Positions 1 through 64,000 of a stretch of DNA of 64,000 nucleotides are shown in pieces. Location of the stretch: positions 1 to 64,000 of the forward strand of contig JAQWQB010000060.1 in the NCBI GenBank assembly GCA_029245065.1, written 5' to 3'. Each line of letters begins with the position of its first letter. The first letter of the stretch is position 1. Position numbers and translations under genes: made by a program. The DNA comes from Flavobacteriales bacterium (lineage in GTDB: Bacteria; Bacteroidota; Bacteroidia; Flavobacteriales_D; Sanyastnellaceae). The notes beneath the pieces are model-generated. The model searched no databases. It was given only the letters and a program-made list of their open reading frames with translations, and was not told the DNA's origin.

Positions 1-209
1 CGTCCAACAAATTTCAAGTTCGGACAAGCATCTATGAGTGGTTCACGCACTTTTGTTGCGCTTCTCACGAGAAGTCCAATGTAGCCTTCGTTGTTGATGG
101 CGTCAATAAGTTGATCTTGAGGAACAAATTCAGTGATGACTGATATTCCGTTGGCTTCTAGTTTGGCTTTTCCCGAAGGAGAGATGCCGTCGTTTGCTAA
201 TACTTTCAT
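1..209 (-). CDS. serA: D-3-phosphoglycerate dehydrogenase, N-terminal part (cut by window edge)
   Basis: The minus strand is open from an ATG at 209 to the window edge (69 complete codons). The peptide starts MKVLANDGISPSG and contains the stretch EGYIGLLVRSATKV, which is the usual N-terminal substrate-binding lobe of NAD-dependent 2-hydroxyacid dehydrogenases of the SerA type. The catalytic and NAD-binding parts lie outside the window. It follows the serC stop by 9 bases in the same direction, so the two should be co-transcribed. SerA oxidises 3-phosphoglycerate to 3-phosphohydroxypyruvate, the step just before SerC, and this pairing is the main reason for preferring serA over other hydroxyacid dehydrogenases. 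Confidence 0.82.
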   Translation of the reverse strand, partial: MKVLANDGISPSGKAKLEANGISVITEFVPQDQLIDAINNEGYIGLLVRSATKVREPLIDACPNLKFVG

Positions 210-218
210 GCGCTCTAA

Positions 219-1289
219 TTAGGCCTTAACTCGGGCCAATTCTTTCATTGTTTCTGTCAATACTTGTACACTTTCCAAAGGAAGAGCATTGTACATAGAA
301 GCTCTATATCCGCCAACTGAACGGTGTCCTTTCAATCCGTTGATACCTGCTTCGTTCCATAGTTTATCGAAGTCAGCTGCAAGGCTTTCATCTGTAAGAC
401 GGAAGGTAGCGTTCATATTCGAACGGCTATTTACTTCTGCGTGTCCAGTGAAAAGTGGATTTGAATCGATTTCACTGTAGATTAGGTCCGCTTTCGCTTG
501 ATTCACTTTTTCGATGGCTGCAACGCCTCCATTGGCTTTGAGCCAACGCAGATTAAGCATGCTAACGTACACTGGGAAAACAGGAGGGGTGTTGAACATA
601 CTGTCTTTCGCCAAGTGAACTTGAAGATCGAGGTATGATGGAATGCTGTTTCCAGCTTTCCCTAATTTGTCTTTGTCGAAGATGTAAACAACGGTTCCTG
701 CAGGCCCCATGTTCTTTTGAGCTCCGGCGTAAATCATTGAGAAATCGGCTGCATTCACTTCTCTTGAGAAGATATCTGAGCTCATATCGCAAATCAAGTC
801 ACAATCTACCTTCGGGAACTCCTTGTATTGGGTTCCGAAGATGGTGTTATTTGATGTGAAGTGCAGGTATGACGATCCAGGAGCGGCTTGAATGCCGGTT
901 GGAATCGAAGTGTAGTTGGCGTTTTTAGAAGATGCTACTACTGTTGCGTTTCCTAAATGCTTTGCCTCTTTGATGGCTTTGTTCGCCCAAGTTCCTGTGT
1001 CTGCGTACGATGCTGTGCCTCCTTGAGGAAGGTAGTTGTAAGCTGCTGTCAAGAATCCTAAACTCGCTCCTCCTTGAAGAAAAAGAACTTCGTAATTCGA
1101 AGGGAGGTTCATCAATTCTTTGACGAGAGATCTGGCCTCTTCCATTACGGCAACGAAGTCTTTGCTTCGGTGTGACATTTCGATGAGTGAAAGGCCAGAA
1201 TCATTGAAGTTGACTACTGCCTGAGACGCCTCTTCCATCACACTTTGTGGAAGAATGCAAGGTCCTGCTGAAAAGTTATGTTTTTTCAT
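219..1289 (-). CDS. serC: Phosphoserine aminotransferase SerC
   Basis: This cytosolic PLP enzyme transaminates 3-phosphohydroxypyruvate with glutamate to give phosphoserine, and also serves vitamin B6 synthesis in some bacteria. It has 356 residues, the normal length. The N-terminal signature KHNFSAGPCILP, the motif EMSHRSKDF (about residues 37-45), the phosphate-binding LQGGASLGF (about 71-79) and the PLP-lysine motif YAGAQKNMGPAG (lysine near 192) are all present. The ATG at 1289 gives the family start. It is followed at 9 bases by serA, forming a serine operon. A perfect 14-base inverted repeat lies 16-29 bases upstream of the start and could be an operator. No trace of serB is seen in the window. 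Confidence 0.96.
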   Translation of the reverse strand: MKKHNFSAGPCILPQSVMEEASQAVVNFNDSGLSLIEMSHRSKDFVAVMEEARSLVKELMNLPSNYEVLFLQGGASLGFLTAAYNYLPQGGTASYADTGTWANKAIKEAKHLGNATVVASSKNANYTSIPTGIQAAPGSSYLHFTSNNTIFGTQYKEFPKVDCDLICDMSSDIFSREVNAADFSMIYAGAQKNMGPAGTVVYIFDKDKLGKAGNSIPSYLDLQVHLAKDSMFNTPPVFPVYVSMLNLRWLKANGGVAAIEKVNQAKADLIYSEIDSNPLFTGHAEVNSRSNMNATFRLTDESLAADFDKLWNEAGINGLKGHRSVGGYRASMYNALPLESVQVLTETMKELARVKA

Positions 1290-1304
1290 TTCTGAGTACG
1301 CTTT

Positions 1305-1318
1305 TAGGAATGTTCCTA
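1305..1318. promoter_or_regulatory. Perfect inverted repeat upstream of serC (candidate operator)
   Basis: TAGGAATGTTCCTA reads as TAGGAA, 2-base centre, TTCCTA. The arms are exact complements, and the repeat sits 16-29 bases upstream of the serC start codon on the minus strand. The position suits a repressor site or a short 5'-UTR hairpin; which one cannot be told from sequence. Confidence 0.4.
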
Positions 1319-1458
1319 GTAGGCCTCAAAATTCAGAAAAAGAAAACGAATCGAGCAGTGAAATGATGTTTTTTTTGTGTTAAGTGACGAAGATGAGTTT
1401 TGAGAGGGGAGTCTTGAGTTGAGAGTCTTTGACCTTCCCTAAATAGCATTGACTGTTT

Positions 1459-1486
1459 TGTAGCCACGAGCCTAGCTCGTGGTATT
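1459..1486. repeat. REP-like palindromic element, copy 1
   Basis: CCACGAGCCTAGCTCGTGG (1464-1482) folds into an 8-base-pair stem with a 3-base loop. The same element with flanks (TTTTGTAG before, TAT after) recurs at 5171-5200 with a single base difference, in another intergenic gap. This is the pattern of dispersed repetitive extragenic palindromes. Confidence 0.6.
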
Positions 1487-1727
1487 GAAGGTTTGTAATT
1501 TACGGTTGAGACACAGCCCGTTCCGGGCCCTCCTTCCCTCCCCGCCATCCTGCCTGCCGACCGAAGCTACACAACTCTCCCCCAAATCAACGCACAATTC
1601 CCCACCAATACAACCACAACTTTGCAGACGTATTTATCTAGTTTGTCATCGTTTTGGAAACAAGTAAAATCATTCGAAAAAAAACCTGAAATAGAATGAA
1701 AACGGCGAATATGGGCTCAGAAAAAAC

Positions 1728-2444
1728 CTACCCATTCGACTCCAACCAATTGTAAAACGCTTCCTTGTTCCTTGAGAGGTAAAGCATGTTACTCAATTGG
1801 TCATAAGACCTGCGATTGAAGCACTTTTCGTACCCCTTCTTCAACAATTCAACCCTGCGCTCCTCATCTTCAACCTGACTCACGAGCAACTCAATTTGCT
1901 GCGTGGTTAAGCACGAAACCCCAAGGACTTGCTTCAACAGTTTTGATCGGTCACGTTCGAATTCATACGTGACAATCTCATTCATCCAAGCCTGCATCAT
2001 CGCCGGGGATGCCGGCGGGCCGCAGGTAGCCTGTTCCGAAACATTAACCTGAACTTGTAAGGTGGCCTGAGAAGCTTCGAAGCTTGTAAAATCTCGGGTG
2101 ACAGCCCCAGGATTGGCGAGTTCGAGCGTGTACGTTTCGCCTACTTGCGTCAAGGCTATCACAGGAATAGTGAGCGAATCAATCTGTAATTCTGTTCTGA
2201 GAAAGGTGTTCAGTGAATCCTGAATCAGCACATCCAAGTAATGTTCAGCCAATGAAAGCGAGTCAAGCAGAATGGAAAGGTCTCCGTCTTCATTCAGTGC
2301 AGCGGCTTCTTCCACCATCGTTCCATCCAAATACAATTCAATATCGAGACTATCGGGCGAAACAAATTGAAGCGCGCCAGCTTGAGCGTGAGATGAAACA
2401 CTAAACAGTGCTAAAAGGATGAGTGTTAAATATATTCGAAACAT
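1728..2444 (-). CDS. Secreted DUF4476 domain protein
   Basis: A 238-residue protein with a clear N-terminal signal peptide (hydrophobic residues 5-18, cleavage near SSHAQAG). The C-terminal ~95 residues (from about CGPPASPAMMQAWM) carry the alternating pattern typical of DUF4476: a helix with FERDRSKLLKQVL, a cysteine, TTQQIELLVSQ, EERRVELLKKGYEKCFNR, and a terminal aromatic helix. DUF4476 is common in Bacteroidota and has no established biochemical role. The middle part is a beta-rich segment with no recognised fold. It lies 34 bases downstream of the flippase gene in the same direction, so they may be co-transcribed. Probably periplasmic. Confidence 0.75.
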   Translation of the reverse strand: MFRIYLTLILLALFSVSSHAQAGALQFVSPDSLDIELYLDGTMVEEAAALNEDGDLSILLDSLSLAEHYLDVLIQDSLNTFLRTELQIDSLTIPVIALTQVGETYTLELANPGAVTRDFTSFEASQATLQVQVNVSEQATCGPPASPAMMQAWMNEIVTYEFERDRSKLLKQVLGVSCLTTQQIELLVSQVEDEERRVELLKKGYEKCFNRRSYDQLSNMLYLSRNKEAFYNWLESNG

Positions 2445-2478
2445 GGTCTCTTCGATCTACGAATGAGCGGTCGCGAAG

Positions 2479-4083
2479 TTACGATTTACTTCCCCAACGT
2501 TTACGCAAGGATGAAATAGGAAGTTTTTCTGCGATGCTCGCCAGTACATTGTCTTTCCCTTGCCTGAAAATAAAAGGCACAAACCATGCCACGACAAGCA
2601 ACAGAACTCCATTGAGGGCCAATGCGATCATCAAACGAAGCAGTAAATAATCTGCTAGGAAGGTATTGATCCATTGCGAGGGAATGGAAATGAGCGCAAC
2701 GAGCATACCGGCTATGACTCCTGGGATCAGCTTTTTGATCAACTTGGACCAATTCAGTTTGACAAGCTTCAACGTGAACGCCTTCATCATGATGAATTGT
2801 ACGAATACAGCAATGACAAGGCCCCATGCCACTCCTTTCAACCCGAAATCCCAGCCGAAGTAAGTGCCCAAAGCCACTAGAACAAAGAACATCGCTTTGA
2901 TGGCACTCGCTGTGTACACCTTGTCCAAGGCCCGAAAGACGGAGTCGGAAATTTTGATGAGGGAACGAAAAGCGACGGAGATAAATAAGATGGAGACAAT
3001 TGGAACGGAATCGTAGAACTTATCTCCCAAGAAAAGAATGGTGATTTCTTCCGCAAAGAAAACCATGAATATAGCCCCAGGAATAACCAAAAGACCAATG
3101 TGGTAAACAGCACTTAGAAATGCCCTCTGCAATTTTGGAAGGTCATCTTGCAATTGCGAAAGCCCGCTAAACATTACACTATCGGAAAGTTTACCGAGTA
3201 CGGTGATTGGTAAACTCATGAGGTAAACAGAACGGTCATAAATTCCAGTCGTGCTCCAACTTTTTTCAGCTATTGAAAGTTCCGTTGCCGAAGAGGGTAT
3301 GAAGGACGATTCAGGCTCAACGACCTGTCCATTTAATTCGGTATTGGGGGTGTCAAGGAACTCAGGGGCATTGGCTAATTTTCCAACAATGAGCGTGTCG
3401 ATCTTCGTTGCAGCGTAATTGAAAACATTGAATAGGGTAGAGCCACCACCGTACCGAATCATGTCGGCAGTAGTTGCCCAATTCCATGTGAAGGTGATTT
3501 TGACCGGATGAAAATACCAGTAAGAAACGGTCATCAGTACATTCTGAGAAAGCAGAGCGAATACATAAGCCCATAGGTCATAGCCGAGATAAGCCAAGGT
3601 TAACCCCACTCCCAAGTTACCAATGGTCATAGCCGTTATGGAACAAAAGAAGAGCTTTTTGAAACTCATTTCTTTGATGATGAGACTTCGAGGAACAATG
3701 GCCAAGGCCGAAATAATAAAGCTCAGTCCAATCCAGCGAAGTACTTTGGTCAGCGGCTGGTGGTCATAATAATCAGCAATCCAAGGAGCAATCACGTACA
3801 GCCCAATCGTAAACACAAGGCCGAGAAAAACGCTGATGAAGAACGCTCCGTTGATGTTTTCCTGGGTAAGCTCTTTCCGCTGAATAAGTGCTGGCCCAAT
3901 CCCTATTTGACTGAATATTTCGATAAATCCGACCACTACCAAAGCAATAGCCATTACTCCAAAAGCTTCCTTAGAAATCAATCGAGCTAAGATGGATATA
4001 AAGGCCAGTTGGAGTAAGACTTGGCTGAACACATTCAGTGCTTGCCAACCAAAAGAGCGGATAAATTTATCGCGTAACGTCAC
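2479..4083 (-). CDS. Polysaccharide flippase, Wzx/PST family (MOP superfamily)
   Basis: An integral membrane protein of 534 residues with about 14 hydrophobic segments that should move undecaprenyl-linked oligosaccharide units across the inner membrane. The N-terminus (SFGWQALNVFSQVLLQLAFI, then ARLISKEAFGVMAIALVV and the GIGPALIQRK motif) is characteristic of WzxC/PST-type exporters. Residues about 239-279 form a hydrophilic insertion (rich in E, P, S, T) between the conserved TLIVGKL and IYDRSVYLMSLP segments, where relatives normally run straight on. No glycosyltransferases or polymerase are adjacent; the exopolysaccharide operon at 26.7-32.4 kb lacks a flippase and could be a partner. The start at 4083 fits the family N-terminus. 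Confidence 0.88.
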   Translation of the reverse strand: MTLRDKFIRSFGWQALNVFSQVLLQLAFISILARLISKEAFGVMAIALVVVGFIEIFSQIGIGPALIQRKELTQENINGAFFISVFLGLVFTIGLYVIAPWIADYYDHQPLTKVLRWIGLSFIISALAIVPRSLIIKEMSFKKLFFCSITAMTIGNLGVGLTLAYLGYDLWAYVFALLSQNVLMTVSYWYFHPVKITFTWNWATTADMIRYGGGSTLFNVFNYAATKIDTLIVGKLANAPEFLDTPNTELNGQVVEPESSFIPSSATELSIAEKSWSTTGIYDRSVYLMSLPITVLGKLSDSVMFSGLSQLQDDLPKLQRAFLSAVYHIGLLVIPGAIFMVFFAEEITILFLGDKFYDSVPIVSILFISVAFRSLIKISDSVFRALDKVYTASAIKAMFFVLVALGTYFGWDFGLKGVAWGLVIAVFVQFIMMKAFTLKLVKLNWSKLIKKLIPGVIAGMLVALISIPSQWINTFLADYLLLRLMIALALNGVLLLVVAWFVPFIFRQGKDNVLASIAEKLPISSLRKRWGSKS

Positions 4084-4185
4084 TTATTCAAAGAACGGGA
4101 AAGAAGTTGGATTGAGAGCGTTCGAATAATTAGTAACGAATAACGAATTGTGGAAACAACAGGCAATCCGCTGACTTGAACGAGC

Positions 4186-5055
4186 TTATGATAGTATTTC
4201 TTGGACGTTCGCCTTGATTTTCCCTGATAGTTCATCTGTTGGAAGATCGTTCGCATCCCTCCCAAATGGGTCTTCAATTTCCTCTGCTATGAGCTCTAAG
4301 CTGGCAAATACATACAACACGAAACACACAATAGGAACACTCCAGTAGCGGAAGTCAGTGACCAGGCCTAGTGGCATGGTAACAATATAAACGAAAATGA
4401 ATTTCTTGATGAACAAGCCATACGAGTAGGGGATAGGTGTGTTTTTGATACGTTCACAAGCCCCAATGATATCCGTAAAAGACTTCATTTCCTTGTCCAG
4501 GGTAATCAGCTGATCCCCTGTAATTGTATCTGCTTTGTAAATAGCATGCAGTCGCTTGTACATCTCCTGAGCCAAGGCATTTGGTATGTGATCTTTGGCA
4601 ACCATTCCAGCCAACGCGTTCTCATCTTCAAGTTCAAGCTCTTCTGGTTTCACCTTACCTCTGAGGTGCTCCTTCATCGCATACACATAATTGGGAATCA
4701 TTTCCTTGAAAAAGCTTCGGTCAGGATGATCGTCGGGTAATGTCGCGTTGAGTTTGATGGCCAAGTTTCGGCTGTTATTCACCAAAGCCCCCCATTGTTT
4801 TCGTCCTTCCCACCATCGGTCATAAGCCGTATTCGTTCGGAAAACAAGTAACAAACCAATGACGAAACCGAGGAGCGAATGAATGGTCGTGGTGCTTTTG
4901 AACCCTAATTGCTCTTGGTAGTGCAATTCGATATAGGTAATCCCCAGTGCATAAACAGCAAGGGCCAACAATACCCATTTCATTTGCTGAAACGTATCGC
5001 TTTTGTGAAACTTGAAAATGAGGCTAAACCACGACTTAGGATTGTATTTGACCAT
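4186..5055 (-). CDS. Bestrophin-family (RFP-TM/UPF0187) membrane channel
   Basis: A 289-residue membrane protein with two hydrophobic hairpins (about residues 26-45 and 61-77; 205-245) and the family hallmark FRTNTAYDRWWEGRKQWG (about 73-90), followed by a long cytosolic helical region and a distal segment DPFGRDANDLP that matches the bestrophin C-terminal signature. Bacterial bestrophins are pentameric ion channels; characterised members conduct either anions or cations, so selectivity is not assigned. It is preceded by a good Bacteroidota promoter (5077-5107) and stands as a single gene about 100 bases upstream of the flippase. Confidence 0.88.
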   Translation of the reverse strand: MVKYNPKSWFSLIFKFHKSDTFQQMKWVLLALAVYALGITYIELHYQEQLGFKSTTTIHSLLGFVIGLLLVFRTNTAYDRWWEGRKQWGALVNNSRNLAIKLNATLPDDHPDRSFFKEMIPNYVYAMKEHLRGKVKPEELELEDENALAGMVAKDHIPNALAQEMYKRLHAIYKADTITGDQLITLDKEMKSFTDIIGACERIKNTPIPYSYGLFIKKFIFVYIVTMPLGLVTDFRYWSVPIVCFVLYVFASLELIAEEIEDPFGRDANDLPTDELSGKIKANVQEILS

Positions 5056-5076
5056 TTGAATGCATTGTTACAGCCC

Positions 5077-5107
5077 TAAAAGTACGAGTTGCGAGAGGTA
5101 CAGACAA
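5077..5107 (-). promoter_or_regulatory. Bacteroidota-type promoter for the bestrophin gene
   Basis: On the minus strand TTG (5105-5107) is followed after 20 bases by TACTTTTA (5077-5084), close to the consensus TTTG-N(17-23)-TAnnTTTG. The start codon is 21 bases beyond the -7 box. Confidence 0.5.
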
Positions 5108-5170
5108 CACAAGTCGTGAGAATTGAGATGAAATTTTACGAATTTGGCCCCAAGCCTTTTGTACCAACGC

Positions 5171-5200
5171 TTTTGTAGCCACGAGCCTATCTCGTGGTAT
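5171..5200. repeat. REP-like palindromic element, copy 2
   Basis: CCACGAGCCTATCTCGTGG (5179-5197) forms a 7-base-pair stem. It matches copy 1 (1459-1486), including flanking TTTTGTAG and TAT, with one base changed in the loop region. It sits between the rny terminator and the bestrophin promoter. Confidence 0.6.
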
Positions 5201-5220
5201 CCCTCGTGACATCACCCCAC

Positions 5221-5253
5221 AAAAAAAGCGAGACCATCCAGCCTCGCTTTTTT
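5221..5253 (-). terminator. Rho-independent terminator of the coiled-coil/zapA/rny operon
   Basis: An 11-base arm AAAAAAGCGAG (5222-5232) pairs with CTCGCTTTTTT (5243-5253) across a 10-base loop. It lies 20 bases beyond the rny stop and has a T-run in the minus direction; the A/T flanks make it usable in both directions. Confidence 0.85.
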
Positions 5254-5273
5254 CTCAAACAAACAAGAAGCAA

Positions 5274-6815
5274 TTAGCGTGCATAATTGACCGCACGTTT
5301 CTCTCTAATAACAGTGACTTTGATCTGACCTGGGTAAGTCATCTCAGTCATAATACGTTGTGAAATGTCAAACGACAGTGAATCAGATTGCTCATCTGTC
5401 ACCTGGTCGCTCTCAACAATAACCCTTAATTCACGTCCGGCTTGGATAGCGAATGATTTCGTTACACCTGGATACTCAAGAGCAAGATTTTCAAGGTCTT
5501 TCAAACGTTGGATGTAGCTTTCAACCACTTCACGTCTAGCTCCCGGTCTGGCGCCTGAAATGGCATCACACACCTGAATAATAGGTGAAATCATCGTGGT
5601 CATTTCTATTTCATCGTGGTGAGCACCAATGGCGTTGCAAACGTCTGGCTTCTCGCCATGCTTTTCCGCCAATTTTCCACCCAACACTGCGTGTGGAAGC
5701 TCAGACTCTTCGTCAAATACTTTCCCAATATCATGGAGCAAACCAGCTCGTTTTGCCGCTTTCGCGTTCAGTCCAAGTTCTGCAGCCATAACTGCAGAAA
5801 GGTTGGCTACCTCACGGGAGTGTTGCAGTAGGTTTTGTCCATAAGACGAACGGTACTTCATTCGCCCAATCATTCGAATCAATTCAGAATTGAGGTTGTG
5901 AATACCCAAATCAATGGCAGTACGTTTCCCTACTTCCATGATTTCTTCATTGATGTTTTTACGCACCTTGTTCACGATCTCTTCAATACGTGCCGGGTGA
6001 ATTCGTCCGTCTGTTACCAGCTGGTGCATCGACAAACGAGCTATTTCTCTTCGCACAGGGTCGAAGCAAGAAAGAATGATGGCTTCTGGGGTGTCATCTA
6101 CAATGATTTCAACTCCAGTAGATGCTTCCAGCGCACGAATATTTCGTCCTTCACGACCAATGATTCGACCTTTAACGTCGTCGTTTTCAATGTTGAATAC
6201 AGAAACCGAGTTTTCTACGGCGTGCTCTGTAGCCACCCGTTGGATAGATTGAATAACAATCTTCTTGGCTTCTTGGGTAGCCTTCAGCTTTGCTTCGTCA
6301 ATGATTTCCTGTGCTTGAGCAGAACCCATGGTGCGGGCCTCTTCTTTCAGCTCTTCCATCAATTTAGAAGCAGCTTCGTCCTTTGAAATTCCAGAAATTT
6401 CTTCGAGCAACACAACTGAGCGTTGGTGCGCCTTGTCCAGGTCTCCCTGCTTTTTCTCTAAAACGGAACGCTGCTGGGAAAGGTTAGACTTGAGCTTCTC
6501 AACTTCTTTGTCTTTGAGCTTGTTCTGTTCAATTTGCTTTGAGAGCTGCGACTCCTTGCTTTTAATGCGATCTTCAGATGACTGAAGTTTTCTGTTGCGG
6601 TCTTTGATTTCTTTTCCGTGCTCTTCTTTCAGGGCCAAGAATTTCTCTTTTGCTTGAAGCAGTTTTGCTTTCTTGATGTTTTCTCCTTTGTCCTCAGCTT
6701 CCTTGACAATACCTTCCGCTTTTTTATTGAGCACTTTGGTAAAGATCAAATAAGCTAAGCCCGTTCCAATAACAACTCCTGCTATTGCACCTAGTAGGAT
6801 GGGCATGATGTCCAT
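5274..6815 (-). CDS. rny: Ribonuclease Y
   Basis: A membrane-anchored endoribonuclease that begins mRNA decay. 513 residues, usual length. An N-terminal membrane helix (residues about 4-28) is followed by a long coiled coil rich in K/E/Q (about 30-190), a KH RNA-binding domain with the [10 protein letters not shown] loop at 216-225, and an HD phosphodiesterase domain with the metal-binding HD pair at 361-362 (LLHDIGKV) and a further histidine motif GAHHDE. The start gives the expected membrane anchor. It follows zapA by 28 bases; the zapA-rny arrangement is common in Bacteroidota, tying RNA turnover to a divisome gene by operon structure. Ends at a strong terminator. Confidence 0.97.
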
Positions 6816-6843
6816 ATCTTCTTAATATTCGGTGAAGACCGAG

Positions 6844-7125
6844 TTACGAGAGGGCGTCTTTGAGTGTGTCGCGGATTGCTTCCAGTTCGGGTTGAAGTTC
6901 ATCTGATTGTTCATCAGAACCTCCTTTCATGGCTGCCGTTGCCATTTGAAGAGCTGTCATGGCTAGTAGGTCAGCCCTGTCTTTGACAGCATAATTATCT
7001 TGGAAGAAACGAAACTGTTCATCAACGCGTTTTGCAGCAGCACGCACAGCTTCCTCTTCCTCACGTTTAATCGTGAGTGGGAAGTGCCTTCCTGCTATTT
7101 TAACTTTGATGGATAGTTCGCTCAT
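6844..7125 (-). CDS. zapA: Cell division protein ZapA
   Basis: A 93-residue protein with the ZapA layout: a short beta-rich head (SIKVKIAGRHFPLTI, residues about 4-19), a conserved arginine/alanine helix (EEEAVRAAAKRVDEQFRFF) and a C-terminal coiled-coil helix including ALQMATAAM. ZapA binds FtsZ and bundles its filaments at the division ring. It is the middle gene of an operon, 11 bases after a small coiled-coil gene and 28 bases before rny. The acidic tail is normal for Bacteroidota members. Confidence 0.92.
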   Translation of the reverse strand: MSELSIKVKIAGRHFPLTIKREEEEAVRAAAKRVDEQFRFFQDNYAVKDRADLLAMTALQMATAAMKGGSDEQSDELQPELEAIRDTLKDALS

Positions 7126-7136
7126 TTATATTGCTT

Positions 7137-7415
7137 TTACTTATGTAAAAGTGCGATACACTTATCGATTTCTCTCACTAACTCATTAATCTTCAGCTTG
7201 GCGTCGGTTTTTTCATCTCCGCCGTTTAACGATTTAGCGATTTTTTGGGTCTTAATAGTCTCTTCCATCACTGCAATCAGTTGATCCTTCTCAGCTAGGG
7301 CGTTTTGCAAATTGCTAACTTCTTCAGTCAGATTAGATAATTGCTGTTGCTTTTCGCTTCTTTCACGAAGCAACGTCTCGATATCCTTTCTGATTTCTCC
7401 TAGTATGCTTTCCAT
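7137..7415 (-). CDS. Small coiled-coil protein upstream of zapA
   Basis: 92 residues, almost wholly predicted helix with heptad-like spacing (KQQQLSNLTEEVSNLQNAL) and no membrane segment or cysteine. It is the promoter-proximal gene of the zapA-rny operon. By position it resembles the small coiled-coil partners found next to zapA in several bacterial groups (ZauP- or ZapB-like), but sequence alone does not show homology, so a divisome role is inference from operon context and predicted structure. Confidence 0.7.
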   Translation of the reverse strand: MESILGEIRKDIETLLRERSEKQQQLSNLTEEVSNLQNALAEKDQLIAVMEETIKTQKIAKSLNGGDEKTDAKLKINELVREIDKCIALLHK

Positions 7416-7453
7416 ATCTAAATGCAGGGGAAGGTTCTTTTAAGCCACCTATG

Positions 7454-7461
7454 CAAAAGTA
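7454..7461 (-). promoter_or_regulatory. -7 promoter box TACTTTTG of the zapA-rny operon
   Basis: A perfect TAnnTTTG box on the minus strand, 38 bases upstream of the first start codon of the operon. A TTG exists further upstream, but at a spacing (26) longer than usual, so only the -7 box is called. Confidence 0.5.
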
Positions 7462-7561
7462 AGAATGTTAACGGAAGAAAAAAGGTTCAAGTATATAGAT
7501 GTCATTGTTCCATTGTGAAATTCTTTCAGACGCTTCCTCCTCAGGCACGAAACTTGCGCTG

Positions 7562-7569
7562 TATTTTCG
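7562..7569 (+). promoter_or_regulatory. -7 box TATTTTCG abutting the M23 peptidase start (leaderless candidate)
   Basis: The box ends 4 bases before the ATG at 7574. If transcription starts at the usual distance, the mRNA begins at or next to the start codon. This also argues against the longer open frame that begins at 7499. Confidence 0.45.
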
Positions 7570-7573
7570 TAAA

Positions 7574-9292
7574 ATGGGAATGAAAAGTATCATAGTAAGT
7601 GGATGTATGCTCTTAATTGGCATGGTTGGATTTGCGCAGCATGCCACTTATTCGGGCTACCGCTCTCCACTGGATATTCCCTTGAATCTTTCCGGAAATT
7701 TCGGCGAATTTAGATCGAATCATTTTCATTCTGGGATTGATATCAAAACACAAGGAAGAGAAGGCTTGAGTGTTTATGCCATCGCAAGTGGAAAGGTGAG
7801 TAGGGTGAAGATCTCGGCTTACGGATACGGAAATGCCATTTACATAGATCATCCAGACGGAAATACATCGGTTTATGCCCATTTGGGTAAGTTGTCTCCG
7901 AAAATTGATGCCTTTGTTAAAGCTGCTCAGTACGAACTTGAATCATGGGAAGTAGACCTCTATCCAGGGCCCAACGAATTACTGGTTGATTCGTCTGAAG
8001 TGATAGGCTGGTCTGGTAATTCAGGCAGTAGCGGCGGACCGCATCTTCATTTCGAAATTCGTCAAACAGATACAGAATTTCCGTTGAACCCGCTGTTGTG
8101 GGATTTCGACGTGGACGACCACAGAGCACCCTTGCTGAACGGAATTCAAATTACACCATTAACTGATACTTCTGCGGTTTCAGGTGCGTCGAAGAAACGC
8201 TACTTCGCCACCAAAAATGCTACGGGGAAAAGCTCCTTACAACGAACTGCTCCTATAGAGGTGTATGGTCCGATTGGAATTGGAGCGCACACCCTGGATC
8301 TGCTGGATAACAACTCCAACAAATGCGGGATTTATGAAATGAGCCTGTTTCTAGATGATCAATTGGTTTTCGAACAGCGCATTGATGCACTCGATTTTTC
8401 AACCAAGCGGTTTATGAATGCACATGCCGATTACCGGGAGTTGAAATCGAAGAAAAGAAGCATTCACCGTTCTTTTCGTTTGCCATTCAATGAGTTAGCG
8501 ATCTATAAAACCATCCAGAATAACGGAGAGATTGTGCTACTTGATGAAGAAGTTCATACAGTCCTTTTGCGCGTGAAAGATGTACACGGGAATTCATCCG
8601 AAACGTCGTTTAAGTTGAAAAAAGGAAGTCCTCTTTCTTCAAAGAACCCAGAGCTGTTGCCATCTGGAAGCAAATTGTTCAAGTACAATCAAGTAAACGC
8701 ACTTCGAACCGATAGTTGCAATGTATATATGCCCGAAGGCAGACTCTACGAGAACGCTTACGTATGGATTACTCAAGTACGAGGACCTTCCGATGCCCTT
8801 TCGGGGTGCTACGAAATTGGTGATGCGCTCACACCCGTGCATGAGCCGTATGTGGTGAAAATAAAAATAGGTGACTACCCAGATTCATTGCAGTCGAAGT
8901 TGTTCATCATGCGCTATGCACCTAATAAAAAACGAAGCTACAACAGAGGTGGCGATTTTAAGCTAGGTTGGGTAACCACCCGCGTGAAGGAGTTTGGCAA
9001 TTACTACGTGGCAATAGATACCACCCCACCAAGAATCAAATTGAATACATGGGTTAACAGTTCGTTGACCAACAAGGAAGTCATCTTCACTATTTCAGAT
9101 GACTTATCTGGAATCGATAAATACGAAGCATACGTAGATGGAAAGTGGATCCGTATGGCCTACAATTACAAACGTGCGCGATTAACGTACGACATGAAAG
9201 ATGGCGTCATTACAGCCGATTCAAAAGATTTTGAATTGAAGGTGTGGGATGAACGCGGAAATATGAAAGTGTATACAGCGACGTTTCCTTAA
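7574..9292 (+). CDS. Secreted M23-family metallopeptidase (LytM/peptidoglycan endopeptidase type)
   Basis: 572 residues from the chosen ATG, which directly precedes a signal peptide (MGMKSIIVSG...GMVGFAQ). The open frame extends upstream to 7499, but that part contains the promoter box and no signal sequence. The LytM/M23 domain is near the N-terminus: HFHSGIDIKT supplies the H-x3-D zinc motif and GGPHLHFEIRQ the H-x-H motif, so the zinc site is complete and the protein should be active, cutting peptidoglycan cross-links in the periplasm. The large C-terminal part is beta-rich with an Ig-like segment (DTTPPRIKLNTW...DDLSGIDKYEAYVDGKWI). Its stop codon overlaps that of the convergent DUF5916 gene in a shared TTAA. 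Confidence 0.9.
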   Translation: MGMKSIIVSGCMLLIGMVGFAQHATYSGYRSPLDIPLNLSGNFGEFRSNHFHSGIDIKTQGREGLSVYAIASGKVSRVKISAYGYGNAIYIDHPDGNTSVYAHLGKLSPKIDAFVKAAQYELESWEVDLYPGPNELLVDSSEVIGWSGNSGSSGGPHLHFEIRQTDTEFPLNPLLWDFDVDDHRAPLLNGIQITPLTDTSAVSGASKKRYFATKNATGKSSLQRTAPIEVYGPIGIGAHTLDLLDNNSNKCGIYEMSLFLDDQLVFEQRIDALDFSTKRFMNAHADYRELKSKKRSIHRSFRLPFNELAIYKTIQNNGEIVLLDEEVHTVLLRVKDVHGNSSETSFKLKKGSPLSSKNPELLPSGSKLFKYNQVNALRTDSCNVYMPEGRLYENAYVWITQVRGPSDALSGCYEIGDALTPVHEPYVVKIKIGDYPDSLQSKLFIMRYAPNKKRSYNRGGDFKLGWVTTRVKEFGNYYVAIDTTPPRIKLNTWVNSSLTNKEVIFTISDDLSGIDKYEAYVDGKWIRMAYNYKRARLTYDMKDGVITADSKDFELKVWDERGNMKVYTATFP

Positions 9293-11811
9293 TTCTCAAT
9301 AAACTTCCCTTTTCTGGTGAAGTTCAAGTAATCAATGAAATACAAAATTCGAACGGAGAAACTGTTGTTCTGAGGCAGGGAAATCGTACGGTCCAAATTG
9401 GTTCCGAAATCGTCTGGAATGATATTGTCGTCATCCAAAATAGATTGCTTCCAAACGATACTAATTTCCGACCCTGGAGAAAATACCCACGTATACACCA
9501 TGTCAATGTTGAAGGTGTTGAAGGAACGGTCTTGGGTTGATCTAATGCGTTCTGTTCCAGCGTCATTGGTAATGAAACCATAGTCCTCATTGTCTACCTG
9601 CCAAGTGTCCAAATCTCCATACGTATAGCCGTCATTGGCCAGCTCCATGAATCGGTCATACTTCACGGTAGACCAATAATGACGAAGCCTAAAGGTGAGC
9701 CCCATTCGGTTAGAGAAGATGTAGTTGACGGTAGCTAAATTGGTGTGGAAAACCACGTCACGAGATCCGAAAATAATTCGTTCATCATCGGCTGTGGAGG
9801 TATAACCAATTTCGTTAAAGCGCTTACCAGTGCTATAAACATACACCAGCATGAGTTTGTCGTTCACACGAAATCTCGGACTGATGCGGTAGTTCCAAAT
9901 GTGCCAGTTGTTGGCATTCGCTTCAGTATACCACGAGCCAATGTCCAAGGCAAACTGCCTGCGGTAATCAGAAGAAATCCAGCCCCCAACGTTGTAATTC
10001 TGAGGTCTGTTGAAGAACCAACCGTCGCGTCTACTTTCGAAATAATCTACCTGTTCAACAGGCTCTCCGCCTGATTCGATTCCAAATGCGTGAAAACCTC
10101 TGGTGTTGAAACCAACTTCGCCATAATAACCGGCACCTGTAAACGTATTCGGCTCTTTGAGGTGGTCATAGTTGATTTGGAAGTAGCTCCACATCCGGTT
10201 GAATTTCCAGAAGGGCTCGTAAATGTTGTAGCCTAGCCACGCGTTCGTGTTGATGTAGTTGGGGAAGAGCTGAAAACCAAGGTCGTTGTGATCGTAATGC
10301 TTGGTCACAGCTTGAGTACTCGCACCAAAATTCAATTGACCGCTGATTTTAGAAGCGCCAATTCGGTACCTGTAACCGGCATCGGTGTCAGGATCATCAA
10401 ACCCAAACTTCTTGGAGAAAGCCCCTTCACCCGTTATCGAAATGCTGTTCTTTTCGTTTCTTAAGTCAAACTCCGCTCCCGTTACGTTGGCATCATACGT
10501 TGATCCAGCGCGGGTAACGTTGGTATTGATCAACGAGACGTAGGAGTTGTTTCCTAAGTTCTGATCGAAAACGGTGATGTTGTAATTTGATAGGGGCGAA
10601 GTAACTACTTCACGGGTTTCTCCTGTCTCAGTATCTTTAATAACAGCAGTGGTCTCTGAGGTGACCGAGTTGAAAAAACCAACTCCCAATCCATTTGCAT
10701 TTCGCCCTGAAATTTTGGTTGAATTCAACAACTGTGTCTCAATCGGATTTGAAATTACTTCCTCATTATCGCCCAGGTTGTCAAACGCGTTGCCATAATT
10801 CACTGGGAAGCCTCCAATTCTTCGGGAGTAAAAGAGTCCGGCCTTGTTGAAGAGCTCGGTCCCTTCGGTGAAGAACTGCCGTTGTTCTTCCAGAAAGACT
10901 TCAAATGGCCCTAAGTTCAAAATGAGGTTATCACTTCGAACTTGACCAAAATCGGGTATCAATGTCATGTCCAACGTGTAGGCCTCATTGATACCATACT
11001 TGACATCCATCCCACCATTGAAACTAGAGCCCGTTGAAGTAGATCCGTCATCTAGCTTCTGAACTTCTGCATAGGCAGAAGCATACGGGTAGAAAAAGAG
11101 GCGAACAGGCGGTTTAATGTTTTTAATACCATTGACCGTTCCGCTTTGGTTCACCCAACCTTGAATTTCGGGATTAACGAAACGCCAATGACTCATTTCA
11201 CGAACTCGTCGAATGTTTCGCAAGAAATTAATGTCCCACACTTGTTCTTCTTTATCAGGGAAACGCAGTGCGCTGTAAGGTATTTTGAATTCAGCTACCC
11301 ATCCATCGTCACCAATAGATGTGTTGCATTGCCAAACGGCATTCCAGTTTGAATCTTCACCGAAAGCTGAGAGTTGAGCGTCGTATTGCACTCCATCTGG
11401 CGTTGCAATAAAGTAGAAGGCGTTGATTCCATCTTGAAAACAACTGATGTAAAAACCAAAGAAATCGGTATTCCCCAAATCGTCACGCTGGGTGAGCTGA
11501 TGAAGCACGCTATCTTTCGCTACATCGAACATCTTGGCTCCGATATACAACGCTTCATCATCGTAAATCATGCGTACTTCTGTGCGTTGGGATGAGGGCG
11601 CTCCAGGATTAGGGTTGTTCTGTACGAAGTCAGTCAGAACTTCCGCTTTGTTCCACTCCACGTCATTCAACTTTCCGTCAATTTTGATGCTCGATTCAGC
11701 GCGCTCTGCAGAGAAAAGTTTATCCTGCGCTGGAGCTTCGAGGAGGAGAAAGAATACTCCAAAGAAAATGGTGATGGTCTTTAACAAAGCTTTTTCTAAG
11801 GTTGAACGCAA
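9289..11811 (-). CDS. DUF5916 outer-membrane protein with CBM9-like N-terminal domain
   Basis: 840 residues. After a signal peptide (ending near LLLEAPAQ) comes a carbohydrate-binding-family-9-like domain (about residues 35-230: IKIDGKLNDVEWNKAEVLTDF, ALYIGAKMFD, GWVAEFKIPYSALRF), then a long region of alternating aromatic strands typical of a DUF5916 outer-membrane beta-barrel, ending in an aromatic-rich strand. The function of the family is unproven; association with glycan or organic-matter use is inferred from the CBM9-like part. The start codon is TTG at 11811: an in-frame TAG lies two codons upstream and no ATG precedes the signal sequence. It is divergent from the EEP lipoprotein gene, with a perfect 16-base palindrome between. 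Confidence 0.88.
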   Translation of the reverse strand: MRSTLEKALLKTITIFFGVFFLLLEAPAQDKLFSAERAESSIKIDGKLNDVEWNKAEVLTDFVQNNPNPGAPSSQRTEVRMIYDDEALYIGAKMFDVAKDSVLHQLTQRDDLGNTDFFGFYISCFQDGINAFYFIATPDGVQYDAQLSAFGEDSNWNAVWQCNTSIGDDGWVAEFKIPYSALRFPDKEEQVWDINFLRNIRRVREMSHWRFVNPEIQGWVNQSGTVNGIKNIKPPVRLFFYPYASAYAEVQKLDDGSTSTGSSFNGGMDVKYGINEAYTLDMTLIPDFGQVRSDNLILNLGPFEVFLEEQRQFFTEGTELFNKAGLFYSRRIGGFPVNYGNAFDNLGDNEEVISNPIETQLLNSTKISGRNANGLGVGFFNSVTSETTAVIKDTETGETREVVTSPLSNYNITVFDQNLGNNSYVSLINTNVTRAGSTYDANVTGAEFDLRNEKNSISITGEGAFSKKFGFDDPDTDAGYRYRIGASKISGQLNFGASTQAVTKHYDHNDLGFQLFPNYINTNAWLGYNIYEPFWKFNRMWSYFQINYDHLKEPNTFTGAGYYGEVGFNTRGFHAFGIESGGEPVEQVDYFESRRDGWFFNRPQNYNVGGWISSDYRRQFALDIGSWYTEANANNWHIWNYRISPRFRVNDKLMLVYVYSTGKRFNEIGYTSTADDERIIFGSRDVVFHTNLATVNYIFSNRMGLTFRLRHYWSTVKYDRFMELANDGYTYGDLDTWQVDNEDYGFITNDAGTERIRSTQDRSFNTFNIDMVYTWVFSPGSEISIVWKQSILDDDNIIPDDFGTNLDRTISLPQNNSFSVRILYFIDYLNFTRKGKFIEN

Positions 11812-11853
11812 GCTATTCTATCTTATTTAATTGCCTTTAAGTTTCGTTCCTAA

Positions 11854-11869
11854 TTCCTGTTAACAGGAA
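11854..11869. promoter_or_regulatory. Perfect 16-base palindrome between divergent genes (candidate operator)
   Basis: TTCCTGTTAACAGGAA is its own reverse complement. It lies 43 bases upstream of the DUF5916 TTG start and 25 bases before the TTG element of the EEP lipoprotein promoter, a position suited to a dimeric regulator acting on both genes. Confidence 0.5.
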
Positions 11870-11893
11870 GATAATTTCATTGAAACAAGCCAA

Positions 11894-11926
11894 TTGCATT
11901 GATTGAGAATCGCTTTCGTACATTTG
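11894..11926 (+). promoter_or_regulatory. Bacteroidota-type promoter of the EEP lipoprotein gene
   Basis: TTG (11894-11896), 22-base spacer, TACATTTG (11919-11926). It lies inside the longest open frame (which begins at a TTG at 11903), which shows that the real start is further downstream. Confidence 0.6.
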
Positions 11927-11968
11927 CCGGCAAAGGTATTTATTATGTTTCAACAGGCAGCACAAATT

Positions 11969-13027
11969 ATGATCAATAGAAGAATTCTTACAGTACTTTC
12001 AGCCGCTACCATTGGTTTCTCATTTCTTTCATCTGGATGTGCCGAAAAGAAGCCGGTTTCGTCGGAAGTTGAGCAACAACCTTCAATTGATAAACTCTCT
12101 GTGATGTTCTACAACGTTGAGAACCTTTTCGACATGGAAGATGACCCTTCCACTTTTGATGAAGATTTCACACCTACCGGAAAGTTAACGTGGGACCAAG
12201 GAAGATTTGATAAAAAGCTACTGAACCTTGGAAAGGTAGTTGCTGCAGCTTCACAAACGAAGGAACTGCCATCTATAATAGGTTTGTGCGAAGTGGAAAA
12301 CAGATCTGTTGTAGAGGATTTCGCCAAATCTGCTTACCTCAAAGCAGTGCCTTACAAGGTGATTCACAAAGACAGTCCTGATGGAAGGGGAATAGATGTG
12401 GCTCTGCTCTACGATGAGCGCGTTATTAGCCTGGAAGAAGTAAATTACATTGAATCGAAGCTGCCTGCAGGCGACCGACCGAACACCCGATTGGCCATGC
12501 ATGTGAAAGGAACAATCGCTGGAAAAGAATTGCACTTATTTGTAAATCACTGGCCATCTCGAAGTGGAGGCAAGGATGCAACTGAACCGAACAGGTTAAC
12601 TGTAGCATACAACGTACGCCAGGAAGTGAATGCGACCTTGGAGAAAAATCCTGAGGCACACATTATTCTCATGGGCGATTTCAATGATCACCCTAATGAC
12701 AAGAGTTTGGTAGAGGTGCTTTCTGCTGGACGAAAAGATGAAAAGCTGTTGTACAACCTGATGTGGGAAAAGCACAAGCGTGGAGAAGGGTCATACAACT
12801 ACCGCGGAAATTGGGGCGCATTAGATCAATTCATCGTTTCACAGAATATGGCTGATGGATTTGACCTAGAGGTAGACGAATCAACTGTTCGTTTCGTTCG
12901 TGAAGAATGGATGATGTATACCAATGACAAAGGTGACGTGTTTCCTAGCAGAACGTACGGCGGACCGAATTACTACGGGGGCTACTCTGATCACCTCCCT
13001 ATCTACATGGAACTTAAGTTGAATTAA
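11969..13027 (+). CDS. Exported endonuclease/exonuclease/phosphatase (EEP) family lipoprotein
   Basis: 352 residues from the ATG at 11969, chosen because it opens directly into a lipoprotein signal peptide with lipobox LSSGC; a 5'-UTR of about 35 bases then remains. An ATG at 11945 is the alternative. EEP-fold motifs are complete: FYNVENLFD with the metal-binding Asn/Glu region, GLCEVENR (Glu), HVKG...FVNHWPSRSGG, MGDFNDHP (Asp/Asn) and YSDHLPIY (Asp-His). The fold hydrolyses phosphodiester or phosphate-ester bonds with Mg2+; substrate unknown, but an extracytoplasmic site suggests nucleic acid or nucleotide scavenging. A cytosolic paralogue lies at 18393-19352. The stop shares a TTAA with the convergent PPK2 gene. 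Confidence 0.85.
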   Translation: MINRRILTVLSAATIGFSFLSSGCAEKKPVSSEVEQQPSIDKLSVMFYNVENLFDMEDDPSTFDEDFTPTGKLTWDQGRFDKKLLNLGKVVAAASQTKELPSIIGLCEVENRSVVEDFAKSAYLKAVPYKVIHKDSPDGRGIDVALLYDERVISLEEVNYIESKLPAGDRPNTRLAMHVKGTIAGKELHLFVNHWPSRSGGKDATEPNRLTVAYNVRQEVNATLEKNPEAHIILMGDFNDHPNDKSLVEVLSAGRKDEKLLYNLMWEKHKRGEGSYNYRGNWGALDQFIVSQNMADGFDLEVDESTVRFVREEWMMYTNDKGDVFPSRTYGGPNYYGGYSDHLPIYMELKLN

Positions 13028-13905
13028 GATTCTTCGCCAAACAATCTTCTGCCTTCAGCAATATCTTCTTTAATGGAGGTTGCGCTAGAAGGAAATTTCA
13101 AGTTCATTTCTTCCATTTGTTCGCGAACGATGGTGGTTACCAATGCGCGCATGGTATTTTTATCATCTGCCGGAATCACATACCACGGAGCATGATCCTT
13201 CGCCGTTTTGTTAATGGCTTCTTGATAGCAGTCCATGTAAACAGACCAATGAGCGCGTTCTTTCACATCGGTCAAATTGAATTTCCAGTGCTTGTCTGGC
13301 GTGTTCATACGATCCAAAAGTCTGCGCTTCTGTTCTTCCTTAGAAACATTCAAGAAGAACTTGATGATTTTCGTACCGCTTTTAGCAATATTTCGTTCAA
13401 AGCCACGAATCGCTTCGTACCGATGCTGCCAGAAAGAAGGCGTGATGTCTTCAACTTTTTCAATCCCAGGAATGTTTTGATATAAGATAAAAGAAGGGTG
13501 CACACGTGTCACCAAGACCTCTTCGTAATGACTCCTATTAAACACACCAATTAGCCCGCGTTGCGGAAGTTTGTTACTGATCCGCCACAAAAAATCATGA
13601 GCAGCCTCTACGGGAGTCGGTTTTCTGAAGTTTGAAATGGTGCATCCCTGAGGATTAACTCCAGACAACAGCCTTTTCAATGTGCCATCTTTACCAGCTG
13701 CATCCATTGCTTGAAAAACAACCAAGACGGCGTTGGAACCAGAAGCAAACATCATCTCTTGCATCTCTGCAATCTCTTCCACATTGTCCTCAATTATTTT
13801 CTTTGATTCCTTTTTCGAAATGGTTTCTTCAGGAGTGGTAAGGCAGTTTTTAAGGTTCAAATCTGTCTTGCCGTCGTAACGATATGCCTTGGTATTCATC
13901 TTCAT
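13024..13905 (-). CDS. ppk2: Polyphosphate kinase 2 family protein
   Basis: A soluble 293-residue kinase of the PPK2 family, which transfers phosphate between polyphosphate and nucleotides. The P-loop AMDAAGKDGT (residues about 66-75), the conserved arginine/lysine lid region (SNFRKPTPVEAAHDFLWR) and the Walker B-like stretch VFNRSHYEEVLVTRVHP (about 121-137) are all present. A single PPK2 domain of this size fits class I or III enzymes (nucleoside di- or monophosphate phosphorylation); class cannot be settled by eye. The start may be leaderless: TATCTTCC (13910-13917, minus) ends 4 bases before the ATG. No ppk1 or exopolyphosphatase gene is nearby. Confidence 0.92.
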   Translation of the reverse strand: MKMNTKAYRYDGKTDLNLKNCLTTPEETISKKESKKIIEDNVEEIAEMQEMMFASGSNAVLVVFQAMDAAGKDGTLKRLLSGVNPQGCTISNFRKPTPVEAAHDFLWRISNKLPQRGLIGVFNRSHYEEVLVTRVHPSFILYQNIPGIEKVEDITPSFWQHRYEAIRGFERNIAKSGTKIIKFFLNVSKEEQKRRLLDRMNTPDKHWKFNLTDVKERAHWSVYMDCYQEAINKTAKDHAPWYVIPADDKNTMRALVTTIVREQMEEMNLKFPSSATSIKEDIAEGRRLFGEES

Positions 13906-13990
13906 GGGCGGAAGATAATAACAAATTGCTGTATCTATTCACATCGGAATGGAGCATTCAATATTCCTTTTAACTTAGCACAACTGACAG

Positions 13991-14314
13991 AATTGCCACA
14001 ATAATACGTGTCCGGCTGGAGTTGCTACACAAAACAAATGGTTGCAACGTGGATTGGTTGTTTCAGATAAATCTGAACGGGCTGCAAATTATTTCAAGGC
14101 CTTCAGAAAAGAGCTGCTAGAAATCACCCATGCGGCAGGTTATGAGCATCCTTGTGAGTTGAAAATGAGTGATTTGAAAATGAATACGAGTGATCGTTAT
14201 CAATCGAAGAACATGGATGAAATCTTCGATTATACGAAGTCTACCGTGAATTTTAAGGGCATGAATGAAGCCGTAAGTTGTGACTTTTTAGGTGCCAGTC
14301 CGTCAAAGAAGTAA
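13991..14314 (+). pseudogene. Remnant C-terminus of an FMN-binding glutamate synthase-like protein
   Basis: In one frame from 13991 the translation reads QNCHNNTCPAGVATQ and continues through QRGLVVSDKSERAANYF, then ITHAAGYEHPCEL, to a stop at 14314. The Cys-x-Asn-x-Cys-Pro-x-Gly-Val-Ala-Thr-Gln segment and the RGLVV motif are diagnostic of the C-terminal end of the FMN domain of glutamate synthase-like proteins. A TGA sits 3 bases upstream of 13991 and nothing before it encodes the other ~400 residues, so this is the 3' end of a deleted gene. An internal TTG at 14042 could in principle start a 90-residue peptide, but the FMN site and catalytic parts are gone. It may be transcribed together with the zinc peptidase that starts 4 bases after it. 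Confidence 0.8.
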
Positions 14315-14317
14315 GAT

Positions 14318-14992
14318 ATGATCATTTACATCATCGCCGGAGCCATAGCCTTGATAGGTATGTTTGTCAGTAGGAGACTAAAGTCGAAGTTCGACGAGTA
14401 CTCCAAACTGAGCTTGCAGTCTGGTTTGTCTGGGAAAGAAATAGCTGAGCGCATGCTTCAGGACGAAGGAATCAATGATGTAAAAGTGGTTTCAACTCCA
14501 GGGAAATTGACAGATCATTACAACCCATCTACAAAGACCGTTAATCTTAGTTCAGTTGTGTTCAACGAGCGAAATGCTGCCGCCGCTGCGGTTGCCGCTC
14601 ACGAAGTTGGCCATGCTGTTCAACACGCCAGAGGATATACATGGCTGCAAATGCGCAGCAAACTTGTCCCTATCGTAAGTTTGAGCTCTAGAATTGTTCA
14701 ATTCGTCATCATCGGAGGAATACTTTTGATAAATGTTTTTCCAGGATTATTGCTTGGAGGGATAATTCTTTTTAGCTTGACTACTTTGTTCGCATTCATC
14801 ACGTTACCAGTTGAATATGATGCTTCGAACAGAGCATTAGCATGGATAAAAGAAAACCAAATTGTGACTTCTAGTGAATATGATGCGTCTAAAGATGCGT
14901 TGAGGTGGGCCGCCAGAACATATGTTGTTTCGGCAATAGGCTCTTTGGCAACACTACTTTACTACCTATCTATTTACATGAGAAGAAGATGA
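14318..14992 (+). CDS. Membrane zinc metallopeptidase (YugP-like, Zn_peptidase_2)
   Basis: 224 residues, normal length. An N-terminal membrane helix (IIYIIAGAIALIGMFVSRRL), an HExxH-type zinc motif HEVGHAVQHA (about residues 91-100), a central hydrophobic hairpin (about 121-165, VSLSSRIVQFVIIGG...LTTLFAFITLPVEYDASNRA) and a C-terminal membrane segment match the YugP family exactly, including the LPVEYDAS signature. Substrates are unknown; membrane-protein quality control is a reasonable inference. It starts just after the glutamate-synthase remnant and is followed 29 bases later by a run of small envelope-type genes. Confidence 0.92.
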   Translation: MIIYIIAGAIALIGMFVSRRLKSKFDEYSKLSLQSGLSGKEIAERMLQDEGINDVKVVSTPGKLTDHYNPSTKTVNLSSVVFNERNAAAAAVAAHEVGHAVQHARGYTWLQMRSKLVPIVSLSSRIVQFVIIGGILLINVFPGLLLGGIILFSLTTLFAFITLPVEYDASNRALAWIKENQIVTSSEYDASKDALRWAARTYVVSAIGSLATLLYYLSIYMRRR

Positions 14993-15021
14993 AATCAGTT
15001 AACCAAAAAAAAATAGCCATT

Positions 15022-15240
15022 ATGAAATCAATTATACAAGTATCACTTGTAGCTGCTAGTGCGGCACTCTTATTTGCTTGCGGAGACGGAGCAGTAGAAG
15101 AGAAAATGGACGATGCTGCTCAGAAAGTAGAGCAAGAAGTTGAAGCGCAATCTGAAGAAGCGGCAAAAGCCCTTGATTCAGCAGTCGAAGCGCTTGAATC
15201 GTCTGAAGAAGAATTAGAAAACGCATTGGAAGACTTATAA
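15022..15240 (+). CDS. Small alanine/glutamate-rich lipoprotein
   Basis: 72 residues from the ATG at 15022, chosen because it begins a lipoprotein signal peptide (SIIQVSLVAASAALLFAC, lipobox LFAC). The mature part is one acidic amphipathic helix rich in A, E and D (EEKMDDAAQKVEQEVEAQS), resembling in size and build, though not in recognisable sequence, small helical envelope lipoproteins such as Lpp. An in-frame ATG 33 bases upstream would overlap the peptidase gene and spoil the signal peptide. No function can be assigned. The next gene starts 10 bases after its stop. Confidence 0.72.
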   Translation: MKSIIQVSLVAASAALLFACGDGAVEEKMDDAAQKVEQEVEAQSEEAAKALDSAVEALESSEEELENALEDL

Positions 15241-15250
15241 GCCAAAGACC

Positions 15251-15979
15251 ATGAAAAAGACATTAATTATTATTGCAGCATGCTGCCTAGTCGGTTCAGT
15301 AAATGCGCAGGTTTCGAAAGAAACAGATCGTATCAAAAAAGAAAAAGCAGCTTCTGAACAGTCGTTGAAAGAAGAGGCTAAGAAGAGCGAACAAGACGCG
15401 AAAAACTTGCGTGACGAGGCCAAAAAAGAGGCTAAGGACATGGAAGCGAAGCAGAAAAATGAGCTTGACGCTGCCAAGGAGAAGGCGACAGATATGCGTG
15501 ATGGTGCCAAGAAAGAAATGGACGGAGCCACAGATAAGCTAGACCAGGCGAAAACAGATATGGAAGCTAAGAAAGGCGAAATGTCTGTTGAAGCAAAGAA
15601 GGCCATGGAACAAGCCAATGCTGAACGTGACCGTGTGCTAAAGGAGTACGGAACGAAGGTTGACAAAACCGAAGAAGAAATGAAGCGTATTGACAGTTCT
15701 TCACGTGAAGAGTTAATGAAGCTTCCTCCTGTAGACAGAAAAGAAGCAATGCAAGTAAAAGCGGCTCAAGAATTGGCTGCGAGTAAAGCAAAGCTAGAAA
15801 GCGCAAATAAGCGAATTTCAGCAGCAAAAGATGAACTTAAGCAGGCTGAAGCAGACGGGTCAATGACCGCAGAAGAAATGGAGGCAAAAAGAACAAGAAT
15901 TATGCGCGCTGTGGAAGCTACAAAAGCCCTTAAAAGTAGAATTAGCGCAACAGAACAATCACTTCGTGAATCAAACTAA
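15251..15979 (+). CDS. Secreted charged coiled-coil protein (LEA-like composition)
   Basis: 242 residues. A signal peptide (KKTLIIIAACCLVGSVNAQ) leads into a highly charged, almost uninterrupted helix rich in K, E, A, D and M with 11-residue-like quasi-repeats (KKEAKDMEAKQKNELDAAK, then ATDKLDQAKTDMEAKKGEM). Composition and periodicity recall late-embryogenesis-abundant and apolipoprotein-like proteins that protect membranes or proteins, but I see no diagnostic motif, so this is a description, not an assignment. Probably periplasmic or outer-membrane associated. It lies between the small lipoprotein (10 bases) and the broken DUF937-like gene (22 bases). Confidence 0.75.
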   Translation: MKKTLIIIAACCLVGSVNAQVSKETDRIKKEKAASEQSLKEEAKKSEQDAKNLRDEAKKEAKDMEAKQKNELDAAKEKATDMRDGAKKEMDGATDKLDQAKTDMEAKKGEMSVEAKKAMEQANAERDRVLKEYGTKVDKTEEEMKRIDSSSREELMKLPPVDRKEAMQVKAAQELAASKAKLESANKRISAAKDELKQAEADGSMTAEEMEAKRTRIMRAVEATKALKSRISATEQSLRESN

Positions 15980-16001
15980 TTCACGCATCAAAATAATCAA
16001 C

Positions 16002-16451
16002 ATGTTAGATTCAATTTTAAACGCAGTAAAAGGTCAAGTAGGTGACGTACTTTCTAATCAGGGAGTTGGCACAGATAAACTTGACGATGTAGTGAAGCTT
16101 TCAGGAGAAGCGGTTTAAGAGAACCTTATGTCTGAAGCCACTTCTTGAAATCTAGACGGAGTGCTTAGCCTTTTCAAAGTAGATAGCGCAGCAGATACTT
16201 CAAATCCAATCGTTGGAGGAATCGTTAGCAGCTTGACAAGCAAACTAACTTCTTCACTTGGTATGGGAGATGGAGCCTCTGGTGGAATTGCATCTGCAAT
16301 TATTCCTGTGGTAATTCAAACAATCGTTAGTAAATTTAGCGGGTCAGGAAATGACGCTAGCTTAGAAGGAATCACTTCTTTTATGGGAGGAGATGCAGCT
16401 GGAGGCATGATGGATAAAGCCAAAGGAATGCTTGGCGGACTATTCAAATAA
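16002..16451 (+). pseudogene. DUF937-like protein gene interrupted by two in-frame stop codons
   Basis: One frame of 150 codons runs from the ATG at 16002 to the stop at 16451 but contains TAA at 16116-16118 and TGA at 16146-16148. The residues before (MLDSILNAVKGQVGDVL), between (ENLMSEATS) and after (NLDGVLSLF, then SNPIVGGIVSSLTSKL) line up as one protein of the glycine-rich DUF937-like family, with the stops most simply explained as AAA to TAA (Lys) and GGA to TGA (Gly). No frameshift is present and the C-terminus ends in the typical glycine-rich tail (MLGGLFK). It is either a recent pseudogene, two short products with restart at the GTG at 16161, or a sequence with unusual readthrough. 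Confidence 0.75.
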
Positions 16452-16478
16452 GAAAACACTTTATTAAACATACGTATA

Positions 16479-16739
16479 ATGGGATACTACAAAACAATCG
16501 ACGGAAAAAAGTACGACGGAGAACTAATCGAACTAGCTGATAGCCTTACTTCAGGTGGCGGTGACGGAAGAATCTCTAAAGAAGATGCATCAAAGCTTCT
16601 AGAAGCAGTAAAAGATGGCGCTTCTTACACAGATATCGAAAAAGATACAATGGCGTACGTAAGAGATAACTACAAGTGGACCGAAGCTGCTGACGAATGG
16701 TTCAGAACAGAAATCCGCAAGTGGGCTGCTTCTAAGTAA
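16479..16739 (+). CDS. Small conserved-looking protein with EF-hand-like loop
   Basis: 86 residues, soluble, no signal peptide. It begins GYYKTIDGKKYDGELIELAD and contains GGGDGRISKEDASKLLEAV (about residues 28-46), which looks like one acidic EF-hand-type loop followed by a helix, though it is not a perfect 12-residue calcium loop. The C-terminal half is aromatic and charged (YVRDNYKWTEAADEWFRTEI). I believe similar small proteins occur widely in proteobacteria and Bacteroidota without known function. It is the last gene of the small-protein run and is followed by a strong terminator. Confidence 0.75.
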   Translation: MGYYKTIDGKKYDGELIELADSLTSGGGDGRISKEDASKLLEAVKDGASYTDIEKDTMAYVRDNYKWTEAADEWFRTEIRKWAASK

Positions 16740-16760
16740 GCACAACACCCCAACGAATTA

Positions 16761-16785
16761 AACCCCGGTATATCCGGGGTTTTTT
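16761..16785 (+). terminator. Rho-independent terminator ending the small-gene cassette
   Basis: AACCCCGG (16761-16768) pairs with CCGGGGTT (16774-16781) across a 5-base loop, followed by a run of Ts. It lies 21 bases after the stop of the 86-residue gene. Confidence 0.9.
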
Positions 16786-16834
16786 ATTCCTTTTTGCGAC
16801 CTTCGAATCGCTTTAAAGTTGAAACCAACCAATC

Positions 16835-18388
16835 ATGAGTCAGAAAGAAGATTTCGTTGCCCATATTCAAGCAGGTAACACTTACAAAAAAGATAGTTTT
16901 ATTCTTGGTGTAGGTATGTTAGATGGTGAGCCCGTAACAGGTGCTCAAGTCAAAATACCACTAAAAACATTGAATAGACACGGTCTAATTGCTGGCGCAA
17001 CGGGTACGGGAAAGACCAAAACCCTTCAGGTAATTGCGGAACAGCTTTCCTTGAAAGGAATCCCTTGTTTGCTAATGGATCTCAAGGGAGATTTGAGTGG
17101 ATTGGCTCAACCAGGTAAAGACAATGACCACATCACGTGGAGACAAGGTGCCATCGGAGTTCCCTACAAAGCGGAGCCAATGCCTGTGGAACTGCTCTCG
17201 ATTTCGAAAGAAGCTGGATTGAAAATGCGTGCCACGGTTTCCGAGTTTGGTCCAGTCCTGTTCTCTAAAATTCTTGATCTCAACGATACACAAACAGGTG
17301 TGATGTCTGTGATCTTCAAATACTGCGATGATCACAAACTCCCGTTGTTAGACTTGAAAGACATGAAGCAAACGCTTCAGTTCATGATGGGGGAAGGGAA
17401 AGAAGAAATTTCAAAAGAATATGGCTTCATCTCTCCTGCTTCAGTTGGAGCAATTAGTCGAAAAATAATTGAAATAGAACAGCAAGGAGCTGACCAATTC
17501 TTTGGGGAACGTTCCTTCGATGTGAAAGATTTGTGCCGAAAGGTGGGTGACAAAGGAGTTCTTTCAATCATGCGCTTAACTGATATTCAAGACAGACCAA
17601 AGCTCTTTTCTACGTTCATGTTAAGCTTGCTGGCAGAAGTATATTCCACCTTTCCTGAAAGCGGTGACAAAGACGCTCCGAAGCTTTGCATATTCATTGA
17701 TGAAGCACACCTTGTATTTAAGGAAGCGAGTGATGCACTGCAAGATCAAATTGAGGCCATTGTCAAGCTCATACGTTCGAAAGGAGTTGGCGTATTCTTC
17801 TGTACTCAAAACCCAACTGATATTCCAGATGCCGTGCTCAGTCAATTGGGACTCAAAGTACAGCACGCCTTAAGAGCCTTTACCGCCAAAGACAGAAAGG
17901 CAATTAAAAAGACTGCTGAAAACTATCCGCTTTCGGACTTCTATAAAACAGAAGAGGTCATTACGAAACTAGGAATTGGAGAGGCGTTTGTAACTGCGCT
18001 TAATGAAAAAGGAATTCCAACTCCATTGGCTGCAACACTTTTGAATGCGCCGAAAACAAGAATGGATATTCTGTCGAAGAACGAAATCAAAGACTTGGTA
18101 AGTAGCTCCGATTTAGCGCGTCTCTACAACGAAGAGATTGATAAAAAGAGTGCTTATGAAATCCTCAAGGCCCGAATGGAAAAGGCCGCAGAAGAGGAGC
18201 ATAAGAAAATGATGGAGGAGCAAAATGAAAAAGCTTCGAAAGAAACATCACGCTCTAGAAAATCGCGAAAGGAAGAACCGAGTTTTATTGAGAAAGCTTC
18301 TAAAAACACCATGGTGAGACAAATTGGAAGAACAATCTTCAGAGAAATCACTCGCGGAATTTTGGGTGCTTTGGGCGTGAAAAAGTAA
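16835..18388 (+). CDS. HerA-like ATPase, DUF853 (YjgR) family
   Basis: A soluble 517-residue ATPase. Walker A GATGTGKTKT (about residues 53-62), the following LLMDLKGDLSGLAQPG signature, the Walker B segment LCIFIDEAHLVF and the C-terminal sequence FFCTQNPTDIPDAVLSQLG are those of DUF853 proteins related to the HerA/FtsK translocases. The C-terminus is a charged helical tail (KKMMEEQNEKASKETSRSRK) and a short hydrophobic end. The biological role of the family is not settled. Usually the protein is a single-gene unit; here it is followed after 4 bases by an EEP-family gene, so the two are likely co-transcribed, which suggests a nucleic-acid-related job. Confidence 0.92.
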   Translation: MSQKEDFVAHIQAGNTYKKDSFILGVGMLDGEPVTGAQVKIPLKTLNRHGLIAGATGTGKTKTLQVIAEQLSLKGIPCLLMDLKGDLSGLAQPGKDNDHITWRQGAIGVPYKAEPMPVELLSISKEAGLKMRATVSEFGPVLFSKILDLNDTQTGVMSVIFKYCDDHKLPLLDLKDMKQTLQFMMGEGKEEISKEYGFISPASVGAISRKIIEIEQQGADQFFGERSFDVKDLCRKVGDKGVLSIMRLTDIQDRPKLFSTFMLSLLAEVYSTFPESGDKDAPKLCIFIDEAHLVFKEASDALQDQIEAIVKLIRSKGVGVFFCTQNPTDIPDAVLSQLGLKVQHALRAFTAKDRKAIKKTAENYPLSDFYKTEEVITKLGIGEAFVTALNEKGIPTPLAATLLNAPKTRMDILSKNEIKDLVSSSDLARLYNEEIDKKSAYEILKARMEKAAEEEHKKMMEEQNEKASKETSRSRKSRKEEPSFIEKASKNTMVRQIGRTIFREITRGILGALGVKK

Positions 18389-18392
18389 TTAC

Positions 18393-19352
18393 ATGGAAAT
18401 GACCTTCGCCTTCTACAACGTTGAGAACCTTTTCGATACGTCTGATGATCCCAATAAAAAGGACACGGCTTTCACACCAAACGGTGAGTTGAAATGGGAT
18501 GAACGAAAGTACCACCGAAAAATAGAGTCCATCGCCACGGTCATCGAAGGAATGTCGCACGGAGGAGTGTTACCTGCATTCATCGGTTTTTGCGAAGTAG
18601 AGAATCAGAAGGTACTCGAAGAATTGGTGAAGCATCCAAAGCTGAACAGAGAAGGGTACGAAATCATCCATGTAGAGAGCAGAGATGTCAGAGGTATTGA
18701 TGTCGCATTGGCGTTTAGCCCTTCTGTGTTTGAGGTGAAATCGTATAAAATGCACAACTTCGAGGAACGAACGGGTACGGTTTTCTTTGCGCGCGACATC
18801 ATGCAAGTGACTGGAACCATTCCAAATGGAGAAACCTTACATGTCTTTATCAATCATTGGTCTTCGAGAAGAGCAGGTCCGAAAGAAACAGAATACAAAC
18901 GTGTAGCCGCCGCGCGAACGCTCAGGGAACAAATCGATGAAATTCGTGATATGGACCCAGAAGCTAAAATTCTTATCATCGGTGATTTTAACGACGGACC
19001 AAACAACAAGAGTTTGAAAACGGTGTTGAATGCAGGACGTGTAGACCAAAATAGTGACTTGGTCAACCTCTCATGGCCGCTTTTCAAGAAAGGATATGGC
19101 ACGTGCAAACATGAGCACAAATGGTACTTTTTCGACCAAATCATTGTCTCGAAAACGCTTTTGCAGCCTCATGGTGTGAATGTGCGAAAAGATAAAATGT
19201 ATATCTACCAAGAAGGAGAAGTGCTTTTTAAGCACAAGGGTGGCAAGAGTACAACACCGAATAGAACGTTTGTTGGTGGGGAATACAAAGGAGGCGTAAG
19301 CGATCATCTTCCCGTTTATGTGCGTCTCAAGCTATCTGATCTCAAGGAGTAA
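18393..19352 (+). CDS. Cytosolic endonuclease/exonuclease/phosphatase family protein
   Basis: 319 residues, starting at once with FAFYNVENLFD, so it lacks any signal peptide. The EEP catalytic set is present: NVENLFD, GFCEVENQ (Glu), VFINHWSSRRAG (His), IIGDFNDGPNN (Asp, Asn) and VSDHLPVY (Asp-His). It is clearly a paralogue of the lipoprotein at 11969-13027 (same N-terminal FYNVENLFD...DDP and terminal GG...YKGGVSDHLPVY layout) but kept in the cytoplasm and joined to a HerA-like ATPase gene. Mg2+-dependent phosphodiester hydrolysis is expected; substrate unknown. Its 3' end overlaps the convergent DUF2279 gene by 21 bases. Confidence 0.87.
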   Translation: MEMTFAFYNVENLFDTSDDPNKKDTAFTPNGELKWDERKYHRKIESIATVIEGMSHGGVLPAFIGFCEVENQKVLEELVKHPKLNREGYEIIHVESRDVRGIDVALAFSPSVFEVKSYKMHNFEERTGTVFFARDIMQVTGTIPNGETLHVFINHWSSRRAGPKETEYKRVAAARTLREQIDEIRDMDPEAKILIIGDFNDGPNNKSLKTVLNAGRVDQNSDLVNLSWPLFKKGYGTCKHEHKWYFFDQIIVSKTLLQPHGVNVRKDKMYIYQEGEVLFKHKGGKSTTPNRTFVGGEYKGGVSDHLPVYVRLKLSDLKE

Positions 19353-20351
19353 GTTGCCGTTTGAGTTGATGCCTATCGCTGGGGCCGGAATCTTGACGAA
19401 CCCTACGAAAGACCTCAGCACCTTAAACCAGTTACGCCTAGCTTCAATTTGAAACAGGTCTATGTCTACTGACAAGTAATACTGACGCGTCCGCTCAAAA
19501 GTAGGAATCACGTCTCCATTTTCAAGCAAGGGAAATGAATTCACCGTCCCACCCGTCATGCCATCAGCACTGTAACCAACTGCCAAGTTGAGCCACTTTG
19601 GCCAAGATGAATCAGCCTTCCAGTATCCAGGGTTCGTGACCAACCAATACGCTTGACCGTTGTAGTCTTTCAGGGCTTGAGGAAAGAAGCCAACTCCAAG
19701 TGTTTCAGGACGGTAACTGGCATAATCACTCGGAATGAAATTATACTTTAGTTGAATTCGTTGCTCATTCCAAGCCAGTTCCTGGGCAACATACAAGCCG
19801 GTGCCACCTATGTTGGCGGCCATATCGCCCATTGAAAAGCCCCATCCACTTGAATAGCCATCCATCAATTCAATTGCTGTGAGGTAACCCAAACCAATGC
19901 TTCCTCCGGCTATGACCGCTTTCTTTTTCGCAACGCCTGTCCATTCCAAACTTCGTCCACAAAACAGCCCCACATAGTAAGCAGCACAACTGTGTCCAAC
20001 TTTATCCATTTGAAGCCATTGTTTACCATCATTAAATAAATGGAACTTTTCACGCTCAAATTCGCTATACCATGTTGTATGTAAGCCAATTAAGGAGCCT
20101 CCGGCAATGACGCTACCTGCTGTAACGGCAGGTACAAAGCGTTTTGGGTTGAATGAAGAAGAGTCAGTTGGTTCTTGAGATGCTACAGAAAACTGTAGGA
20201 CAATCATGACCAAAACCGTCAGTAAAATCCGAATCGACGATTTGTCAGACAGTTTCTCACTTGAGTTGGATAGGCGAACCTCAATATTGCTAGATGTTTG
20301 AAACACAGGTTTCGAAAATACGAATATAGATGCAAGGATTACTTTCATCAA
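19332..20351 (-). CDS. DUF2279 protein (YfiM-like envelope protein)
   Basis: 339 residues as the longest frame. The conserved DUF2279 core is clear: WYSEFEREKFHLFNDGKQWL, MDKVGHSCAAYYVG, IELMDGYSSGWGFSMGDMAAN, AQELAWNEQRIQLKYNF and KDYNGQAYWLV. Function unknown; usually a periplasmic-side or lipoprotein envelope component. The hydrophobic segment at about residues 42-58 looks like a signal peptide, so the real start is probably later than 20351: a GTG at residue 16 and an ATG at residue 49 are candidates, and a possible -7 box TATTTTCG (minus, 20313-20320) lies inside the long frame. The long form would overlap the divergent histidine kinase start by 22 bases. Confidence 0.8.
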   Translation of the reverse strand: MMKVILASIFVFSKPVFQTSSNIEVRLSNSSEKLSDKSSIRILLTVLVMIVLQFSVASQEPTDSSSFNPKRFVPAVTAGSVIAGGSLIGLHTTWYSEFEREKFHLFNDGKQWLQMDKVGHSCAAYYVGLFCGRSLEWTGVAKKKAVIAGGSIGLGYLTAIELMDGYSSGWGFSMGDMAANIGGTGLYVAQELAWNEQRIQLKYNFIPSDYASYRPETLGVGFFPQALKDYNGQAYWLVTNPGYWKADSSWPKWLNLAVGYSADGMTGGTVNSFPLLENGDVIPTFERTRQYYLSVDIDLFQIEARRNWFKVLRSFVGFVKIPAPAIGINSNGNLLLEIR

Positions 20352-22396
20352 ATAGAGATAAGAACCGCGGAATTAGGTTTTACAGGTTAATGAGTGTCAT
20401 CGGCATTGTCATTAGCGCATTCTTTGCTTTGGTGTTTCTCGTATTTCTTGACAATTCAAAAGAACTTGTATGGGACCGAGTAGTCGTAGGAGTCATCAGT
20501 GCGCTGGTCTATGGTTATTCATTCATGAACATCCCAACCAAGCGATTCTTTAGGGCCAGTAGCTTTCTTTTTTACGTTTTCACTGCTCAGGTTGTGATTT
20601 CCTGTGCGCTGAATGATTACGAAATCATCCACTTGTTGGCCTTGTTCTTAACGTTGCAGGCCATCGCCATTTCGTTCAAAACGCAGAAGGCCACTGTGCA
20701 ATACTTGGTCACAACAAACCTGCTACTCTTTATTTGCATCATTATCATGCCTTCTTCTGAACGTTTCCTAGGGGTTTATGTCTCCTTGTCGTTCATGATT
20801 GGATCGGGCCTTATTTTCTTCATTGTTCGCACGAAAGTCAAGTTTCAAAGTAGTACGAAGTTGCAAAAAGAACTCTTGCTTGCTTTGATCAATAAGACCG
20901 AAGACTCGATCGTTGTTACTGATTTTGAAGGTGTTATTTATGAGGCAACCCCCCAAGCTGGGAAGTTGTTTGATTACGATTACCAAGAGCTTGAAGGACT
21001 TGATATTTCAGACTTCAGAAAGCACAGGTTGACAGAGGAAGAAGACCGAATAGGGGTATCGAAACTGTTGAAAGAGAAGTTTTGGAACGATGAAATTAGA
21101 ATGAAGAAAAGGGACGGCTCTGAATTCGACGCTTTCGTCTCTATTTCTTGGATTCACATGTTCAATTTGGAGTACTTGGTTTATCGAATCAGAGATATTT
21201 CTGAAGACAATGCCGCCAAAGCGGAGCTCATTAAGGCCAAAGAAGATGCAGAAGCTGCTGCAAAAGCAAAGGCTGAATTCTTAGCCACCATGAGTCACGA
21301 AATCCGAACACCAATGAACGGTGTCATCGGAATGACAGAGCTACTTGGAGATACCCCGCTGAACGAAGAGCAAAAGAACTTTGTGAATACCATACAGATA
21401 AGTGGTAAAAACCTTCTCACGATCATCAATGACATCCTTGACTTTTCCAAGGCTGAGTCTGGCAAGATTGAATTGGAAGAAGCTCCATTTGATTTGGAGC
21501 AGACCATGGATGAAATTATGGATCTGGTTGCTCCGAGCGCCAATAAGAAGAACATTGAACTGAAGAAAACAATCAATAAAGGTGTTCCCAAATCAGTGGT
21601 TGGTGATTCAACACGACTGAAACAAATTGTCCTGAACTTAATTGGGAATGCCGTTAAATTCACCCATGAGGGAAGCGTAGAGCTAGCTGTTAGAAAACGT
21701 TCTTCTCAAGAGGGAATGTTGAATTTGGAGTTCGCAATCATTGATACCGGAATAGGGATACCTTCAGAAAAAATGGACTTTCTTTTTGAGAGCTTCTCCA
21801 AAGTAGATTCAAGTACCACTCGAAAATATGGGGGGACCGGATTAGGGCTCGCCATTAGTAAAAAGCTCATTGAATTAATGGGCGGAAAAGTGATGGTCTC
21901 TAGTGAAGATGGTAAAGGTTCCAAGTTTACTTTTAACGTTCACCTGGATTCTGTTCAACAAGAAATCGTTCCAGAAAACATTGAAGTTTCTGAGACGGAA
22001 GAAGAGAGTTTATTGTCCACTTTAAACGTGCTAGTTGCTGAAGATAATTTGATCAATCAACAAGTCATAAAACTGCTTCTTCAAAAGAAAGGGGTGAATG
22101 TGACGATTGCGAACAACGGACTAGAGGTACTCAACTTAGTAAACTCAGACCTTTTTGACCTAATTCTGATGGACATTCAAATGCCAGAAATGGACGGTTT
22201 GGAAGCCACTGAAAGACTCCTAACGGATGACCAGTATGGGTCGAGAGTGCCTGATATCATAGCTATGACAGCCAACGCAATGGACCAAGATAGACGTAAT
22301 TGTGAGCAGGCAGGAATGAAAGGGTTTATCTCGAAACCAATCAACGTTGAGGAACTGAAAACGGTTCTTTTGAAGGCGGCAAGGCACAAAAATTAA
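20330..22396 (+). CDS. Hybrid histidine kinase with membrane sensor, PAS, kinase and receiver domains
   Basis: 688 residues. About six N-terminal membrane helices (residues 19-166) without a large extracytoplasmic loop are followed by a PAS domain (about 180-290), a HisKA helix with the phospho-accepting His323 in MSHEIRTPMNG, an HATPase domain (N box near 440 LIGNAVKFTHEG; G boxes DTGIGIP near 472 and GGTGLGLAI near 501) and a receiver domain with acidic pair AEDN near 570 and phospho-acceptor Asp615 in LILMDIQMP. There is no output domain or adjacent response regulator. A later ATG at residue 21 is an alternative start. It precedes a second hybrid kinase by 72 bases and may share its signalling circuit. 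Confidence 0.92.
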   Translation: MQGLLSSNRDKNRGIRFYRLMSVIGIVISAFFALVFLVFLDNSKELVWDRVVVGVISALVYGYSFMNIPTKRFFRASSFLFYVFTAQVVISCALNDYEIIHLLALFLTLQAIAISFKTQKATVQYLVTTNLLLFICIIIMPSSERFLGVYVSLSFMIGSGLIFFIVRTKVKFQSSTKLQKELLLALINKTEDSIVVTDFEGVIYEATPQAGKLFDYDYQELEGLDISDFRKHRLTEEEDRIGVSKLLKEKFWNDEIRMKKRDGSEFDAFVSISWIHMFNLEYLVYRIRDISEDNAAKAELIKAKEDAEAAAKAKAEFLATMSHEIRTPMNGVIGMTELLGDTPLNEEQKNFVNTIQISGKNLLTIINDILDFSKAESGKIELEEAPFDLEQTMDEIMDLVAPSANKKNIELKKTINKGVPKSVVGDSTRLKQIVLNLIGNAVKFTHEGSVELAVRKRSSQEGMLNLEFAIIDTGIGIPSEKMDFLFESFSKVDSSTTRKYGGTGLGLAISKKLIELMGGKVMVSSEDGKGSKFTFNVHLDSVQQEIVPENIEVSETEEESLLSTLNVLVAEDNLINQQVIKLLLQKKGVNVTIANNGLEVLNLVNSDLFDLILMDIQMPEMDGLEATERLLTDDQYGSRVPDIIAMTANAMDQDRRNCEQAGMKGFISKPINVEELKTVLLKAARHKN

Positions 22397-22435
22397 TTGC
22401 CTTAAAGACACCCACTCAGAACGAAGTCGATTTCG

Positions 22436-22443
22436 TACATTTG
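22436..22443 (+). promoter_or_regulatory. -7 promoter box TACATTTG upstream of the second hybrid kinase
   Basis: Perfect TAnnTTTG box 25 bases before the ATG at 22469, in the gap between the two kinase genes. No clear upstream TTG at the usual spacing. It suggests that the second kinase can be expressed separately. Confidence 0.45.
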
Positions 22444-22468
22444 TACCGTAGACTTCCGAGTTCAATTT

Positions 22469-24679
22469 ATGTCCGAACGCACCCAGTATTCAAAGTTTTA
22501 CTTGATCTTCTTGTCGTCGATTATCTTCTTAATCGTTCTGTCACAGTTGATCATTCATGCCAGACTCTCAGATCATGAGAATGCGGGCATGGAAATCAAC
22601 ATTGCTGGTAGACAACGAACATTGGTTCAACAAATGGCGAAAACGGCGCTTGAAATTCAATTCAAAGCCCAGGAAGAACTGCCGGTAAAATCAGATGGAC
22701 AAGAACTTCAAGTAGTGTTTACCAGATGGCGAAACAGTCACCACGGACTGATTCAGGGTAGCCCATCTTTGATGTTAGAAGCTGACAATTCAGAAGAGAT
22801 AGATAAGCTCTTGAGTGAAGTCAATCCGCTGTTCTACGATCTCCAAGAAAACCTTGATTCACTCTTGAAAAAAGAGGGCGTGGCTACCGAAGTCCAACTC
22901 GAAAACATCCTAAAGAGAGTTGAACCCTACCAAGATATGATGGACCGTGTAGTTCATCAGTTCACTAAGGAGAGTTCAGATGAAATCCAAAACTTGCGCG
23001 TCATTAGTTGGAGCTTGGCACTAATTACGATTGCAGTGCTATTCTTCGCCTTCATGTTCTTGATTCGACCAATATTGCTTCGTTCTCGGATTCAAAATGA
23101 AGAACTCGTTTTCCTGAATAGAAACCTAGAAAAGGTTAGCAAAATAAAGTCCGATTTCTTGGCCAATATGAGCCACGAAATCAGAACTCCAATGAATGGG
23201 ATTCTTGGTATGTCTGATCTGTTGCAGAAAACAGAAATGACACAGACTCAAGATGAATACGTTCGTACCATTAAAAGTTCATCGGAGAACTTGCTCATTA
23301 TCATCAATGATATTCTGGATTATTCCAAAATAGAAAGTGGGAAAATAGACCTAGAACAAGAAGTATTCGAACTGGTGCCTTGTCTGGAAGAAGTTATCGA
23401 CCTTCTCAAGCCATCAGCCATTGAAAAAGGTCTTGAGCTCATGGTTTATGTAGAGCCAGATGTGCCTGTTTTTGTGAAAGGCGATAGCACCCGATTGAAG
23501 CAAATTGTTATTAATCTCGTGAACAATGCCATCAAGTTTACCGACAAAGGGGAAGTGCTTCTTCGGGTAGAGAACTTAGTGCAAGAACAAGAGTTCCAAC
23601 AGCTGTGTATTTCCATTAAAGACACAGGAATTGGGTTAGATCCTGATCAAGTAAATCATCTTTTTCAGTCCTTTACACAAGCTGATTCGTCTACTACACG
23701 GAAGTATGGAGGTACTGGATTGGGCTTGGCCATTTGTAAAAAACTCGTTCAGCTCATGGGCGGACGAATTTGGGTTGAATCTGAACTTGGTAAGGGCAGT
23801 ACTTTCTCGTTTACCATCATTTCTGAGGTAGTTGGGTCTGGTCAAAATATTCCAGAGATAAGTCAATTGAAAGGGCTTAAGGCACTCATCGTTGATGACA
23901 ATACCACCAACTTGAAAATTCTCGTAAAACAACTCAGTAATTGGGGTATTCAAGCAACGCCTTTCAATAGCCCAGAGCTGGTAGTGGAGATTATAGAGAA
24001 CCTGAAAAAGTTTGATTTCTGCTTGTTGGATATGCAAATGCCGTTGCTTGACGGAAGGGAATTGACCGCGAACATCAGGGAGCACTATTCCAAAGAAGAA
24101 CTTCCAATCATAGTGCTTTCAAGCATGGGGAATAACGCATTGGAAGAAGAAGGGCTATGGAACAACTACCTTTCAAAGCCTGTGAAGCCTACAAAGCTGT
24201 TGGAGGTTATTCAAAAGAACCTGGGGATGGCGATTCCAATCAAATCAGTGGGGGAAAAGCGTAAAGCTAAGATTGATATTCAACGGGACACGTTCAGTGA
24301 CCTAGATATCTTGATTGCCGAGGACAACGAAATCCATCAGGCCGTAGTAAGCAAAACGCTTGAAGTGTTAGGCTTCAGAGCTCAAAAGGCCTACGGAGGA
24401 TTAGAAGTGCTTGAGAAAATGTCGCACCAAAACTTTGATTTGATTTTGATGGACCTTCAAATGCCTGATCTTGATGGTATGGAAACGACCGTTAAAATGA
24501 AGAAAATTTTGAACGGTCAGGAAGCTCCTGTAATCATTGGAATGAGCGACGAACCCAATGCCGCAGAAAAGAAAGCGTGCACTCAAGCCGGCATGGATGA
24601 CTACCTCAAGAAGCCATTGGACGTAGATGAGCTGAATGAAAAAATCAACGAGTGGTTTCCGAACCTCAATAACCACTAA
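22469..24679 (+). CDS. Hybrid histidine kinase with PilJ/NarX-like sensor and two receiver domains
   Basis: 736 residues. An N-terminal membrane helix (about 11-29), a periplasmic helical sensor with INIAGRQRTLVQQMAKTALE (about 44-63), the P-box-like signature of PilJ-N/NarX-type sensors, and a second membrane helix (about 180-199). His236 in MSHEIRTPMNG is the phosphorylation site. The HATPase domain (VNNAIKFTDKG, DTGIGL, GGTGLGLAI) is complete. Two receivers follow, with acceptors Asp521 (LLDMQMPLLDG) and Asp662 (LILMDLQMPDLDG); both keep the acidic pocket and the late lysine. No HPt domain or output domain is present, so phosphotransfer partners must be elsewhere. The NarX-like sensor hints at a small anion ligand, but this is inference. 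Confidence 0.92.
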   Translation: MSERTQYSKFYLIFLSSIIFLIVLSQLIIHARLSDHENAGMEINIAGRQRTLVQQMAKTALEIQFKAQEELPVKSDGQELQVVFTRWRNSHHGLIQGSPSLMLEADNSEEIDKLLSEVNPLFYDLQENLDSLLKKEGVATEVQLENILKRVEPYQDMMDRVVHQFTKESSDEIQNLRVISWSLALITIAVLFFAFMFLIRPILLRSRIQNEELVFLNRNLEKVSKIKSDFLANMSHEIRTPMNGILGMSDLLQKTEMTQTQDEYVRTIKSSSENLLIIINDILDYSKIESGKIDLEQEVFELVPCLEEVIDLLKPSAIEKGLELMVYVEPDVPVFVKGDSTRLKQIVINLVNNAIKFTDKGEVLLRVENLVQEQEFQQLCISIKDTGIGLDPDQVNHLFQSFTQADSSTTRKYGGTGLGLAICKKLVQLMGGRIWVESELGKGSTFSFTIISEVVGSGQNIPEISQLKGLKALIVDDNTTNLKILVKQLSNWGIQATPFNSPELVVEIIENLKKFDFCLLDMQMPLLDGRELTANIREHYSKEELPIIVLSSMGNNALEEEGLWNNYLSKPVKPTKLLEVIQKNLGMAIPIKSVGEKRKAKIDIQRDTFSDLDILIAEDNEIHQAVVSKTLEVLGFRAQKAYGGLEVLEKMSHQNFDLILMDLQMPDLDGMETTVKMKKILNGQEAPVIIGMSDEPNAAEKKACTQAGMDDYLKKPLDVDELNEKINEWFPNLNNH

Positions 24680-24681
24680 GC

Positions 24682-25698
24682 TTAATATCCCGCTTTTCGA
24701 ATTGCCCTGTGGTATTCTGCCGCGTAGATGTTATGCTGTCTCAACGACTTGCTGAAATTGTGATATCCGCTGAAATCTGGTTTCGCACACATGTAAATGT
24801 AGTTGTGGTCTTCCGGATACAAAACAGCATCTAGGTAGTTGGTTTCAGGGTAGTTGATTGGACCAGGAGGTAGCCCATTGTGCATGTAAGTATTGTACGG
24901 AGAGTTGATAAGCTTATGTTCATCCAAGACCCTGCGAATGGTAAAGTCTCCAGCAGCATAAATCAAGGTTGGATCCGCCTGCAAAGGAATACCGCGTTCA
25001 AGCCGATTAAGGTACAAACCTGCAACAATTGGAGCTTCATTTCGTTTCGCTGTTTCGGCCTTAACAATAGACGCTAAAATGCCTACTTCAGATTGACTAA
25101 GTCCTTTCGTTTTGGCTTGTGCAATGCGCTCACTTGTCCAGAACCGCTTGTACTCTTGTGCCATCTTTGAAACGAACGAATCCGCATCCGTATTCCACCA
25201 AATTTCGTAGGTATTAGGAATGAACATGGTCCGATAACTATCCTTTTTAAATCCGTATTTAGAAGCAAAATCCTCTGAAGTCAACGCCTGCAAAATCGAA
25301 AGACTATCTGCTTCAATTTGAGAGGCAATTACCCCGGCAATATCTTGCGGTGTGCGCGCTCCATTAAAAACAAGTTTGACCGGAGTTTGGTCCCCACTGC
25401 GAAGCTTGTTAACGAGGTCATTATTACTGATGCCTTTTTCAATTCGGTAGTAGCCCGGTTTGATTGTACTGAATTTTTTCTGCTCCGCGACCCATTTAAA
25501 CGAAGCGGTATCAGCTAGAATATTTTCAAGCGAAAGTTGCATCAAGAGATCGTCAAACGTGCTACCCGTTTGGATAGTCAGTGTCTTTATTTCTTCTTCA
25601 AACGCAGTGTTTGAGTTGGTGATATCCTGGTAATATGTATATCCTATCCCTGCTCCGAGGGCCAAAAGGACGGCTAGAATGACCGCTATTTTTTTCAT
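24682..25698 (-). CDS. mltG: Endolytic murein transglycosylase MltG
   Basis: A 338-residue inner-membrane-anchored enzyme that cuts nascent glycan strands and ends their elongation. It has one N-terminal membrane helix (residues about 4-22), a LysM-like subdomain (TIQTGSTFDDLLMQLS, PGYYRIEKG) and the YceG catalytic domain with Glu215 in LASIVKAETAKRNE; the conserved LERGIPLQADPTLIYA and SPYNTYMHNGLPPGPINYP segments follow. Its ATG overlaps the stop of the GNAT gene by 4 bases (ATGA), so it is translationally coupled as the last gene of a three-gene operon. Its 3' end is 2 bases from that of the convergent kinase. Confidence 0.95.
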   Translation of the reverse strand: MKKIAVILAVLLALGAGIGYTYYQDITNSNTAFEEEIKTLTIQTGSTFDDLLMQLSLENILADTASFKWVAEQKKFSTIKPGYYRIEKGISNNDLVNKLRSGDQTPVKLVFNGARTPQDIAGVIASQIEADSLSILQALTSEDFASKYGFKKDSYRTMFIPNTYEIWWNTDADSFVSKMAQEYKRFWTSERIAQAKTKGLSQSEVGILASIVKAETAKRNEAPIVAGLYLNRLERGIPLQADPTLIYAAGDFTIRRVLDEHKLINSPYNTYMHNGLPPGPINYPETNYLDAVLYPEDHNYIYMCAKPDFSGYHNFSKSLRQHNIYAAEYHRAIRKAGY

Positions 25699-26216
25699 CC
25701 TTCTTGTTGAATCAATTGGTAAAAATGTTCCGCTTGCCAGCCTTCTTTTGTGGAAAGCCAGTCTTTTCGAGTTCCAACGTGTTGGAAGCCCGCTTTTTCG
25801 AACAACGCGACACTCGCCAGATTATTGGCAGGAATGTTGGCGTATAACTGATGCAGCTGAAGCACTCCAAAACCATATTCAATGATTACGTTCAATGCAT
25901 CAATGGCAATTCCTTGCTTGCGCTCTTCTTTTTCGCCAATCAAAATGCCGATGCCCGCTCTTCTGTGTAGTGGATCGAAATCAAACAAGTCAATCGCCCC
26001 TATAGGTCGCTCGGGCGTGCTAATGACCAATCGCAACTGCTTATCGGCATAAATATCTCGAATACCTGAAATGTAGCGTTCAAGATCATTTCTGGAAAAA
26101 GGGGCAGAAGTGCCACTCACGAGCCAATTTGAAACGTCGTTTTCCCATTTGAAAAAGTATTCAATATCATGAGGCTCAATGGCTCTCAAAAAACATTTTT
26201 CACCAGTTAGTTTCAT
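25695..26216 (-). CDS. GNAT-family N-acetyltransferase (RimJ/RimL-like)
   Basis: 173 residues from the ATG at 26216; the frame extends further upstream but the family N-terminus MKLTGEKCFLRAIEPHD and the 4-base ATGA overlap with the preceding gene fix this start. The acetyl-CoA-binding core is visible in HRRAGIGILIGEKEERKQGIA (shortened here to GIGILIGEKEERKQGIA) and NIPANNLASVALFEKAGFQ, typical of RimJ/RimL-type acetyltransferases acting on protein N-termini or small amines. The substrate is unknown. It is sandwiched between a CoA-binding-domain gene and mltG, with 4-base overlaps on both sides. Confidence 0.88.
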   Translation of the reverse strand: MKLTGEKCFLRAIEPHDIEYFFKWENDVSNWLVSGTSAPFSRNDLERYISGIRDIYADKQLRLVISTPERPIGAIDLFDFDPLHRRAGIGILIGEKEERKQGIAIDALNVIIEYGFGVLQLHQLYANIPANNLASVALFEKAGFQHVGTRKDWLSTKEGWQAEHFYQLIQQEG

Positions 26217-26581
26217 AAAGTAGCATATGTTCCTGTGGCAAGCATGACTAAAGTACAAGCTGATTCAAAAAGAATCCCTTCTTTTCTAAGAACCGCTTCG
26301 AAAGTAGGGTTTTCCGTACCTGGATTGAAAATAACGCGTTTTGGGCGAAGAGCCAAAATGTAATCTACCCAAGATGATTGGTTTTGCGGCCCAACATACA
26401 AGGTTACTGTTTCCACATCAGCAATGGCCGGTTTGTCAGTTATGATTTCATGCGGTCCGATTTGACCAGCGCGAATTCCAATGGGAAATACCTCTTCGCC
26501 AAACCCTGCCAATTGCATGGTTGCTCTGTAACTATAACGTGATGGATTCGGGCTCGCCCCAATAACTACTGTTTTTGCCAT
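26213..26581 (-). CDS. CoA-binding domain protein (YccU-like)
   Basis: 122 residues from the ATG at 26581, where the Rossmann-type motif AKTVVIGASPNPSRYSYRA begins; a longer frame to 26617 is rejected because it runs over the promoter. Conserved features include the GASPNPxRYS nucleotide loop, VFPIGIRAGQIG and VIFNPGTENP. Proteins of this family bind CoA in the manner of the succinyl-CoA synthetase alpha subunit but lack the other domains; their role is unknown. It heads the operon CoA-binding, GNAT, mltG. The promoter's -7 box ends 4 bases before the ATG, so translation is likely leaderless. Confidence 0.88.
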   Translation of the reverse strand: MAKTVVIGASPNPSRYSYRATMQLAGFGEEVFPIGIRAGQIGPHEIITDKPAIADVETVTLYVGPQNQSSWVDYILALRPKRVIFNPGTENPTFEAVLRKEGILFESACTLVMLATGTYATL

Positions 26582-26585
26582 AGCA

Positions 26586-26617
26586 CAAAGGTAGTAATGC
26601 AAATGATGGGATTTCAA
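26586..26617 (-). promoter_or_regulatory. Bacteroidota-type promoter, leaderless, for the CoA-binding/GNAT/mltG operon
   Basis: On the minus strand TTG (26615-26617), a 21-base spacer, then TACCTTTG (26586-26593), which ends 4 bases before the ATG at 26581. Both elements and their spacing match the consensus. Confidence 0.65.
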
Positions 26618-26637
26618 CTAGATTGAATACAGCTTTG

Positions 26638-26670
26638 TTGGGCTCATTTCGTTGCGGTTCATTACTTTTG
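26638..26670 (+). promoter_or_regulatory. Bacteroidota-type promoter of the exopolysaccharide operon
   Basis: TTG (26638-26640), 22-base spacer, TACTTTTG (26663-26670), 32 bases before the ATG of the OPX gene at 26703. Confidence 0.6.
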
Positions 26671-26702
26671 TTTAGAAGCCGTGTTTGACCGAGCTAGACC
26701 TT

Positions 26703-27461
26703 ATGAGAAACCTTGTACTATTTTCTATCCTTATTATCGGATTCGCAAGCTGTACGATTAACAGAAATGTCATGTTCAAAACTGATCATGATTATGTGTT
26801 TGATACACCTTCTGATAGCGCCGATACACAGGAGTATCGCATATCTCCGAACGATGTTATCTTGTTCAGACTTTTCGCCAACGGAGGTTCGAAATTGCTA
26901 GATATTACCGCTGGTACATCAGATACAGAGAAATTTGTAGCTTTTCCTAGTACCACTTTCCTAGTGGAACCAGATGGAACGGTGGAGTTGCCAGAAATTG
27001 GAGAAATCTACGTTTGGGGAATGACTCAAAATGAAGCGGAAGAACACCTAGAGAATTTGTACGCCCAGTATTACCAAGAACCCTTTGCGATTGTACAAGT
27101 CACCAACAATAGGGTAGTAGTCTTTCCTGGTTCGGGAGGAAAAGCGGCTGTCATAACCCTTACGAATCGAAATACCACAGTCATTGAGGCACTTGCTTTG
27201 GCCGGCGGAATTACTGATCGAGGAGATGCCCGAAAAGTCAAACTCATTCGGTGGGTGAACGGAAAAAGGGAAATCTACCTCATGGACCTTTCGACCATAG
27301 AAGGAATGCAATATGCCTCCATTGTGGTGCAAGCAAATGACGTCATCTACGTAGAGCCAGTTCCAGAAATTGCCGCAGAGGTCATGAAAGATGTGGCTCC
27401 CTATATTACGCTTGTTTCAGGGGTGGCCTTGATTTACGCAATTCTTCAAGGCGCATTTTAA
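26703..27461 (+). CDS. Polysaccharide export lipoprotein (OPX/Wza-like)
   Basis: 252 residues from the ATG at 26703, which opens a lipoprotein signal peptide with lipobox GFASC; an upstream in-frame TTG adds six residues and is not favoured. The PES domain (YRISPNDVILFRLF, then FLVEPDGTVELPEIGEIYV) and a SLBB-like segment (NTTVIEALALAGGITDRGDARKVK, in parts) identify an outer-membrane polysaccharide export protein. A C-terminal hydrophobic stretch (YITLVSGVALIYAIL) is typical of the short Bacteroidota forms. It is 3 bases from the BY-kinase gene, and the pair should form the export and length-control apparatus. Confidence 0.92.
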   Translation: MRNLVLFSILIIGFASCTINRNVMFKTDHDYVFDTPSDSADTQEYRISPNDVILFRLFANGGSKLLDITAGTSDTEKFVAFPSTTFLVEPDGTVELPEIGEIYVWGMTQNEAEEHLENLYAQYYQEPFAIVQVTNNRVVVFPGSGGKAAVITLTNRNTTVIEALALAGGITDRGDARKVKLIRWVNGKREIYLMDLSTIEGMQYASIVVQANDVIYVEPVPEIAAEVMKDVAPYITLVSGVALIYAILQGAF

Positions 27462-27464
27462 GCA

Positions 27465-29861
27465 ATGCAAGACAACCAAGACTATTCAGAATACCGGGAA
27501 CGGTTAACGAACTTTTCAAACGAGTTCGACCTTGGCCTATTCTTGCACATTGTAAGAAAGTCACTGCCATGGATAGTATCTTTCATTCTGTTAAGCGCCG
27601 TTTCAGCTTTCTTGTACTTGAGGTATACGCCAGATGTCTATGAAGCTAAGGCCATTCTGCAAATTGGTGAAGATGATAGTGCAAACCGCGTACTGAATGT
27701 AAACCAGTTTGTCAACGACAATGGACTGGAAGGTAGAGTAGAGTTAATGCGCTCGAAGTTGTTGGTGCAGAACACGCTAGAAACCATCCCAATGAAGGTT
27801 TCTTACTTCGCCAAGGGAAGAGTACTTACTAATGAGCACTACATCTTATCACCTTACCGAATTGAAATTGTAGAACAGTCAAATGACCTGCTTCTCAATA
27901 AGTCCGTTTTTGTTTCTTTCAACGATGATTTCACTTTCTCGCTTAATGTGAACGGGAACTTGATGGAGAATCTTCAAGTTGGTCAATTGCTGGAACTTCC
28001 TGGATTAAAGGCGAAAATGGTGATTCTTGATGAAGGAGAGCTGGCCGAATTGAAGGCGAACAATGAATTGTATTTCCGTATTAATTCTGCTGCCCGATTA
28101 GCTGGAAGGTTCGCGAACTCGTTGGATGTGCGGGTCTTAAATAACACAGCCAAAACAGTTCAAATCAGTTTTCAAGACAACAATCCTTACCTCGCTCGGG
28201 ATTTTATTCAAGCTTTGTCTTCTGAATTCATTCGTTTCGACCTCGAAAAAAGACAGCGAAGTGACGAGAACATTCTTTCGTTCATTGACACACAGATTGA
28301 CACGGTGTTTCAAAACCTACGAAATTCTGAATCGCTTCTGAACAACTACAAGCAAGACAATAAGATTACAAATCTAGAAAGTCTTTCAGGGGTTTACTTG
28401 ACTCGGTTAAATGAACTGGAGAATCGAATAATACAGCTAGAAGTTGAAGAGAAGCTACTGGGACAAGTTCGAGGGTTGACGAAAACCAGCACGGAGAACA
28501 TTGAAGTGTATAACCTTGTTCCGCTCGTTGCGGGAAGCCATTTTGAATCTTCGCTAAGCGGATTGTTATCTACACTGTACAACTTGCTTCTTAAGAAAGA
28601 AGAGGCACTGTTCACCGTTACCGAAGATTCCGACATTGTCAAGTCGTATGTATACCAAATAGGTATTCAGAAAGACCTAATCGTTGAGACCATCGATGCG
28701 CTTCGAACCAAGCTAGTAGAACGCAAAGAAGAGAACTACAAGAAACTGAAAGAAGTTGAAGAGGTGTATTTCGAAATTCCGACGAAGGAGTTGGAGTTTG
28801 CGCGGTTAGAACGCTTGTTTAACATCAATGAGAAGTACTACACGATGCTTCTTGAAAAACGGATTGAATACCGAATTTCGAAAGAAGGATTCGTCACGCA
28901 AAACCAAGTGTTGGATGAAGTGCGTTTACCTCAAGTCCCCGTAGCACCCAAACGAAACATCATCTTCATTTCGTTCTTGATGGCTGGTGTTATTCTTGGG
29001 TTTATTTACATCAGTTTGCGGTATTTGCTGCACAACAAAGTAACCTCACTGAAAGAAATTGTAAAGGCTTCCAACGCTTCAATAACAACTCTTGGAGTTA
29101 TCCCTAAATACAAGGAAGACATTCCAGTTTCCATGTTATTGGTAGACAGAAGTCCTAAGTCGATGATTGCAGAGTCTTTTAGATCTGTTCGAACAAACCT
29201 ACAATACATTGACAATTCAGAAGGAACCAAAATAGCGGCGATCACTTCTACCATTAGTGGAGAGGGAAAAACCTTCATTGCTTTAAACTTGTCTGGAATT
29301 CTAGCCTTCAGTGGAAAGAAAGTCATTGTGCTCGATTTGGACATGAGAAAGCCAAAGATTCACAAGGCTTTCGACGTTCAGAACGGAAAAGGGATGAGCA
29401 CCTTGCTGATTGGCGAGGCATCTATTGAAGAGTGCATCCACAAGACACAAATGTCTAATCTGGACTATATCACTGCGGGCCCAATTCCGCCCAATCCAAG
29501 TGAGCTAATTAATAGCCCACGCATGGATGAAATTCTAGGGGAATTGAAAGGTCAGTACGACATGATCATTTTGGATACCCCACCGGTTGGGTTGGTAACA
29601 GATGGTATTTCCATGATTCAACGAGCAGATTATCCGTTGTACATTTTCAGAGCAGACTATTCGAAAAAGCAGTTTGTGCAGAATGTAGACCGCTTAATCA
29701 ATGAGAATAAGATCACCAAGTTGGCGGTCGTACTCAATGGGGTTGACTTGGATAGAAACAAGTATGCGTACAGTTATGGTTACGGTTATGGTTATGGCTA
29801 CGGATATGGCTATGGCTACTATGACGAAAGCAAAGGAAAGAAAAGAGGCATAAGGAAATGA
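27465..29861 (+). CDS. Polysaccharide co-polymerase with BY-kinase domain (Wzc-like)
   Basis: 798 residues. Two membrane helices (about 34-52 and 505-525) flank a large periplasmic Wzz domain with coiled coils. The cytosolic tyrosine-autokinase domain has Walker A ISGEGKT at 597-603, Walker A' VLDLDMRKP near 622, and Walker B IILDTPP near 703. The C-terminal tail (about 767-786) is YAYSYGYGYGYGYGYGYGYY, eleven tyrosines, the autophosphorylation cluster; it is encoded by a run of six-base GGNTAY repeats (29775-29822). Phosphorylation of the tail controls oligomer cycling and polymer export in the family. It overlaps the rfbC start by 4 bases. Confidence 0.95.
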   Translation: MQDNQDYSEYRERLTNFSNEFDLGLFLHIVRKSLPWIVSFILLSAVSAFLYLRYTPDVYEAKAILQIGEDDSANRVLNVNQFVNDNGLEGRVELMRSKLLVQNTLETIPMKVSYFAKGRVLTNEHYILSPYRIEIVEQSNDLLLNKSVFVSFNDDFTFSLNVNGNLMENLQVGQLLELPGLKAKMVILDEGELAELKANNELYFRINSAARLAGRFANSLDVRVLNNTAKTVQISFQDNNPYLARDFIQALSSEFIRFDLEKRQRSDENILSFIDTQIDTVFQNLRNSESLLNNYKQDNKITNLESLSGVYLTRLNELENRIIQLEVEEKLLGQVRGLTKTSTENIEVYNLVPLVAGSHFESSLSGLLSTLYNLLLKKEEALFTVTEDSDIVKSYVYQIGIQKDLIVETIDALRTKLVERKEENYKKLKEVEEVYFEIPTKELEFARLERLFNINEKYYTMLLEKRIEYRISKEGFVTQNQVLDEVRLPQVPVAPKRNIIFISFLMAGVILGFIYISLRYLLHNKVTSLKEIVKASNASITTLGVIPKYKEDIPVSMLLVDRSPKSMIAESFRSVRTNLQYIDNSEGTKIAAITSTISGEGKTFIALNLSGILAFSGKKVIVLDLDMRKPKIHKAFDVQNGKGMSTLLIGEASIEECIHKTQMSNLDYITAGPIPPNPSELINSPRMDEILGELKGQYDMIILDTPPVGLVTDGISMIQRADYPLYIFRADYSKKQFVQNVDRLINENKITKLAVVLNGVDLDRNKYAYSYGYGYGYGYGYGYGYYDESKGKKRGIRK

Positions 29862-30409
29862 AGGTAAGATCTCTCAGTATTGAAGGGTTGTTGATTATTG
29901 AACCGCGCGTTTTTGAAGATGATAGAGGATACTTTATGGAACCTTTCAATGAACGCACCTTCAAAGAAGCCACAGGCCTCTCAGTAGACTTTGTACAAGA
30001 CAATGAATCTGGTTCTGTAGACAACACGCTCCGCGGATTGCATTTCCAAGTTCCGCCCGCACAACAAGGCAAACTGGTAAGAGCCAGTAGAGGTGCGGTC
30101 CTAGATGTAGCGGTAGATTTAAGAGTAGATTCGCCAACTTTTGGTCAGCACAAAGCCGTTGTTCTCTCAGCCGAGAACAAGTTGCAGTTTTGGATTCCAC
30201 CTGGCTTTGCGCACGGATTCCTCACCTTAGAAGAAAATACCATCTTCAACTACAAATGCACAGGGTTTTATAGCCAAGAGAACGAGGTAAGCTTGCGATG
30301 GGATGATCCTGATTTAGGAATTGATTGGGGAATCGAAAATCCCGTCATAAGTGAAAAGGATAGAAACGCACCGCTCTGGTCGTCTTTTGATTCACCATTT
30401 ACCCTCTAG
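29858..30409 (+). CDS. rfbC: dTDP-4-dehydrorhamnose 3,5-epimerase RmlC
   Basis: 183 residues, normal length. A cupin enzyme that epimerises dTDP-4-keto-6-deoxyglucose on the way to dTDP-L-rhamnose. The motifs IEPRVFEDDRGYFMEPFNE, VQDNESGSVDNTLRGLHFQ (catalytic His in GLHFQ), KLVRASRGAVLDVAVDLR and FWIPPGFAHGFLTLEENT are all as expected. The other rml genes (A, B, D) are not in the window. It overlaps the BY-kinase gene by 4 bases (ATGA) and is followed after 2 bases by the WecA-like gene, so rhamnose or a related sugar is probably part of the exported polymer. Confidence 0.96.
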   Translation: MKVRSLSIEGLLIIEPRVFEDDRGYFMEPFNERTFKEATGLSVDFVQDNESGSVDNTLRGLHFQVPPAQQGKLVRASRGAVLDVAVDLRVDSPTFGQHKAVVLSAENKLQFWIPPGFAHGFLTLEENTIFNYKCTGFYSQENEVSLRWDDPDLGIDWGIENPVISEKDRNAPLWSSFDSPFTL

Positions 30410-30411
30410 GT

Positions 30412-31455
30412 ATGTTGTTCTTTGTAATCGGAATGGCCATTCTAGGTGGAGTAGTGAACTATTTACTTCTTCGTTTTCTTCGCACCTTGGGGACCAAAGA
30501 TCAAGAGGCTAATTTCCAAGTACGTTGGAGTTCTCAAACCAAACCAACAATTGGAGGAATTTCGTTTTTCATAGGCTTTCTTGTTACCCTCGTCGTTACG
30601 CTCTTGTTTTCGCAGGAAGAAATCAACGTTGCACAGTTTGGGGTGATCGCCGTAAGTGTCATCATCGCTTTTCTGATGGGGTTGGCAGATGATGCCTTCA
30701 ACACGAAACCGTGGCTGAAATTTTCTGTGCAGCTATTGTGTGGTATCGTGTTAGTTGCTGGAGGGGTTCAAATCGATTTAGGCTGGGGGAATGCCATTGA
30801 AATCCCATTGACCATTTTGTGGGTTGCTGGACTGATGAATTCAGTGAATATGTTGGATAACATGGACGGTGTAACAACTACCGCAGCACTTCCCGTATTA
30901 TTACTTGTTTGGTGGCTCAACCCTGATGGCGTGACAGGCTGGTTGGCTTTGGGAATGTTGGCTACATTGATCGGGTTTTTATTTGTCAACTGGCATCCCT
31001 CAAAAGTATATATGGGTGATTCAGGGAGTCAATTGCTGGGAGCGTTGCTTGCCGGGTTGACAATAATGGAATGCTGGAATCACGAAGGCTTTGCTGGCGG
31101 AGGAAGTACCCTGTTGCAGTTGATTGTGCCGGTCTTGGCGCTTGCTACCACATTGACAGATACTACGCTAGTAACCATTAACAGATTGCGCCATGGACGC
31201 TCGCCTTTTGTAGGTGGGAGGGACCACAGCACTCACAATTTGTCTTACCTAGGCTTGAGCGATCAAAGTATTGCTTTCACCTATTTCTGTTGGTCGCTGG
31301 TAAATGTATTTCTGGCATTTCTTTTGATTCAATACCAAGGGGACACAATTTTACGTTGGGAGATAGTAGTGATCTTATATTTAATGCTCGTTTTTATATC
31401 TTTCTTCATGATTTCACGTAGAAATCTAAAACACGGTAAATACACCTATTCATGA
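30412..31455 (+). CDS. WecA/MraY-like polyprenyl-phosphate sugar-1-phosphate transferase
   Basis: 347 residues with about ten or eleven membrane helices. It should begin lipid-linked glycan assembly by loading a HexNAc-1-phosphate onto undecaprenyl phosphate. Family motifs: KPTIGGISFF (44-53), the Mg2+ pair LADDAFNTKP (Asp93-Asp94), NMLDNMDG (146-153), YMGDSGSQ (200-207) and the cytosolic loop GGRDHSTHNL with His272 and His275. These fit WecA/TagO/WbpL-type enzymes better than MraY. It lies within the exopolysaccharide operon (2 bases after rfbC, 4-base overlap with the next gene) and is the natural initiating transferase. Confidence 0.93.
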   Translation: MLFFVIGMAILGGVVNYLLLRFLRTLGTKDQEANFQVRWSSQTKPTIGGISFFIGFLVTLVVTLLFSQEEINVAQFGVIAVSVIIAFLMGLADDAFNTKPWLKFSVQLLCGIVLVAGGVQIDLGWGNAIEIPLTILWVAGLMNSVNMLDNMDGVTTTAALPVLLLVWWLNPDGVTGWLALGMLATLIGFLFVNWHPSKVYMGDSGSQLLGALLAGLTIMECWNHEGFAGGGSTLLQLIVPVLALATTLTDTTLVTINRLRHGRSPFVGGRDHSTHNLSYLGLSDQSIAFTYFCWSLVNVFLAFLLIQYQGDTILRWEIVVILYLMLVFISFFMISRRNLKHGKYTYS

Positions 31456-32381
31456 CCAACCCTATGAAGGCTTTTTTCTGGCCTGTTTTTTCACTTGTAC
31501 TCATTGCAGTAGCATGTTCGTTTTTCTCTTTCGATAAAGGACTTCCTGAAAAGGAAATGGATGCCAAGTACAAAGAACACATTGAAGAAAATTACAAAGT
31601 CTTTTCATTGGCAACTCCAGATGATATCACGTTCGCCGGACAAGAAGTTCCATTGGAAACTTTTGGTGTTAGAGAAAAATTGGATCGTGAATTATTGGTA
31701 AATACCTATTGGCATAGCAATAGTTTTTTGTTGTTCAAAAGAGCAAACAGATGGTTTCCAGTAATTGAGCCTATCCTGGCTGAAAATGGAATTCCTGATG
31801 ATTTCAAGTACCTAGCAGTGATTGAAAGTGGTTTGACCAATGCGGTATCGCCTGCAGGAGCAAGAGGCTTCTGGCAGTTTATGAAAGCAACAGGAGAGAG
31901 CTACGGACTGGAAATTAGTTCTCAGGTAGATGAACGTTATCACCTGGTAAAAGCAACACACGCTGCCTGCGCATACTTGAATGAGTCATATGAAAAGTAC
32001 GGTGATTGGGCACTTGTAGCCGCTTCTTACAACATGGGCATGGGCGGTGTGAATAGAGAATTGAAAAAACAACAGGTTGACCAATACTGGGACCTCTTGT
32101 TGAATCAAGAAACGGGTCGTTATGTTTACCGAATCATGGCGATTAAGGAAATCCTTAACAATGGAAGTGATTACGGTTTTGTAGTTCGACCAAAGGACCT
32201 TTATGAGCCATATAAGACAGAAGCGGTCGTTGTTGATTCAACCATTAACGATTTGGCGGTGTTTGCAAATGAAAACGGGGCGAATTACAATATCCTTAAG
32301 ACCTTGAATCCATGGTTAAAGAAGAACTCACTGAGCAACAAATCAGCGAAGGAGTACGAAATTCTTTTTCCAGCAGATTAA
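31452..32381 (+). CDS. Membrane-bound lytic transglycosylase (MltD/SLT type)
   Basis: 309 residues with an N-terminal hydrophobic signal/anchor (PVFSLVLIAVACSFF; the AC pair could be a weak lipobox). The SLT domain has the catalytic Glu in YLAVIESGLTN, then VSPAGARGFWQFM, AACAYLNESYEKYGDW and AASYNMGMGGV, complete for GH23 activity. A single degenerate LysM-like repeat follows (AVFANENGANYNILKTLNPW). It overlaps the WecA-like gene by 4 bases, so it belongs to the exopolysaccharide operon, where a local wall-cutting enzyme could open space for the export complex. This role is inference from position. Confidence 0.9.
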   Translation: MTNPMKAFFWPVFSLVLIAVACSFFSFDKGLPEKEMDAKYKEHIEENYKVFSLATPDDITFAGQEVPLETFGVREKLDRELLVNTYWHSNSFLLFKRANRWFPVIEPILAENGIPDDFKYLAVIESGLTNAVSPAGARGFWQFMKATGESYGLEISSQVDERYHLVKATHAACAYLNESYEKYGDWALVAASYNMGMGGVNRELKKQQVDQYWDLLLNQETGRYVYRIMAIKEILNNGSDYGFVVRPKDLYEPYKTEAVVVDSTINDLAVFANENGANYNILKTLNPWLKKNSLSNKSAKEYEILFPAD

Positions 32382-32383
32382 TC

Positions 32384-33448
32384 TCAAGTAATCCGAAAAG
32401 CAATTGAAGAAAGTCGTTTTGTGGTTTCTCCATGAATGATTTCTTCTCGTATCATCTCTTGGGCGGTTTTGCTTGAGAGAACATCATCCATGGTTTTAAC
32501 TTCGCCAACCGGAAGTTGGTGCGCATGACAGTAGCTTAAGAAATCACTAGCGTTTCGAATTTCAATTTGTGCCTTTAGCTTTTCTTCCAGAGCAGCTCTA
32601 TGCACAACGCGTTTGGCATTGGTCGCGAAACGGTCGTCGTCCATTAATTCATCGAGTCCTAAGTAAGCACATAGTTCCCCGAATTGGGCATCGCTTCCAA
32701 TAGCCAACACAACCATTTTGCCATCGGCGCAAGAAAAAAGCTCCCCATATGGAGCAATGTTCGGGTGTTTGCTACCCATGCGTTCCGCAACGTGATCAGC
32801 CATGAGAAAATTGGAGGCTTGGTTCACCAAGGCGCTCAGTCCGGAAGCTTCCAGTGAAAGTTCAATGTAAGAACCTGAGTTGGTTGTCGCTCTCTTGTAC
32901 AAGGCCAAAAGAACTGCTTCCTTCATTTGATGAGCTGCCATCACGTCTATCATTGCTACAGGCATTTTCACAGGACCAGATTCTTTCGTTCCGTTCATGC
33001 TCATAAAACCGGTTTCGGCTTGAAGTACCACATCGTATGCAACTCGATTCAACGCATGTTCGAAACCACGCAAATGACAATGAATTAGTGATGGATAATG
33101 CGCTTTGATATGCGTTGGGTCAACTCCAAATTTCACCCTATCCTTCGCCTTGAAATTTTCAAGTACAACGTCTGCTTCAGCTAGCCAAGTCGATAGTTGA
33201 TCTTGACTAGAACTCGAGGTGAGGTCGAGAAGGTGGACTTCCTTGTTGAAATTGACAGAGGAGTAGTACGCAGATACGGCATTCTCTTTCTCAACGGGAA
33301 GCCGCCATGAGTTTGTAACATCTCCACCTCGTTTGAGGTTTTCTACTTTGATGACTTTCGCGCCCAGCTCCGCTAAGAAGGTTCCAGCAGACGGGCCGGC
33401 AAGAACGCTTGAAAGGTCAAGAACAACCAAATCACTCAGTAACTTCAT
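32384..33448 (-). CDS. CaiB/BaiF family (type III) CoA-transferase
   Basis: 354 residues, slightly shorter than the common ~390. The start LLSDLVVLDLSSVLAGPSAG followed by LGAKVIKVENLKRGGDVTNSW is diagnostic. The nucleophilic aspartate expected near residue 169 is found in VKMPVAMIDVMAAH. The protein moves CoA between carboxylic acids; the substrate is not predictable from sequence. It starts 16 bases after the photolyase stop. A TACCTTTA box (minus, 33453-33460) ends 4 bases before its ATG, so it may also have its own leaderless promoter. It ends 2 bases from the convergent transglycosylase gene. Confidence 0.88.
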   Translation of the reverse strand: MKLLSDLVVLDLSSVLAGPSAGTFLAELGAKVIKVENLKRGGDVTNSWRLPVEKENAVSAYYSSVNFNKEVHLLDLTSSSSQDQLSTWLAEADVVLENFKAKDRVKFGVDPTHIKAHYPSLIHCHLRGFEHALNRVAYDVVLQAETGFMSMNGTKESGPVKMPVAMIDVMAAHQMKEAVLLALYKRATTNSGSYIELSLEASGLSALVNQASNFLMADHVAERMGSKHPNIAPYGELFSCADGKMVVLAIGSDAQFGELCAYLGLDELMDDDRFATNAKRVVHRAALEEKLKAQIEIRNASDFLSYCHAHQLPVGEVKTMDDVLSSKTAQEMIREEIIHGETTKRLSSIAFRIT

Positions 33449-33464
33449 GCAGTAAAGGTACTTT

Positions 33465-34778
33465 TTAATCGGCCAAAGCAGCTTTATAAGTCGCTAGAAC
33501 CCGTTCTCGTGCCATTTTGTGATCAACCATTGGTTCTGGATAAGATGAGGTACCGTATTCCGGGACCCATCTTTTGATATACTTGTTTTCAGGGTCAAAC
33601 TTTTTATGCTGAGAGGTCGGGTTGAATACCCTAAAGTAAGGGGCCGCATCACAACCTGAACTAGCTGCCCATTGCCAACCGCCTACATTAGATGCCAGCT
33701 CAAAATCAAGCAATTTCTCAGCAAAATAACGTTCTCCCCAGCGCCAATCAACGAGCAAATGTTTCACCAGAAAACTCGCTGTAATCATTCGAACGCGGTT
33801 GTGCATAAAGCCTGTTGCATTCAATTCCCGCATTCCTGCGTCAACAATTGGGTAACCGGTTTTTCCTTGACACCACTTCTCGAACTGGTCTTCATCATTG
33901 ATCCATTCCACACGATCATATTTCGGTTTGAACGCATTGTCAACCGTATGTGGATGATGATGAATGATCATTTGATAGAAGTCTCTCCAGATTAATTCAT
34001 TTAACCATTTCTCACTGTGCTGTTGTCCTTTTCTGGCGACTTCCCGAATACTGAGTGTTCCAAATCGAAGGTGTAAACTGATGCGCGTGGTTCCTTTCAC
34101 CGAAGGAATGTCTCTTCGATCTTCATAATGAGACAACGTTGAATTTTCAATCTTGAGCGAAGGATAGTCAATTTCAGTTGCTTCGAACCCCATTTCCGCC
34201 AATGATATGAAGGGGAGAGGAGCCATTTGTTGAAATGCGCCCATGTGTTCTTCAGAAGGATGTGCGTTGAACTGCGTTGGCGTTAATGCTGCTTTCCACT
34301 TTCTCATATAAGGGGTGAAAACAGAATAGGGCTCGCCGTTGTCTTTTACGACTTCACTTTTTTCAAAAATGACATGGTCTTTTGCGCCTACAAACTCAAC
34401 TTCATGTGAAGAGAGGATGTCATGGATTTTTTGGTCTCTGCGTTTCGCATAAGGTTCGTAATCCCTATTTGCATACACATGTGAAGGAGAATACTTTTTC
34501 AGCAGGTCTGGCCAAATTTGTTCCGGTTTCCCGTATGCAATGAGCATGGAAGAACCCATTGACTCCAATTTGGTTTTCATCTTATCCAATTCGGCGTGAA
34601 TGAAGTTCACTCTCGCGTCTTTTTTGTTTCCCAGTTTCGAAAGAATGGCTTCATCGAAAATAAATAGGCAGATGACTTCGCTTCCGGATTGAAGTGCTTT
34701 GGATAGACCGGCATTATCGTGAAATCGAAGATCTCTTCGGAACCAGAATATAGATGGTTGTAGCGTTTCCATAATCAA
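33465..34778 (-). CDS. Deoxyribodipyrimidine photolyase (cryptochrome/photolyase family)
   Basis: 437 residues. The N-terminal antenna-binding domain opens with SIFWFRRDLRFHDNAGL; the FAD-binding helical domain contains RISLHLRFGTLSIREV, LNELIWRDFYQMI, GYPIVDAGMRELNATGFMHN (in part), WRWGERYFAEKLLDFELASN and GGWQWAASSGCDAAPYFR. These match class I CPD photolyases, which repair UV-induced pyrimidine dimers with blue light; a cryptochrome-type role is less likely. An ATG two codons later (34772) is an alternative start. A terminator-like hairpin lies only about 10 bases upstream of the start, see the leader feature. Likely co-transcribed with the CoA-transferase gene. Confidence 0.94.
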   Translation of the reverse strand: MIMETLQPSIFWFRRDLRFHDNAGLSKALQSGSEVICLFIFDEAILSKLGNKKDARVNFIHAELDKMKTKLESMGSSMLIAYGKPEQIWPDLLKKYSPSHVYANRDYEPYAKRRDQKIHDILSSHEVEFVGAKDHVIFEKSEVVKDNGEPYSVFTPYMRKWKAALTPTQFNAHPSEEHMGAFQQMAPLPFISLAEMGFEATEIDYPSLKIENSTLSHYEDRRDIPSVKGTTRISLHLRFGTLSIREVARKGQQHSEKWLNELIWRDFYQMIIHHHPHTVDNAFKPKYDRVEWINDEDQFEKWCQGKTGYPIVDAGMRELNATGFMHNRVRMITASFLVKHLLVDWRWGERYFAEKLLDFELASNVGGWQWAASSGCDAAPYFRVFNPTSQHKKFDPENKYIKRWVPEYGTSSYPEPMVDHKMARERVLATYKAALAD

Positions 34779-35266
34779 TGATAAAAAAATAGCCTAGCTT
34801 TTACACTAGGCTATCTGTCCAAAATCAAATGAATTGATTTTTCACCTTACGATTGCATCTCTCTCAAAAATGCACACTTCTAACATCATACATTCAGGTT
34901 TGTTCACTGGACTGGAATTTAAATCATAGTTCAGTACGCATTTAACCACATTAGTTCTTAGAACGATTCATCATACCCAAAATAGGGCGTAACTCTTGTC
35001 GAAATCGGATGTGATTGGCCCTCATTTGGCATCTCTTTCAAGAAAAATGCTCCTTGTTTTCAAAAAATATTCATCTAAAATATGACGTGAGATTTCAGGA
35101 GTTGCATGTTTTATAACTGGCATTTATTCAGTGTTATAGCATCTATTATTGACAGGGTTTAAGAAAAGATTGTAGTTCTAGACTCCAATAAATGTTTAAC
35201 GATTTTAAAAAAAAGATTAAACAAAATGGAAGGCTAATCAGTTGTAAGGGCAAAATTTATAAAACC
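34779..35266. other. 488-base intergenic region with structured, duplicated leader
   Basis: Besides the terminator-like hairpin (34789-34814), this gap has a second perfect 8-base-pair hairpin (34821-34841, AAAATCAA/TTGATTTT, 5-base loop), a 5+1+5 inverted repeat GTTCTTAGAAC (34954-34964), and two copies of a motif (34855-34873 and 35029-35050; on the minus strand GCATTTTTGAGAGAGATGC and a 22-base variant with three extra bases). Two tiny minus-strand frames exist, 15 codons (34842-34889) and 24 codons (34951-35025). The right part precedes the fasciclin gene, but I find no clear promoter box there. Confidence 0.5.
34782..34814 (-). terminator. Terminator-like hairpin directly upstream of the photolyase gene
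   Basis: ATAGCCTAG (34789-34797) pairs exactly with CTAGGCTAT (34806-34814) over an 8-base loop, and in the minus direction is followed by seven Ts and then the photolyase start codon. Any photolyase transcript starting upstream must pass this hairpin, so it is an attenuator or the end of a separate small transcript. Confidence 0.7.
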
Positions 35267-37213
35267 ATGAAACGGTATTTCTACACACTTACATTAGTTT
35301 TAGCTGCATTCGGGATGAATGCACAAACAGTGGTCGACATCATTGTTGATAGTCCAGTCCACACAACTTTAGAAACGGCAGTAATCGCAGCCGGATTAGA
35401 TGATGATCTGTCAGCAGACGGAACATTTACAGTATTCGCCCCAACGGATGAGGCGTTTGAGAACCTACCAATGGGTGCACTTGATGCGCTATTAGCAGAT
35501 CCTGAAGGAGCTTTGGCCAACGTACTGTTGTACCATGCGGCTGGTATCACAGCTTTATCAGGAGATTTGTCTGATGGTCAAATGGTGGAAACATTACAGG
35601 GCCAAGATGTTACGGTAACTCTTATGGATGGTAACGTAATGATCAACGACGCACTTGTAACTGTAGCGGATCAAATCGCAACAAACGGTGTTGTACACGT
35701 GATCAACGCAGTTCTACTACCAGAAGCACTTCCTGCAACAGTAGTAGACATCGTAGTTGACAGCCCAGTGCACGAAACATTGGAGACAGCAGTAATCGCT
35801 GCAGGTCTTGCGGATGATCTTTCAGCAGAAGGGCCATTCACTGTTTTCGCCCCAACAGATGAAGCTTTCGAAAACCTTCCAGAAGGTGTATTGGATGCAT
35901 TGTTGGCTGATCCGGAAGGAGCACTAGCAAACGTATTGCTTTACCACGTAGCTGCAGGCGCAACATTCTCAGGAGACCTTTCAGATGGTCAAATGATTGA
36001 GACGTTACAAGGACAAGATGTTACTGTATCTATCGTAGATGGAAACGTAATGATTAACGATGCAATGGTAACAGTTGCAAACCTTGAAGCAGAAAACGGA
36101 GTTGTACACGTAATTAACGCGGTACTTGTACCAGTAGCACTTCCTGCTACCGTAGTAGACATCGTAGTTGATAGCCCAGTACACGAAACATTGGAGACAG
36201 CAGTAATCGCTGCAGGTCTTGCGGATGATCTTTCAGCAGAAGGGCCATTCACAGTCTTCGCACCAACAGATGAAGCATTTGAAAACCTTCCAGAAGGCGT
36301 ATTGGATGCACTTCTAGCAGATCCAGAAGGAGCTTTGGCAGATGCATTGCTATACCACGTAGCAGAAGGAGCGACTTTCGCAGGAGACCTTTCAGATGGG
36401 CAAATGATTCAGACGTTGCTTGGAGACGATGTAACAGTAACAATCATGGACGGTACAGTGATGATCAATGATGCAACAGTAATTGTTGCAGACTTGGAAG
36501 CTGAGAACGGAGTGGTACACGTAATCAACGCGGTATTGCTTGCACCAGCAGAGCCTGTAACTGTATACGATATCATCGCTGACAGTGACATCCACGAAAC
36601 ACTAGAAACTGCTATCGATGCAGCTGGTTTGGATGATGATTTGATGGGAGCAGGACCGTTTACAGTGTTCGCACCAACAGACGAAGCATTTGACAACCTT
36701 CCAGAAGGTGCATTGGATGCACTTCTAGCAGATCCAGAAGGAGCTTTGGCAGATGCATTACTTTACCACGTCGCTTCAGGAACAACACTTTCCGGTGACC
36801 TTTCTGATGGACAGTCTATCGAAACATTATTCAACATGGAAGATGTAGTTGTCTCAATCGTAGATGGAAACGTAATGATCAATGACGCAATGGTTGTACT
36901 TGCTGATTTGGAAGCAGATAACGGTGTAGTGCACGTAATTAGCGCTGTATTGTTGTCTCCAACGAACGTAACCGTAACTGACATTGAAGCACTTAACATT
37001 TACCCTAACCCTGCAGATAACGTAGTAAATATCAGCGGAGATGTTCCAGCAGGAACACAGTACTCAATCATTGACCAAACAGGTCGTGTGATTGCTACAA
37101 GTACTTTCTCTGGTGTAACTACAATTGATGTAAGTGCCTTTGAAGCTGGGATTTATAGCTTCATTTTGATCGGCGATAACACCGTTACTGCGAAGCAGTT
37201 TATGGTGAAGTAA
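35267..37213 (+). CDS. Secreted protein with four fasciclin (FAS1) domains and T9SS type A sorting domain
   Basis: 648 residues from the ATG at 35267, which opens a signal peptide (KRYFYTLTLVLAAFGMNAQ); the frame runs back to 35192 without one. Four FAS1 domains follow at a strict 411-base period (starts at 35330, 35741, 36152 and 36563), each with the H1 box FTVFAPTDEAF and the late box GVVHVINAVLL. The last ~70 residues (LNIYPNPADNVVNISGD... to KQFMVK) are a type A T9SS sorting domain, so the protein is exported and probably attached to the cell surface. FAS1 domains mediate adhesion. The second and third repeats are nearly identical at DNA level over about 90 bases. Two terminators follow. 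Confidence 0.93.
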   Translation: MKRYFYTLTLVLAAFGMNAQTVVDIIVDSPVHTTLETAVIAAGLDDDLSADGTFTVFAPTDEAFENLPMGALDALLADPEGALANVLLYHAAGITALSGDLSDGQMVETLQGQDVTVTLMDGNVMINDALVTVADQIATNGVVHVINAVLLPEALPATVVDIVVDSPVHETLETAVIAAGLADDLSAEGPFTVFAPTDEAFENLPEGVLDALLADPEGALANVLLYHVAAGATFSGDLSDGQMIETLQGQDVTVSIVDGNVMINDAMVTVANLEAENGVVHVINAVLVPVALPATVVDIVVDSPVHETLETAVIAAGLADDLSAEGPFTVFAPTDEAFENLPEGVLDALLADPEGALADALLYHVAEGATFAGDLSDGQMIQTLLGDDVTVTIMDGTVMINDATVIVADLEAENGVVHVINAVLLAPAEPVTVYDIIADSDIHETLETAIDAAGLDDDLMGAGPFTVFAPTDEAFDNLPEGALDALLADPEGALADALLYHVASGTTLSGDLSDGQSIETLFNMEDVVVSIVDGNVMINDAMVVLADLEADNGVVHVISAVLLSPTNVTVTDIEALNIYPNPADNVVNISGDVPAGTQYSIIDQTGRVIATSTFSGVTTIDVSAFEAGIYSFILIGDNTVTAKQFMVK

Positions 37214-37228
37214 TACCTAAGTGTAGAT

Positions 37229-37262
37229 AAAAGCCCCCTATTCCTGGAAGAGGGGGCTTTTT
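37229..37262. terminator. Strong hairpin terminator after the fasciclin gene
   Basis: AAGCCCCCT (37231-37239) pairs with AGGGGGCTT (37251-37259), flanked by A and T runs. It suits the plus-strand fasciclin transcript and could also stop the convergent epimerase transcript. Confidence 0.88.
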
Positions 37263-37280
37263 ATTTCTTTAAATCACAAG

Positions 37281-37309
37281 AAGGGCTCTCCGAATGGAAA
37301 GCCCTTTTT
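37281..37309 (+). terminator. Second hairpin terminator between the fasciclin and epimerase genes
   Basis: AAGGGCT (37281-37287) pairs with AGCCCTT (37300-37306), with an inner TCC/GGA extension and a T-run on the plus strand. A tandem back-up to the terminator 20 bases before it. Confidence 0.7.
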
Positions 37310-37313
37310 CTGT

Positions 37314-38204
37314 TTATGATAATTCGTTGAGTGCCTTGTCAATGGTAGGATAAGCGCATTGAAAGTTGAAGCTATCTTGAACTGTAGAAACGACCTTTTG
37401 TGAACGAAGAATAACTTGAGACATTTCACCAAAGATTAGCTTGAGAACAAAAGCGGGAACTTTTGGCGCCCAAAATCCTTTTGATAAAGATGCTGCCAAC
37501 GCTTTGGAGAACTGCTGATTCGTTACCGGGTGCGGCGCAACACCATTGATAACACCGTTTATTGCGTCGTCTTCAATACTTCGAATGAACAGGTTGACCA
37601 AATCGTCTATGTGGATCCAACTTTGCCATTGCTTACCACTACCCACTGCTGAACCCAATCCCATTTTGAAAACCGGAAGAAGTTTAGCCATAGCCCCGCC
37701 GTCGTTTGAAAGCACCAAGCCAATTCGAATGAAGGCAACACGATGTTGTTCCGCGGCTTTTTGGCCTTCAATTTCCCAGGCCTTCACTACGTCTTGCAGA
37801 AATCCTTCGCCTAAAGGGCTTGCCTCATTTGATGGTTCATCTCCGAAAGGATAAATGCCAATGGCACTGGCGTTAATTAATGTTTTGGATGGGGCATTTT
37901 GGAGGGCATTTACCAAGGTCCGTGTGCTGTTTACACGGCTATCCATAATTTCCCTTTTCGCAGCTGAAGTCCATCTCTGAGCAACGTTCGCCCCAGCTAA
38001 GTTCACAATGGCATCGGCACTTTCAACAGCTTGTTGGTCAATTTCTAACTGAGCAGGGTTCCAAGCAGCATAAGAAATATGCGCTGATTCCTTTTTCCCA
38101 GCAGGGTTTCGCGTCAGCACAACCACTTGATGGCCATTGGCTACCAACGCTTTTGACAATGCTGTTCCAATTAGTCCAGACCCTCCGGCGATAAGAATTT
38201 TCAT
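37314..38204 (-). CDS. TIGR01777 family NAD(P)-dependent epimerase/oxidoreductase (YfcH-like)
   Basis: 296 residues from the ATG at 38204, where the extended-SDR Rossmann motif KILIAGGSGLIGTALSKAL begins; a frame back to 38354 lacks family sequence. Other family marks: ADAIVNLAGANVAQRWTSA, NSTRTLVNAL, LINASAIGIYPFGDEPSNE and VVKAWEIEGQKAAE. The C-terminal DUF1731 part ends in the usual helical segment. This family is widespread; catalytic function is not established, although relatives have been tied to cell division inhibition in cyanobacteria. Monocistronic, divergent from the choice-of-anchor B gene. Confidence 0.9.
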   Translation of the reverse strand: MKILIAGGSGLIGTALSKALVANGHQVVVLTRNPAGKKESAHISYAAWNPAQLEIDQQAVESADAIVNLAGANVAQRWTSAAKREIMDSRVNSTRTLVNALQNAPSKTLINASAIGIYPFGDEPSNEASPLGEGFLQDVVKAWEIEGQKAAEQHRVAFIRIGLVLSNDGGAMAKLLPVFKMGLGSAVGSGKQWQSWIHIDDLVNLFIRSIEDDAINGVINGVAPHPVTNQQFSKALAASLSKGFWAPKVPAFVLKLIFGEMSQVILRSQKVVSTVQDSFNFQCAYPTIDKALNELS

Positions 38205-38304
38205 GACGTTTTTTTTAAGCAACAATGATGTCTTGTTGTTGTTCTGTTCGCATACCAAGTTGATTCTTCGTATCTTTAGGCAATACCTTAACAAGATAAC
38301 CAAT

Positions 38305-40866
38305 ATGTTCAGTTCCCGATTAGGAGCGTTGCTAATAGCAATGTTCGCCTTCACAACGCTATCATCACGAGCACAGGACTTGTGCGAAAATGGACTAGCT
38401 GCAGGAGTTTATCCTTGTAGTAATGTCAATCTACTTTCTTTCATGCCTACAGCTGATATTGGAGGAGGGAATGTCGAATTCAATGATATTTGGGGTTGGA
38501 CTGATCCACTCGATGGAAAGGAATACGTCATGATTGGAAAGTCTGACGGAACTTCTTTCATCGATATTTCAGATCCTATCAATCCTGTTTTTCTTGGTGA
38601 ACTTCCTACGCACTCTGGCAATTCAATTTGGAGAGATGTGAAGGTTTACGGCAACTACGCTTTTGTTGTTAGTGAAGCTGGAGGACACGGAATGCAAGTG
38701 TTTGACTTGACAAGATTGAGAAACGTTGTAAGCATACCAGAAACGTTTACGGAAGATGCTCATTACGCTGGTTTCGGAAACGCTCACAACATTGTTATTA
38801 ATGAAGAAGTGGCGTTGGCATACGCTGTTGGTACCAATACCTTCAGTGGAGGAATGCACATCGTAGATATTTCAAATCCGTTGGCTCCAGTAATTGCCGG
38901 TGATTTTGCCGCAGACGGTTACACGCACGATGCACAAGTGGTCACGTACAATGGTCCAGATGCCGCGTATGTAGGAAAGCAAATTGCTTTCAATGCCAAT
39001 GAAAACACCCTGACCATAGTAGATGTTGATGATCCAACGGATACCCAACAATTGGGAAGAGTAGGTTATTCGAATGTAAGTTATGCGCACCAAGGATGGC
39101 TGACGGAAGATCATACGTACTTTTTACTAGGAGATGAGCTAGATGAATCTAACCTTGGTATTCCGACCAGAACAGTTATTTGGGATGTTTCAGATTTGAA
39201 CAACCCAGTGGTTATCGGTGAATTTAGCTCTACTGAAGCGGCTATTGATCACAACTTGTATATCAAAGGAAACCTCATTTATCAAGCGAATTACAGAGCT
39301 GGTCTACGTATCTTGGATGGAAGCGATGTAGCGAACGCTAACCTTTCTGAAATTGCGTATTTCGACATTTACCCATCGAGTAATTCGAACCAGTTCAATG
39401 GAGCATGGAGTAATTATCCCTATTTCGCATCGGGCGTTGTGGCCGTAAGCCATATCGAAGAGGGACTTTTCTTGCTTCAACCTCAATTCTTAAGCGCAAG
39501 TGTGCCTCAAGATAGCTACTGCTATGAAGACGATGTCGTAATTGATCTTTCTGTAATTACAGGATGGGAAGGCCCTGTAAACTTGTCTGTTAGTGAAGGA
39601 CTTCCTGCAGGAGCCACAGCAACTTTTTCTGCCAATGGCGTGGGAGCAGGAGACTATACCTTAACGCTTTCTAACCTTCCTGACGTAACAGGAGATTTGA
39701 GCATTACCATAGAAGGAGTTGGGGCCTCAGATACGTACAGATCTACGGTAACTTTCTTGGTGTTTGATTGTGCCAATGATGTGCTAGGATGTACGGATTC
39801 AGCAGCCACAAACTACGATCCAGCAGCAACCATTGAAGATGGTTCATGTACGTACCCTTGTATTGATGTTACGCTGAGTATTTCAACTGATTGCTGGGGG
39901 GGCGAAGTTAGCTGGACGTTAACTGACGCAGCAGGAACAGTGGTAGACCAAATGGCCGGTGGAACACTTGGTAACCAAGTAACAACAACGTGGGACTTCT
40001 GCTTAAAACCAGGTTGCTATGATTGGGAAATCTTAGACAGCTTCGGAGATGGACTTTCTGGAATCGCCTCAGGATGTGCCGTTGATGGAAACTATTCTGT
40101 TACTGATGCTGATGGCAACATTCTTGTAGAAATGGCCGAAGCGAATTATGGCGACGGTATCGTAGAAAACTTCTGTGTTTCAATTCCAGTGGACGGTTGT
40201 ACCGATCCAACTGCGTGCAACTACGATGCCAATGCGGTGAATGACGACGGTTCTTGTATACTTCCTGATGGATGTACAGATGCTGCAGCGTGTAATTTTG
40301 ACCCAGCTGCAACATGCGATGATGGCTCTTGTATCCTTCCAAATGGATGTACTGATGATTCCGCTTGTAACTTCGATCCAGCTGCAACATGCGACGATGG
40401 GAGCTGTATCCTTCCGAATGGTTGTACAGATGTTACTGCTTGCAACTATGACATGAATGCTACATGCGATGACGGTTCATGCATTGCAACGGTTACGTAT
40501 TACGAAGATTCAGATAACGATGGATTTGGAGGTACGAATTCAGTACAACTGTGTGCACCTCAAGCTGGTTTCGTTCTAGATAATACCGATTGCGATGACA
40601 ACAACGGGGATGTTTATCCAAACGCTCCAGGAACAGGAGAAGGCATAGACAACAACTGCAACGAAGTAATTGATGTTGATGAGCAACTGGTGACGTGTCT
40701 TGGAGATTTCGATCTTGATGGACAGCGCAACGTTGCTGACATGCTTATTCTTCTTGGAGATTACGCCTGCGTTGAAGATTGCATAGGAGACATGACGGGA
40801 GATGATTTTGTGAACGCAGCAGATATTCTGGCATTCCTCAACATCTTCGGAATTCCTTGTGATTAA
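38305..40866 (+). CDS. Secreted choice-of-anchor B protein with GCTD/DGSC repeats, MopE-like and dockerin-like ends
   Basis: 853 residues from the ATG at 38305, which opens a signal peptide (LGALLIAMFAFTTLSSRAQ). Residues about 25-420 are LVIVD-type repeats of the choice-of-anchor B family (WGWTDPLDGKEYVMIG, GTSFIDISDPINPVFLGEL, AHNIVINEE). Then come five cysteine repeats of the form GCTDxxACNxDxxAxxDDGSC, one near 39790 and four in perfect 75-base tandem (40192-40491). Next is a MopE-like metal-binding motif (YYEDSDNDGFGG...DNTDCDDNNGDVYPNA). The C-terminus (GDFDLDGQRNVADMLILLGDY, GDMTGDDFVNAADILAFL) resembles paired dockerin/EF-hand calcium loops. No standard T9SS domain is visible. Shares a TTAA with the convergent ABC gene. 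Confidence 0.87.
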   Translation: MFSSRLGALLIAMFAFTTLSSRAQDLCENGLAAGVYPCSNVNLLSFMPTADIGGGNVEFNDIWGWTDPLDGKEYVMIGKSDGTSFIDISDPINPVFLGELPTHSGNSIWRDVKVYGNYAFVVSEAGGHGMQVFDLTRLRNVVSIPETFTEDAHYAGFGNAHNIVINEEVALAYAVGTNTFSGGMHIVDISNPLAPVIAGDFAADGYTHDAQVVTYNGPDAAYVGKQIAFNANENTLTIVDVDDPTDTQQLGRVGYSNVSYAHQGWLTEDHTYFLLGDELDESNLGIPTRTVIWDVSDLNNPVVIGEFSSTEAAIDHNLYIKGNLIYQANYRAGLRILDGSDVANANLSEIAYFDIYPSSNSNQFNGAWSNYPYFASGVVAVSHIEEGLFLLQPQFLSASVPQDSYCYEDDVVIDLSVITGWEGPVNLSVSEGLPAGATATFSANGVGAGDYTLTLSNLPDVTGDLSITIEGVGASDTYRSTVTFLVFDCANDVLGCTDSAATNYDPAATIEDGSCTYPCIDVTLSISTDCWGGEVSWTLTDAAGTVVDQMAGGTLGNQVTTTWDFCLKPGCYDWEILDSFGDGLSGIASGCAVDGNYSVTDADGNILVEMAEANYGDGIVENFCVSIPVDGCTDPTACNYDANAVNDDGSCILPDGCTDAAACNFDPAATCDDGSCILPNGCTDDSACNFDPAATCDDGSCILPNGCTDVTACNYDMNATCDDGSCIATVTYYEDSDNDGFGGTNSVQLCAPQAGFVLDNTDCDDNNGDVYPNAPGTGEGIDNNCNEVIDVDEQLVTCLGDFDLDGQRNVADMLILLGDYACVEDCIGDMTGDDFVNAADILAFLNIFGIPCD
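40192..40491 (+). repeat. Four tandem 75-base coding repeats (GCTD...DGSC)
   Basis: Repeat starts at 40192, 40267, 40342 and 40417 are exactly 75 bases apart, each encoding 25 residues. Repeats 3-5 of the protein carry an extra cysteine (ATCDDGSC) that the first two lack, so they probably arose by recent duplication. Confidence 0.85.
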
Positions 40867-42773
40867 TTAGAAGACTCCTCTTCCAAAAGTTGTTTTTGGT
40901 AGAGATCAGCATAAGTACCAGCGGCATCTACCAATTCTTGGTGGGTGCCGCTTTCTATTACACGACCATCGTCTAGCACAAGAATGGAGTCAGCATGCTT
41001 GATGGACGAAACACGGTGACTAATGATGATAGAGGTTTTGCCAACCATGAGTCGCTTCAAGTTGCTCAATATAGCTTCTTCTGTTTCGGTATCTACTGCT
41101 GAAAGACAGTCGTCAAACATAAGAATGCGTGGACTTTTGATTAAAGCACGTGCAATGGAAATACGTTGCTTTTGACCTCCAGAAAGGTTAATTCCTCGTT
41201 CCCCTAACAGGGTGTCATATTTCTCCGGGAAGTCCATGATATTCCCATGAACCTGGGCATCTTTGGCTGCATTTTCGATTTGCTCTTGAGTCGGATTGTC
41301 TACCCCGAATCCAATATTCAGCCCAATGCTTTCTGAGAACAAGAAGACTTCTTGAGGAACGTAGCCAATGTTCTCGCGAATTTGAAACATGTTGTGCGAT
41401 ATCAACGGAGATTCATCAATGAGAATCGTTCCCCCCGTAGGGTCATACTGTCGCATAATGAGGTTGGCGATGGTAGATTTCCCACTACCTGTGCGGCCAA
41501 TGATGGCAAGTGTTTTTCCTTCTTCTAGGTCGAAAGACACGTCCTTCAACGCTTTTATTCCAGAATCAGGATACGTGAAAGAGACGTTGTCAAAACGAAT
41601 GGAGCCCTTGATTTTATCTTTTCGAGGAGAAGTGCTTTCAACTTCTGGTTTCGTCCCTAAAAACTCGTTGATACGCGTTTGAGATGCTTCGGCTTTTTGA
41701 ACCAGGGATGTCACCCAACCAACGGATGCGAATGGCCACGTCAGCAGGTTCACGTAGAAAACAAAGGAGAAAATCACACCGACTTCCAATTCGCCTGCAA
41801 TGACCTTTTGTCCACCAATGTAAATGGTCAATATGGTACTCAATCCAACGAGCAAAACAATGATTGGCATGAACAGTGCATCAATCTTCACCAAATCCAA
41901 CGCCCGCATTTTGTAAGCGTTCGATTCACTCGTAAAGGTCTCATGACTGTTCTTCTCTCTGTTGTATGCTTTCAACACGCGAATTCCCGAAATGGTTTCT
42001 TGGACCATCGTGCTGAGCTTTGATTGTTGACGTTGAGCAGCTTCACTTCTTTTGTTGATGAGGGTACTTACGTAATACACTCCAATGGACATAAATGGCA
42101 AAGGAGCCAGCGCGTACAAAGTCAATTCGGTGTCCTTCGTCAGCATAACACCAACAACCAATGACATCAACACCACCAGGTTTAGGGTATACATGACCGC
42201 TGGTCCTAAGTACATTCTAACCTTGCTCACGTCTTCAGAAATACGGTTCATGAGGTCACCAGTGTTGTTGCGCTTGTAGAACGCCATGCTCAGCTTTTGA
42301 TAGTGGGCATAGATGTCGTTCTTCATGTCGTACTCAATCAACCTTGACATGACAATAATCGTCTGGCGGGTCATGAATAGAAAGATTCCCTTGATGATGT
42401 AAGTAACGATGTAGACCAACGATAGCAATACGGCAATACCTCCTAAAGCTGAGAGTAGTCCTTCCCAAGAATCAAGTGAATAGCTTTCTTCTCCAATTCC
42501 TGTGTAACGAGAAATGTACGAAAGGACCATAGAAGACTTCAATTCGCTGCCCGCTACCAGTGCATCTTTATCTACTTCTATGCCCTGTTGTTCTGCTTCA
42601 AGAACGGGCTCGAAATAAGTGACATTGGCATCGCGAAGCACACCAACAGCGTCTTCTACCAACTGCGGAGAAAATACCGCGAAAATGTTGGTGCATACAA
42701 TGAAGACAAAGCCAAGCATTAGTCTCCACTTGTATTTCCAGAAGTACTTATTAAGTGTTTTTAATGCTTTCAT
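40863..42773 (-). CDS. ABC exporter, fused membrane and ATPase domains, non-canonical catalytic site
   Basis: 636 residues from the ATG at 42773, 2 bases after the stop of the TonB receptor gene (a frame to 42794 would overlap it). Six membrane helices in the first ~340 residues are followed by an ATPase domain with Walker A GRTGSGKST, Q loop YVPQEVFLF, signature LSGGQKQR, Walker B ILMFDDCLSAVDTE and H loop ISHRVSS. The residue after the Walker B aspartate is Asp instead of the usual Glu, a feature of the degenerate half of heterodimeric exporters (MdlA/BmrC type). A long insertion rich in E lies between helices 1 and 2. No second half-transporter is adjacent. Substrate unknown (lipid or drug). 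Confidence 0.92.
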   Translation of the reverse strand: MKALKTLNKYFWKYKWRLMLGFVFIVCTNIFAVFSPQLVEDAVGVLRDANVTYFEPVLEAEQQGIEVDKDALVAGSELKSSMVLSYISRYTGIGEESYSLDSWEGLLSALGGIAVLLSLVYIVTYIIKGIFLFMTRQTIIVMSRLIEYDMKNDIYAHYQKLSMAFYKRNNTGDLMNRISEDVSKVRMYLGPAVMYTLNLVVLMSLVVGVMLTKDTELTLYALAPLPFMSIGVYYVSTLINKRSEAAQRQQSKLSTMVQETISGIRVLKAYNREKNSHETFTSESNAYKMRALDLVKIDALFMPIIVLLVGLSTILTIYIGGQKVIAGELEVGVIFSFVFYVNLLTWPFASVGWVTSLVQKAEASQTRINEFLGTKPEVESTSPRKDKIKGSIRFDNVSFTYPDSGIKALKDVSFDLEEGKTLAIIGRTGSGKSTIANLIMRQYDPTGGTILIDESPLISHNMFQIRENIGYVPQEVFLFSESIGLNIGFGVDNPTQEQIENAAKDAQVHGNIMDFPEKYDTLLGERGINLSGGQKQRISIARALIKSPRILMFDDCLSAVDTETEEAILSNLKRLMVGKTSIIISHRVSSIKHADSILVLDDGRVIESGTHQELVDAAGTYADLYQKQLLEEESSN

Positions 42774-42775
42774 AA

Positions 42776-45193
42776 CTAGAATCGAAAGTTCCAAGTGACT
42801 GATGGAAGGATAGGAAATAAGCTGACTTGAAACGCTTTAATTTCCAAACTTCCTTCATTTAAATTCCCTTCGTTGCCAAAGTAAATGAAATATGGGTTCT
42901 GTCTGTTATATAAGTTGTAAACAGAGAAGACCCAAGAGCTGGTAAACCTCCTAGGGGTGCGAATCTCATTACCTGTTTCAGGATCAATCGAAATACGTGC
43001 ATTTTTAGGAGTGAGGGTTGCTGCAATATCTGCTCTGTGATAAGCTGCCATTCGGAAACTGTTACGCTCACCATAGACATCAACGATTCGCCCTTCATAG
43101 AAATACCGTTCAACAGGTAAGGTGATCGCACTGCCTGTTCCGTAGATAAAAACACCACCAAGTTCCCATTTCTCATTGATCTTGTAGCTTAAAACGAGGC
43201 TCAAATCATGCCTTCTATCAAACCGTGAAGGGTATTCGTTTCCATCATTCAAATCTTCGAACAGGCGCATGGTCTTGCTCCAGGTATATCCTACCCATCC
43301 ATTCAGGTCTCCCATGGCTTTCTTCACGAAGAATTCCGCACCGTATGAATATCCAGAACCAAAAATGAGTTGGTTGTCGGTGTTGTTATTCAAATTGTTT
43401 TCTGGCTGCGCTCCTTCTTCGTATTCAACCAGGTTGTCCATGTCTTTGTAGTAGATCTCTACTGAAGTTTCCCACGTATCGTTGTCGAAGTTTCTAAAAT
43501 ACCCAATGGAATATTGCCTCCCAAACTGGGGGTTAACGACGTCAGAACTTGGCAACCAAACATCGGTGGGTAAGGACGTTGGAGTTAAACTGGCCAAATG
43601 CACATACTGGTAGTTTTGGGCGAACCCAGCTTTGATAGATGACCGTTCATTCAAGGTGTAGCGGGCGCTTAAACGCGGCTCAAAACCGCCATACCATTTG
43701 ATCAGGTCACCTCTGCCATATTCAATGGTTTCTTTGGGCTCCAGTTGGGTGAACGGGGAGTCGTTCTCATTTTCGATGTACCTCGTGAAGGGGCCAACAT
43801 GGGCGAATGAGCTGTACCGAAGCCCTAGGTTCACTTTCAAGTCCTTTGAAACGCTGAAATCGTCTTGAATGTACACCGCGGTTTCATGACTATAGGTGAT
43901 CATATCTCCTCCTAAATCAAATACCGTATCGTCAGATTGTGCGCTTGCTTGACTGGGCGAAAACGCGTGAAAGACGTAATCAACACCGCCTTTGATTTCA
44001 TGCTTTAGGTTGGGGTACCAGCTCAACTGTACTTTTCCTGACCAATCTTCAATGCCTGATTTCAAGCTAAAACTAAATTCATCTTGACTTCCATTGAAAG
44101 CGAAATCGTAATTGCTGTAGGTGATGTTGGTGTTCATGAACAGCTTATCATTAAACAAGTGATTCCATCGCAACGACGCCATCGCATTCCCCCATGGAAT
44201 TTCGGCTCCAAATCCAACTTGAGCACTTTGAAAACTGAATACGTCTCTTCCGTAATACCCACTGAGATAGATTTGGTCTTTGTCGGAGAACCGGTGATTT
44301 ACTTTGGCATTCAGATCGAAAAAGTAATATCCAGAACCAGAAAAATTTGACTCATCATTGATGAAAGGCCTCGCGAGGACATCTACATACGTGCGTCGGC
44401 CTGAAATAATAAAACTCGAAGTGTCTTTTTTGATGGGACCTTGAGCGGTAAAGCGAGAGCTAATCAACCCAATCCCTCCTTCAAATTCGTATTTCTTTTT
44501 GTTCCCTTCTTTCAACGTAATGTCTAGTACAGAAGAAACTCTTCCGCCGAAGGAAGCGGGCATTCCTCCTTTGATGACTTCTACATTTTTGACGGCATCA
44601 GCATTGAAAACAGAGAAGAAACCGAACAGGTGCGAAGCGTTGTAAATCGTTGCGTTGTCAAGGAGAATGAGGTTTTGATCTGGGCCTCCACCTCTGACGT
44701 AAAATCCGCTATTCCCTTCTCCCGCAGATTGGATGCCTGGCAAGTACTGAATGGTCTTTAGGATATCGACTTCACCAAGCAACGCGGGTAGTTTTTTGAT
44801 GGATTCTACTTCAATGGACGTTCGACCCATATCAGTACTTTCTGTATTGGCGCTTTTTTCACCCCGAATGATGACTGTAGGCCCTTCGATCACTCCGTTG
44901 CCAAGCTCAATATTGATGGTTTTATCCTGATCGAGTACCACCTTCTTTGTCACTTTCTGGTAACCAATGAAACTATAGCTAATGCTGTATTCACCTTGAG
45001 GAAGTGTCAATGAATAGAAACCATAAATATTAGTCGGGATTCCACTATTCAATTCTTCCACAATAACATTCGCTCCCACAAGTGTTTCACCGTCAGCTTT
45101 GTCCGTAACAGTGCCGCTGAGGGTGTAAGTTGCTTGTCCCAAAAGGGAATGTGTCAAGACAGAAAGAAAAAATACAAGAAGTGATTTGTTCAA
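42776..45193 (-). CDS. TonB-dependent outer-membrane receptor with carboxypeptidase-D-like domain
   Basis: 805 residues. Signal peptide (KSLLVFFLSVLTHSLLGQ), then a carboxypeptidase-regulatory-like domain (about 22-110: YTLSGTVTDKADGETLVGA, YGFYSLTLPQGEYSISYSF), a plug domain (KKLPALLGEVDILKTIQ, GFYVRGGGPDQNLILLD) and a 22-strand barrel ending in aromatic SVTWNFRF. Members take up siderophores, vitamins or oligosaccharides with TonB energy, but this one has no SusD partner, so a metal or small-molecule ligand is more likely. The start is a TTG at 45193: no in-frame ATG lies upstream, and the signal peptide begins there. A TAACTTCG box (minus, 45219-45226) lies 25 bases upstream. Confidence 0.92.
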   Translation of the reverse strand: MNKSLLVFFLSVLTHSLLGQATYTLSGTVTDKADGETLVGANVIVEELNSGIPTNIYGFYSLTLPQGEYSISYSFIGYQKVTKKVVLDQDKTINIELGNGVIEGPTVIIRGEKSANTESTDMGRTSIEVESIKKLPALLGEVDILKTIQYLPGIQSAGEGNSGFYVRGGGPDQNLILLDNATIYNASHLFGFFSVFNADAVKNVEVIKGGMPASFGGRVSSVLDITLKEGNKKKYEFEGGIGLISSRFTAQGPIKKDTSSFIISGRRTYVDVLARPFINDESNFSGSGYYFFDLNAKVNHRFSDKDQIYLSGYYGRDVFSFQSAQVGFGAEIPWGNAMASLRWNHLFNDKLFMNTNITYSNYDFAFNGSQDEFSFSLKSGIEDWSGKVQLSWYPNLKHEIKGGVDYVFHAFSPSQASAQSDDTVFDLGGDMITYSHETAVYIQDDFSVSKDLKVNLGLRYSSFAHVGPFTRYIENENDSPFTQLEPKETIEYGRGDLIKWYGGFEPRLSARYTLNERSSIKAGFAQNYQYVHLASLTPTSLPTDVWLPSSDVVNPQFGRQYSIGYFRNFDNDTWETSVEIYYKDMDNLVEYEEGAQPENNLNNNTDNQLIFGSGYSYGAEFFVKKAMGDLNGWVGYTWSKTMRLFEDLNDGNEYPSRFDRRHDLSLVLSYKINEKWELGGVFIYGTGSAITLPVERYFYEGRIVDVYGERNSFRMAAYHRADIAATLTPKNARISIDPETGNEIRTPRRFTSSWVFSVYNLYNRQNPYFIYFGNEGNLNEGSLEIKAFQVSLFPILPSVTWNFRF

Positions 45194-45348
45194 AGCGATG
45201 AAGGGTAAAAACCGAGTGCGAAGTTACTTATTTCCGCTCCTCACTGAGTTCGATTTACAGCCTTTTAACAGAGACTTTCAACGGATGTTTTATTAAGTTG
45301 AAACCTTACTGAGGAAGATTCGTAATGGAATACATAAAATCAGATACC

Positions 45349-45762
45349 ATGCGCACACTCTTTCGTCTCGTTTTTGTTAGTATTCTTCTTGCTTCTTCCT
45401 CATTGGTTTTAGCTCAAGAAACTGACTATTTGAATGTTCAATTGGAGCAAACAAAAAAGCGTAAAGCTACTTTTGAACGTGAGTTAGAAAAGATCGGAGA
45501 AAATACGTTCAAAGCAACCATCAGAACCAGAGAAGGGTTTTTGAAGGCTGAAGGAATTTACATTTTCATGGATGAAAAATTCATGGAACATGGAGAGTTC
45601 GTTTTCTACCATGCCAATGGCAATGTTGAGTCAAGGGGAATGTACAACTACGGTTTTAAGATTGGTGATTGGGAGCGTTACACGTCCTCTGGACAACGCA
45701 AAGCAGACCGATTTTACAATCCTGAATCTGTCAATACCATTCGGAATGCCATGAACGAATAA
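45349..45762 (+). CDS. Secreted MORN-repeat-like protein
   Basis: 137 residues from the ATG at 45349, which starts a signal peptide (TLFRLVFVSILLASSSLVLAQ); an ATG eight codons earlier is possible. The mature part has a charged helix (LEQTKKRKATFERELEKIG) and then MORN/YwqK-like strands (GEFVFYHANGNVESRGMYN, GFKIGDWERYTSSGQ). Such repeats appear in many Bacteroidota envelope proteins annotated as YwqK antitoxin-like, generally without toxin. No function can be assigned. It lies alone between the TonB receptor and the solute-binding protein gene, 21 bases before the latter. Confidence 0.75.
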   Translation: MRTLFRLVFVSILLASSSLVLAQETDYLNVQLEQTKKRKATFERELEKIGENTFKATIRTREGFLKAEGIYIFMDEKFMEHGEFVFYHANGNVESRGMYNYGFKIGDWERYTSSGQRKADRFYNPESVNTIRNAMNE

Positions 45763-45770
45763 AGTTCATT

Positions 45771-45778
45771 TATCTTCG
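45771..45778 (+). promoter_or_regulatory. -7 box TATCTTCG abutting the solute-binding protein start (leaderless candidate)
   Basis: The box ends 5 bases before the ATG at 45784. A closely similar sequence, TATCTTCGCAGTCAT, lies upstream of the gene at 52358. Confidence 0.45.
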
Positions 45779-45783
45779 CGGTC

Positions 45784-47418
45784 ATGCGGCTGCGTTTTTT
45801 CTACGTATTCATTCTTTTTTTAACCTTGCTTTCATGTTCGTCAACTGATGAAGAACTTGGAAGCAAAACTGTTTTTACCTACAACGAGTCGAACGGAATC
45901 AGTTCGCTTGATCCAGCATTCGCGCGAAATCTAGAGAACATGTGGGCGGTCAATCAACTATTTGATGGATTGGTCATGTTGAATGAATCACTCGAGATTG
46001 CACCGTCCATTGCGCAGACATGGGAAATTGGTGCAGACGCTAAGACCTATACTTTTCACCTCAGACCTGACGTATATTTTCATTCTGATGAGGCTTTTGA
46101 GGTATCCAAACGACCGGTAAATGCAGAGGATATCGCGTTCAGTTTCAATCGTCTTCTAGACCCTACGTTGGCTTCACCAGGCAAGTGGATTTTTGACGCA
46201 GTTGATCAAAGCCGATCAGACAATGGCTTCGAAGTGCTGAACGATTCAACACTTTGTATTCATTTAAAGTCGCCTTTCCCAGCATTTTTGGGACTACTTT
46301 CTACGCAATACGCGGCTATTGTTCCGAAGGAAGTTGTGGAGCAATACGGCGCTGATTTTCGTTCTCATCCGATTGGGACAGGACCATTCAAGATGGCCTT
46401 TTGGATGGAAGACGTGGCGTTGGTTTTTCACAAGAATGAAAACTATTGGGAACAGGATGAAGCAGGTGTTCAGCTGCCATATTTAGATGCCGTTAAAATT
46501 GAGTTCGTTCGAGATATGAGCGCAGAATACCTCGGTCTACTTCAAGGCAAGTATGATTTTATGTCGGGTCTTCACAGTGCTTACAAAGATGAGCTACTTC
46601 TTTCCAATGGCGAGCTGCGTGCTTCCTTTGAGAACAAAATCAGGTTGCAGAAGCGTCCATTTATCAAAACAGATTACATCGGCATCTTGGTAGATGATTC
46701 AGCAGCTATTCTGGAGAATCATCCGTTAAGAAATCCGTTGGTCAGGAGAGCGTTGAACGTTGGATTTGATCGCAATTCAATGGTGAGGTACTTGCGGAAT
46801 AATTCGGTATATGCTGCCGGCCATGGATTCATACCTCAAGGGCTTCCGGCGTATGATGAGACAGCTGATTACGGTGTTACGTTCGACCAAGAGCTTGCCC
46901 TTGATTTGCTTCGCGAAGCTGGGTACCCCAATGGAGAAGGCATACCACCCATTCCATTGAGTACTACCAGTGATTACGTCGATTTATGTGAATTTCTGCA
47001 ATTTCAGTGGGGCCAACTCGGTATCAAAATAGAAGTAGACGTTCTTGCAAGCGCCTCTCATCGTGAAAAGGTGAGTAAATCTCAAGCATTGATGTTCAGG
47101 AAGTCGTGGTTAGCTGATTATCCAGATGCGGAGAATTTCCTAATGCTCTTCAATTCGTCTAATTTTTGCCCGAATGGCCCAAATTACACCCACTATTCAA
47201 ATGAGGCATTTGATTCATTGTACACAGAGGCTTCTCTTTCAACTTTACCGGAACAACGCCAGCAGATTTATCGAAGAATGGATAGTCTTGTCATGGCTGA
47301 ATCTCCGGTGATTCCGCTTTTTTACGATCAAGTTTCTCATTTTGTGCGAGAGGAAGTGAAAGCGTTTGAAACCAATGGTGTCAATATGTTGGACTTACGA
47401 AAGACACGAAAGAAGTAG
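45784..47418 (+). CDS. ABC-type peptide/oligopeptide-binding lipoprotein (SBP family 5)
   Basis: 544 residues. A lipoprotein signal peptide with lipobox LLSCS precedes a complete family-5 solute-binding domain: LDPAFARNLENMWAVNQLFD, IAPSIAQTWEIGADAKTYTF, FHLRPDVYFH, AEDIAFSFNRLLDP, IGTGPFKM and the C-terminal MDSLVMAESPVIPLFY. These proteins deliver peptides, nickel or sugars to an ABC importer. No permease or ATPase gene is nearby, so it is an orphan component. The 5'-UTR seems to be almost absent. Probably anchored in the inner or outer membrane facing the periplasm. Confidence 0.92.
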   Translation: MRLRFFYVFILFLTLLSCSSTDEELGSKTVFTYNESNGISSLDPAFARNLENMWAVNQLFDGLVMLNESLEIAPSIAQTWEIGADAKTYTFHLRPDVYFHSDEAFEVSKRPVNAEDIAFSFNRLLDPTLASPGKWIFDAVDQSRSDNGFEVLNDSTLCIHLKSPFPAFLGLLSTQYAAIVPKEVVEQYGADFRSHPIGTGPFKMAFWMEDVALVFHKNENYWEQDEAGVQLPYLDAVKIEFVRDMSAEYLGLLQGKYDFMSGLHSAYKDELLLSNGELRASFENKIRLQKRPFIKTDYIGILVDDSAAILENHPLRNPLVRRALNVGFDRNSMVRYLRNNSVYAAGHGFIPQGLPAYDETADYGVTFDQELALDLLREAGYPNGEGIPPIPLSTTSDYVDLCEFLQFQWGQLGIKIEVDVLASASHREKVSKSQALMFRKSWLADYPDAENFLMLFNSSNFCPNGPNYTHYSNEAFDSLYTEASLSTLPEQRQQIYRRMDSLVMAESPVIPLFYDQVSHFVREEVKAFETNGVNMLDLRKTRKK

Positions 47419-47444
47419 GCAAAAAGAGGCCCCAGGCCTGATGT

Positions 47445-48077
47445 TTAATCGAAAGAAAGAAATAGTTCATCTGCGGGCCGTCTGTATTTCGGCTTGTGCA
47501 TCGTTTGATCTTCCTCAGACCTTTTCCCAATTGCCAATACAACACACGCTTGAAGTCCTTTTTCTGTAAGTCCTAAAATGTCATTGTATTTATCTGCTTC
47601 AAAGCCTTCAATCGGACAACAGTCCAACTCCAATTCAGCACACATATTCATCGCATTTGCTAAAGCGATATACGTTTGCTTTGCATTCCAGTGGGCCACA
47701 TCAGCGGGGCTTTTTTCGCCCACTTTGGTTTTCATAAACCCTGCATATCCGGCAACTTGGTCTTGAGGTAGGTTCTGAAACGTTCCTTTCGCGTTAGCAG
47801 ACGAATCTATTTGCTCATTGGTCATGCTACTGTAATTGCAGAAGACCAATAATTCGGAGGCATCCGTAATTTGAGGTTGCCCCCAAGAAACAGGTTTCAG
47901 TGTTTCTCTGAGATTGCTGTCTTTAATGTGCAACACTTGATACGGCTGCAATCCGTAGGAGGATGGAGCAAGTTGGATACTTTGCTTGATCTGCTCAAGT
48001 TGATCGGTTGGCAAGTCGAAATGCGCATCAAATTTCTTGGTGGCGTAGCGCCATTTTAAAGCTTCTATCGTATTCAT
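47445..48077 (-). CDS. NAD(P)H nitroreductase-family oxidoreductase (NfsB-like)
   Basis: 210 residues, standard size. The FMN-binding features NTIEALKWRYATKKFD (basic R-Y-A-T-K start), LAPSSYGLQPYQVLHI, and CCPIEGFEADKYNDILGL with ACVVLAIGKRSEED identify an NfsB/YdgI-type flavoprotein that reduces quinones or nitro compounds with NAD(P)H. It lies 12 bases after the pirin gene in the same direction, with an AraC-type regulator gene further upstream, a grouping that fits a response to redox-active or aromatic compounds. Confidence 0.92.
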   Translation of the reverse strand: MNTIEALKWRYATKKFDAHFDLPTDQLEQIKQSIQLAPSSYGLQPYQVLHIKDSNLRETLKPVSWGQPQITDASELLVFCNYSSMTNEQIDSSANAKGTFQNLPQDQVAGYAGFMKTKVGEKSPADVAHWNAKQTYIALANAMNMCAELELDCCPIEGFEADKYNDILGLTEKGLQACVVLAIGKRSEEDQTMHKPKYRRPADELFLSFD

Positions 48078-48089
48078 CTCTTTCCTGTT

Positions 48090-48971
48090 TTAACGCAGGC
48101 TCATTGGCACATCCATGAGCAATAAACGTGCATCTGCAGTTGCTTTCACTTCAAAATTTTGCACATCCCAAATTCCAAAGCCATCTCTCTGTTCAAGAGG
48201 CTGTCCGCCAATTTCAACGGCACCTTCCAATACGAAAACATAGACCCCGTTTCCTTCTTTTTTCACCTTGTAATTTGCAGAACCTCCAGCAGTGAAGGTG
48301 CCAATATTGAACCAGGCATCTTGTTGAACTCTAACGCCTTCATCGTTTTCATTGGGTGAAACAACCTGAAGAAAGTCATTCGTTTTTGGAGAAGTAGGCA
48401 GGGTAATCTGATCATACCTTGGCTCGATATGCCGTTTGTTCGGAAAAACCCAAATCTGCAGAAACTTTACCGCATCGTGCTCGCTTTCATTGTATTCACT
48501 GTGCTGAATGCCAGCACCTGCGCTCATAACTTGAACATCACCGGCTTTGATAACAGCAACATTTCCCATGCTGTCTTTGTGTTTCAGGTTTCCTTCAAGT
48601 GGAATGGAAACAATCTCCATGTTGTCATGCGGGTGCATGCCGAATCCTTTGCCGCCTTCGACGTAGTCGTCATTAAGTACGCGCAGTACACCAAAATTCA
48701 TGCGTTCTGGGTTGTGGTAATTCGCGAAGCTAAAAGAATGGTTGCTTTTGAGCCAGCCGTGATCTGCAAAACCCCGACTGTCAGCTTTGTGTAATACTGT
48801 ATTCATGGTTTTTATCTCATTATTAGGGAGGTGATTGAACCCTACGTTTTTCATCAATTTGTCATAAGTCGAAGGACTTGATGTTGACGTGCTCGCTTCT
48901 AAGGCTGAGGGTAAAATTGCTGCCGCAGCTGAAGCAATCACCGTTTTTTTCAAAAAGTCTTTTCGATTCAT
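48090..48971 (-). CDS. Pirin family protein with possible N-terminal export signal
   Basis: 293 residues. The pirin cupin begins near residue 58 (LHKADSRGFADHGWLKSNHS). The metal site is conserved: two His in GFGMHPHDNMEI and His/Glu in AGAGIQHSEYNE. Some bacterial pirins are quercetin dioxygenases. The first ~30 residues (NRKDFLKKTVIASAAAAILP) look like a Sec or Tat-type signal, with a lysine-rich rather than twin-arginine start. An internal ATG at 48809 (MNTVLHKADS) begins exactly at the cupin and would give a cytosolic form, so two products are conceivable. The gene lies between the AraC regulator and the nitroreductase. Confidence 0.9.
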   Translation of the reverse strand: MNRKDFLKKTVIASAAAAILPSALEASTSTSSPSTYDKLMKNVGFNHLPNNEIKTMNTVLHKADSRGFADHGWLKSNHSFSFANYHNPERMNFGVLRVLNDDYVEGGKGFGMHPHDNMEIVSIPLEGNLKHKDSMGNVAVIKAGDVQVMSAGAGIQHSEYNESEHDAVKFLQIWVFPNKRHIEPRYDQITLPTSPKTNDFLQVVSPNENDEGVRVQQDAWFNIGTFTAGGSANYKVKKEGNGVYVFVLEGAVEIGGQPLEQRDGFGIWDVQNFEVKATADARLLLMDVPMSLR

Positions 48972-49055
48972 AACATCTTTGTTTGGTACAAAGGTCCGAA
49001 TGGAATGCGCTGTTGAACGTATGAAAAAGAGGCAGGGACGTATAAAAATCCGATA

Positions 49056-49937
49056 TCACTGTTTTTTCCGGAAGGAAGTAGGTGACTGGCCGGTGCATTT
49101 TTTGAAGAACGAAGAGAAATGAGAAGGTTCTTCAAAGCCCAATTGAAAGGCGATTTCCTTGGTAGAGTGATCGGTGAAGTACAGCAATCGTTTGGCGGCT
49201 ACTACAATACGCGATTGAATGGAGTCTTTCGCCGTTTTCCCCGTTAACGATTTAATCGTCCGGTTTAGGTGATCTGGTGAAATAGCCAATTCCTCTGCAT
49301 ACGTTGAAGTGGCATGCCATTCATGAAAATGCAGATTAAGTAGCTGTTTGAACTTTTTGATGATGGAAGTACCTGCTTCAATTTCATCTTGCGTAGAAGG
49401 AGGAATGGTGCAATAATTACTGGACGAAATGATGAACAAACGGAGCAAAGCGCCCAATGCCTGACCGTTCATTAGTTGCGCTGAGCCATACCAAGTCAAC
49501 ATCTCCTCGCAATAACGCTGGAGCTGAATGGTCTGTTCTTCAGTGAGGATTAATGGAGCAGACTGTTCCATTTGAAACAAGTGAACGTCATCAAGGAAGT
49601 CAAGTGGAATGTTGTTTTTGGCTAAAAACGAAGCGCTAAAAACAATGGAGTAGCCGCTGCTTTTTCGTGCTTCCACTAACTGATGAACTTGTCCGGGCGC
49701 AATGAAATGCGCTTGATTTCCTTGTAATTTGTGTTGTTCGAAATCGATGGTGTGGGTTCCTTCTGCATCGAGAACCAACAGGATGGTGAAGTATTCGTGG
49801 CGATGAGGTAGATCAGGTTTTCCTTCGTGCCGAACATAGATGTCTTCCATCCGGGAGATGCCAAAATGAACTTGAGCATCATCTCTTTTGACGTTGAAGT
49901 ATGTTTTTATTTCAGCCACGTCCGGAAGATACTCCAA
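49056..49937 (-). CDS. AraC-family transcriptional regulator
   Basis: 293 residues. A cupin-type ligand-binding N-terminal half (about 40-150: DLPHRHEYFTILLVLDAEG, NQAHFIAPGQVHQLVE) and a C-terminal double helix-turn-helix (about 195-293: YAEELAISPDHLNRTIKSL, then KEIAFQLGFEEPSHFSSFFK with the family end PTSFRK). It is the first gene of the minus-strand cluster AraC, pirin (84-base gap), nitroreductase, and is divergent from the ACMSD-like gene, so these are likely targets. Inducer unknown. Confidence 0.93.
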   Translation of the reverse strand: MEYLPDVAEIKTYFNVKRDDAQVHFGISRMEDIYVRHEGKPDLPHRHEYFTILLVLDAEGTHTIDFEQHKLQGNQAHFIAPGQVHQLVEARKSSGYSIVFSASFLAKNNIPLDFLDDVHLFQMEQSAPLILTEEQTIQLQRYCEEMLTWYGSAQLMNGQALGALLRLFIISSSNYCTIPPSTQDEIEAGTSIIKKFKQLLNLHFHEWHATSTYAEELAISPDHLNRTIKSLTGKTAKDSIQSRIVVAAKRLLYFTDHSTKEIAFQLGFEEPSHFSSFFKKCTGQSPTSFRKKQ

Positions 49938-50025
49938 TCTCAGTTCTTACCACGTTTACAAGTGCCAGCAAAAGTGGTTTCCGAATTCTATTGAAAAGGT
50001 TATTTTCGCTGACAAACCACACGCC

Positions 50026-51033
50026 ATGCTCAAAATCGATATGCACACCCACATTTTACCAGCTAAATTCCCCAGATGGGCTGAGGTCTTTGGGTACGGT
50101 GATTTCATTCATTTGGAACATCACAGAAAGGGGTTTGCGAGAATGATGCAAGGGGATCGCTTTTTCAGGGAAATCGCTTCGAACTGTTGGGACGCACAAG
50201 AACGCATCGATGAATATGCGAAGTTTCAAACCCAAGTGCAGGTAGTATGCACAATTCCTGTCATGTTCTCCTATTGGGCGAAACCAGCGGATGCTCTTGC
50301 AGTGTCTGAATTTCTCAATGATGATTTGGCTGAACTTCAGGTGAAGTACCCAAAGAATTATGTTGGGCTGGGAACAGTGCCAATGCAAGATACTGATCTC
50401 GCCATTCAAGAGTTACGCAGGTGCAAGGAAATTGGACTGAAGGGAATTCAGATTGGGAGTAACATCAATAACAAGAATTTATCAGAACCTGAGTTCTTTC
50501 CCATCTTCGAAGCGGCGGAGGAGCTAGGAATGTGCATCATGATACATCCGTGGAACATGATGGGCAAAAAAGACATGGAGAAGTATTGGCTTCCCTGGCT
50601 TGTAGGTATGCCTGCAGAAACCAGTAGAGCAATATGTTCCCTGATTTTTAGTGGTGTTCTTGAACGCCTGCCTAATCTTCGTTTCAATTTCTCCCATGCA
50701 AGTGGTTCCTTTTTAGCAACCATTGGTAGAGTAGAACACGGATATAATTGTCGGCCTGACCTCGTGGCCATAGACAATCCAATTAACCCTAGAGAATACT
50801 TAGGCAAGTTTTGGGTTGATAGTATCACGCATGACGATAAGATGCTGAAGTATGTCTTGGACATGGTTGGATCCGAAAAAGTAAGTCTTGGAACAGATTA
50901 CCCGTTCCCACTCGGTGATCTTGAGATTGGAAAGTTCATCACTGAAGCCGGCTTATCCGATCAAGTTGTAGACGATATTTTCTGTAATTCAGCCCTTTCG
51001 TGGTTGGATATGAAGAAAGAAGATTTCTTGTAG
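50026..51033 (+). CDS. ACMSD-type amidohydrolase (aminocarboxymuconate-semialdehyde decarboxylase-like)
   Basis: 335 residues from the ATG at 50026, where the metal-binding motif MLKIDMHTHILP begins; the frame runs back to 49888 without family sequence. The zinc ligands of the ACMSD branch are visible: HxH in DMHTHI, His in CIMIHPWNMMG and Asp in SLGTDYPFPLGD; further marks are KFWVDSITHDDKML and NFSHASGSF. ACMSD decarboxylates an intermediate of kynurenine (tryptophan) breakdown, moving flux away from NAD synthesis. No other kynurenine genes are in the window. A TATTTTCG box lies at 50001-50008. Confidence 0.9.
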   Translation: MLKIDMHTHILPAKFPRWAEVFGYGDFIHLEHHRKGFARMMQGDRFFREIASNCWDAQERIDEYAKFQTQVQVVCTIPVMFSYWAKPADALAVSEFLNDDLAELQVKYPKNYVGLGTVPMQDTDLAIQELRRCKEIGLKGIQIGSNINNKNLSEPEFFPIFEAAEELGMCIMIHPWNMMGKKDMEKYWLPWLVGMPAETSRAICSLIFSGVLERLPNLRFNFSHASGSFLATIGRVEHGYNCRPDLVAIDNPINPREYLGKFWVDSITHDDKMLKYVLDMVGSEKVSLGTDYPFPLGDLEIGKFITEAGLSDQVVDDIFCNSALSWLDMKKEDFL

Positions 51034-51113
51034 ACGGCAGCTCAGCTGAAATATTTTTTGAGTGAACGCAACCATTTTGACAATGGGGGCGTCATACTTA
51101 TGAATAACCCATA

Positions 51114-51659
51114 ATGACTGACCTTAGAGAGATAATCGACGGTTGCAAACGCAACAAAGGAAAGTACCAGGATATGTTATATGCCAGGTACTCCAAGATG
51201 CTCTATGGAACGTGTTTAAGGTATACTCGAAATTCGTTTGATGCGGAAGATGTATTGCAGGAAGGGTTCGTGAAAATTTTCAAGAACATCGGAATGTATT
51301 CTCAAGACAAGCCATTCGAAGGCTGGATTCGCAAAATCATGATCAATACGGCCATTACCCATTACCGGAAGCACTTGAAACATGCTTACCATGATGACGT
51401 AACAGAATCACACGATTTAAGTGCTGATTTGGGTCCGGATCAACATTGCGATTACACCAAAGAAGAATTGATGGCAGCCATTAATAAACTGCCTTCAGGA
51501 TATAAAATGGTCTTCAACATGTATGTGATTGAAGGCTACAAACACAAAGAAATTGCCGATGCACTAAGCATCGATATTAATACTTCAAAATCACAGCTCT
51601 CACGAGCGAAGAAGCACCTTCAACGTGAACTGGCTGAGATGAGTAAGGTTAATCTGTGA
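51114..51659 (+). CDS. ECF-type RNA polymerase sigma factor
   Basis: 181 residues with the two sigma-70 domains of ECF factors: region 2 (about 20-85: YARYSKMLYGTCLRYT, DAEDVLQEGFVKIFKN, PFEGWIRKIMINTAI) and region 4 (about 118-172: INKLPSGYKMVFNMYVIEG, HKEIADALSIDINTSKSQL). It is followed 4 bases later by a single-membrane-span protein that looks like its anti-sigma factor and then by an outer-membrane protein gene. The trio probably monitors the envelope. Confidence 0.93.
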   Translation: MTDLREIIDGCKRNKGKYQDMLYARYSKMLYGTCLRYTRNSFDAEDVLQEGFVKIFKNIGMYSQDKPFEGWIRKIMINTAITHYRKHLKHAYHDDVTESHDLSADLGPDQHCDYTKEELMAAINKLPSGYKMVFNMYVIEGYKHKEIADALSIDINTSKSQLSRAKKHLQRELAEMSKVNL

Positions 51660-51663
51660 GGAT

Positions 51664-52326
51664 ATGATGAAGCGGCACGATGATCCATTTTTTGAGATGT
51701 TCCGAGAGGGGTTGCAAGGTTACGAAGCAACGCCCCCTGCAGGAGCTCATGCAGCCATAAAAAGTAAAGTAGCCAAAGGAGGAGGGTTTTTCCATTTCTC
51801 TTGGAATAGGCTCAATGTATATTATGCTTCCCTAATGGTAGGGGCAGGTTTGGCAGCTATGTTCGTTTTGAACAATGAACAAGCTACAACACCTATGCAA
51901 ACGGCAATGATGCCAGAGGTTGGAAACAATCATGTATTGCATGCCGTTCAAGTAAGATTGGCAGATGCAAATCAGCAGAATGATTCCGAAGGTGAACTAG
52001 TATTCACAATGGAAGACTTTTCGTTTGAGGTTGACACCTACAGCATGCTCTCTCACGTTTACCAAATGCCAAGTTGCGGCGGAACAATAGACAATAGTCA
52101 AATTCAGTTGGGTGATCAACTGGTTTCGGTTAACACGGCAACGGAACACCAAGAAGCGAAAGCTGAGGAAACCACCGAAATGCAGAAAATGGCGAAAGTT
52201 CAACTTCCTATTGATTGGACAGACAGACTTAAGTCGCCCAACATGAATGATTTGATCACTCAGTTGGATTCAGATAGCGAAACAATATTCCTCAAAGTCC
52301 CAGTTAAGGTGACAGTAGAAAACTAA
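51664..52326 (+). CDS. Probable anti-sigma factor (single membrane span)
   Basis: 220 residues. A short cytosolic N-terminus (HDDPFFEMFREGLQGYEATP, then GAHAAIKSKV) is followed by one membrane helix (about 53-67: YYASLMVGAGLAAMFVL) and a periplasmic tail of about 150 residues with no recognised domain. This layout and its position right after an ECF sigma gene are typical of Bacteroidota anti-sigma factors, but there is no clear zinc-binding motif, so the role is inferred from context. ATGs at 51664 and 51667 are both possible. Confidence 0.7.
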   Translation: MMKRHDDPFFEMFREGLQGYEATPPAGAHAAIKSKVAKGGGFFHFSWNRLNVYYASLMVGAGLAAMFVLNNEQATTPMQTAMMPEVGNNHVLHAVQVRLADANQQNDSEGELVFTMEDFSFEVDTYSMLSHVYQMPSCGGTIDNSQIQLGDQLVSVNTATEHQEAKAEETTEMQKMAKVQLPIDWTDRLKSPNMNDLITQLDSDSETIFLKVPVKVTVEN

Positions 52327-52334
52327 GATTCGCT

Positions 52335-52342
52335 TATCTTCG
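52335..52342 (+). promoter_or_regulatory. -7 box TATCTTCG upstream of the outer-membrane protein gene
   Basis: The box ends 15 bases before the ATG at 52358. The sequence TATCTTCGCAGTCAT nearly repeats the one at 45771, suggesting a shared extended promoter element. Confidence 0.4.
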
Positions 52343-52357
52343 CAGTCATTCGACCGC

Positions 52358-53338
52358 ATGACCAAAAGAGAACACAATATTCCATCTATTTCGAGCAGCA
52401 TCCGCAAGGTGCTGCTCTTTTTAGTTGGGTCCATTGCTCCTTTTTTGGTGACCGCCGGAATCATATTGAACAATGACACCATCATCTTAGATGGTAAAAA
52501 AGTAATTGTCGAACGAGAGTTGACGGTTGATACTGTTGGCACCACAGTTGCAAATCCGCTGGAAGAAAAAAAGCGAAAGAAGAAACTGAGTCTAGGCACT
52601 TGGAAAGGTGGTTTTAGGGCGGAAGGATACGTTCCAGTGAGTGTGTTAACCACCACAGAAACAGGCATGAGCAGCGTCAATTCATACATCGGCGCAGATA
52701 GAAGAAGAGGGAATGGCTCTGGAATAATGCTCTTTGCGGAGCGCGAAGTTGGAAGAAGAGATTTCTCCATCACAACCGGGATAGGCATTGATTTCATTTC
52801 CAATGTCAATTTCTCATTTGACCCTACTCAACTTGACGACAGTCTCCTGACCTTCGCCAACTTTACAGATAATCAATTGGATCAAGTGCTTCTCTTTCGA
52901 TACGAATTGGGAGATGAATTTGATACCCTAAAAGTGGATCTAAAAGACGACCCATTCAAAACCACCTGGTTGAGAATTCCTGTTGGCGCTTTGTGGGAAA
53001 GAGCCATCAACAAAGAAGTTTCCCTGCGCTTCGGCGGAGGAGTAGACCTTCGATTCCTACTAGGGTCCAATCGTCCTGATGTTATCTTATTGCCAGATTT
53101 AGGGAAAGATTACACATGGATTTCTTCGGATGAAGAGGCGTGGTTCTACAAGCGCTTCGTTGCAACCCCATGGGTTTCAGGAGGCGTTCGTGTAGCAATG
53201 GACAGAAATTGGTGGCTGGATATTGGGCTGAAAGGTGGATTCCCTTTTTCTCCAATGGCATCCAATTCGAACGGACTTCAGCAACAAACCATCCTCATGA
53301 GCGGAAGGGTAGGTGTGATGTACCTTTTCGGCAAATAA
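52358..53338 (+). CDS. Putative outer-membrane beta-barrel protein
   Basis: 326 residues. A hydrophobic segment near the N-terminus (KVLLFLVGSIAPFLVTAGII, about 17-36) acts as signal or anchor. Then a basic stretch (EEKKRKKKLSLGTWKGG) and alternating strands with aromatic girdle (GGFRAEGYVPVSVL, LRFGGGVDLRFLLGSN, NWWLDIGLKGGFPFSP) ending in MSGRVGVMYLFGK, typical of small Bacteroidota barrel proteins (PorT-like). The unusual basic patch right before the barrel might contact DNA, RNA or LPS; I cannot tell. It is the third gene of the ECF sigma/anti-sigma group, 31 bases after the anti-sigma gene, with its own -7 box. Confidence 0.68.
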   Translation: MTKREHNIPSISSSIRKVLLFLVGSIAPFLVTAGIILNNDTIILDGKKVIVERELTVDTVGTTVANPLEEKKRKKKLSLGTWKGGFRAEGYVPVSVLTTTETGMSSVNSYIGADRRRGNGSGIMLFAEREVGRRDFSITTGIGIDFISNVNFSFDPTQLDDSLLTFANFTDNQLDQVLLFRYELGDEFDTLKVDLKDDPFKTTWLRIPVGALWERAINKEVSLRFGGGVDLRFLLGSNRPDVILLPDLGKDYTWISSDEEAWFYKRFVATPWVSGGVRVAMDRNWWLDIGLKGGFPFSPMASNSNGLQQQTILMSGRVGVMYLFGK

Positions 53339-53540
53339 CCCCTTCTTTTATTGCCCTGTCAGATTCCTGATTGGAAAGACTTTCTTGCAACTATTGTAAT
53401 GCAATTCACACTTTTTTTGATTTCGAGCACAACATATCAAGAACGAACTGAGTTTATATAGTGAGAGTTTTAGTTCGATTCTACCGAGTAATCCTGCAAG
53501 GTTCTTGGATAGAAAATTCTAAAGTTGTTTTGGTTAAGGT

Positions 53541-53572
53541 AAAGGAGAGTTCAACGGAGCTCTCCTTTTTTC
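53541..53572 (+). terminator. Rho-independent terminator in the 53.3-53.7 kb gap
   Basis: AAAGGAGAG (53541-53549) pairs with CTCTCCTTT (53560-53568) over a 10-base loop and is followed by Ts. It may end the sigma/anti-sigma/outer-membrane transcript or a separate small RNA. Confidence 0.85.
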
Positions 53573-53620
53573 ATGGTAAAAATAGGAGCCACAAGGCTTA
53601 ACTGCGCGGCATGCCTACAG

Positions 53621-53660
53621 ATACTTGATTGTTCGGAGGTTTTGAATATCAATCAATTAT
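53621..53660. promoter_or_regulatory. Inverted repeat upstream of the gliding-motility C-terminal domain gene
   Basis: ATACTTGATTG and CAATCAATTAT form 11-base arms with one mismatch, separated by 18 bases, ending 30 bases before the start codon at 53691. The core arms TTGATTG/CAATCAA are exact. Candidate operator or 5'-UTR hairpin. Confidence 0.35.
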
Positions 53661-53690
53661 ATGTATTTTTAACTAAGAATTAGAAAGTCT

Positions 53691-54737
53691 ATGTCGCTCA
53701 AGAATATCAGTCTTATCCTAGGTTTTATGACACTGTCAATCAGTGTGGTAGCTCAAATTCCAAACGGTGGGTTCGAAACCAATTCTGGTTTGCCATCTGG
53801 AATGGGAGAGTGGCAATTGGTAGACTCATGGACAAATGCTTTCAGTTTAGACGCTACCCCTGATTACTTTCACAACGGCGGAACATTTGCCGGAGATCTT
53901 CCTGAAACCCCTGTTGCACTTGTCAATGCGTTCGAAGGGAACGCCATTATGGGATTTGTAGCCACTGGCGTTAAGGGAACAAACAAACGAGAGTACTTGT
54001 CAGTAGAAATGGACAATGCGCTGGAAGAAGGAAAAAAATATCAATTTTCTTTTAGCATTACCAATGGTGCTGTTACCGCAAATTCACAAGGTGGATTGGG
54101 AACCAGTGAATTGGGCATCGCCTTCACGGTTGGGTCTCCTGTTCAATCAGCGAATTCCCCACTAGAACTAACCCCAAAATTTGTGATTCAATCTGTTCTT
54201 TATGACAGAGAATGGATCCATTACACATTTAGTTTCATAGCCAACGAAGCATTTTCTCATCTAACCATCGGTGTGTTCGGCAACGATGATGACAAAGAAA
54301 TTCAACCATTCGAAGGAACTTCTCCTTCCATAGCATACTACTTTGTTGATGACTTCAGAATGCAGGAAATTCCTGTAGAGAATACCGCAGCGAATGAAGG
54401 AAAAGGTGGTGTTCCTGATGACAGCATTGAGCCTGTAGAACCCGAAGAACCGGCGTTTTTCATCCCCAATGCCTTTACCCCAAATGGTGACGGAGACAAT
54501 GACCTTTTCTTCCCGATCGTACCATCAATGGTAGGCTATAAATTTTGCATCTACGATAGATGGGGACAGCTTCTTTTCAGCACAACTGATATTGACACCG
54601 GTTGGAATGGAAAGAATGGTGACGGAAGCTTTTTCAAAACGGATGTCTACGCTTGGGAATTGAGATATGACCTCGAAAACGCTGAAGGCGAATGGATTAG
54701 TCGAGTTCATCAAGGTACCTTGAACCTCTTGCGATAA
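53691..54737 (+). CDS. Secreted protein with gliding-motility C-terminal (T9SS type B) domain
   Basis: 348 residues. A signal peptide (about 1-22, ending ISVVAQ) is followed by a beta-rich domain starting IPNGGFETNSGLPSG, which resembles the carbohydrate-binding-like domains found on secreted Bacteroidota proteins. An acidic linker (DDSIEPVEPEEPAF) leads into the CHU_C domain: FIPNAFTPNGDGDNDLF, FCIYDRWGQLLFST, GWNGKNGDGSFFKTDVYAW, ending HQGTLNLLR. CHU_C is the type B signal for type IX secretion. The protein is thus exported, probably to the surface. Adhesion or glycan binding is likely but not shown. Confidence 0.88.
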   Translation: MSLKNISLILGFMTLSISVVAQIPNGGFETNSGLPSGMGEWQLVDSWTNAFSLDATPDYFHNGGTFAGDLPETPVALVNAFEGNAIMGFVATGVKGTNKREYLSVEMDNALEEGKKYQFSFSITNGAVTANSQGGLGTSELGIAFTVGSPVQSANSPLELTPKFVIQSVLYDREWIHYTFSFIANEAFSHLTIGVFGNDDDKEIQPFEGTSPSIAYYFVDDFRMQEIPVENTAANEGKGGVPDDSIEPVEPEEPAFFIPNAFTPNGDGDNDLFFPIVPSMVGYKFCIYDRWGQLLFSTTDIDTGWNGKNGDGSFFKTDVYAWELRYDLENAEGEWISRVHQGTLNLLR

Positions 54738-54755
54738 TTATCCCGCTCGCATCCT

Positions 54756-54763
54756 TACCTTCG
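54756..54763 (+). promoter_or_regulatory. -7 box TACCTTCG abutting the bshC start (leaderless candidate)
   Basis: The box ends 4 bases before the ATG at 54768. It lies in the 30-base gap after the preceding gene. Confidence 0.45.
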
Positions 54764-54767
54764 CATC

Positions 54768-56354
54768 ATGCGTTGGACATTTATCCCTTACATTGAAGAT
54801 TCTACTGCAAATCCTACTTTCAAACGTCTGTTGGAGAAGGATGAGCGCTTGGCTAGTTTGGTAACCGGTTTCCCTCACTTTTCGGAACTGAAAAAACTGG
54901 CTGATAAAAGAGCGATGCAAGCGTCACATCGAGCGATTTTGGTAGATGAATTGCTAAGGCAAAATAGCCGTACCGCCAGTGAATCAAGTCTTGCCAATAT
55001 AGAAGCCCTGCGCAGCCAATCTACTTTCTCTGTTACCACAGGACATCAATTAAATATCTTTTCGGGTCCGGCTTTCTTCATTTATAAGATTGCCCATACC
55101 ATTTCGCTGGCCAATGAGTTGACAGCTAAATTGGAAAACAATCAGGTGGTTCCGATATACTGGATGGCCAGTGAGGATCACGATTTGGAAGAAATAAATC
55201 ACTTCTATGCGTACAAAGAAAAGTTGTTGTGGGACGAACCATATGCTGGTGCTGTCGGACGTATGCCCGTTGCTAAACTAAATTCAGTGCTGCAACAATG
55301 GAAAGAGGTCATGAGGTGGGAAGATGAAAACCCACGCTATCAGCTATTCTCTTCCTATGTTAAACAAGACAATCTTGCCGAAGCCACACGTTTCTTGGTG
55401 AATGAACTATTTGGTAAACATGGTATCGTTGTGTTAGATGCCGATAGCAAGGAATTGAAGTCGCTTTTCGTGCCCAATATGGTACAAGAAATTACTGAAC
55501 GGGCTGGTCAAAAAGAACTGTCAACCCTTGAGAATTACTTGGAAGAGGTCTACCTAAAAACTCAAATACACGCTAGGGATATCAACTTATTTTACCTGAC
55601 TGAGCAGGATAGATTACGATTAACACATGAAGGAGACGAAGTTGTTACAGTGGGAGGAGCGCACCGGTGGACGAAAGATGAGTTGTTAGTTCAGCTGGCA
55701 GAACACCCTGATCGGTTTAGCCCAAATGTGGTTCTTCGCCCCGTCTATCAGGAAGTAATTCTACCAAACCTTGCCTACATAGGTGGACCTGGAGAATTGT
55801 CTTATTGGCTCCAACTCAAGCCGCTATTCGATCGCATGAACGTTTCGTACCCAGTTTTAATGCCTCGAAATGGAGCTACCATACTGGCAGCGCATCAAGT
55901 GAAAAAACTCAATAAACTCAACATAGATGTTCAGGCGCTCAAAGGGCGAGAAGAAGATGTGATCTCGAAATGGGTTGAGGAAAATAAACAGGTTGAGGTT
56001 TCATTGAATGAACAGAAGTCTGAACTAGCATCGTTATTTAAGAAAGTGCAGTCACAGTTGGAAACGGTCGACAAGAGCTTGGCAAAGAAAGGAGAGGGAG
56101 CATTGGTGCGAAGCCAGAAGGAGTTAGAAGGGCTGGAAAAAGCAATGGAACGAGCAGTGAAGTCCAAGAACGATGTGGCTATCAATCAACTCATAGCACT
56201 CAAAAACAACCTATTTCCAGAGGGGAGTCCTCAAGAACGTCATCAAACGTATTTCGCCCTTGAGGCGGCAATAGGGGGGGCAATAATTGATGAACTTGTT
56301 GCGAATTTTCCACCGTTCAATTCAGGCATGAATATTATTTCGCCAGAATTCTGA
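54768..56354 (+). CDS. bshC: Bacillithiol biosynthesis cysteine-adding enzyme BshC
   Basis: 528 residues, family length. BshC is assigned to the last step of bacillithiol synthesis, adding cysteine to glucosaminyl-malate. Recognisable segments: SVTTGHQLNIFSGPAFFIYK (about 91-110), PIYWMASEDHDLEEINHFY, GIVVLDADSKELKSLF, VLRPVYQEVILPNLAYIGGP and ELSYWLQLKPLFDRMN, then a C-terminal coiled coil (about 395-490) and a helical end. Bacillithiol is the main low-molecular-weight thiol in many Bacteroidota. bshA and bshB are not in the window. It seems to have its own promoter, with an extremely short leader. Confidence 0.95.
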   Translation: MRWTFIPYIEDSTANPTFKRLLEKDERLASLVTGFPHFSELKKLADKRAMQASHRAILVDELLRQNSRTASESSLANIEALRSQSTFSVTTGHQLNIFSGPAFFIYKIAHTISLANELTAKLENNQVVPIYWMASEDHDLEEINHFYAYKEKLLWDEPYAGAVGRMPVAKLNSVLQQWKEVMRWEDENPRYQLFSSYVKQDNLAEATRFLVNELFGKHGIVVLDADSKELKSLFVPNMVQEITERAGQKELSTLENYLEEVYLKTQIHARDINLFYLTEQDRLRLTHEGDEVVTVGGAHRWTKDELLVQLAEHPDRFSPNVVLRPVYQEVILPNLAYIGGPGELSYWLQLKPLFDRMNVSYPVLMPRNGATILAAHQVKKLNKLNIDVQALKGREEDVISKWVEENKQVEVSLNEQKSELASLFKKVQSQLETVDKSLAKKGEGALVRSQKELEGLEKAMERAVKSKNDVAINQLIALKNNLFPEGSPQERHQTYFALEAAIGGAIIDELVANFPPFNSGMNIISPEF

Positions 56355-56411
56355 TCAAATTCACGTAGGTTGAGTAGAGTTTAGTAGATTAGTGTAATAA
56401 ATACACTTACT

Positions 56412-56840
56412 ATGGCTCACGAGCTTTCCAGTGCTAAAGATGAATTCGGTAACGCAGCATCTCCTATTCTTGGGGAAGGTGTGAAAAACTACCTTATCGA
56501 TATAGATGGAACAATCACTGAAGATGTTCCAAATGAACAACCTGAGCGCATGGCTACCTGTGAGCCTTTTCCAGATGCGATGGAAACCATGAAGAAATGG
56601 TATGAAGAAGGCCACATCATTACTTTCTTCACTTCACGGACCGAAGAACACAGATCTGTTACAGAAGCGTGGTTAGCAAAGCATGGTATTCCTTATCATG
56701 GCTTGTTGATGGGGAAACCAAGGGGAGGCAATTATCACTGGATTGATAACCACATGGTGCGAGCCACGCGTTTCAAGGGCAAGTTTACCGATTTGGTGAC
56801 AGAAATGAAGGAAATTGAGGTTTTCAAAAAAGACAGTTGA
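56412..56840 (+). CDS. HAD-superfamily phosphatase-like protein
   Basis: 142 residues, soluble. The HAD nucleophile motif is NYLIDIDGTITED (DIDGT, about residues 29-33), followed by CEPFPDAMETMKKWYEEGH, motif II ITFFTSRTEEHR (Thr-Ser), and motif III/IV region GLLMGKPRGGNYHWIDNHM. The small size means it lacks a cap domain, like type III HAD phosphatases. Bacteroidota homologues are, as I recall, often labelled phosphoheptose isomerase-related without experimental support, so I keep a generic call. It starts 57 bases after bshC and abuts the convergent aroA with no gap. Confidence 0.82.
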   Translation: MAHELSSAKDEFGNAASPILGEGVKNYLIDIDGTITEDVPNEQPERMATCEPFPDAMETMKKWYEEGHIITFFTSRTEEHRSVTEAWLAKHGIPYHGLLMGKPRGGNYHWIDNHMVRATRFKGKFTDLVTEMKEIEVFKKDS

Positions 56841-58091
56841 TCATTTCAAAATGGCTCCCAAATCCTTGAGGTCCTCAAAGAACCCGGGGTACGATTTTCC
56901 AATCGCTTCAGCCCGTTCAATGCGAATAGGACCTCCGATTAGTCCCAGTAAAGCGGCTGCCATTACAATACGGTGATCATTGTGACTATCCATAGTGCAC
57001 GGCGCTGGTTTCCCAGGATGAATGGTCATAACATCGCCATCTAAATCTACTTGGATACCTGCCTTTTTAAATTCTTGCTGTATAGCCAACCCTCTGTCAC
57101 TTTCTTTGTGCTTCAGACGGTGCACTCCTTTAATTGTTGACTTTTTTTGGCCGCCAACGGCAAGTGCAGCCATGACAGGAAATAAATCGGGGCAATCCGT
57201 TGCATCGAAATCAAACGATTTGAGTTTTGAAGCTTGGACGCGAATGCCATTGGGCAAGTGCATTAGTTTAGCTCCTCCAAAAAGCAATGGGCCGGTGATT
57301 GCTCTATCTGCTTGGGTGTAGGTAGTGCTTAACCCTTCAATTAGAATGCCTCTGTTACTGGCCAATGCTCCGGCCACAAGTAAGGTGGCACCTGCACTCC
57401 AGTCTCCTTCAACTTCACTAGAAATTGGTTGATACTGCTGGTTTCCTTTGATGTGAAACGTGCGGTAGTCATCATGCGTTATTTCAATGCCAAAAGAAGC
57501 AAGCACTTCCAACGTCATATCAACGTATGGGATGCTTTTCAATGATTCTACCTGAAGTGTACTGTCTTCTTTCGCAAGCGGAAGTGCCATGAGTAATCCG
57601 CTCAAAAATTGACTTGAAACAGATCCGTCTAAAACTGCGTTTCCTCCTGTCAAGGGACCTTTTACAACCGCAGGAAGATGTCCATCTGTGGTATCAATTT
57701 GAGCACCCAACGTAGCGAATACTTCTTCGAAAGCGGTGAGTGGTCTGGTCAATAAACTTCCTTCTCCAGTTATTTCAACCGGGAAACCAGACATAGCGGC
57801 TACAGGAGTGAAAAGCCTCATGCCCAAGCCAGACTCACCAACGTTTAGTGGAGCAGGGGGCTCGTGTTTTCCTCCTTCAATTTCAATGTATTCATCATGC
57901 AATTCCGCTTCGGCACCTAAGAGTGCTGCACATTTCAATGCGTGGAACGAATCATCGTTTTCAGCTGGATGATGAAGTGTGGATTTACCGTTGGCAAGAA
58001 GTGCCGCAACTATAAATCGTTGCATTAAACTTTTTGAACCTGGTGCGCGCACTGTTCCTTCGAGAGTGGAAGGATGTACCGTAATTGTCAT
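56841..58091 (-). CDS. aroA: 3-phosphoshikimate 1-carboxyvinyltransferase (EPSP synthase)
   Basis: 416 residues. The enzyme joins shikimate-3-phosphate and phosphoenolpyruvate in the shikimate pathway. Expected motifs: GTVRAPGSKSLMQRFIVAA (substrate-binding Lys/Ser/Arg), a GESGLGMRLFTPVAAMSG in place of the more common GNAGTAxR loop, LTRPL, GSVSSQFLSGLLMALPL, DCPDLFPVMAALA and HKESDRGLAI, ending with DSHNDHRIVMAAALLGLI. The SGLGMR loop replaces the common LGNAGTAMR region contacted by glyphosate and PEP; similar variants occur in Bacteroidota. It follows menG by 3 bases in one operon. Confidence 0.95.
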   Translation of the reverse strand: MTITVHPSTLEGTVRAPGSKSLMQRFIVAALLANGKSTLHHPAENDDSFHALKCAALLGAEAELHDEYIEIEGGKHEPPAPLNVGESGLGMRLFTPVAAMSGFPVEITGEGSLLTRPLTAFEEVFATLGAQIDTTDGHLPAVVKGPLTGGNAVLDGSVSSQFLSGLLMALPLAKEDSTLQVESLKSIPYVDMTLEVLASFGIEITHDDYRTFHIKGNQQYQPISSEVEGDWSAGATLLVAGALASNRGILIEGLSTTYTQADRAITGPLLFGGAKLMHLPNGIRVQASKLKSFDFDATDCPDLFPVMAALAVGGQKKSTIKGVHRLKHKESDRGLAIQQEFKKAGIQVDLDGDVMTIHPGKPAPCTMDSHNDHRIVMAAALLGLIGGPIRIERAEAIGKSYPGFFEDLKDLGAILK

Positions 58092-58094
58092 TAA

Positions 58095-58880
58095 TTAAGC
58101 TTTTTCTCCAGTGTAAATGGTAGCAATTCCCCCAGTAAGCGCTTTACGTTTAACGTTTGTGTAACCGCAAGATGTCATTATTGCTAAGAAATCATCGCCT
58201 TGTGGAAATGCTTGAACCGATTCGGGTAAGTAGGTGTACGCACGGTTATCTTTCGAAACCAATTTCCCAACCAATGGCAAAATTACCTTGAAATAGAACC
58301 AATACATTTGTTTGAAAGGAAACGAAGCTGGCTTCGAAAATTCTAGAATGAATCCTGTTCCTCCTGGTTTCAACACACGCAACATATCTGTGAGTCCCTT
58401 TTCGAGATTTTCGAAATTACGAACGCCAAAAGCTGCAGTGTAAGCATCAAAGTAATTATCGTCAAAAGGAAGATTTTCGCTGTCTCCGTATTTCAGTTGA
58501 ATGACATCTGTCATTCCCTTTTTTTTGATCTTTTCACGGCCAACGTCAAGCATACCATTTGAAATGTCAACACCGATAATCTCTTTTGCGTTAACTCCCA
58601 TTCTTGCAGCTTCAATGGCAAAGTCACCAGTACCCGTTGCTACGTCCATGACGCGCTCTGGATTGAGCTTCTTCAACATTTTGATGGCTTTCTTTCGCCA
58701 ACGAATGTCAATGCCAAAAGAAAGCAAGTGATTCAATTGGTCGTATGAATGTGCAATGTTGTCAAACATTTCAGCGACTTGCTCCTTCTTCGCTCTGTCT
58801 TCTGCCGCTTCGTATGGTGTTACTTTAGTTCCCACAATGGTTGTTTTTTGCTTCGAATCGTAAAATGCATAGTTAGTCAT
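58095..58880 (-). CDS. menG: Demethylmenaquinone methyltransferase (UbiE/MenG)
   Basis: 261 residues. A SAM-dependent methyltransferase for the last step of menaquinone synthesis. UbiE signatures: VAEMFDNIAHSYDQLNHLLS (in part), WRKKAIKMLKKLNPERVMDV, the SAM loop VATGTGDFAIEAARMG, EIIGVDISNGMLDVGREK, and AFGVRNFENLEKGLTDMLRV. A Bacteroidota organism with menaquinone as main quinone fits. Start at 58880 with the preceding sequence CTTTTGTAAA just before the ATG, a weak -7-like box. Followed after 3 bases by aroA; upstream is trkH with a 70-base gap. Confidence 0.94.
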   Translation of the reverse strand: MTNYAFYDSKQKTTIVGTKVTPYEAAEDRAKKEQVAEMFDNIAHSYDQLNHLLSFGIDIRWRKKAIKMLKKLNPERVMDVATGTGDFAIEAARMGVNAKEIIGVDISNGMLDVGREKIKKKGMTDVIQLKYGDSENLPFDDNYFDAYTAAFGVRNFENLEKGLTDMLRVLKPGGTGFILEFSKPASFPFKQMYWFYFKVILPLVGKLVSKDNRAYTYLPESVQAFPQGDDFLAIMTSCGYTNVKRKALTGGIATIYTGEKA

Positions 58881-58950
58881 TTTACAAAAGCGTTTCTAAC
58901 ATAAATAGGTTGTATCCCTTTTTGTTCCCGACGAATTGCAGAATTGGTGC

Positions 58951-60777
58951 TTAGCCAACCATGGTGTGCCCATCAGGATACTTGTAGTTTTTCGAAATAA
59001 TCTTCACGCCAACTGCGAAAGCCACCGTTAACGTACCAACTCGACCAATGAACATGCTGACAATAATAATCAACTTGCCAAGAGGGGATAGGAGTGCAGT
59101 TATACCCGTTGATAGACCTACCGTGCCAAGTGCTGAAACTTCTTCAAAAGCTAAGTCCAACAGGTCCCTTCCTTCCATTGCAAGGATTTCTGATTCCGTG
59201 ATGGAAAGAAAGAAAACACCCAAGACATCAAAGACGATGAAAAAGAGGAGAACAGAGTAGGCTCTGGACTTCAAAATTGGCGTGATGGTTCTTTTGAATA
59301 ACTCGGTGTTCGGTGCCCCTTTGATGGTGGCAAGGACGTCAGCAGCTACAATGGCAAAAGTACTGGTCTTGATCCCTCCGCCTGTAGAGCTAGAGCTTGA
59401 ACCGATGAACATGAGTACAAGCAGCATAAATAATCCTGGAACGCCTATGGCACCAATGTCAACTGAGTTGAACCCACTTGTTCTGGTAACACTTTGAAAG
59501 AATGAAGTAGTTATTTTACCAAATTGGTCCATTCCAGCCAAGGTGTTGTTGTACTCCAACAAATAGTAACCAATGGCGCCTACTAAAACCAGTGCAAGCG
59601 AGAAGTATAGTGCTATTTTCGTCATGAAACGAATGCGTTTCCATGGCGCCCTCATCCGCTCACGAAGAGCACGGTAATCGAACAAATCGAACAATGCTAC
59701 CATCCCCAGCGCCCCGAAGAAGACAAGAATGGTCACCGTCCAATGCACAAAGTAATTGTCGCGTATTGCTTCATTGTACAGCCCGTCTGAAAACAGCGAA
59801 ATTCCAGCATTGTTGAATGCCGAAACAGCATGGAAAATAGAACTGAATACTTTTTCGCCATTGTTCACGAAAGGCACTCTTTCGTCCCACAAAAAATACA
59901 TGACAAGCCCACCTAAAAGCTCCATTCCTGTACTCCAAATGACCACCTTTCGAAGCATGCTTTTGGCACTGACGAAAGTGTCTTTGTTCACGAAGTCCTC
60001 AATAACATCGTGTTGTTTTACTTGCAAGCCGAATCGTGCAGCGAGCATTAAGAAGGAACCAAAAGCAATGATGTTCAGCCCTCCTAATTTGATGAGCCCT
60101 AATAAAACAACGTGCCCTTTGAAGGTGAAGAAGGTAGAAGTGTCTTCAACCATTAGCCCTGTCACACACGTAGCACTTGTGGAGGTGAAAAGTGCGTCTA
60201 GAAAGTTCATTCCATTCCCCGGTGTGGTCATTTCTGGGAGCATGAGCAAGCCCGTTCCTCCAAATATGATGAGGGCGAAAGAAGCGATGAAAATCAACGC
60301 GGGGTTCAACTTGAAACGGGGGAAAACGCTTCCTCCTTTGCCGATGCCAATGATGACTGCAATCAGAAAATAAACCTGTACGAATAAGGTACTTAGGTCG
60401 GCAAACCCTCTAATGCCTGCAGATTCCGAAATTCGCTCTAGCAGCAATGTGTCAAACAGGTTGTATGAAATCCCTTCTATGGTCAGCAGAAACATCAAGA
60501 TCCCTTCGAACCAAGTTCGTTTAAGAAAATCGATGGGATTAAAATCATAGATAAACCGAACGAGGTAATGAATGACGTAAAAAAGAAAACTCAGTTTAAT
60601 GACGAAAAGCAATTGTTCACTTCGTTCTTCGCTGTTGGCATAGCCGTAATAGACAACCAGCGTTGCAATGGCTACAAGTGAAACAATGACATTTAGAATT
60701 TTACCCGTACCAAGTACGATGTCTTTGTTTCCGTAAAGAAATAGATTGGCTCGTTCTCGAAAGCGCTGCCAACTCAT
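58951..60777 (-). CDS. TrkH/KtrB-family potassium transporter subunit
   Basis: 608 residues, longer than typical TrkH (about 480) because of an N-terminal extension of ~150 residues with several membrane helices (KILNVIVSLVAIATLVVYYG; FVIKLSFLFYVIHYLVRFI). The four pore-loop repeats are visible: FTSTSATCVTGLMVED (selectivity loop), HAVSAFNNAGISLFSD, SVTRTSGFNSVDIG with SSSSSTGGGIKTSTFA, and EVSALGTVGLSTGI. TrkH/KtrB moves K+ (often with H+ or Na+) and normally needs a TrkA/KtrA gating protein, which is not adjacent. Its start overlaps the stop of the kinase gene rfaE1 by 4 bases. Confidence 0.92.
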   Translation of the reverse strand: MSWQRFRERANLFLYGNKDIVLGTGKILNVIVSLVAIATLVVYYGYANSEERSEQLLFVIKLSFLFYVIHYLVRFIYDFNPIDFLKRTWFEGILMFLLTIEGISYNLFDTLLLERISESAGIRGFADLSTLFVQVYFLIAVIIGIGKGGSVFPRFKLNPALIFIASFALIIFGGTGLLMLPEMTTPGNGMNFLDALFTSTSATCVTGLMVEDTSTFFTFKGHVVLLGLIKLGGLNIIAFGSFLMLAARFGLQVKQHDVIEDFVNKDTFVSAKSMLRKVVIWSTGMELLGGLVMYFLWDERVPFVNNGEKVFSSIFHAVSAFNNAGISLFSDGLYNEAIRDNYFVHWTVTILVFFGALGMVALFDLFDYRALRERMRAPWKRIRFMTKIALYFSLALVLVGAIGYYLLEYNNTLAGMDQFGKITTSFFQSVTRTSGFNSVDIGAIGVPGLFMLLVLMFIGSSSSSTGGGIKTSTFAIVAADVLATIKGAPNTELFKRTITPILKSRAYSVLLFFIVFDVLGVFFLSITESEILAMEGRDLLDLAFEEVSALGTVGLSTGITALLSPLGKLIIIVSMFIGRVGTLTVAFAVGVKIISKNYKYPDGHTMVG

Positions 60778-61793
60778 TTGGTAAGTAGTTTTTTGGCTTC
60801 AGCGAGAAGTAGGCTTTTATCGATTGGAACAACACCAACCTTTTCACAGACCAATCCGCCTGCTAGGTTGGCAAGCGCCGCAATGGTTTGAACGCTGCAA
60901 TTTTCTGACAACGCTAGTGATGCCACACTGATGACCGTATCTCCGGCACCTGAAACATCAAGGATTTCTCTTGCGTGTGCCGGGATCAGGGTAACGTCGT
61001 CGCCTTTTTTAATGAGTACACCTCTTTCAGAAAGCGTGACCAATGAAATCTCGTTGTTCAAGGCAGTTTCCATAGTGCTGACAGCGTGCAAAATTCCAGC
61101 ATCATCTGATTTTTCAACCTCTACTTTGACCCCTTCAACTAACTCCTTGAAATTTGGTTTGAAGAGCGTTACTCCCTTGTAATCAAAGTAGTGCTCTTTC
61201 TTAGGGTCTACAGTTGTTGGAATGCCTTTTTCTGTAGCAACCTTGGTGATTTCTTCAATCACACGTTGGGTAAGCACACCTTTGTTGTAGTCTTCGAAGA
61301 TGATGACATCAATGTCGTTGGTTGCGATGGTGTTCAGGCAAGATTGGATAAATCCTTGCTCTTCTAGCTGATTTAGTTCTTTGGTAGTTTCTTCGTCTAC
61401 CCTCAACAAATGATGACCACCACTAATTATGCGTGTTTTAACAGTTGTTACGCGATCGGTACTTTTATAAATACCTTCTGATGTGAACCCTCTTTTCTCT
61501 AACAATTCATCGAAAAGCAAGCCTTTTTCATCTTGTCCGACTACTGCGCAAATAATTGGAATTGCCCCCATAGTCATGACGTTCAGAGCTACGTTAGCGG
61601 CTCCTCCCAATCGGTTTTCGCGCTCGTCTATCTGAACAACAGGTACGGGAGCTTCAGGAGATATTCGATCTACTTTTCCCCAATAGTAGGCGTCAATCAT
61701 CACATCTCCGATAACAAGTACTTTCTTGCCGTTGAAGCGCTCAAACAATGCTTCAAATTCAGTTGGTGACGTATCTGGCGTAAAACCCTTCAT
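60774..61793 (-). CDS. rfaE1: D-glycero-beta-D-manno-heptose-7-phosphate kinase (HldE/RfaE kinase domain)
   Basis: 339 residues, only the PfkB-family kinase domain of HldE; the cytidylyltransferase half is absent. Motifs: KKVLVIGDVMIDAYYWGKVD, RISPEAPVPVVQI, NRLGGAANVALNVMTMGA, DYNKGVLT, the catalytic SGAGDTVISVASLALS, and a late DPKKEHYFDYKGVTLFKPNF segment typical of RfaE. It phosphorylates heptose-7-phosphate at C1 for LPS-core heptose synthesis. Its ATG overlaps the stop of the aminotransferase gene by 1 base (TAATG) and its stop overlaps the trkH start by 4 bases, so the three genes form an operon. A ribokinase-like role is less likely. Confidence 0.9.
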   Translation of the reverse strand: MKGFTPDTSPTEFEALFERFNGKKVLVIGDVMIDAYYWGKVDRISPEAPVPVVQIDERENRLGGAANVALNVMTMGAIPIICAVVGQDEKGLLFDELLEKRGFTSEGIYKSTDRVTTVKTRIISGGHHLLRVDEETTKELNQLEEQGFIQSCLNTIATNDIDVIIFEDYNKGVLTQRVIEEITKVATEKGIPTTVDPKKEHYFDYKGVTLFKPNFKELVEGVKVEVEKSDDAGILHAVSTMETALNNEISLVTLSERGVLIKKGDDVTLIPAHAREILDVSGAGDTVISVASLALSENCSVQTIAALANLAGGLVCEKVGVVPIDKSLLLAEAKKLLTK

Positions 61794-62986
61794 TATACTA
61801 ATTCATCTAGTGCACGCTTGATGCGAACAAGTGCTTTTTTCAATTCATCTTCGCTCGCTGCGTATGAAATTCTGAAACAATTTGGATCTCCAAAAGCTTC
61901 ACCAGTTACCAACGCTACATGCTCTTTTTCCAGCAGGTAGTTGCATAGTTCAGAAGCGTTGTTCACGGTGGTTGTCCCATCAGACTTACCGAAGAAAGAG
62001 GAAGCATCGGGGAAAATGTAAAACGCACCGGTTGGTACATTTACTTTTAATCCGTCAATAGCTCTGAGTCCTGCAATCATCATGTCTCTCCGCGCAAGGA
62101 ACGCTTGTTTCATGTCGTGGGTAACTGCTGGATCTGCTTCAACAGCAGCTTTTGCCGCCATTTGAGAAATGCCACAAGGTGCACTCGTGAATTGACCTTG
62201 GATTTTCGAACAAGCTTTCGCAATCCATAAAGGAGCGCCAATGTATCCAAGTCGCCATCCTGTCATGGCAAACCCTTTCGAAACGCCATTTACAGTAATT
62301 GTACGGTCGTACATACCATCTATGGTTCCAAGGCTTGCATGTGCATCTGTGAAATTAATGAGTTCGTAGATTTCGTCTGATACAACCAGGACGTTTTCAT
62401 GTTGCCTTAGCACTGCTGCTAAGCTCTCCAACTCTGATTGTGTGTAAACAGATCCACTTGGATTGCAAGGAGAGCTGTAAATCATCAAACGTGTTTTAGG
62501 TGTTATAGCTGCTTCTAGTTGGGAAGCTGTCAACTTGAAATCGTCTTCAATTCGGGTGGTAATTGAAACGGGAATACCTCCAGCCACTTTGACAACCTCG
62601 CTGTAGCTTACCCAATAAGGAGCTGGAAGAATTACTTCATCTCCAGGATTCACAAGACTCAATACGACATTGGCAATAGATTGCTTCGCCCCAGTAGAAA
62701 GAACAATTTGATCTGCTGAATAATCCAGGTTATTATCGCGCTTAAACTTATTCGATATCGCTTCACGAACTTCCGCGTAACCATTTACTGGCGGGTAGTG
62801 CGAGTAGTTTTCATCAATTGCTTTTTTGGCAGCGTCTTTGACAAAGTCAGGCGTGTTGAAATCGGGTTCTCCCAGACTCAATGAAATAACATCAAGTCCT
62901 TTTGCTTTAAGCTCACGGCTAATTCTAGCCATTGCTAAGGTTGCTGATTCAGAAAGCCTGGAAAGCAAGTCAGATGTTTCTTGCAT
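61793..62986 (-). CDS. PLP-dependent aspartate/aromatic aminotransferase (class I)
   Basis: 397 residues, normal size for a fold-type I aminotransferase of the aspartate aminotransferase Ib group. Motifs: ISLSLGEPDFNTPDFVKDAA, YPPVNGYAEVREAISNKF, STGAKQSIANV, PAPYWVSYSEV, YSSPCNPSG, SDEIYELINF, and the PLP-lysine motif VNGVSKGFAMTGWRLGY, with an arginine near the end in CFRISYAASEDELK. Exact substrate (aspartate, or aromatic or other acids) is uncertain. First gene of the operon with rfaE1 and trkH; a TAGATTTG promoter box lies 36 bases upstream. Confidence 0.92.
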   Translation of the reverse strand: MQETSDLLSRLSESATLAMARISRELKAKGLDVISLSLGEPDFNTPDFVKDAAKKAIDENYSHYPPVNGYAEVREAISNKFKRDNNLDYSADQIVLSTGAKQSIANVVLSLVNPGDEVILPAPYWVSYSEVVKVAGGIPVSITTRIEDDFKLTASQLEAAITPKTRLMIYSSPCNPSGSVYTQSELESLAAVLRQHENVLVVSDEIYELINFTDAHASLGTIDGMYDRTITVNGVSKGFAMTGWRLGYIGAPLWIAKACSKIQGQFTSAPCGISQMAAKAAVEADPAVTHDMKQAFLARRDMMIAGLRAIDGLKVNVPTGAFYIFPDASSFFGKSDGTTTVNNASELCNYLLEKEHVALVTGEAFGDPNCFRISYAASEDELKKALVRIKRALDELV

Positions 62987-63022
62987 GAGATGGGTTGTGT
63001 TTATGGTTACTGTTTATGAATA

Positions 63023-63030
63023 CAAATCTA
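63023..63030 (-). promoter_or_regulatory. -7 promoter box TAGATTTG of the aminotransferase/rfaE1/trkH operon
   Basis: Perfect TAnnTTTG on the minus strand, 36 bases before the ATG at 62986, in the 66-base gap after the symporter stop. No TTG at ideal spacing is seen. Confidence 0.45.
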
Positions 63031-63052
63031 AGAATTCAATTGGTGCTTTTTG

Positions 63053-64000
63053 CTATCGATCCAGAACTTCAGAACTATTTCTTGCTTCCCGGAAAACAGG
63101 CAAAGAAGCGAGCCACAGCAATACAAATGTTAACACGGAATTGAAGACAATGTGAAGGGCTCCAAAAACAAAACCGTCGAACCAATCTTCGCTATTGGAG
63201 ACCATCAGGTAAGTAACCAGCGGGGCTGCAACGGCAATAATTGGAAAAGCTACAGGGTGTGTGTTCTTGTTGGTTAAAAGACCGAAAGCAAACAAGCCAA
63301 TTAGCGGTCCATAGGTGAAGCCGGCTAAAAAGATGAGTTGGCCAATTGCGGTTAAATCAAGTGTGTAGTGTAGTACGATGATTACAAAGAACAGCACCAC
63401 AGACATGGCCACGTGTGCTTGTTTTCTCAATTTGATTTGCTTGGCTTTTTCTCTCTTTTCGATGTCTAGGAAATCAACACAAACACTTGTGGTAAGTGAG
63501 GTGAGCGCGCTATCAGCGCTCGAGTAGGCAGCGGCAATAAGGCCCAATAAAAAGAATACGCTCATGGCGGTAGACAGATTGGAGCGAAGCGCTACTTCAG
63601 GGAAGAGCAAGTCAGTGCGTTTTGGGACATCAATTCCAAATTTCGCAGCATAGAGGTAAAGGAGCACACCCAACGCCAGAAAAAGAAGGTTTACCACGAG
63701 CAAGACCGCTGAAAAACTCATCATGTTTAATTGGGCTTGCTTGATGTTTTTGCACGCTAAATTCTTTTGCATCATGTCCTGATCCATTCCCGTCATCCCA
63801 ATGGTGATAAACATTCCCCCAAGGAAATGCTTGATGAAATGATTTCCAGTGGTAGAGAATTCGTCTAGAAAAAACCATTTGCTCATGCCGCTATCTACAA
63901 TGGTTGAAACCAATGAACCATCCGCAATTTGAAGGGCGTCTGTAATAAGGTATAGCGCCATCCCGAGTGCAATTAGCATGAAAAGTGTTTGCAGGGTATC
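63053..64000 (-). CDS. Sodium:solute symporter (SSS family), C-terminal part, cut by window edge
   Basis: The frame is open to the right edge (the preceding residues read DTLQTLF before the internal methionine at 63979), so this is the C-terminal ~315 residues of a larger SSS protein. At least seven membrane helices are visible, with the typical FFLLGLIAAAYSSADSALTSL signature (SSADSALTSL), FVIIVLHYTLDLTAIGQLIF and GFTYGPLIGLFAFGLLTNK. SSS proteins import sugars, amino acids or vitamins with Na+. Substrate cannot be told. The stop lies 66 bases upstream of the aminotransferase start. Confidence 0.88.
   Translation of the reverse strand, partial: DTLQTLFMLIALGMALYLITDALQIADGSLVSTIVDSGMSKWFFLDEFSTTGNHFIKHFLGGMFITIGMTGMDQDMMQKNLACKNIKQAQLNMMSFSAVLLVVNLLFLALGVLLYLYAAKFGIDVPKRTDLLFPEVALRSNLSTAMSVFFLLGLIAAAYSSADSALTSLTTSVCVDFLDIEKREKAKQIKLRKQAHVAMSVVLFFVIIVLHYTLDLTAIGQLIFLAGFTYGPLIGLFAFGLLTNKNTHPVAFPIIAVAAPLVTYLMVSNSEDWFDGFVFGALHIVFNSVLTFVLLWLASLPVFREARNSSEVLDR

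Follow-up and report, generated by a model that had tools for sequence, protein, structure and literature searches.

A conserved RNA element with a terminator-like hairpin in the leader of a DNA photolyase gene within one family of Flavobacteriales

The photolyase leader in the window

The window, which is the whole 64,000-nucleotide stretch of Flavobacteriales DNA analysed here, contains a DNA photolyase gene on the minus strand. This region also has a TIGR01777 gene and, at 35267-37213 on the plus strand, a gene whose secreted product combines four fasciclin domain repeats with a T9SS sorting tail. Upstream of photolyase lies a compact element at 34905-34783 of the minus strand, about 120 bp of which are kept in relatives. 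Read 5' to 3' on that strand, it contains a GAAC-N17-GTT box, a hairpin (P1), an unpaired core, a second hairpin (P2) and a terminator hairpin (P3), and is followed by the photolyase ATG. The predicted RNA is about 95 bases long. The features are as follows.

34902-34905, minus strand: GAAC, the -35-like box of a putative ECF-type promoter, at fixed spacing across relatives
34881-34884, minus strand: GTTA, the -10-like box; the RNA start is predicted about 7 nt downstream, at about 34874
34855-34873, minus strand: hairpin P1, GCATTTTT-GAG-AGAGATGC, 8 bp including G-U pairs, at the predicted RNA 5' end
34843-34854, minus strand: unpaired core AATCGTAAGGTG; consensus (A/G)ATC(A)GTAAGGTG in 27 sequences from 7 genera
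34821-34841, minus strand: hairpin P2, arms AAAATCAA and TTGATTTT, perfect 8 bp (34841-34834/34828-34821)
34789-34814, minus strand: stem of the putative intrinsic terminator P3, perfect 9 bp with an 8-nt loop (34806-34814/34789-34797)
34783-34789, minus strand: T7 tract of the terminator
33465-34772, minus strand: DNA photolyase gene with FAD_binding_7 and DNA_photolyase domains, ATG at 34772-34770
38221-38244, minus strand: second GAAC-N17-GTT box, GAAC at 38244, before the TIGR01777 gene (37314-38204)

An earlier note on this DNA had described a perfect 9-bp hairpin followed by seven Ts, about 10 nt before the photolyase ATG. This is P3 with its T7 tract, which is the sole perfect 9-bp stem with at least six Ts on either strand of the 64-kb window; no such structure was found in 100 shuffled windows. 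The tract ends 10 nt before the ATG. P3 has a G+C-rich stem directly followed by a U-run, as an intrinsic terminator does, and a consensus scan of the window also supports it as a terminator. The second perfect 8-bp hairpin that the note had pointed out is P2. The structured leader of about 280 bases that it had proposed proved too long, as only about 120 bp, starting at the promoter at 34905-34881, are conserved.

Two further features that had been assigned to this longer leader are present in the DNA and fall outside the conserved element. A 5+1+5 inverted repeat, GTTCTAAGAAC, lies 5' of the promoter box and is not kept in relatives. Of the two GCATTTTT..GAGATGC copies, which are indeed 174 bp apart, the downstream one is part of the local hairpin P1 (34873-34855), and the upstream one (35029-35050) is unconserved and 5' of the promoter. 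Minimum free energy folding suggested a 6S-like or long-range structure between the two GCATTTTT copies, which was rejected for the same reasons; since the upstream copy lies outside the conserved element, its long-range pairing is probably incidental. The search of the leader for an E. coli-type sigma-70 promoter gave one weak match (35198-35169), and promoter-like sites were rarer than in shuffles, so this candidate was also rejected.

Linkage to photolyase and the GAAC box

The evidence is comparative throughout, and the relatives compared are genomes of one bacterial family. When the intergenic DNA was used as query in a blastn-type search of 100 relatives, a single conserved stretch (34809-34856) was found, in genera g12 and g16; the terminator and photolyase always lay 3' of these matches and a divergent fasciclin gene always 5'. 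A first covariance model, built from six sequences of three genera, was applied to 399 genomes of the order and reached weaker members in g15, g5, g10 and g2. A tblastn check placed all of these directly before orthologues of photolyase with 52-59% identity. Since this model contains no photolyase sequence, the association with photolyase was recovered independently in four further genera. A second model (R2), built from 27 sequences, was run on 114 genomes of the family. Its 32 matches scoring at least 56 bits come from 31 genomes in 7 genera and are described as one locus per genome. The remaining scores, at most 35.6 bits, were at the level of plain terminators. Thirty of the 32 matches immediately precede photolyase, and the remaining two (G040 and G137) are at contig ends beside TIGR01777. 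No copy of the RNA apart from photolyase was found with R2 in the 31 RNA-bearing genomes among the 114. Conservation of the hairpin in relatives, on which the earlier note had staked its reading, was thus found: P3 is kept upstream of photolyase in seven genera, with covariation.

The RNA and photolyase form a unit that occurs in two upstream contexts. It stands behind a divergent fasciclin gene in five RNA-bearing genera, g1, g12, g16, g15 and g2 (in g2 where visible), and in g5 and g10 it stands behind TIGR01777, which is on the same strand. As in a cis-acting attenuator, the leader always precedes one and the same gene and lies between its promoter and its start codon. The fasciclin gene itself has a conserved palindromic box, TGTTTAA-N17-TTAAACA, upstream of it (35193-35223, plus strand; also in L003 and L009).

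Outside the family, order and class model searches gave plain terminators only, with neither core nor photolyase. When 84,980 species genomes were scanned with a DNA pattern, the matches were the family members and scattered sites in unrelated groups, none of the latter with a photolyase match. Neither the window nor six relatives had an Rfam match at the gathering threshold, and the best sub-threshold match scored 29.6 bits, where the cut-off is 60; a known riboswitch or Rfam regulatory RNA was rejected on this basis. We found no precedent for the element as an RNA family; a leader RNA ending in a terminator is a kind already familiar.

The spacing of the GAAC-N17-GTT box was examined in 26 upstream regions of RNA-bearing photolyase genes. 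It is 17 in 23 of them and 18 in two (g5). When spacings of 10-24 were compared, there was a strong peak at 17 and no other spacing exceeded three. A -35 AAC and a -10 box at fixed spacing, the pattern of ECF-type promoters, are present before both photolyase and TIGR01777, and the box is probably an ECF promoter. In g8 and g21 the box stands directly before photolyase with the RNA element absent, and g13 has the variant GAAC-N17-GTC in this position. The box would therefore drive photolyase without the RNA in these genera, making the RNA an insert between promoter and gene. The RNA occupies this place in 7 of 21 genera, and the promoter box is more widespread than the RNA. On the photolyase tree, presence and absence of the RNA require four changes, at least two of which are forced by well-supported branches; these may be gains or losses.

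A (G/A)AAC-N17/18-GTT box was also found before TIGR01777, a yfcH-type SDR gene, in nearly all of 20 relatives (L156-L175). The -10 box is often as close as 7-15 nt to the TIGR01777 start codon, in the window and in several relatives, as in core promoters whose mRNA has no leader or almost none. In g11, g3, g20, g9 and g19, TIGR01777 and photolyase are adjacent behind this one box, which would drive them as an operon. The shared box suggests a TIGR01777-photolyase regulon under a common ECF-type promoter. In other families of the order, the box was found before only two of eight TIGR01777 genes, in the AAAC form. One genome of g10 (G029, 96% complete) has neither photolyase, TIGR01777 nor the RNA, and this joint absence suggests loss of the whole regulon.

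Similar boxes were seen at other genes. Two g12 genomes (G011 and G031; L147 and L149) carry a second, DASH-like photolyase/cryptochrome gene with GAAC-N17-GTTC just upstream, and this gene may belong to the same regulon. In g4 (L091-L098), a GAAC-N17-GTT-like box upstream of photolyase is on the opposite strand and faces a divergent secreted-protein gene. The window also contains an ECF sigma gene (51114-51659) followed by a probable membrane-anchored partner (to 52326, plus strand), with no link to GAAC-N17-GTT.

Conserved structure of the RNA and its possible readings

Pairing in P3 is kept in 95.5% of cells across the 27 sequences, compared to 32-51% in slid controls, and compensatory double changes occur in 6 of its 10 pairs. 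RNAalifold also recovers P3 independently, de novo. The distance from P3 to the photolyase ATG is usually 10-35 nt in relatives. In g1 and g5, the end of the stem and tail is only about 10 nt from the ATG and, thus, a second promoter has no space between them. No GAAC..GTT box was found between P3 and the ATG, in agreement with the earlier claim that no promoter lies there. The U-tract is strong in g1, g12 and g16, which have near-canonical terminators, and degenerate in g15, g5, most of g10 and g2, so termination is possibly weak in those four genera. Judged by its sequence, P3 probably acts as a terminator in vivo.

The remaining parts of the RNA are conserved in different ways. Every relative has a hairpin at the P1 site, with variable sequence and strong structure (summed folding energy z -12.0 against dinucleotide shuffles). 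P1 starts 0-3 nt from the predicted RNA start in nearly all sequences, and within g10 four of its six pairs covary. The core shows the opposite pattern of conservation in that ATC plus GTAAGGTG is without variation in 27 of 27 sequences from the 7 genera, although the photolyase proteins share only 52-64% identity. Its first position differs in the window, which has AATC, the form otherwise being GATC(A)GTAAGGTG. The P2 arms contain AATCA/TGATT, and in g2 both are swapped together for GATCCA/TGGAAC; P2 has a summed z of -3.6 and is weak in g10.

Pairing of the core with P1, P3 or the gene start was not above chance; in the shuffle comparison, the P3 arms gave z of +0.6 and +0.7 and the start region gave -0.7. 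The core, P1 and P2 showed no consistent alternative pairing with the P3 arms that would provide a mutually exclusive antiterminator. An attenuator acting through a bound protein, with no competing fold, would be compatible with this result. A leader peptide was also sought, and the open reading frames in the leader vary in position, frame and length among genera, with none conserved. A ribosome-mediated (leader-peptide) attenuator was rejected on these grounds.

The reading we favour, although at hardly better than balanced confidence, is that the element is the 5' leader of the photolyase mRNA, acting by attenuation under an ECF-type promoter with a trans-acting partner. Under this model, GAAC-N17-GTT would initiate the RNA at P1, and RNA polymerase would make a structured leader of about 95 nt (P1, core and P2) before reaching P3. 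Most transcripts would stop there, 10 nt before the photolyase start codon, and photolyase would be made only from readthrough RNA. Photolyase would be under double control, with the sigma factor acting at initiation and attenuation acting at P3. The partner, a protein or RNA acting in trans on the exposed core, would set the termination frequency; it is proposed because neither a conserved antiterminator fold nor a conserved leader peptide was found. The signal is most likely light or photo-oxidative stress. A cis role is favoured by the linkage to photolyase, the two upstream contexts, the joint absence in G029, the lack of space for a second promoter and the leaky-looking U-tracts of four genera. 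The earlier note had left a choice between attenuation and a small RNA with readthrough into photolyase. That choice still stands, with linkage favouring the cis role; given the missing antiterminator and the weak U-tract in four of seven genera, regulated attenuation is something we infer rather than observe.

A trans-acting sRNA of a photo-stress ECF regulon, with leaky readthrough from its promoter accounting for photolyase expression, is a less probable alternative that nevertheless deserves weight. P1 would shield the 5' end, GAUC(A)GUAAGGUGUU would be the seed and P3 the terminator, giving the classical shape of a 5' hairpin, an accessible invariant single strand and a 3' terminator. The core avoids pairing with the remaining leader, no antiterminator was found, and the Rhodobacter RpoE photo-oxidative regulon has an sRNA, Pos19 (PMC5036791). 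Against this, the RNA is always with photolyase in 31 genomes and both are missing from G029, the U-tracts are weak in four genera, no 11-nt complement is common to the genera, and 4 of 10 genomes have no site except the RNA itself. The attenuation leader is preferred to the sRNA since there is neither a stand-alone copy nor a shared long complement. Linkage inside one family could persist for a trans-acting sRNA too, and this counts against attenuation. One RNA serving as both attenuation leader and sRNA would be compatible with the data. It is doubtful, though conceivable, that the element is a new class of signal-sensing leader in which the core binds a dedicated partner (a protein, complementary RNA or small ligand) that switches termination at P3; such a partner may report light, flavin or DNA damage. 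On this last reading photolyase would be, to our knowledge, the first gene for DNA repair under dedicated transcription attenuation.

Other explanations do without regulated termination. P1-P3 could be a 5'-UTR structure for photolyase translation or mRNA stability, with P3 hardly terminating, as the poor T-tract of g2 and g10, partly inside the stem, and the position of P3 immediately before the ATG everywhere would allow. We consider this improbable in view of the near-canonical terminators in g1, g12 and g16 and the uniqueness of the window copy in 64 kb. It is even harder to see P3 as the ordinary terminator of an upstream transcript, with photolyase transcribed from its own leaderless promoter overlapping the hairpin. 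In g5 and g10, TIGR01777 does lie upstream in the orientation of photolyase, but in g1, g12, g16 and g15 (and g2 where visible) the upstream gene is divergent and, therefore, there is no transcript for P3 to end. This reading also lacks a GAAC..GTT box from P3 to the ATG and leaves P1, the core and P2 unexplained. The core could instead be a DNA operator for a repressor just past the promoter, as it is strongly conserved in sequence and lies at about +20 to +31 from the predicted start. This is highly unlikely because the flanking hairpins are always there, their sequence changing while pairing stays.

Relation to known systems

If the attenuation reading is true, a light-dependent repair enzyme is controlled after transcription initiation by an undescribed leader RNA in a Flavobacteriales family, and an RNA layer is added to the photo-stress regulon. 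The leader would also provide a defined, testable RNA family for Bacteroidota, a phylum in which, as far as we know, few regulatory RNAs are understood. Some related genera have the RNA behind this promoter and others have the promoter alone, a natural experiment in which the effect of the RNA on photolyase expression is directly measurable.

Known attenuation leaders, such as the PyrR leader (RF00515), T-boxes and riboswitches, likewise have a structured 5' leader and an intrinsic terminator just before the gene. The photolyase leader differs from them in having no antiterminator fold and no Rfam match, and in that the gene encodes a DNA-repair photolyase. Stress-ECF sRNAs such as Pos19 of the Rhodobacter RpoE regulon (PMC5036791) likewise have an ECF-type promoter and a likely photo-oxidative regulon, and have a conserved unpaired stretch and a terminator in common with the photolyase leader RNA. 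In contrast to these, the photolyase RNA is always in the photolyase leader, has no stand-alone copy and shares the gene's only promoter. We found no report of phrA attenuation in Rhodobacter in the literature searched, and the open-licence literature held nothing relevant on photolyase attenuation, a photolyase riboswitch or a Bacteroidetes ECF factor for photolyase.

The Rhodobacter RpoE/ChrR singlet-oxygen regulon includes phrA, the fasciclin gene RSP_1409 and the SDR gene RSP_1087 (table in PMC7074977). In the window, too, the photolyase gene is clustered with genes for a fasciclin and an SDR-type protein, and it shares a type of ECF-like box with the SDR gene. The two systems belong to different phyla, and the fasciclin gene of the window carries a box of another kind. 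Since photolyase, fasciclin and SDR genes occur together in the Rhodobacter regulon, the genes behind the GAAC box would most naturally be read, by analogy, as a photo-oxidative ECF regulon.
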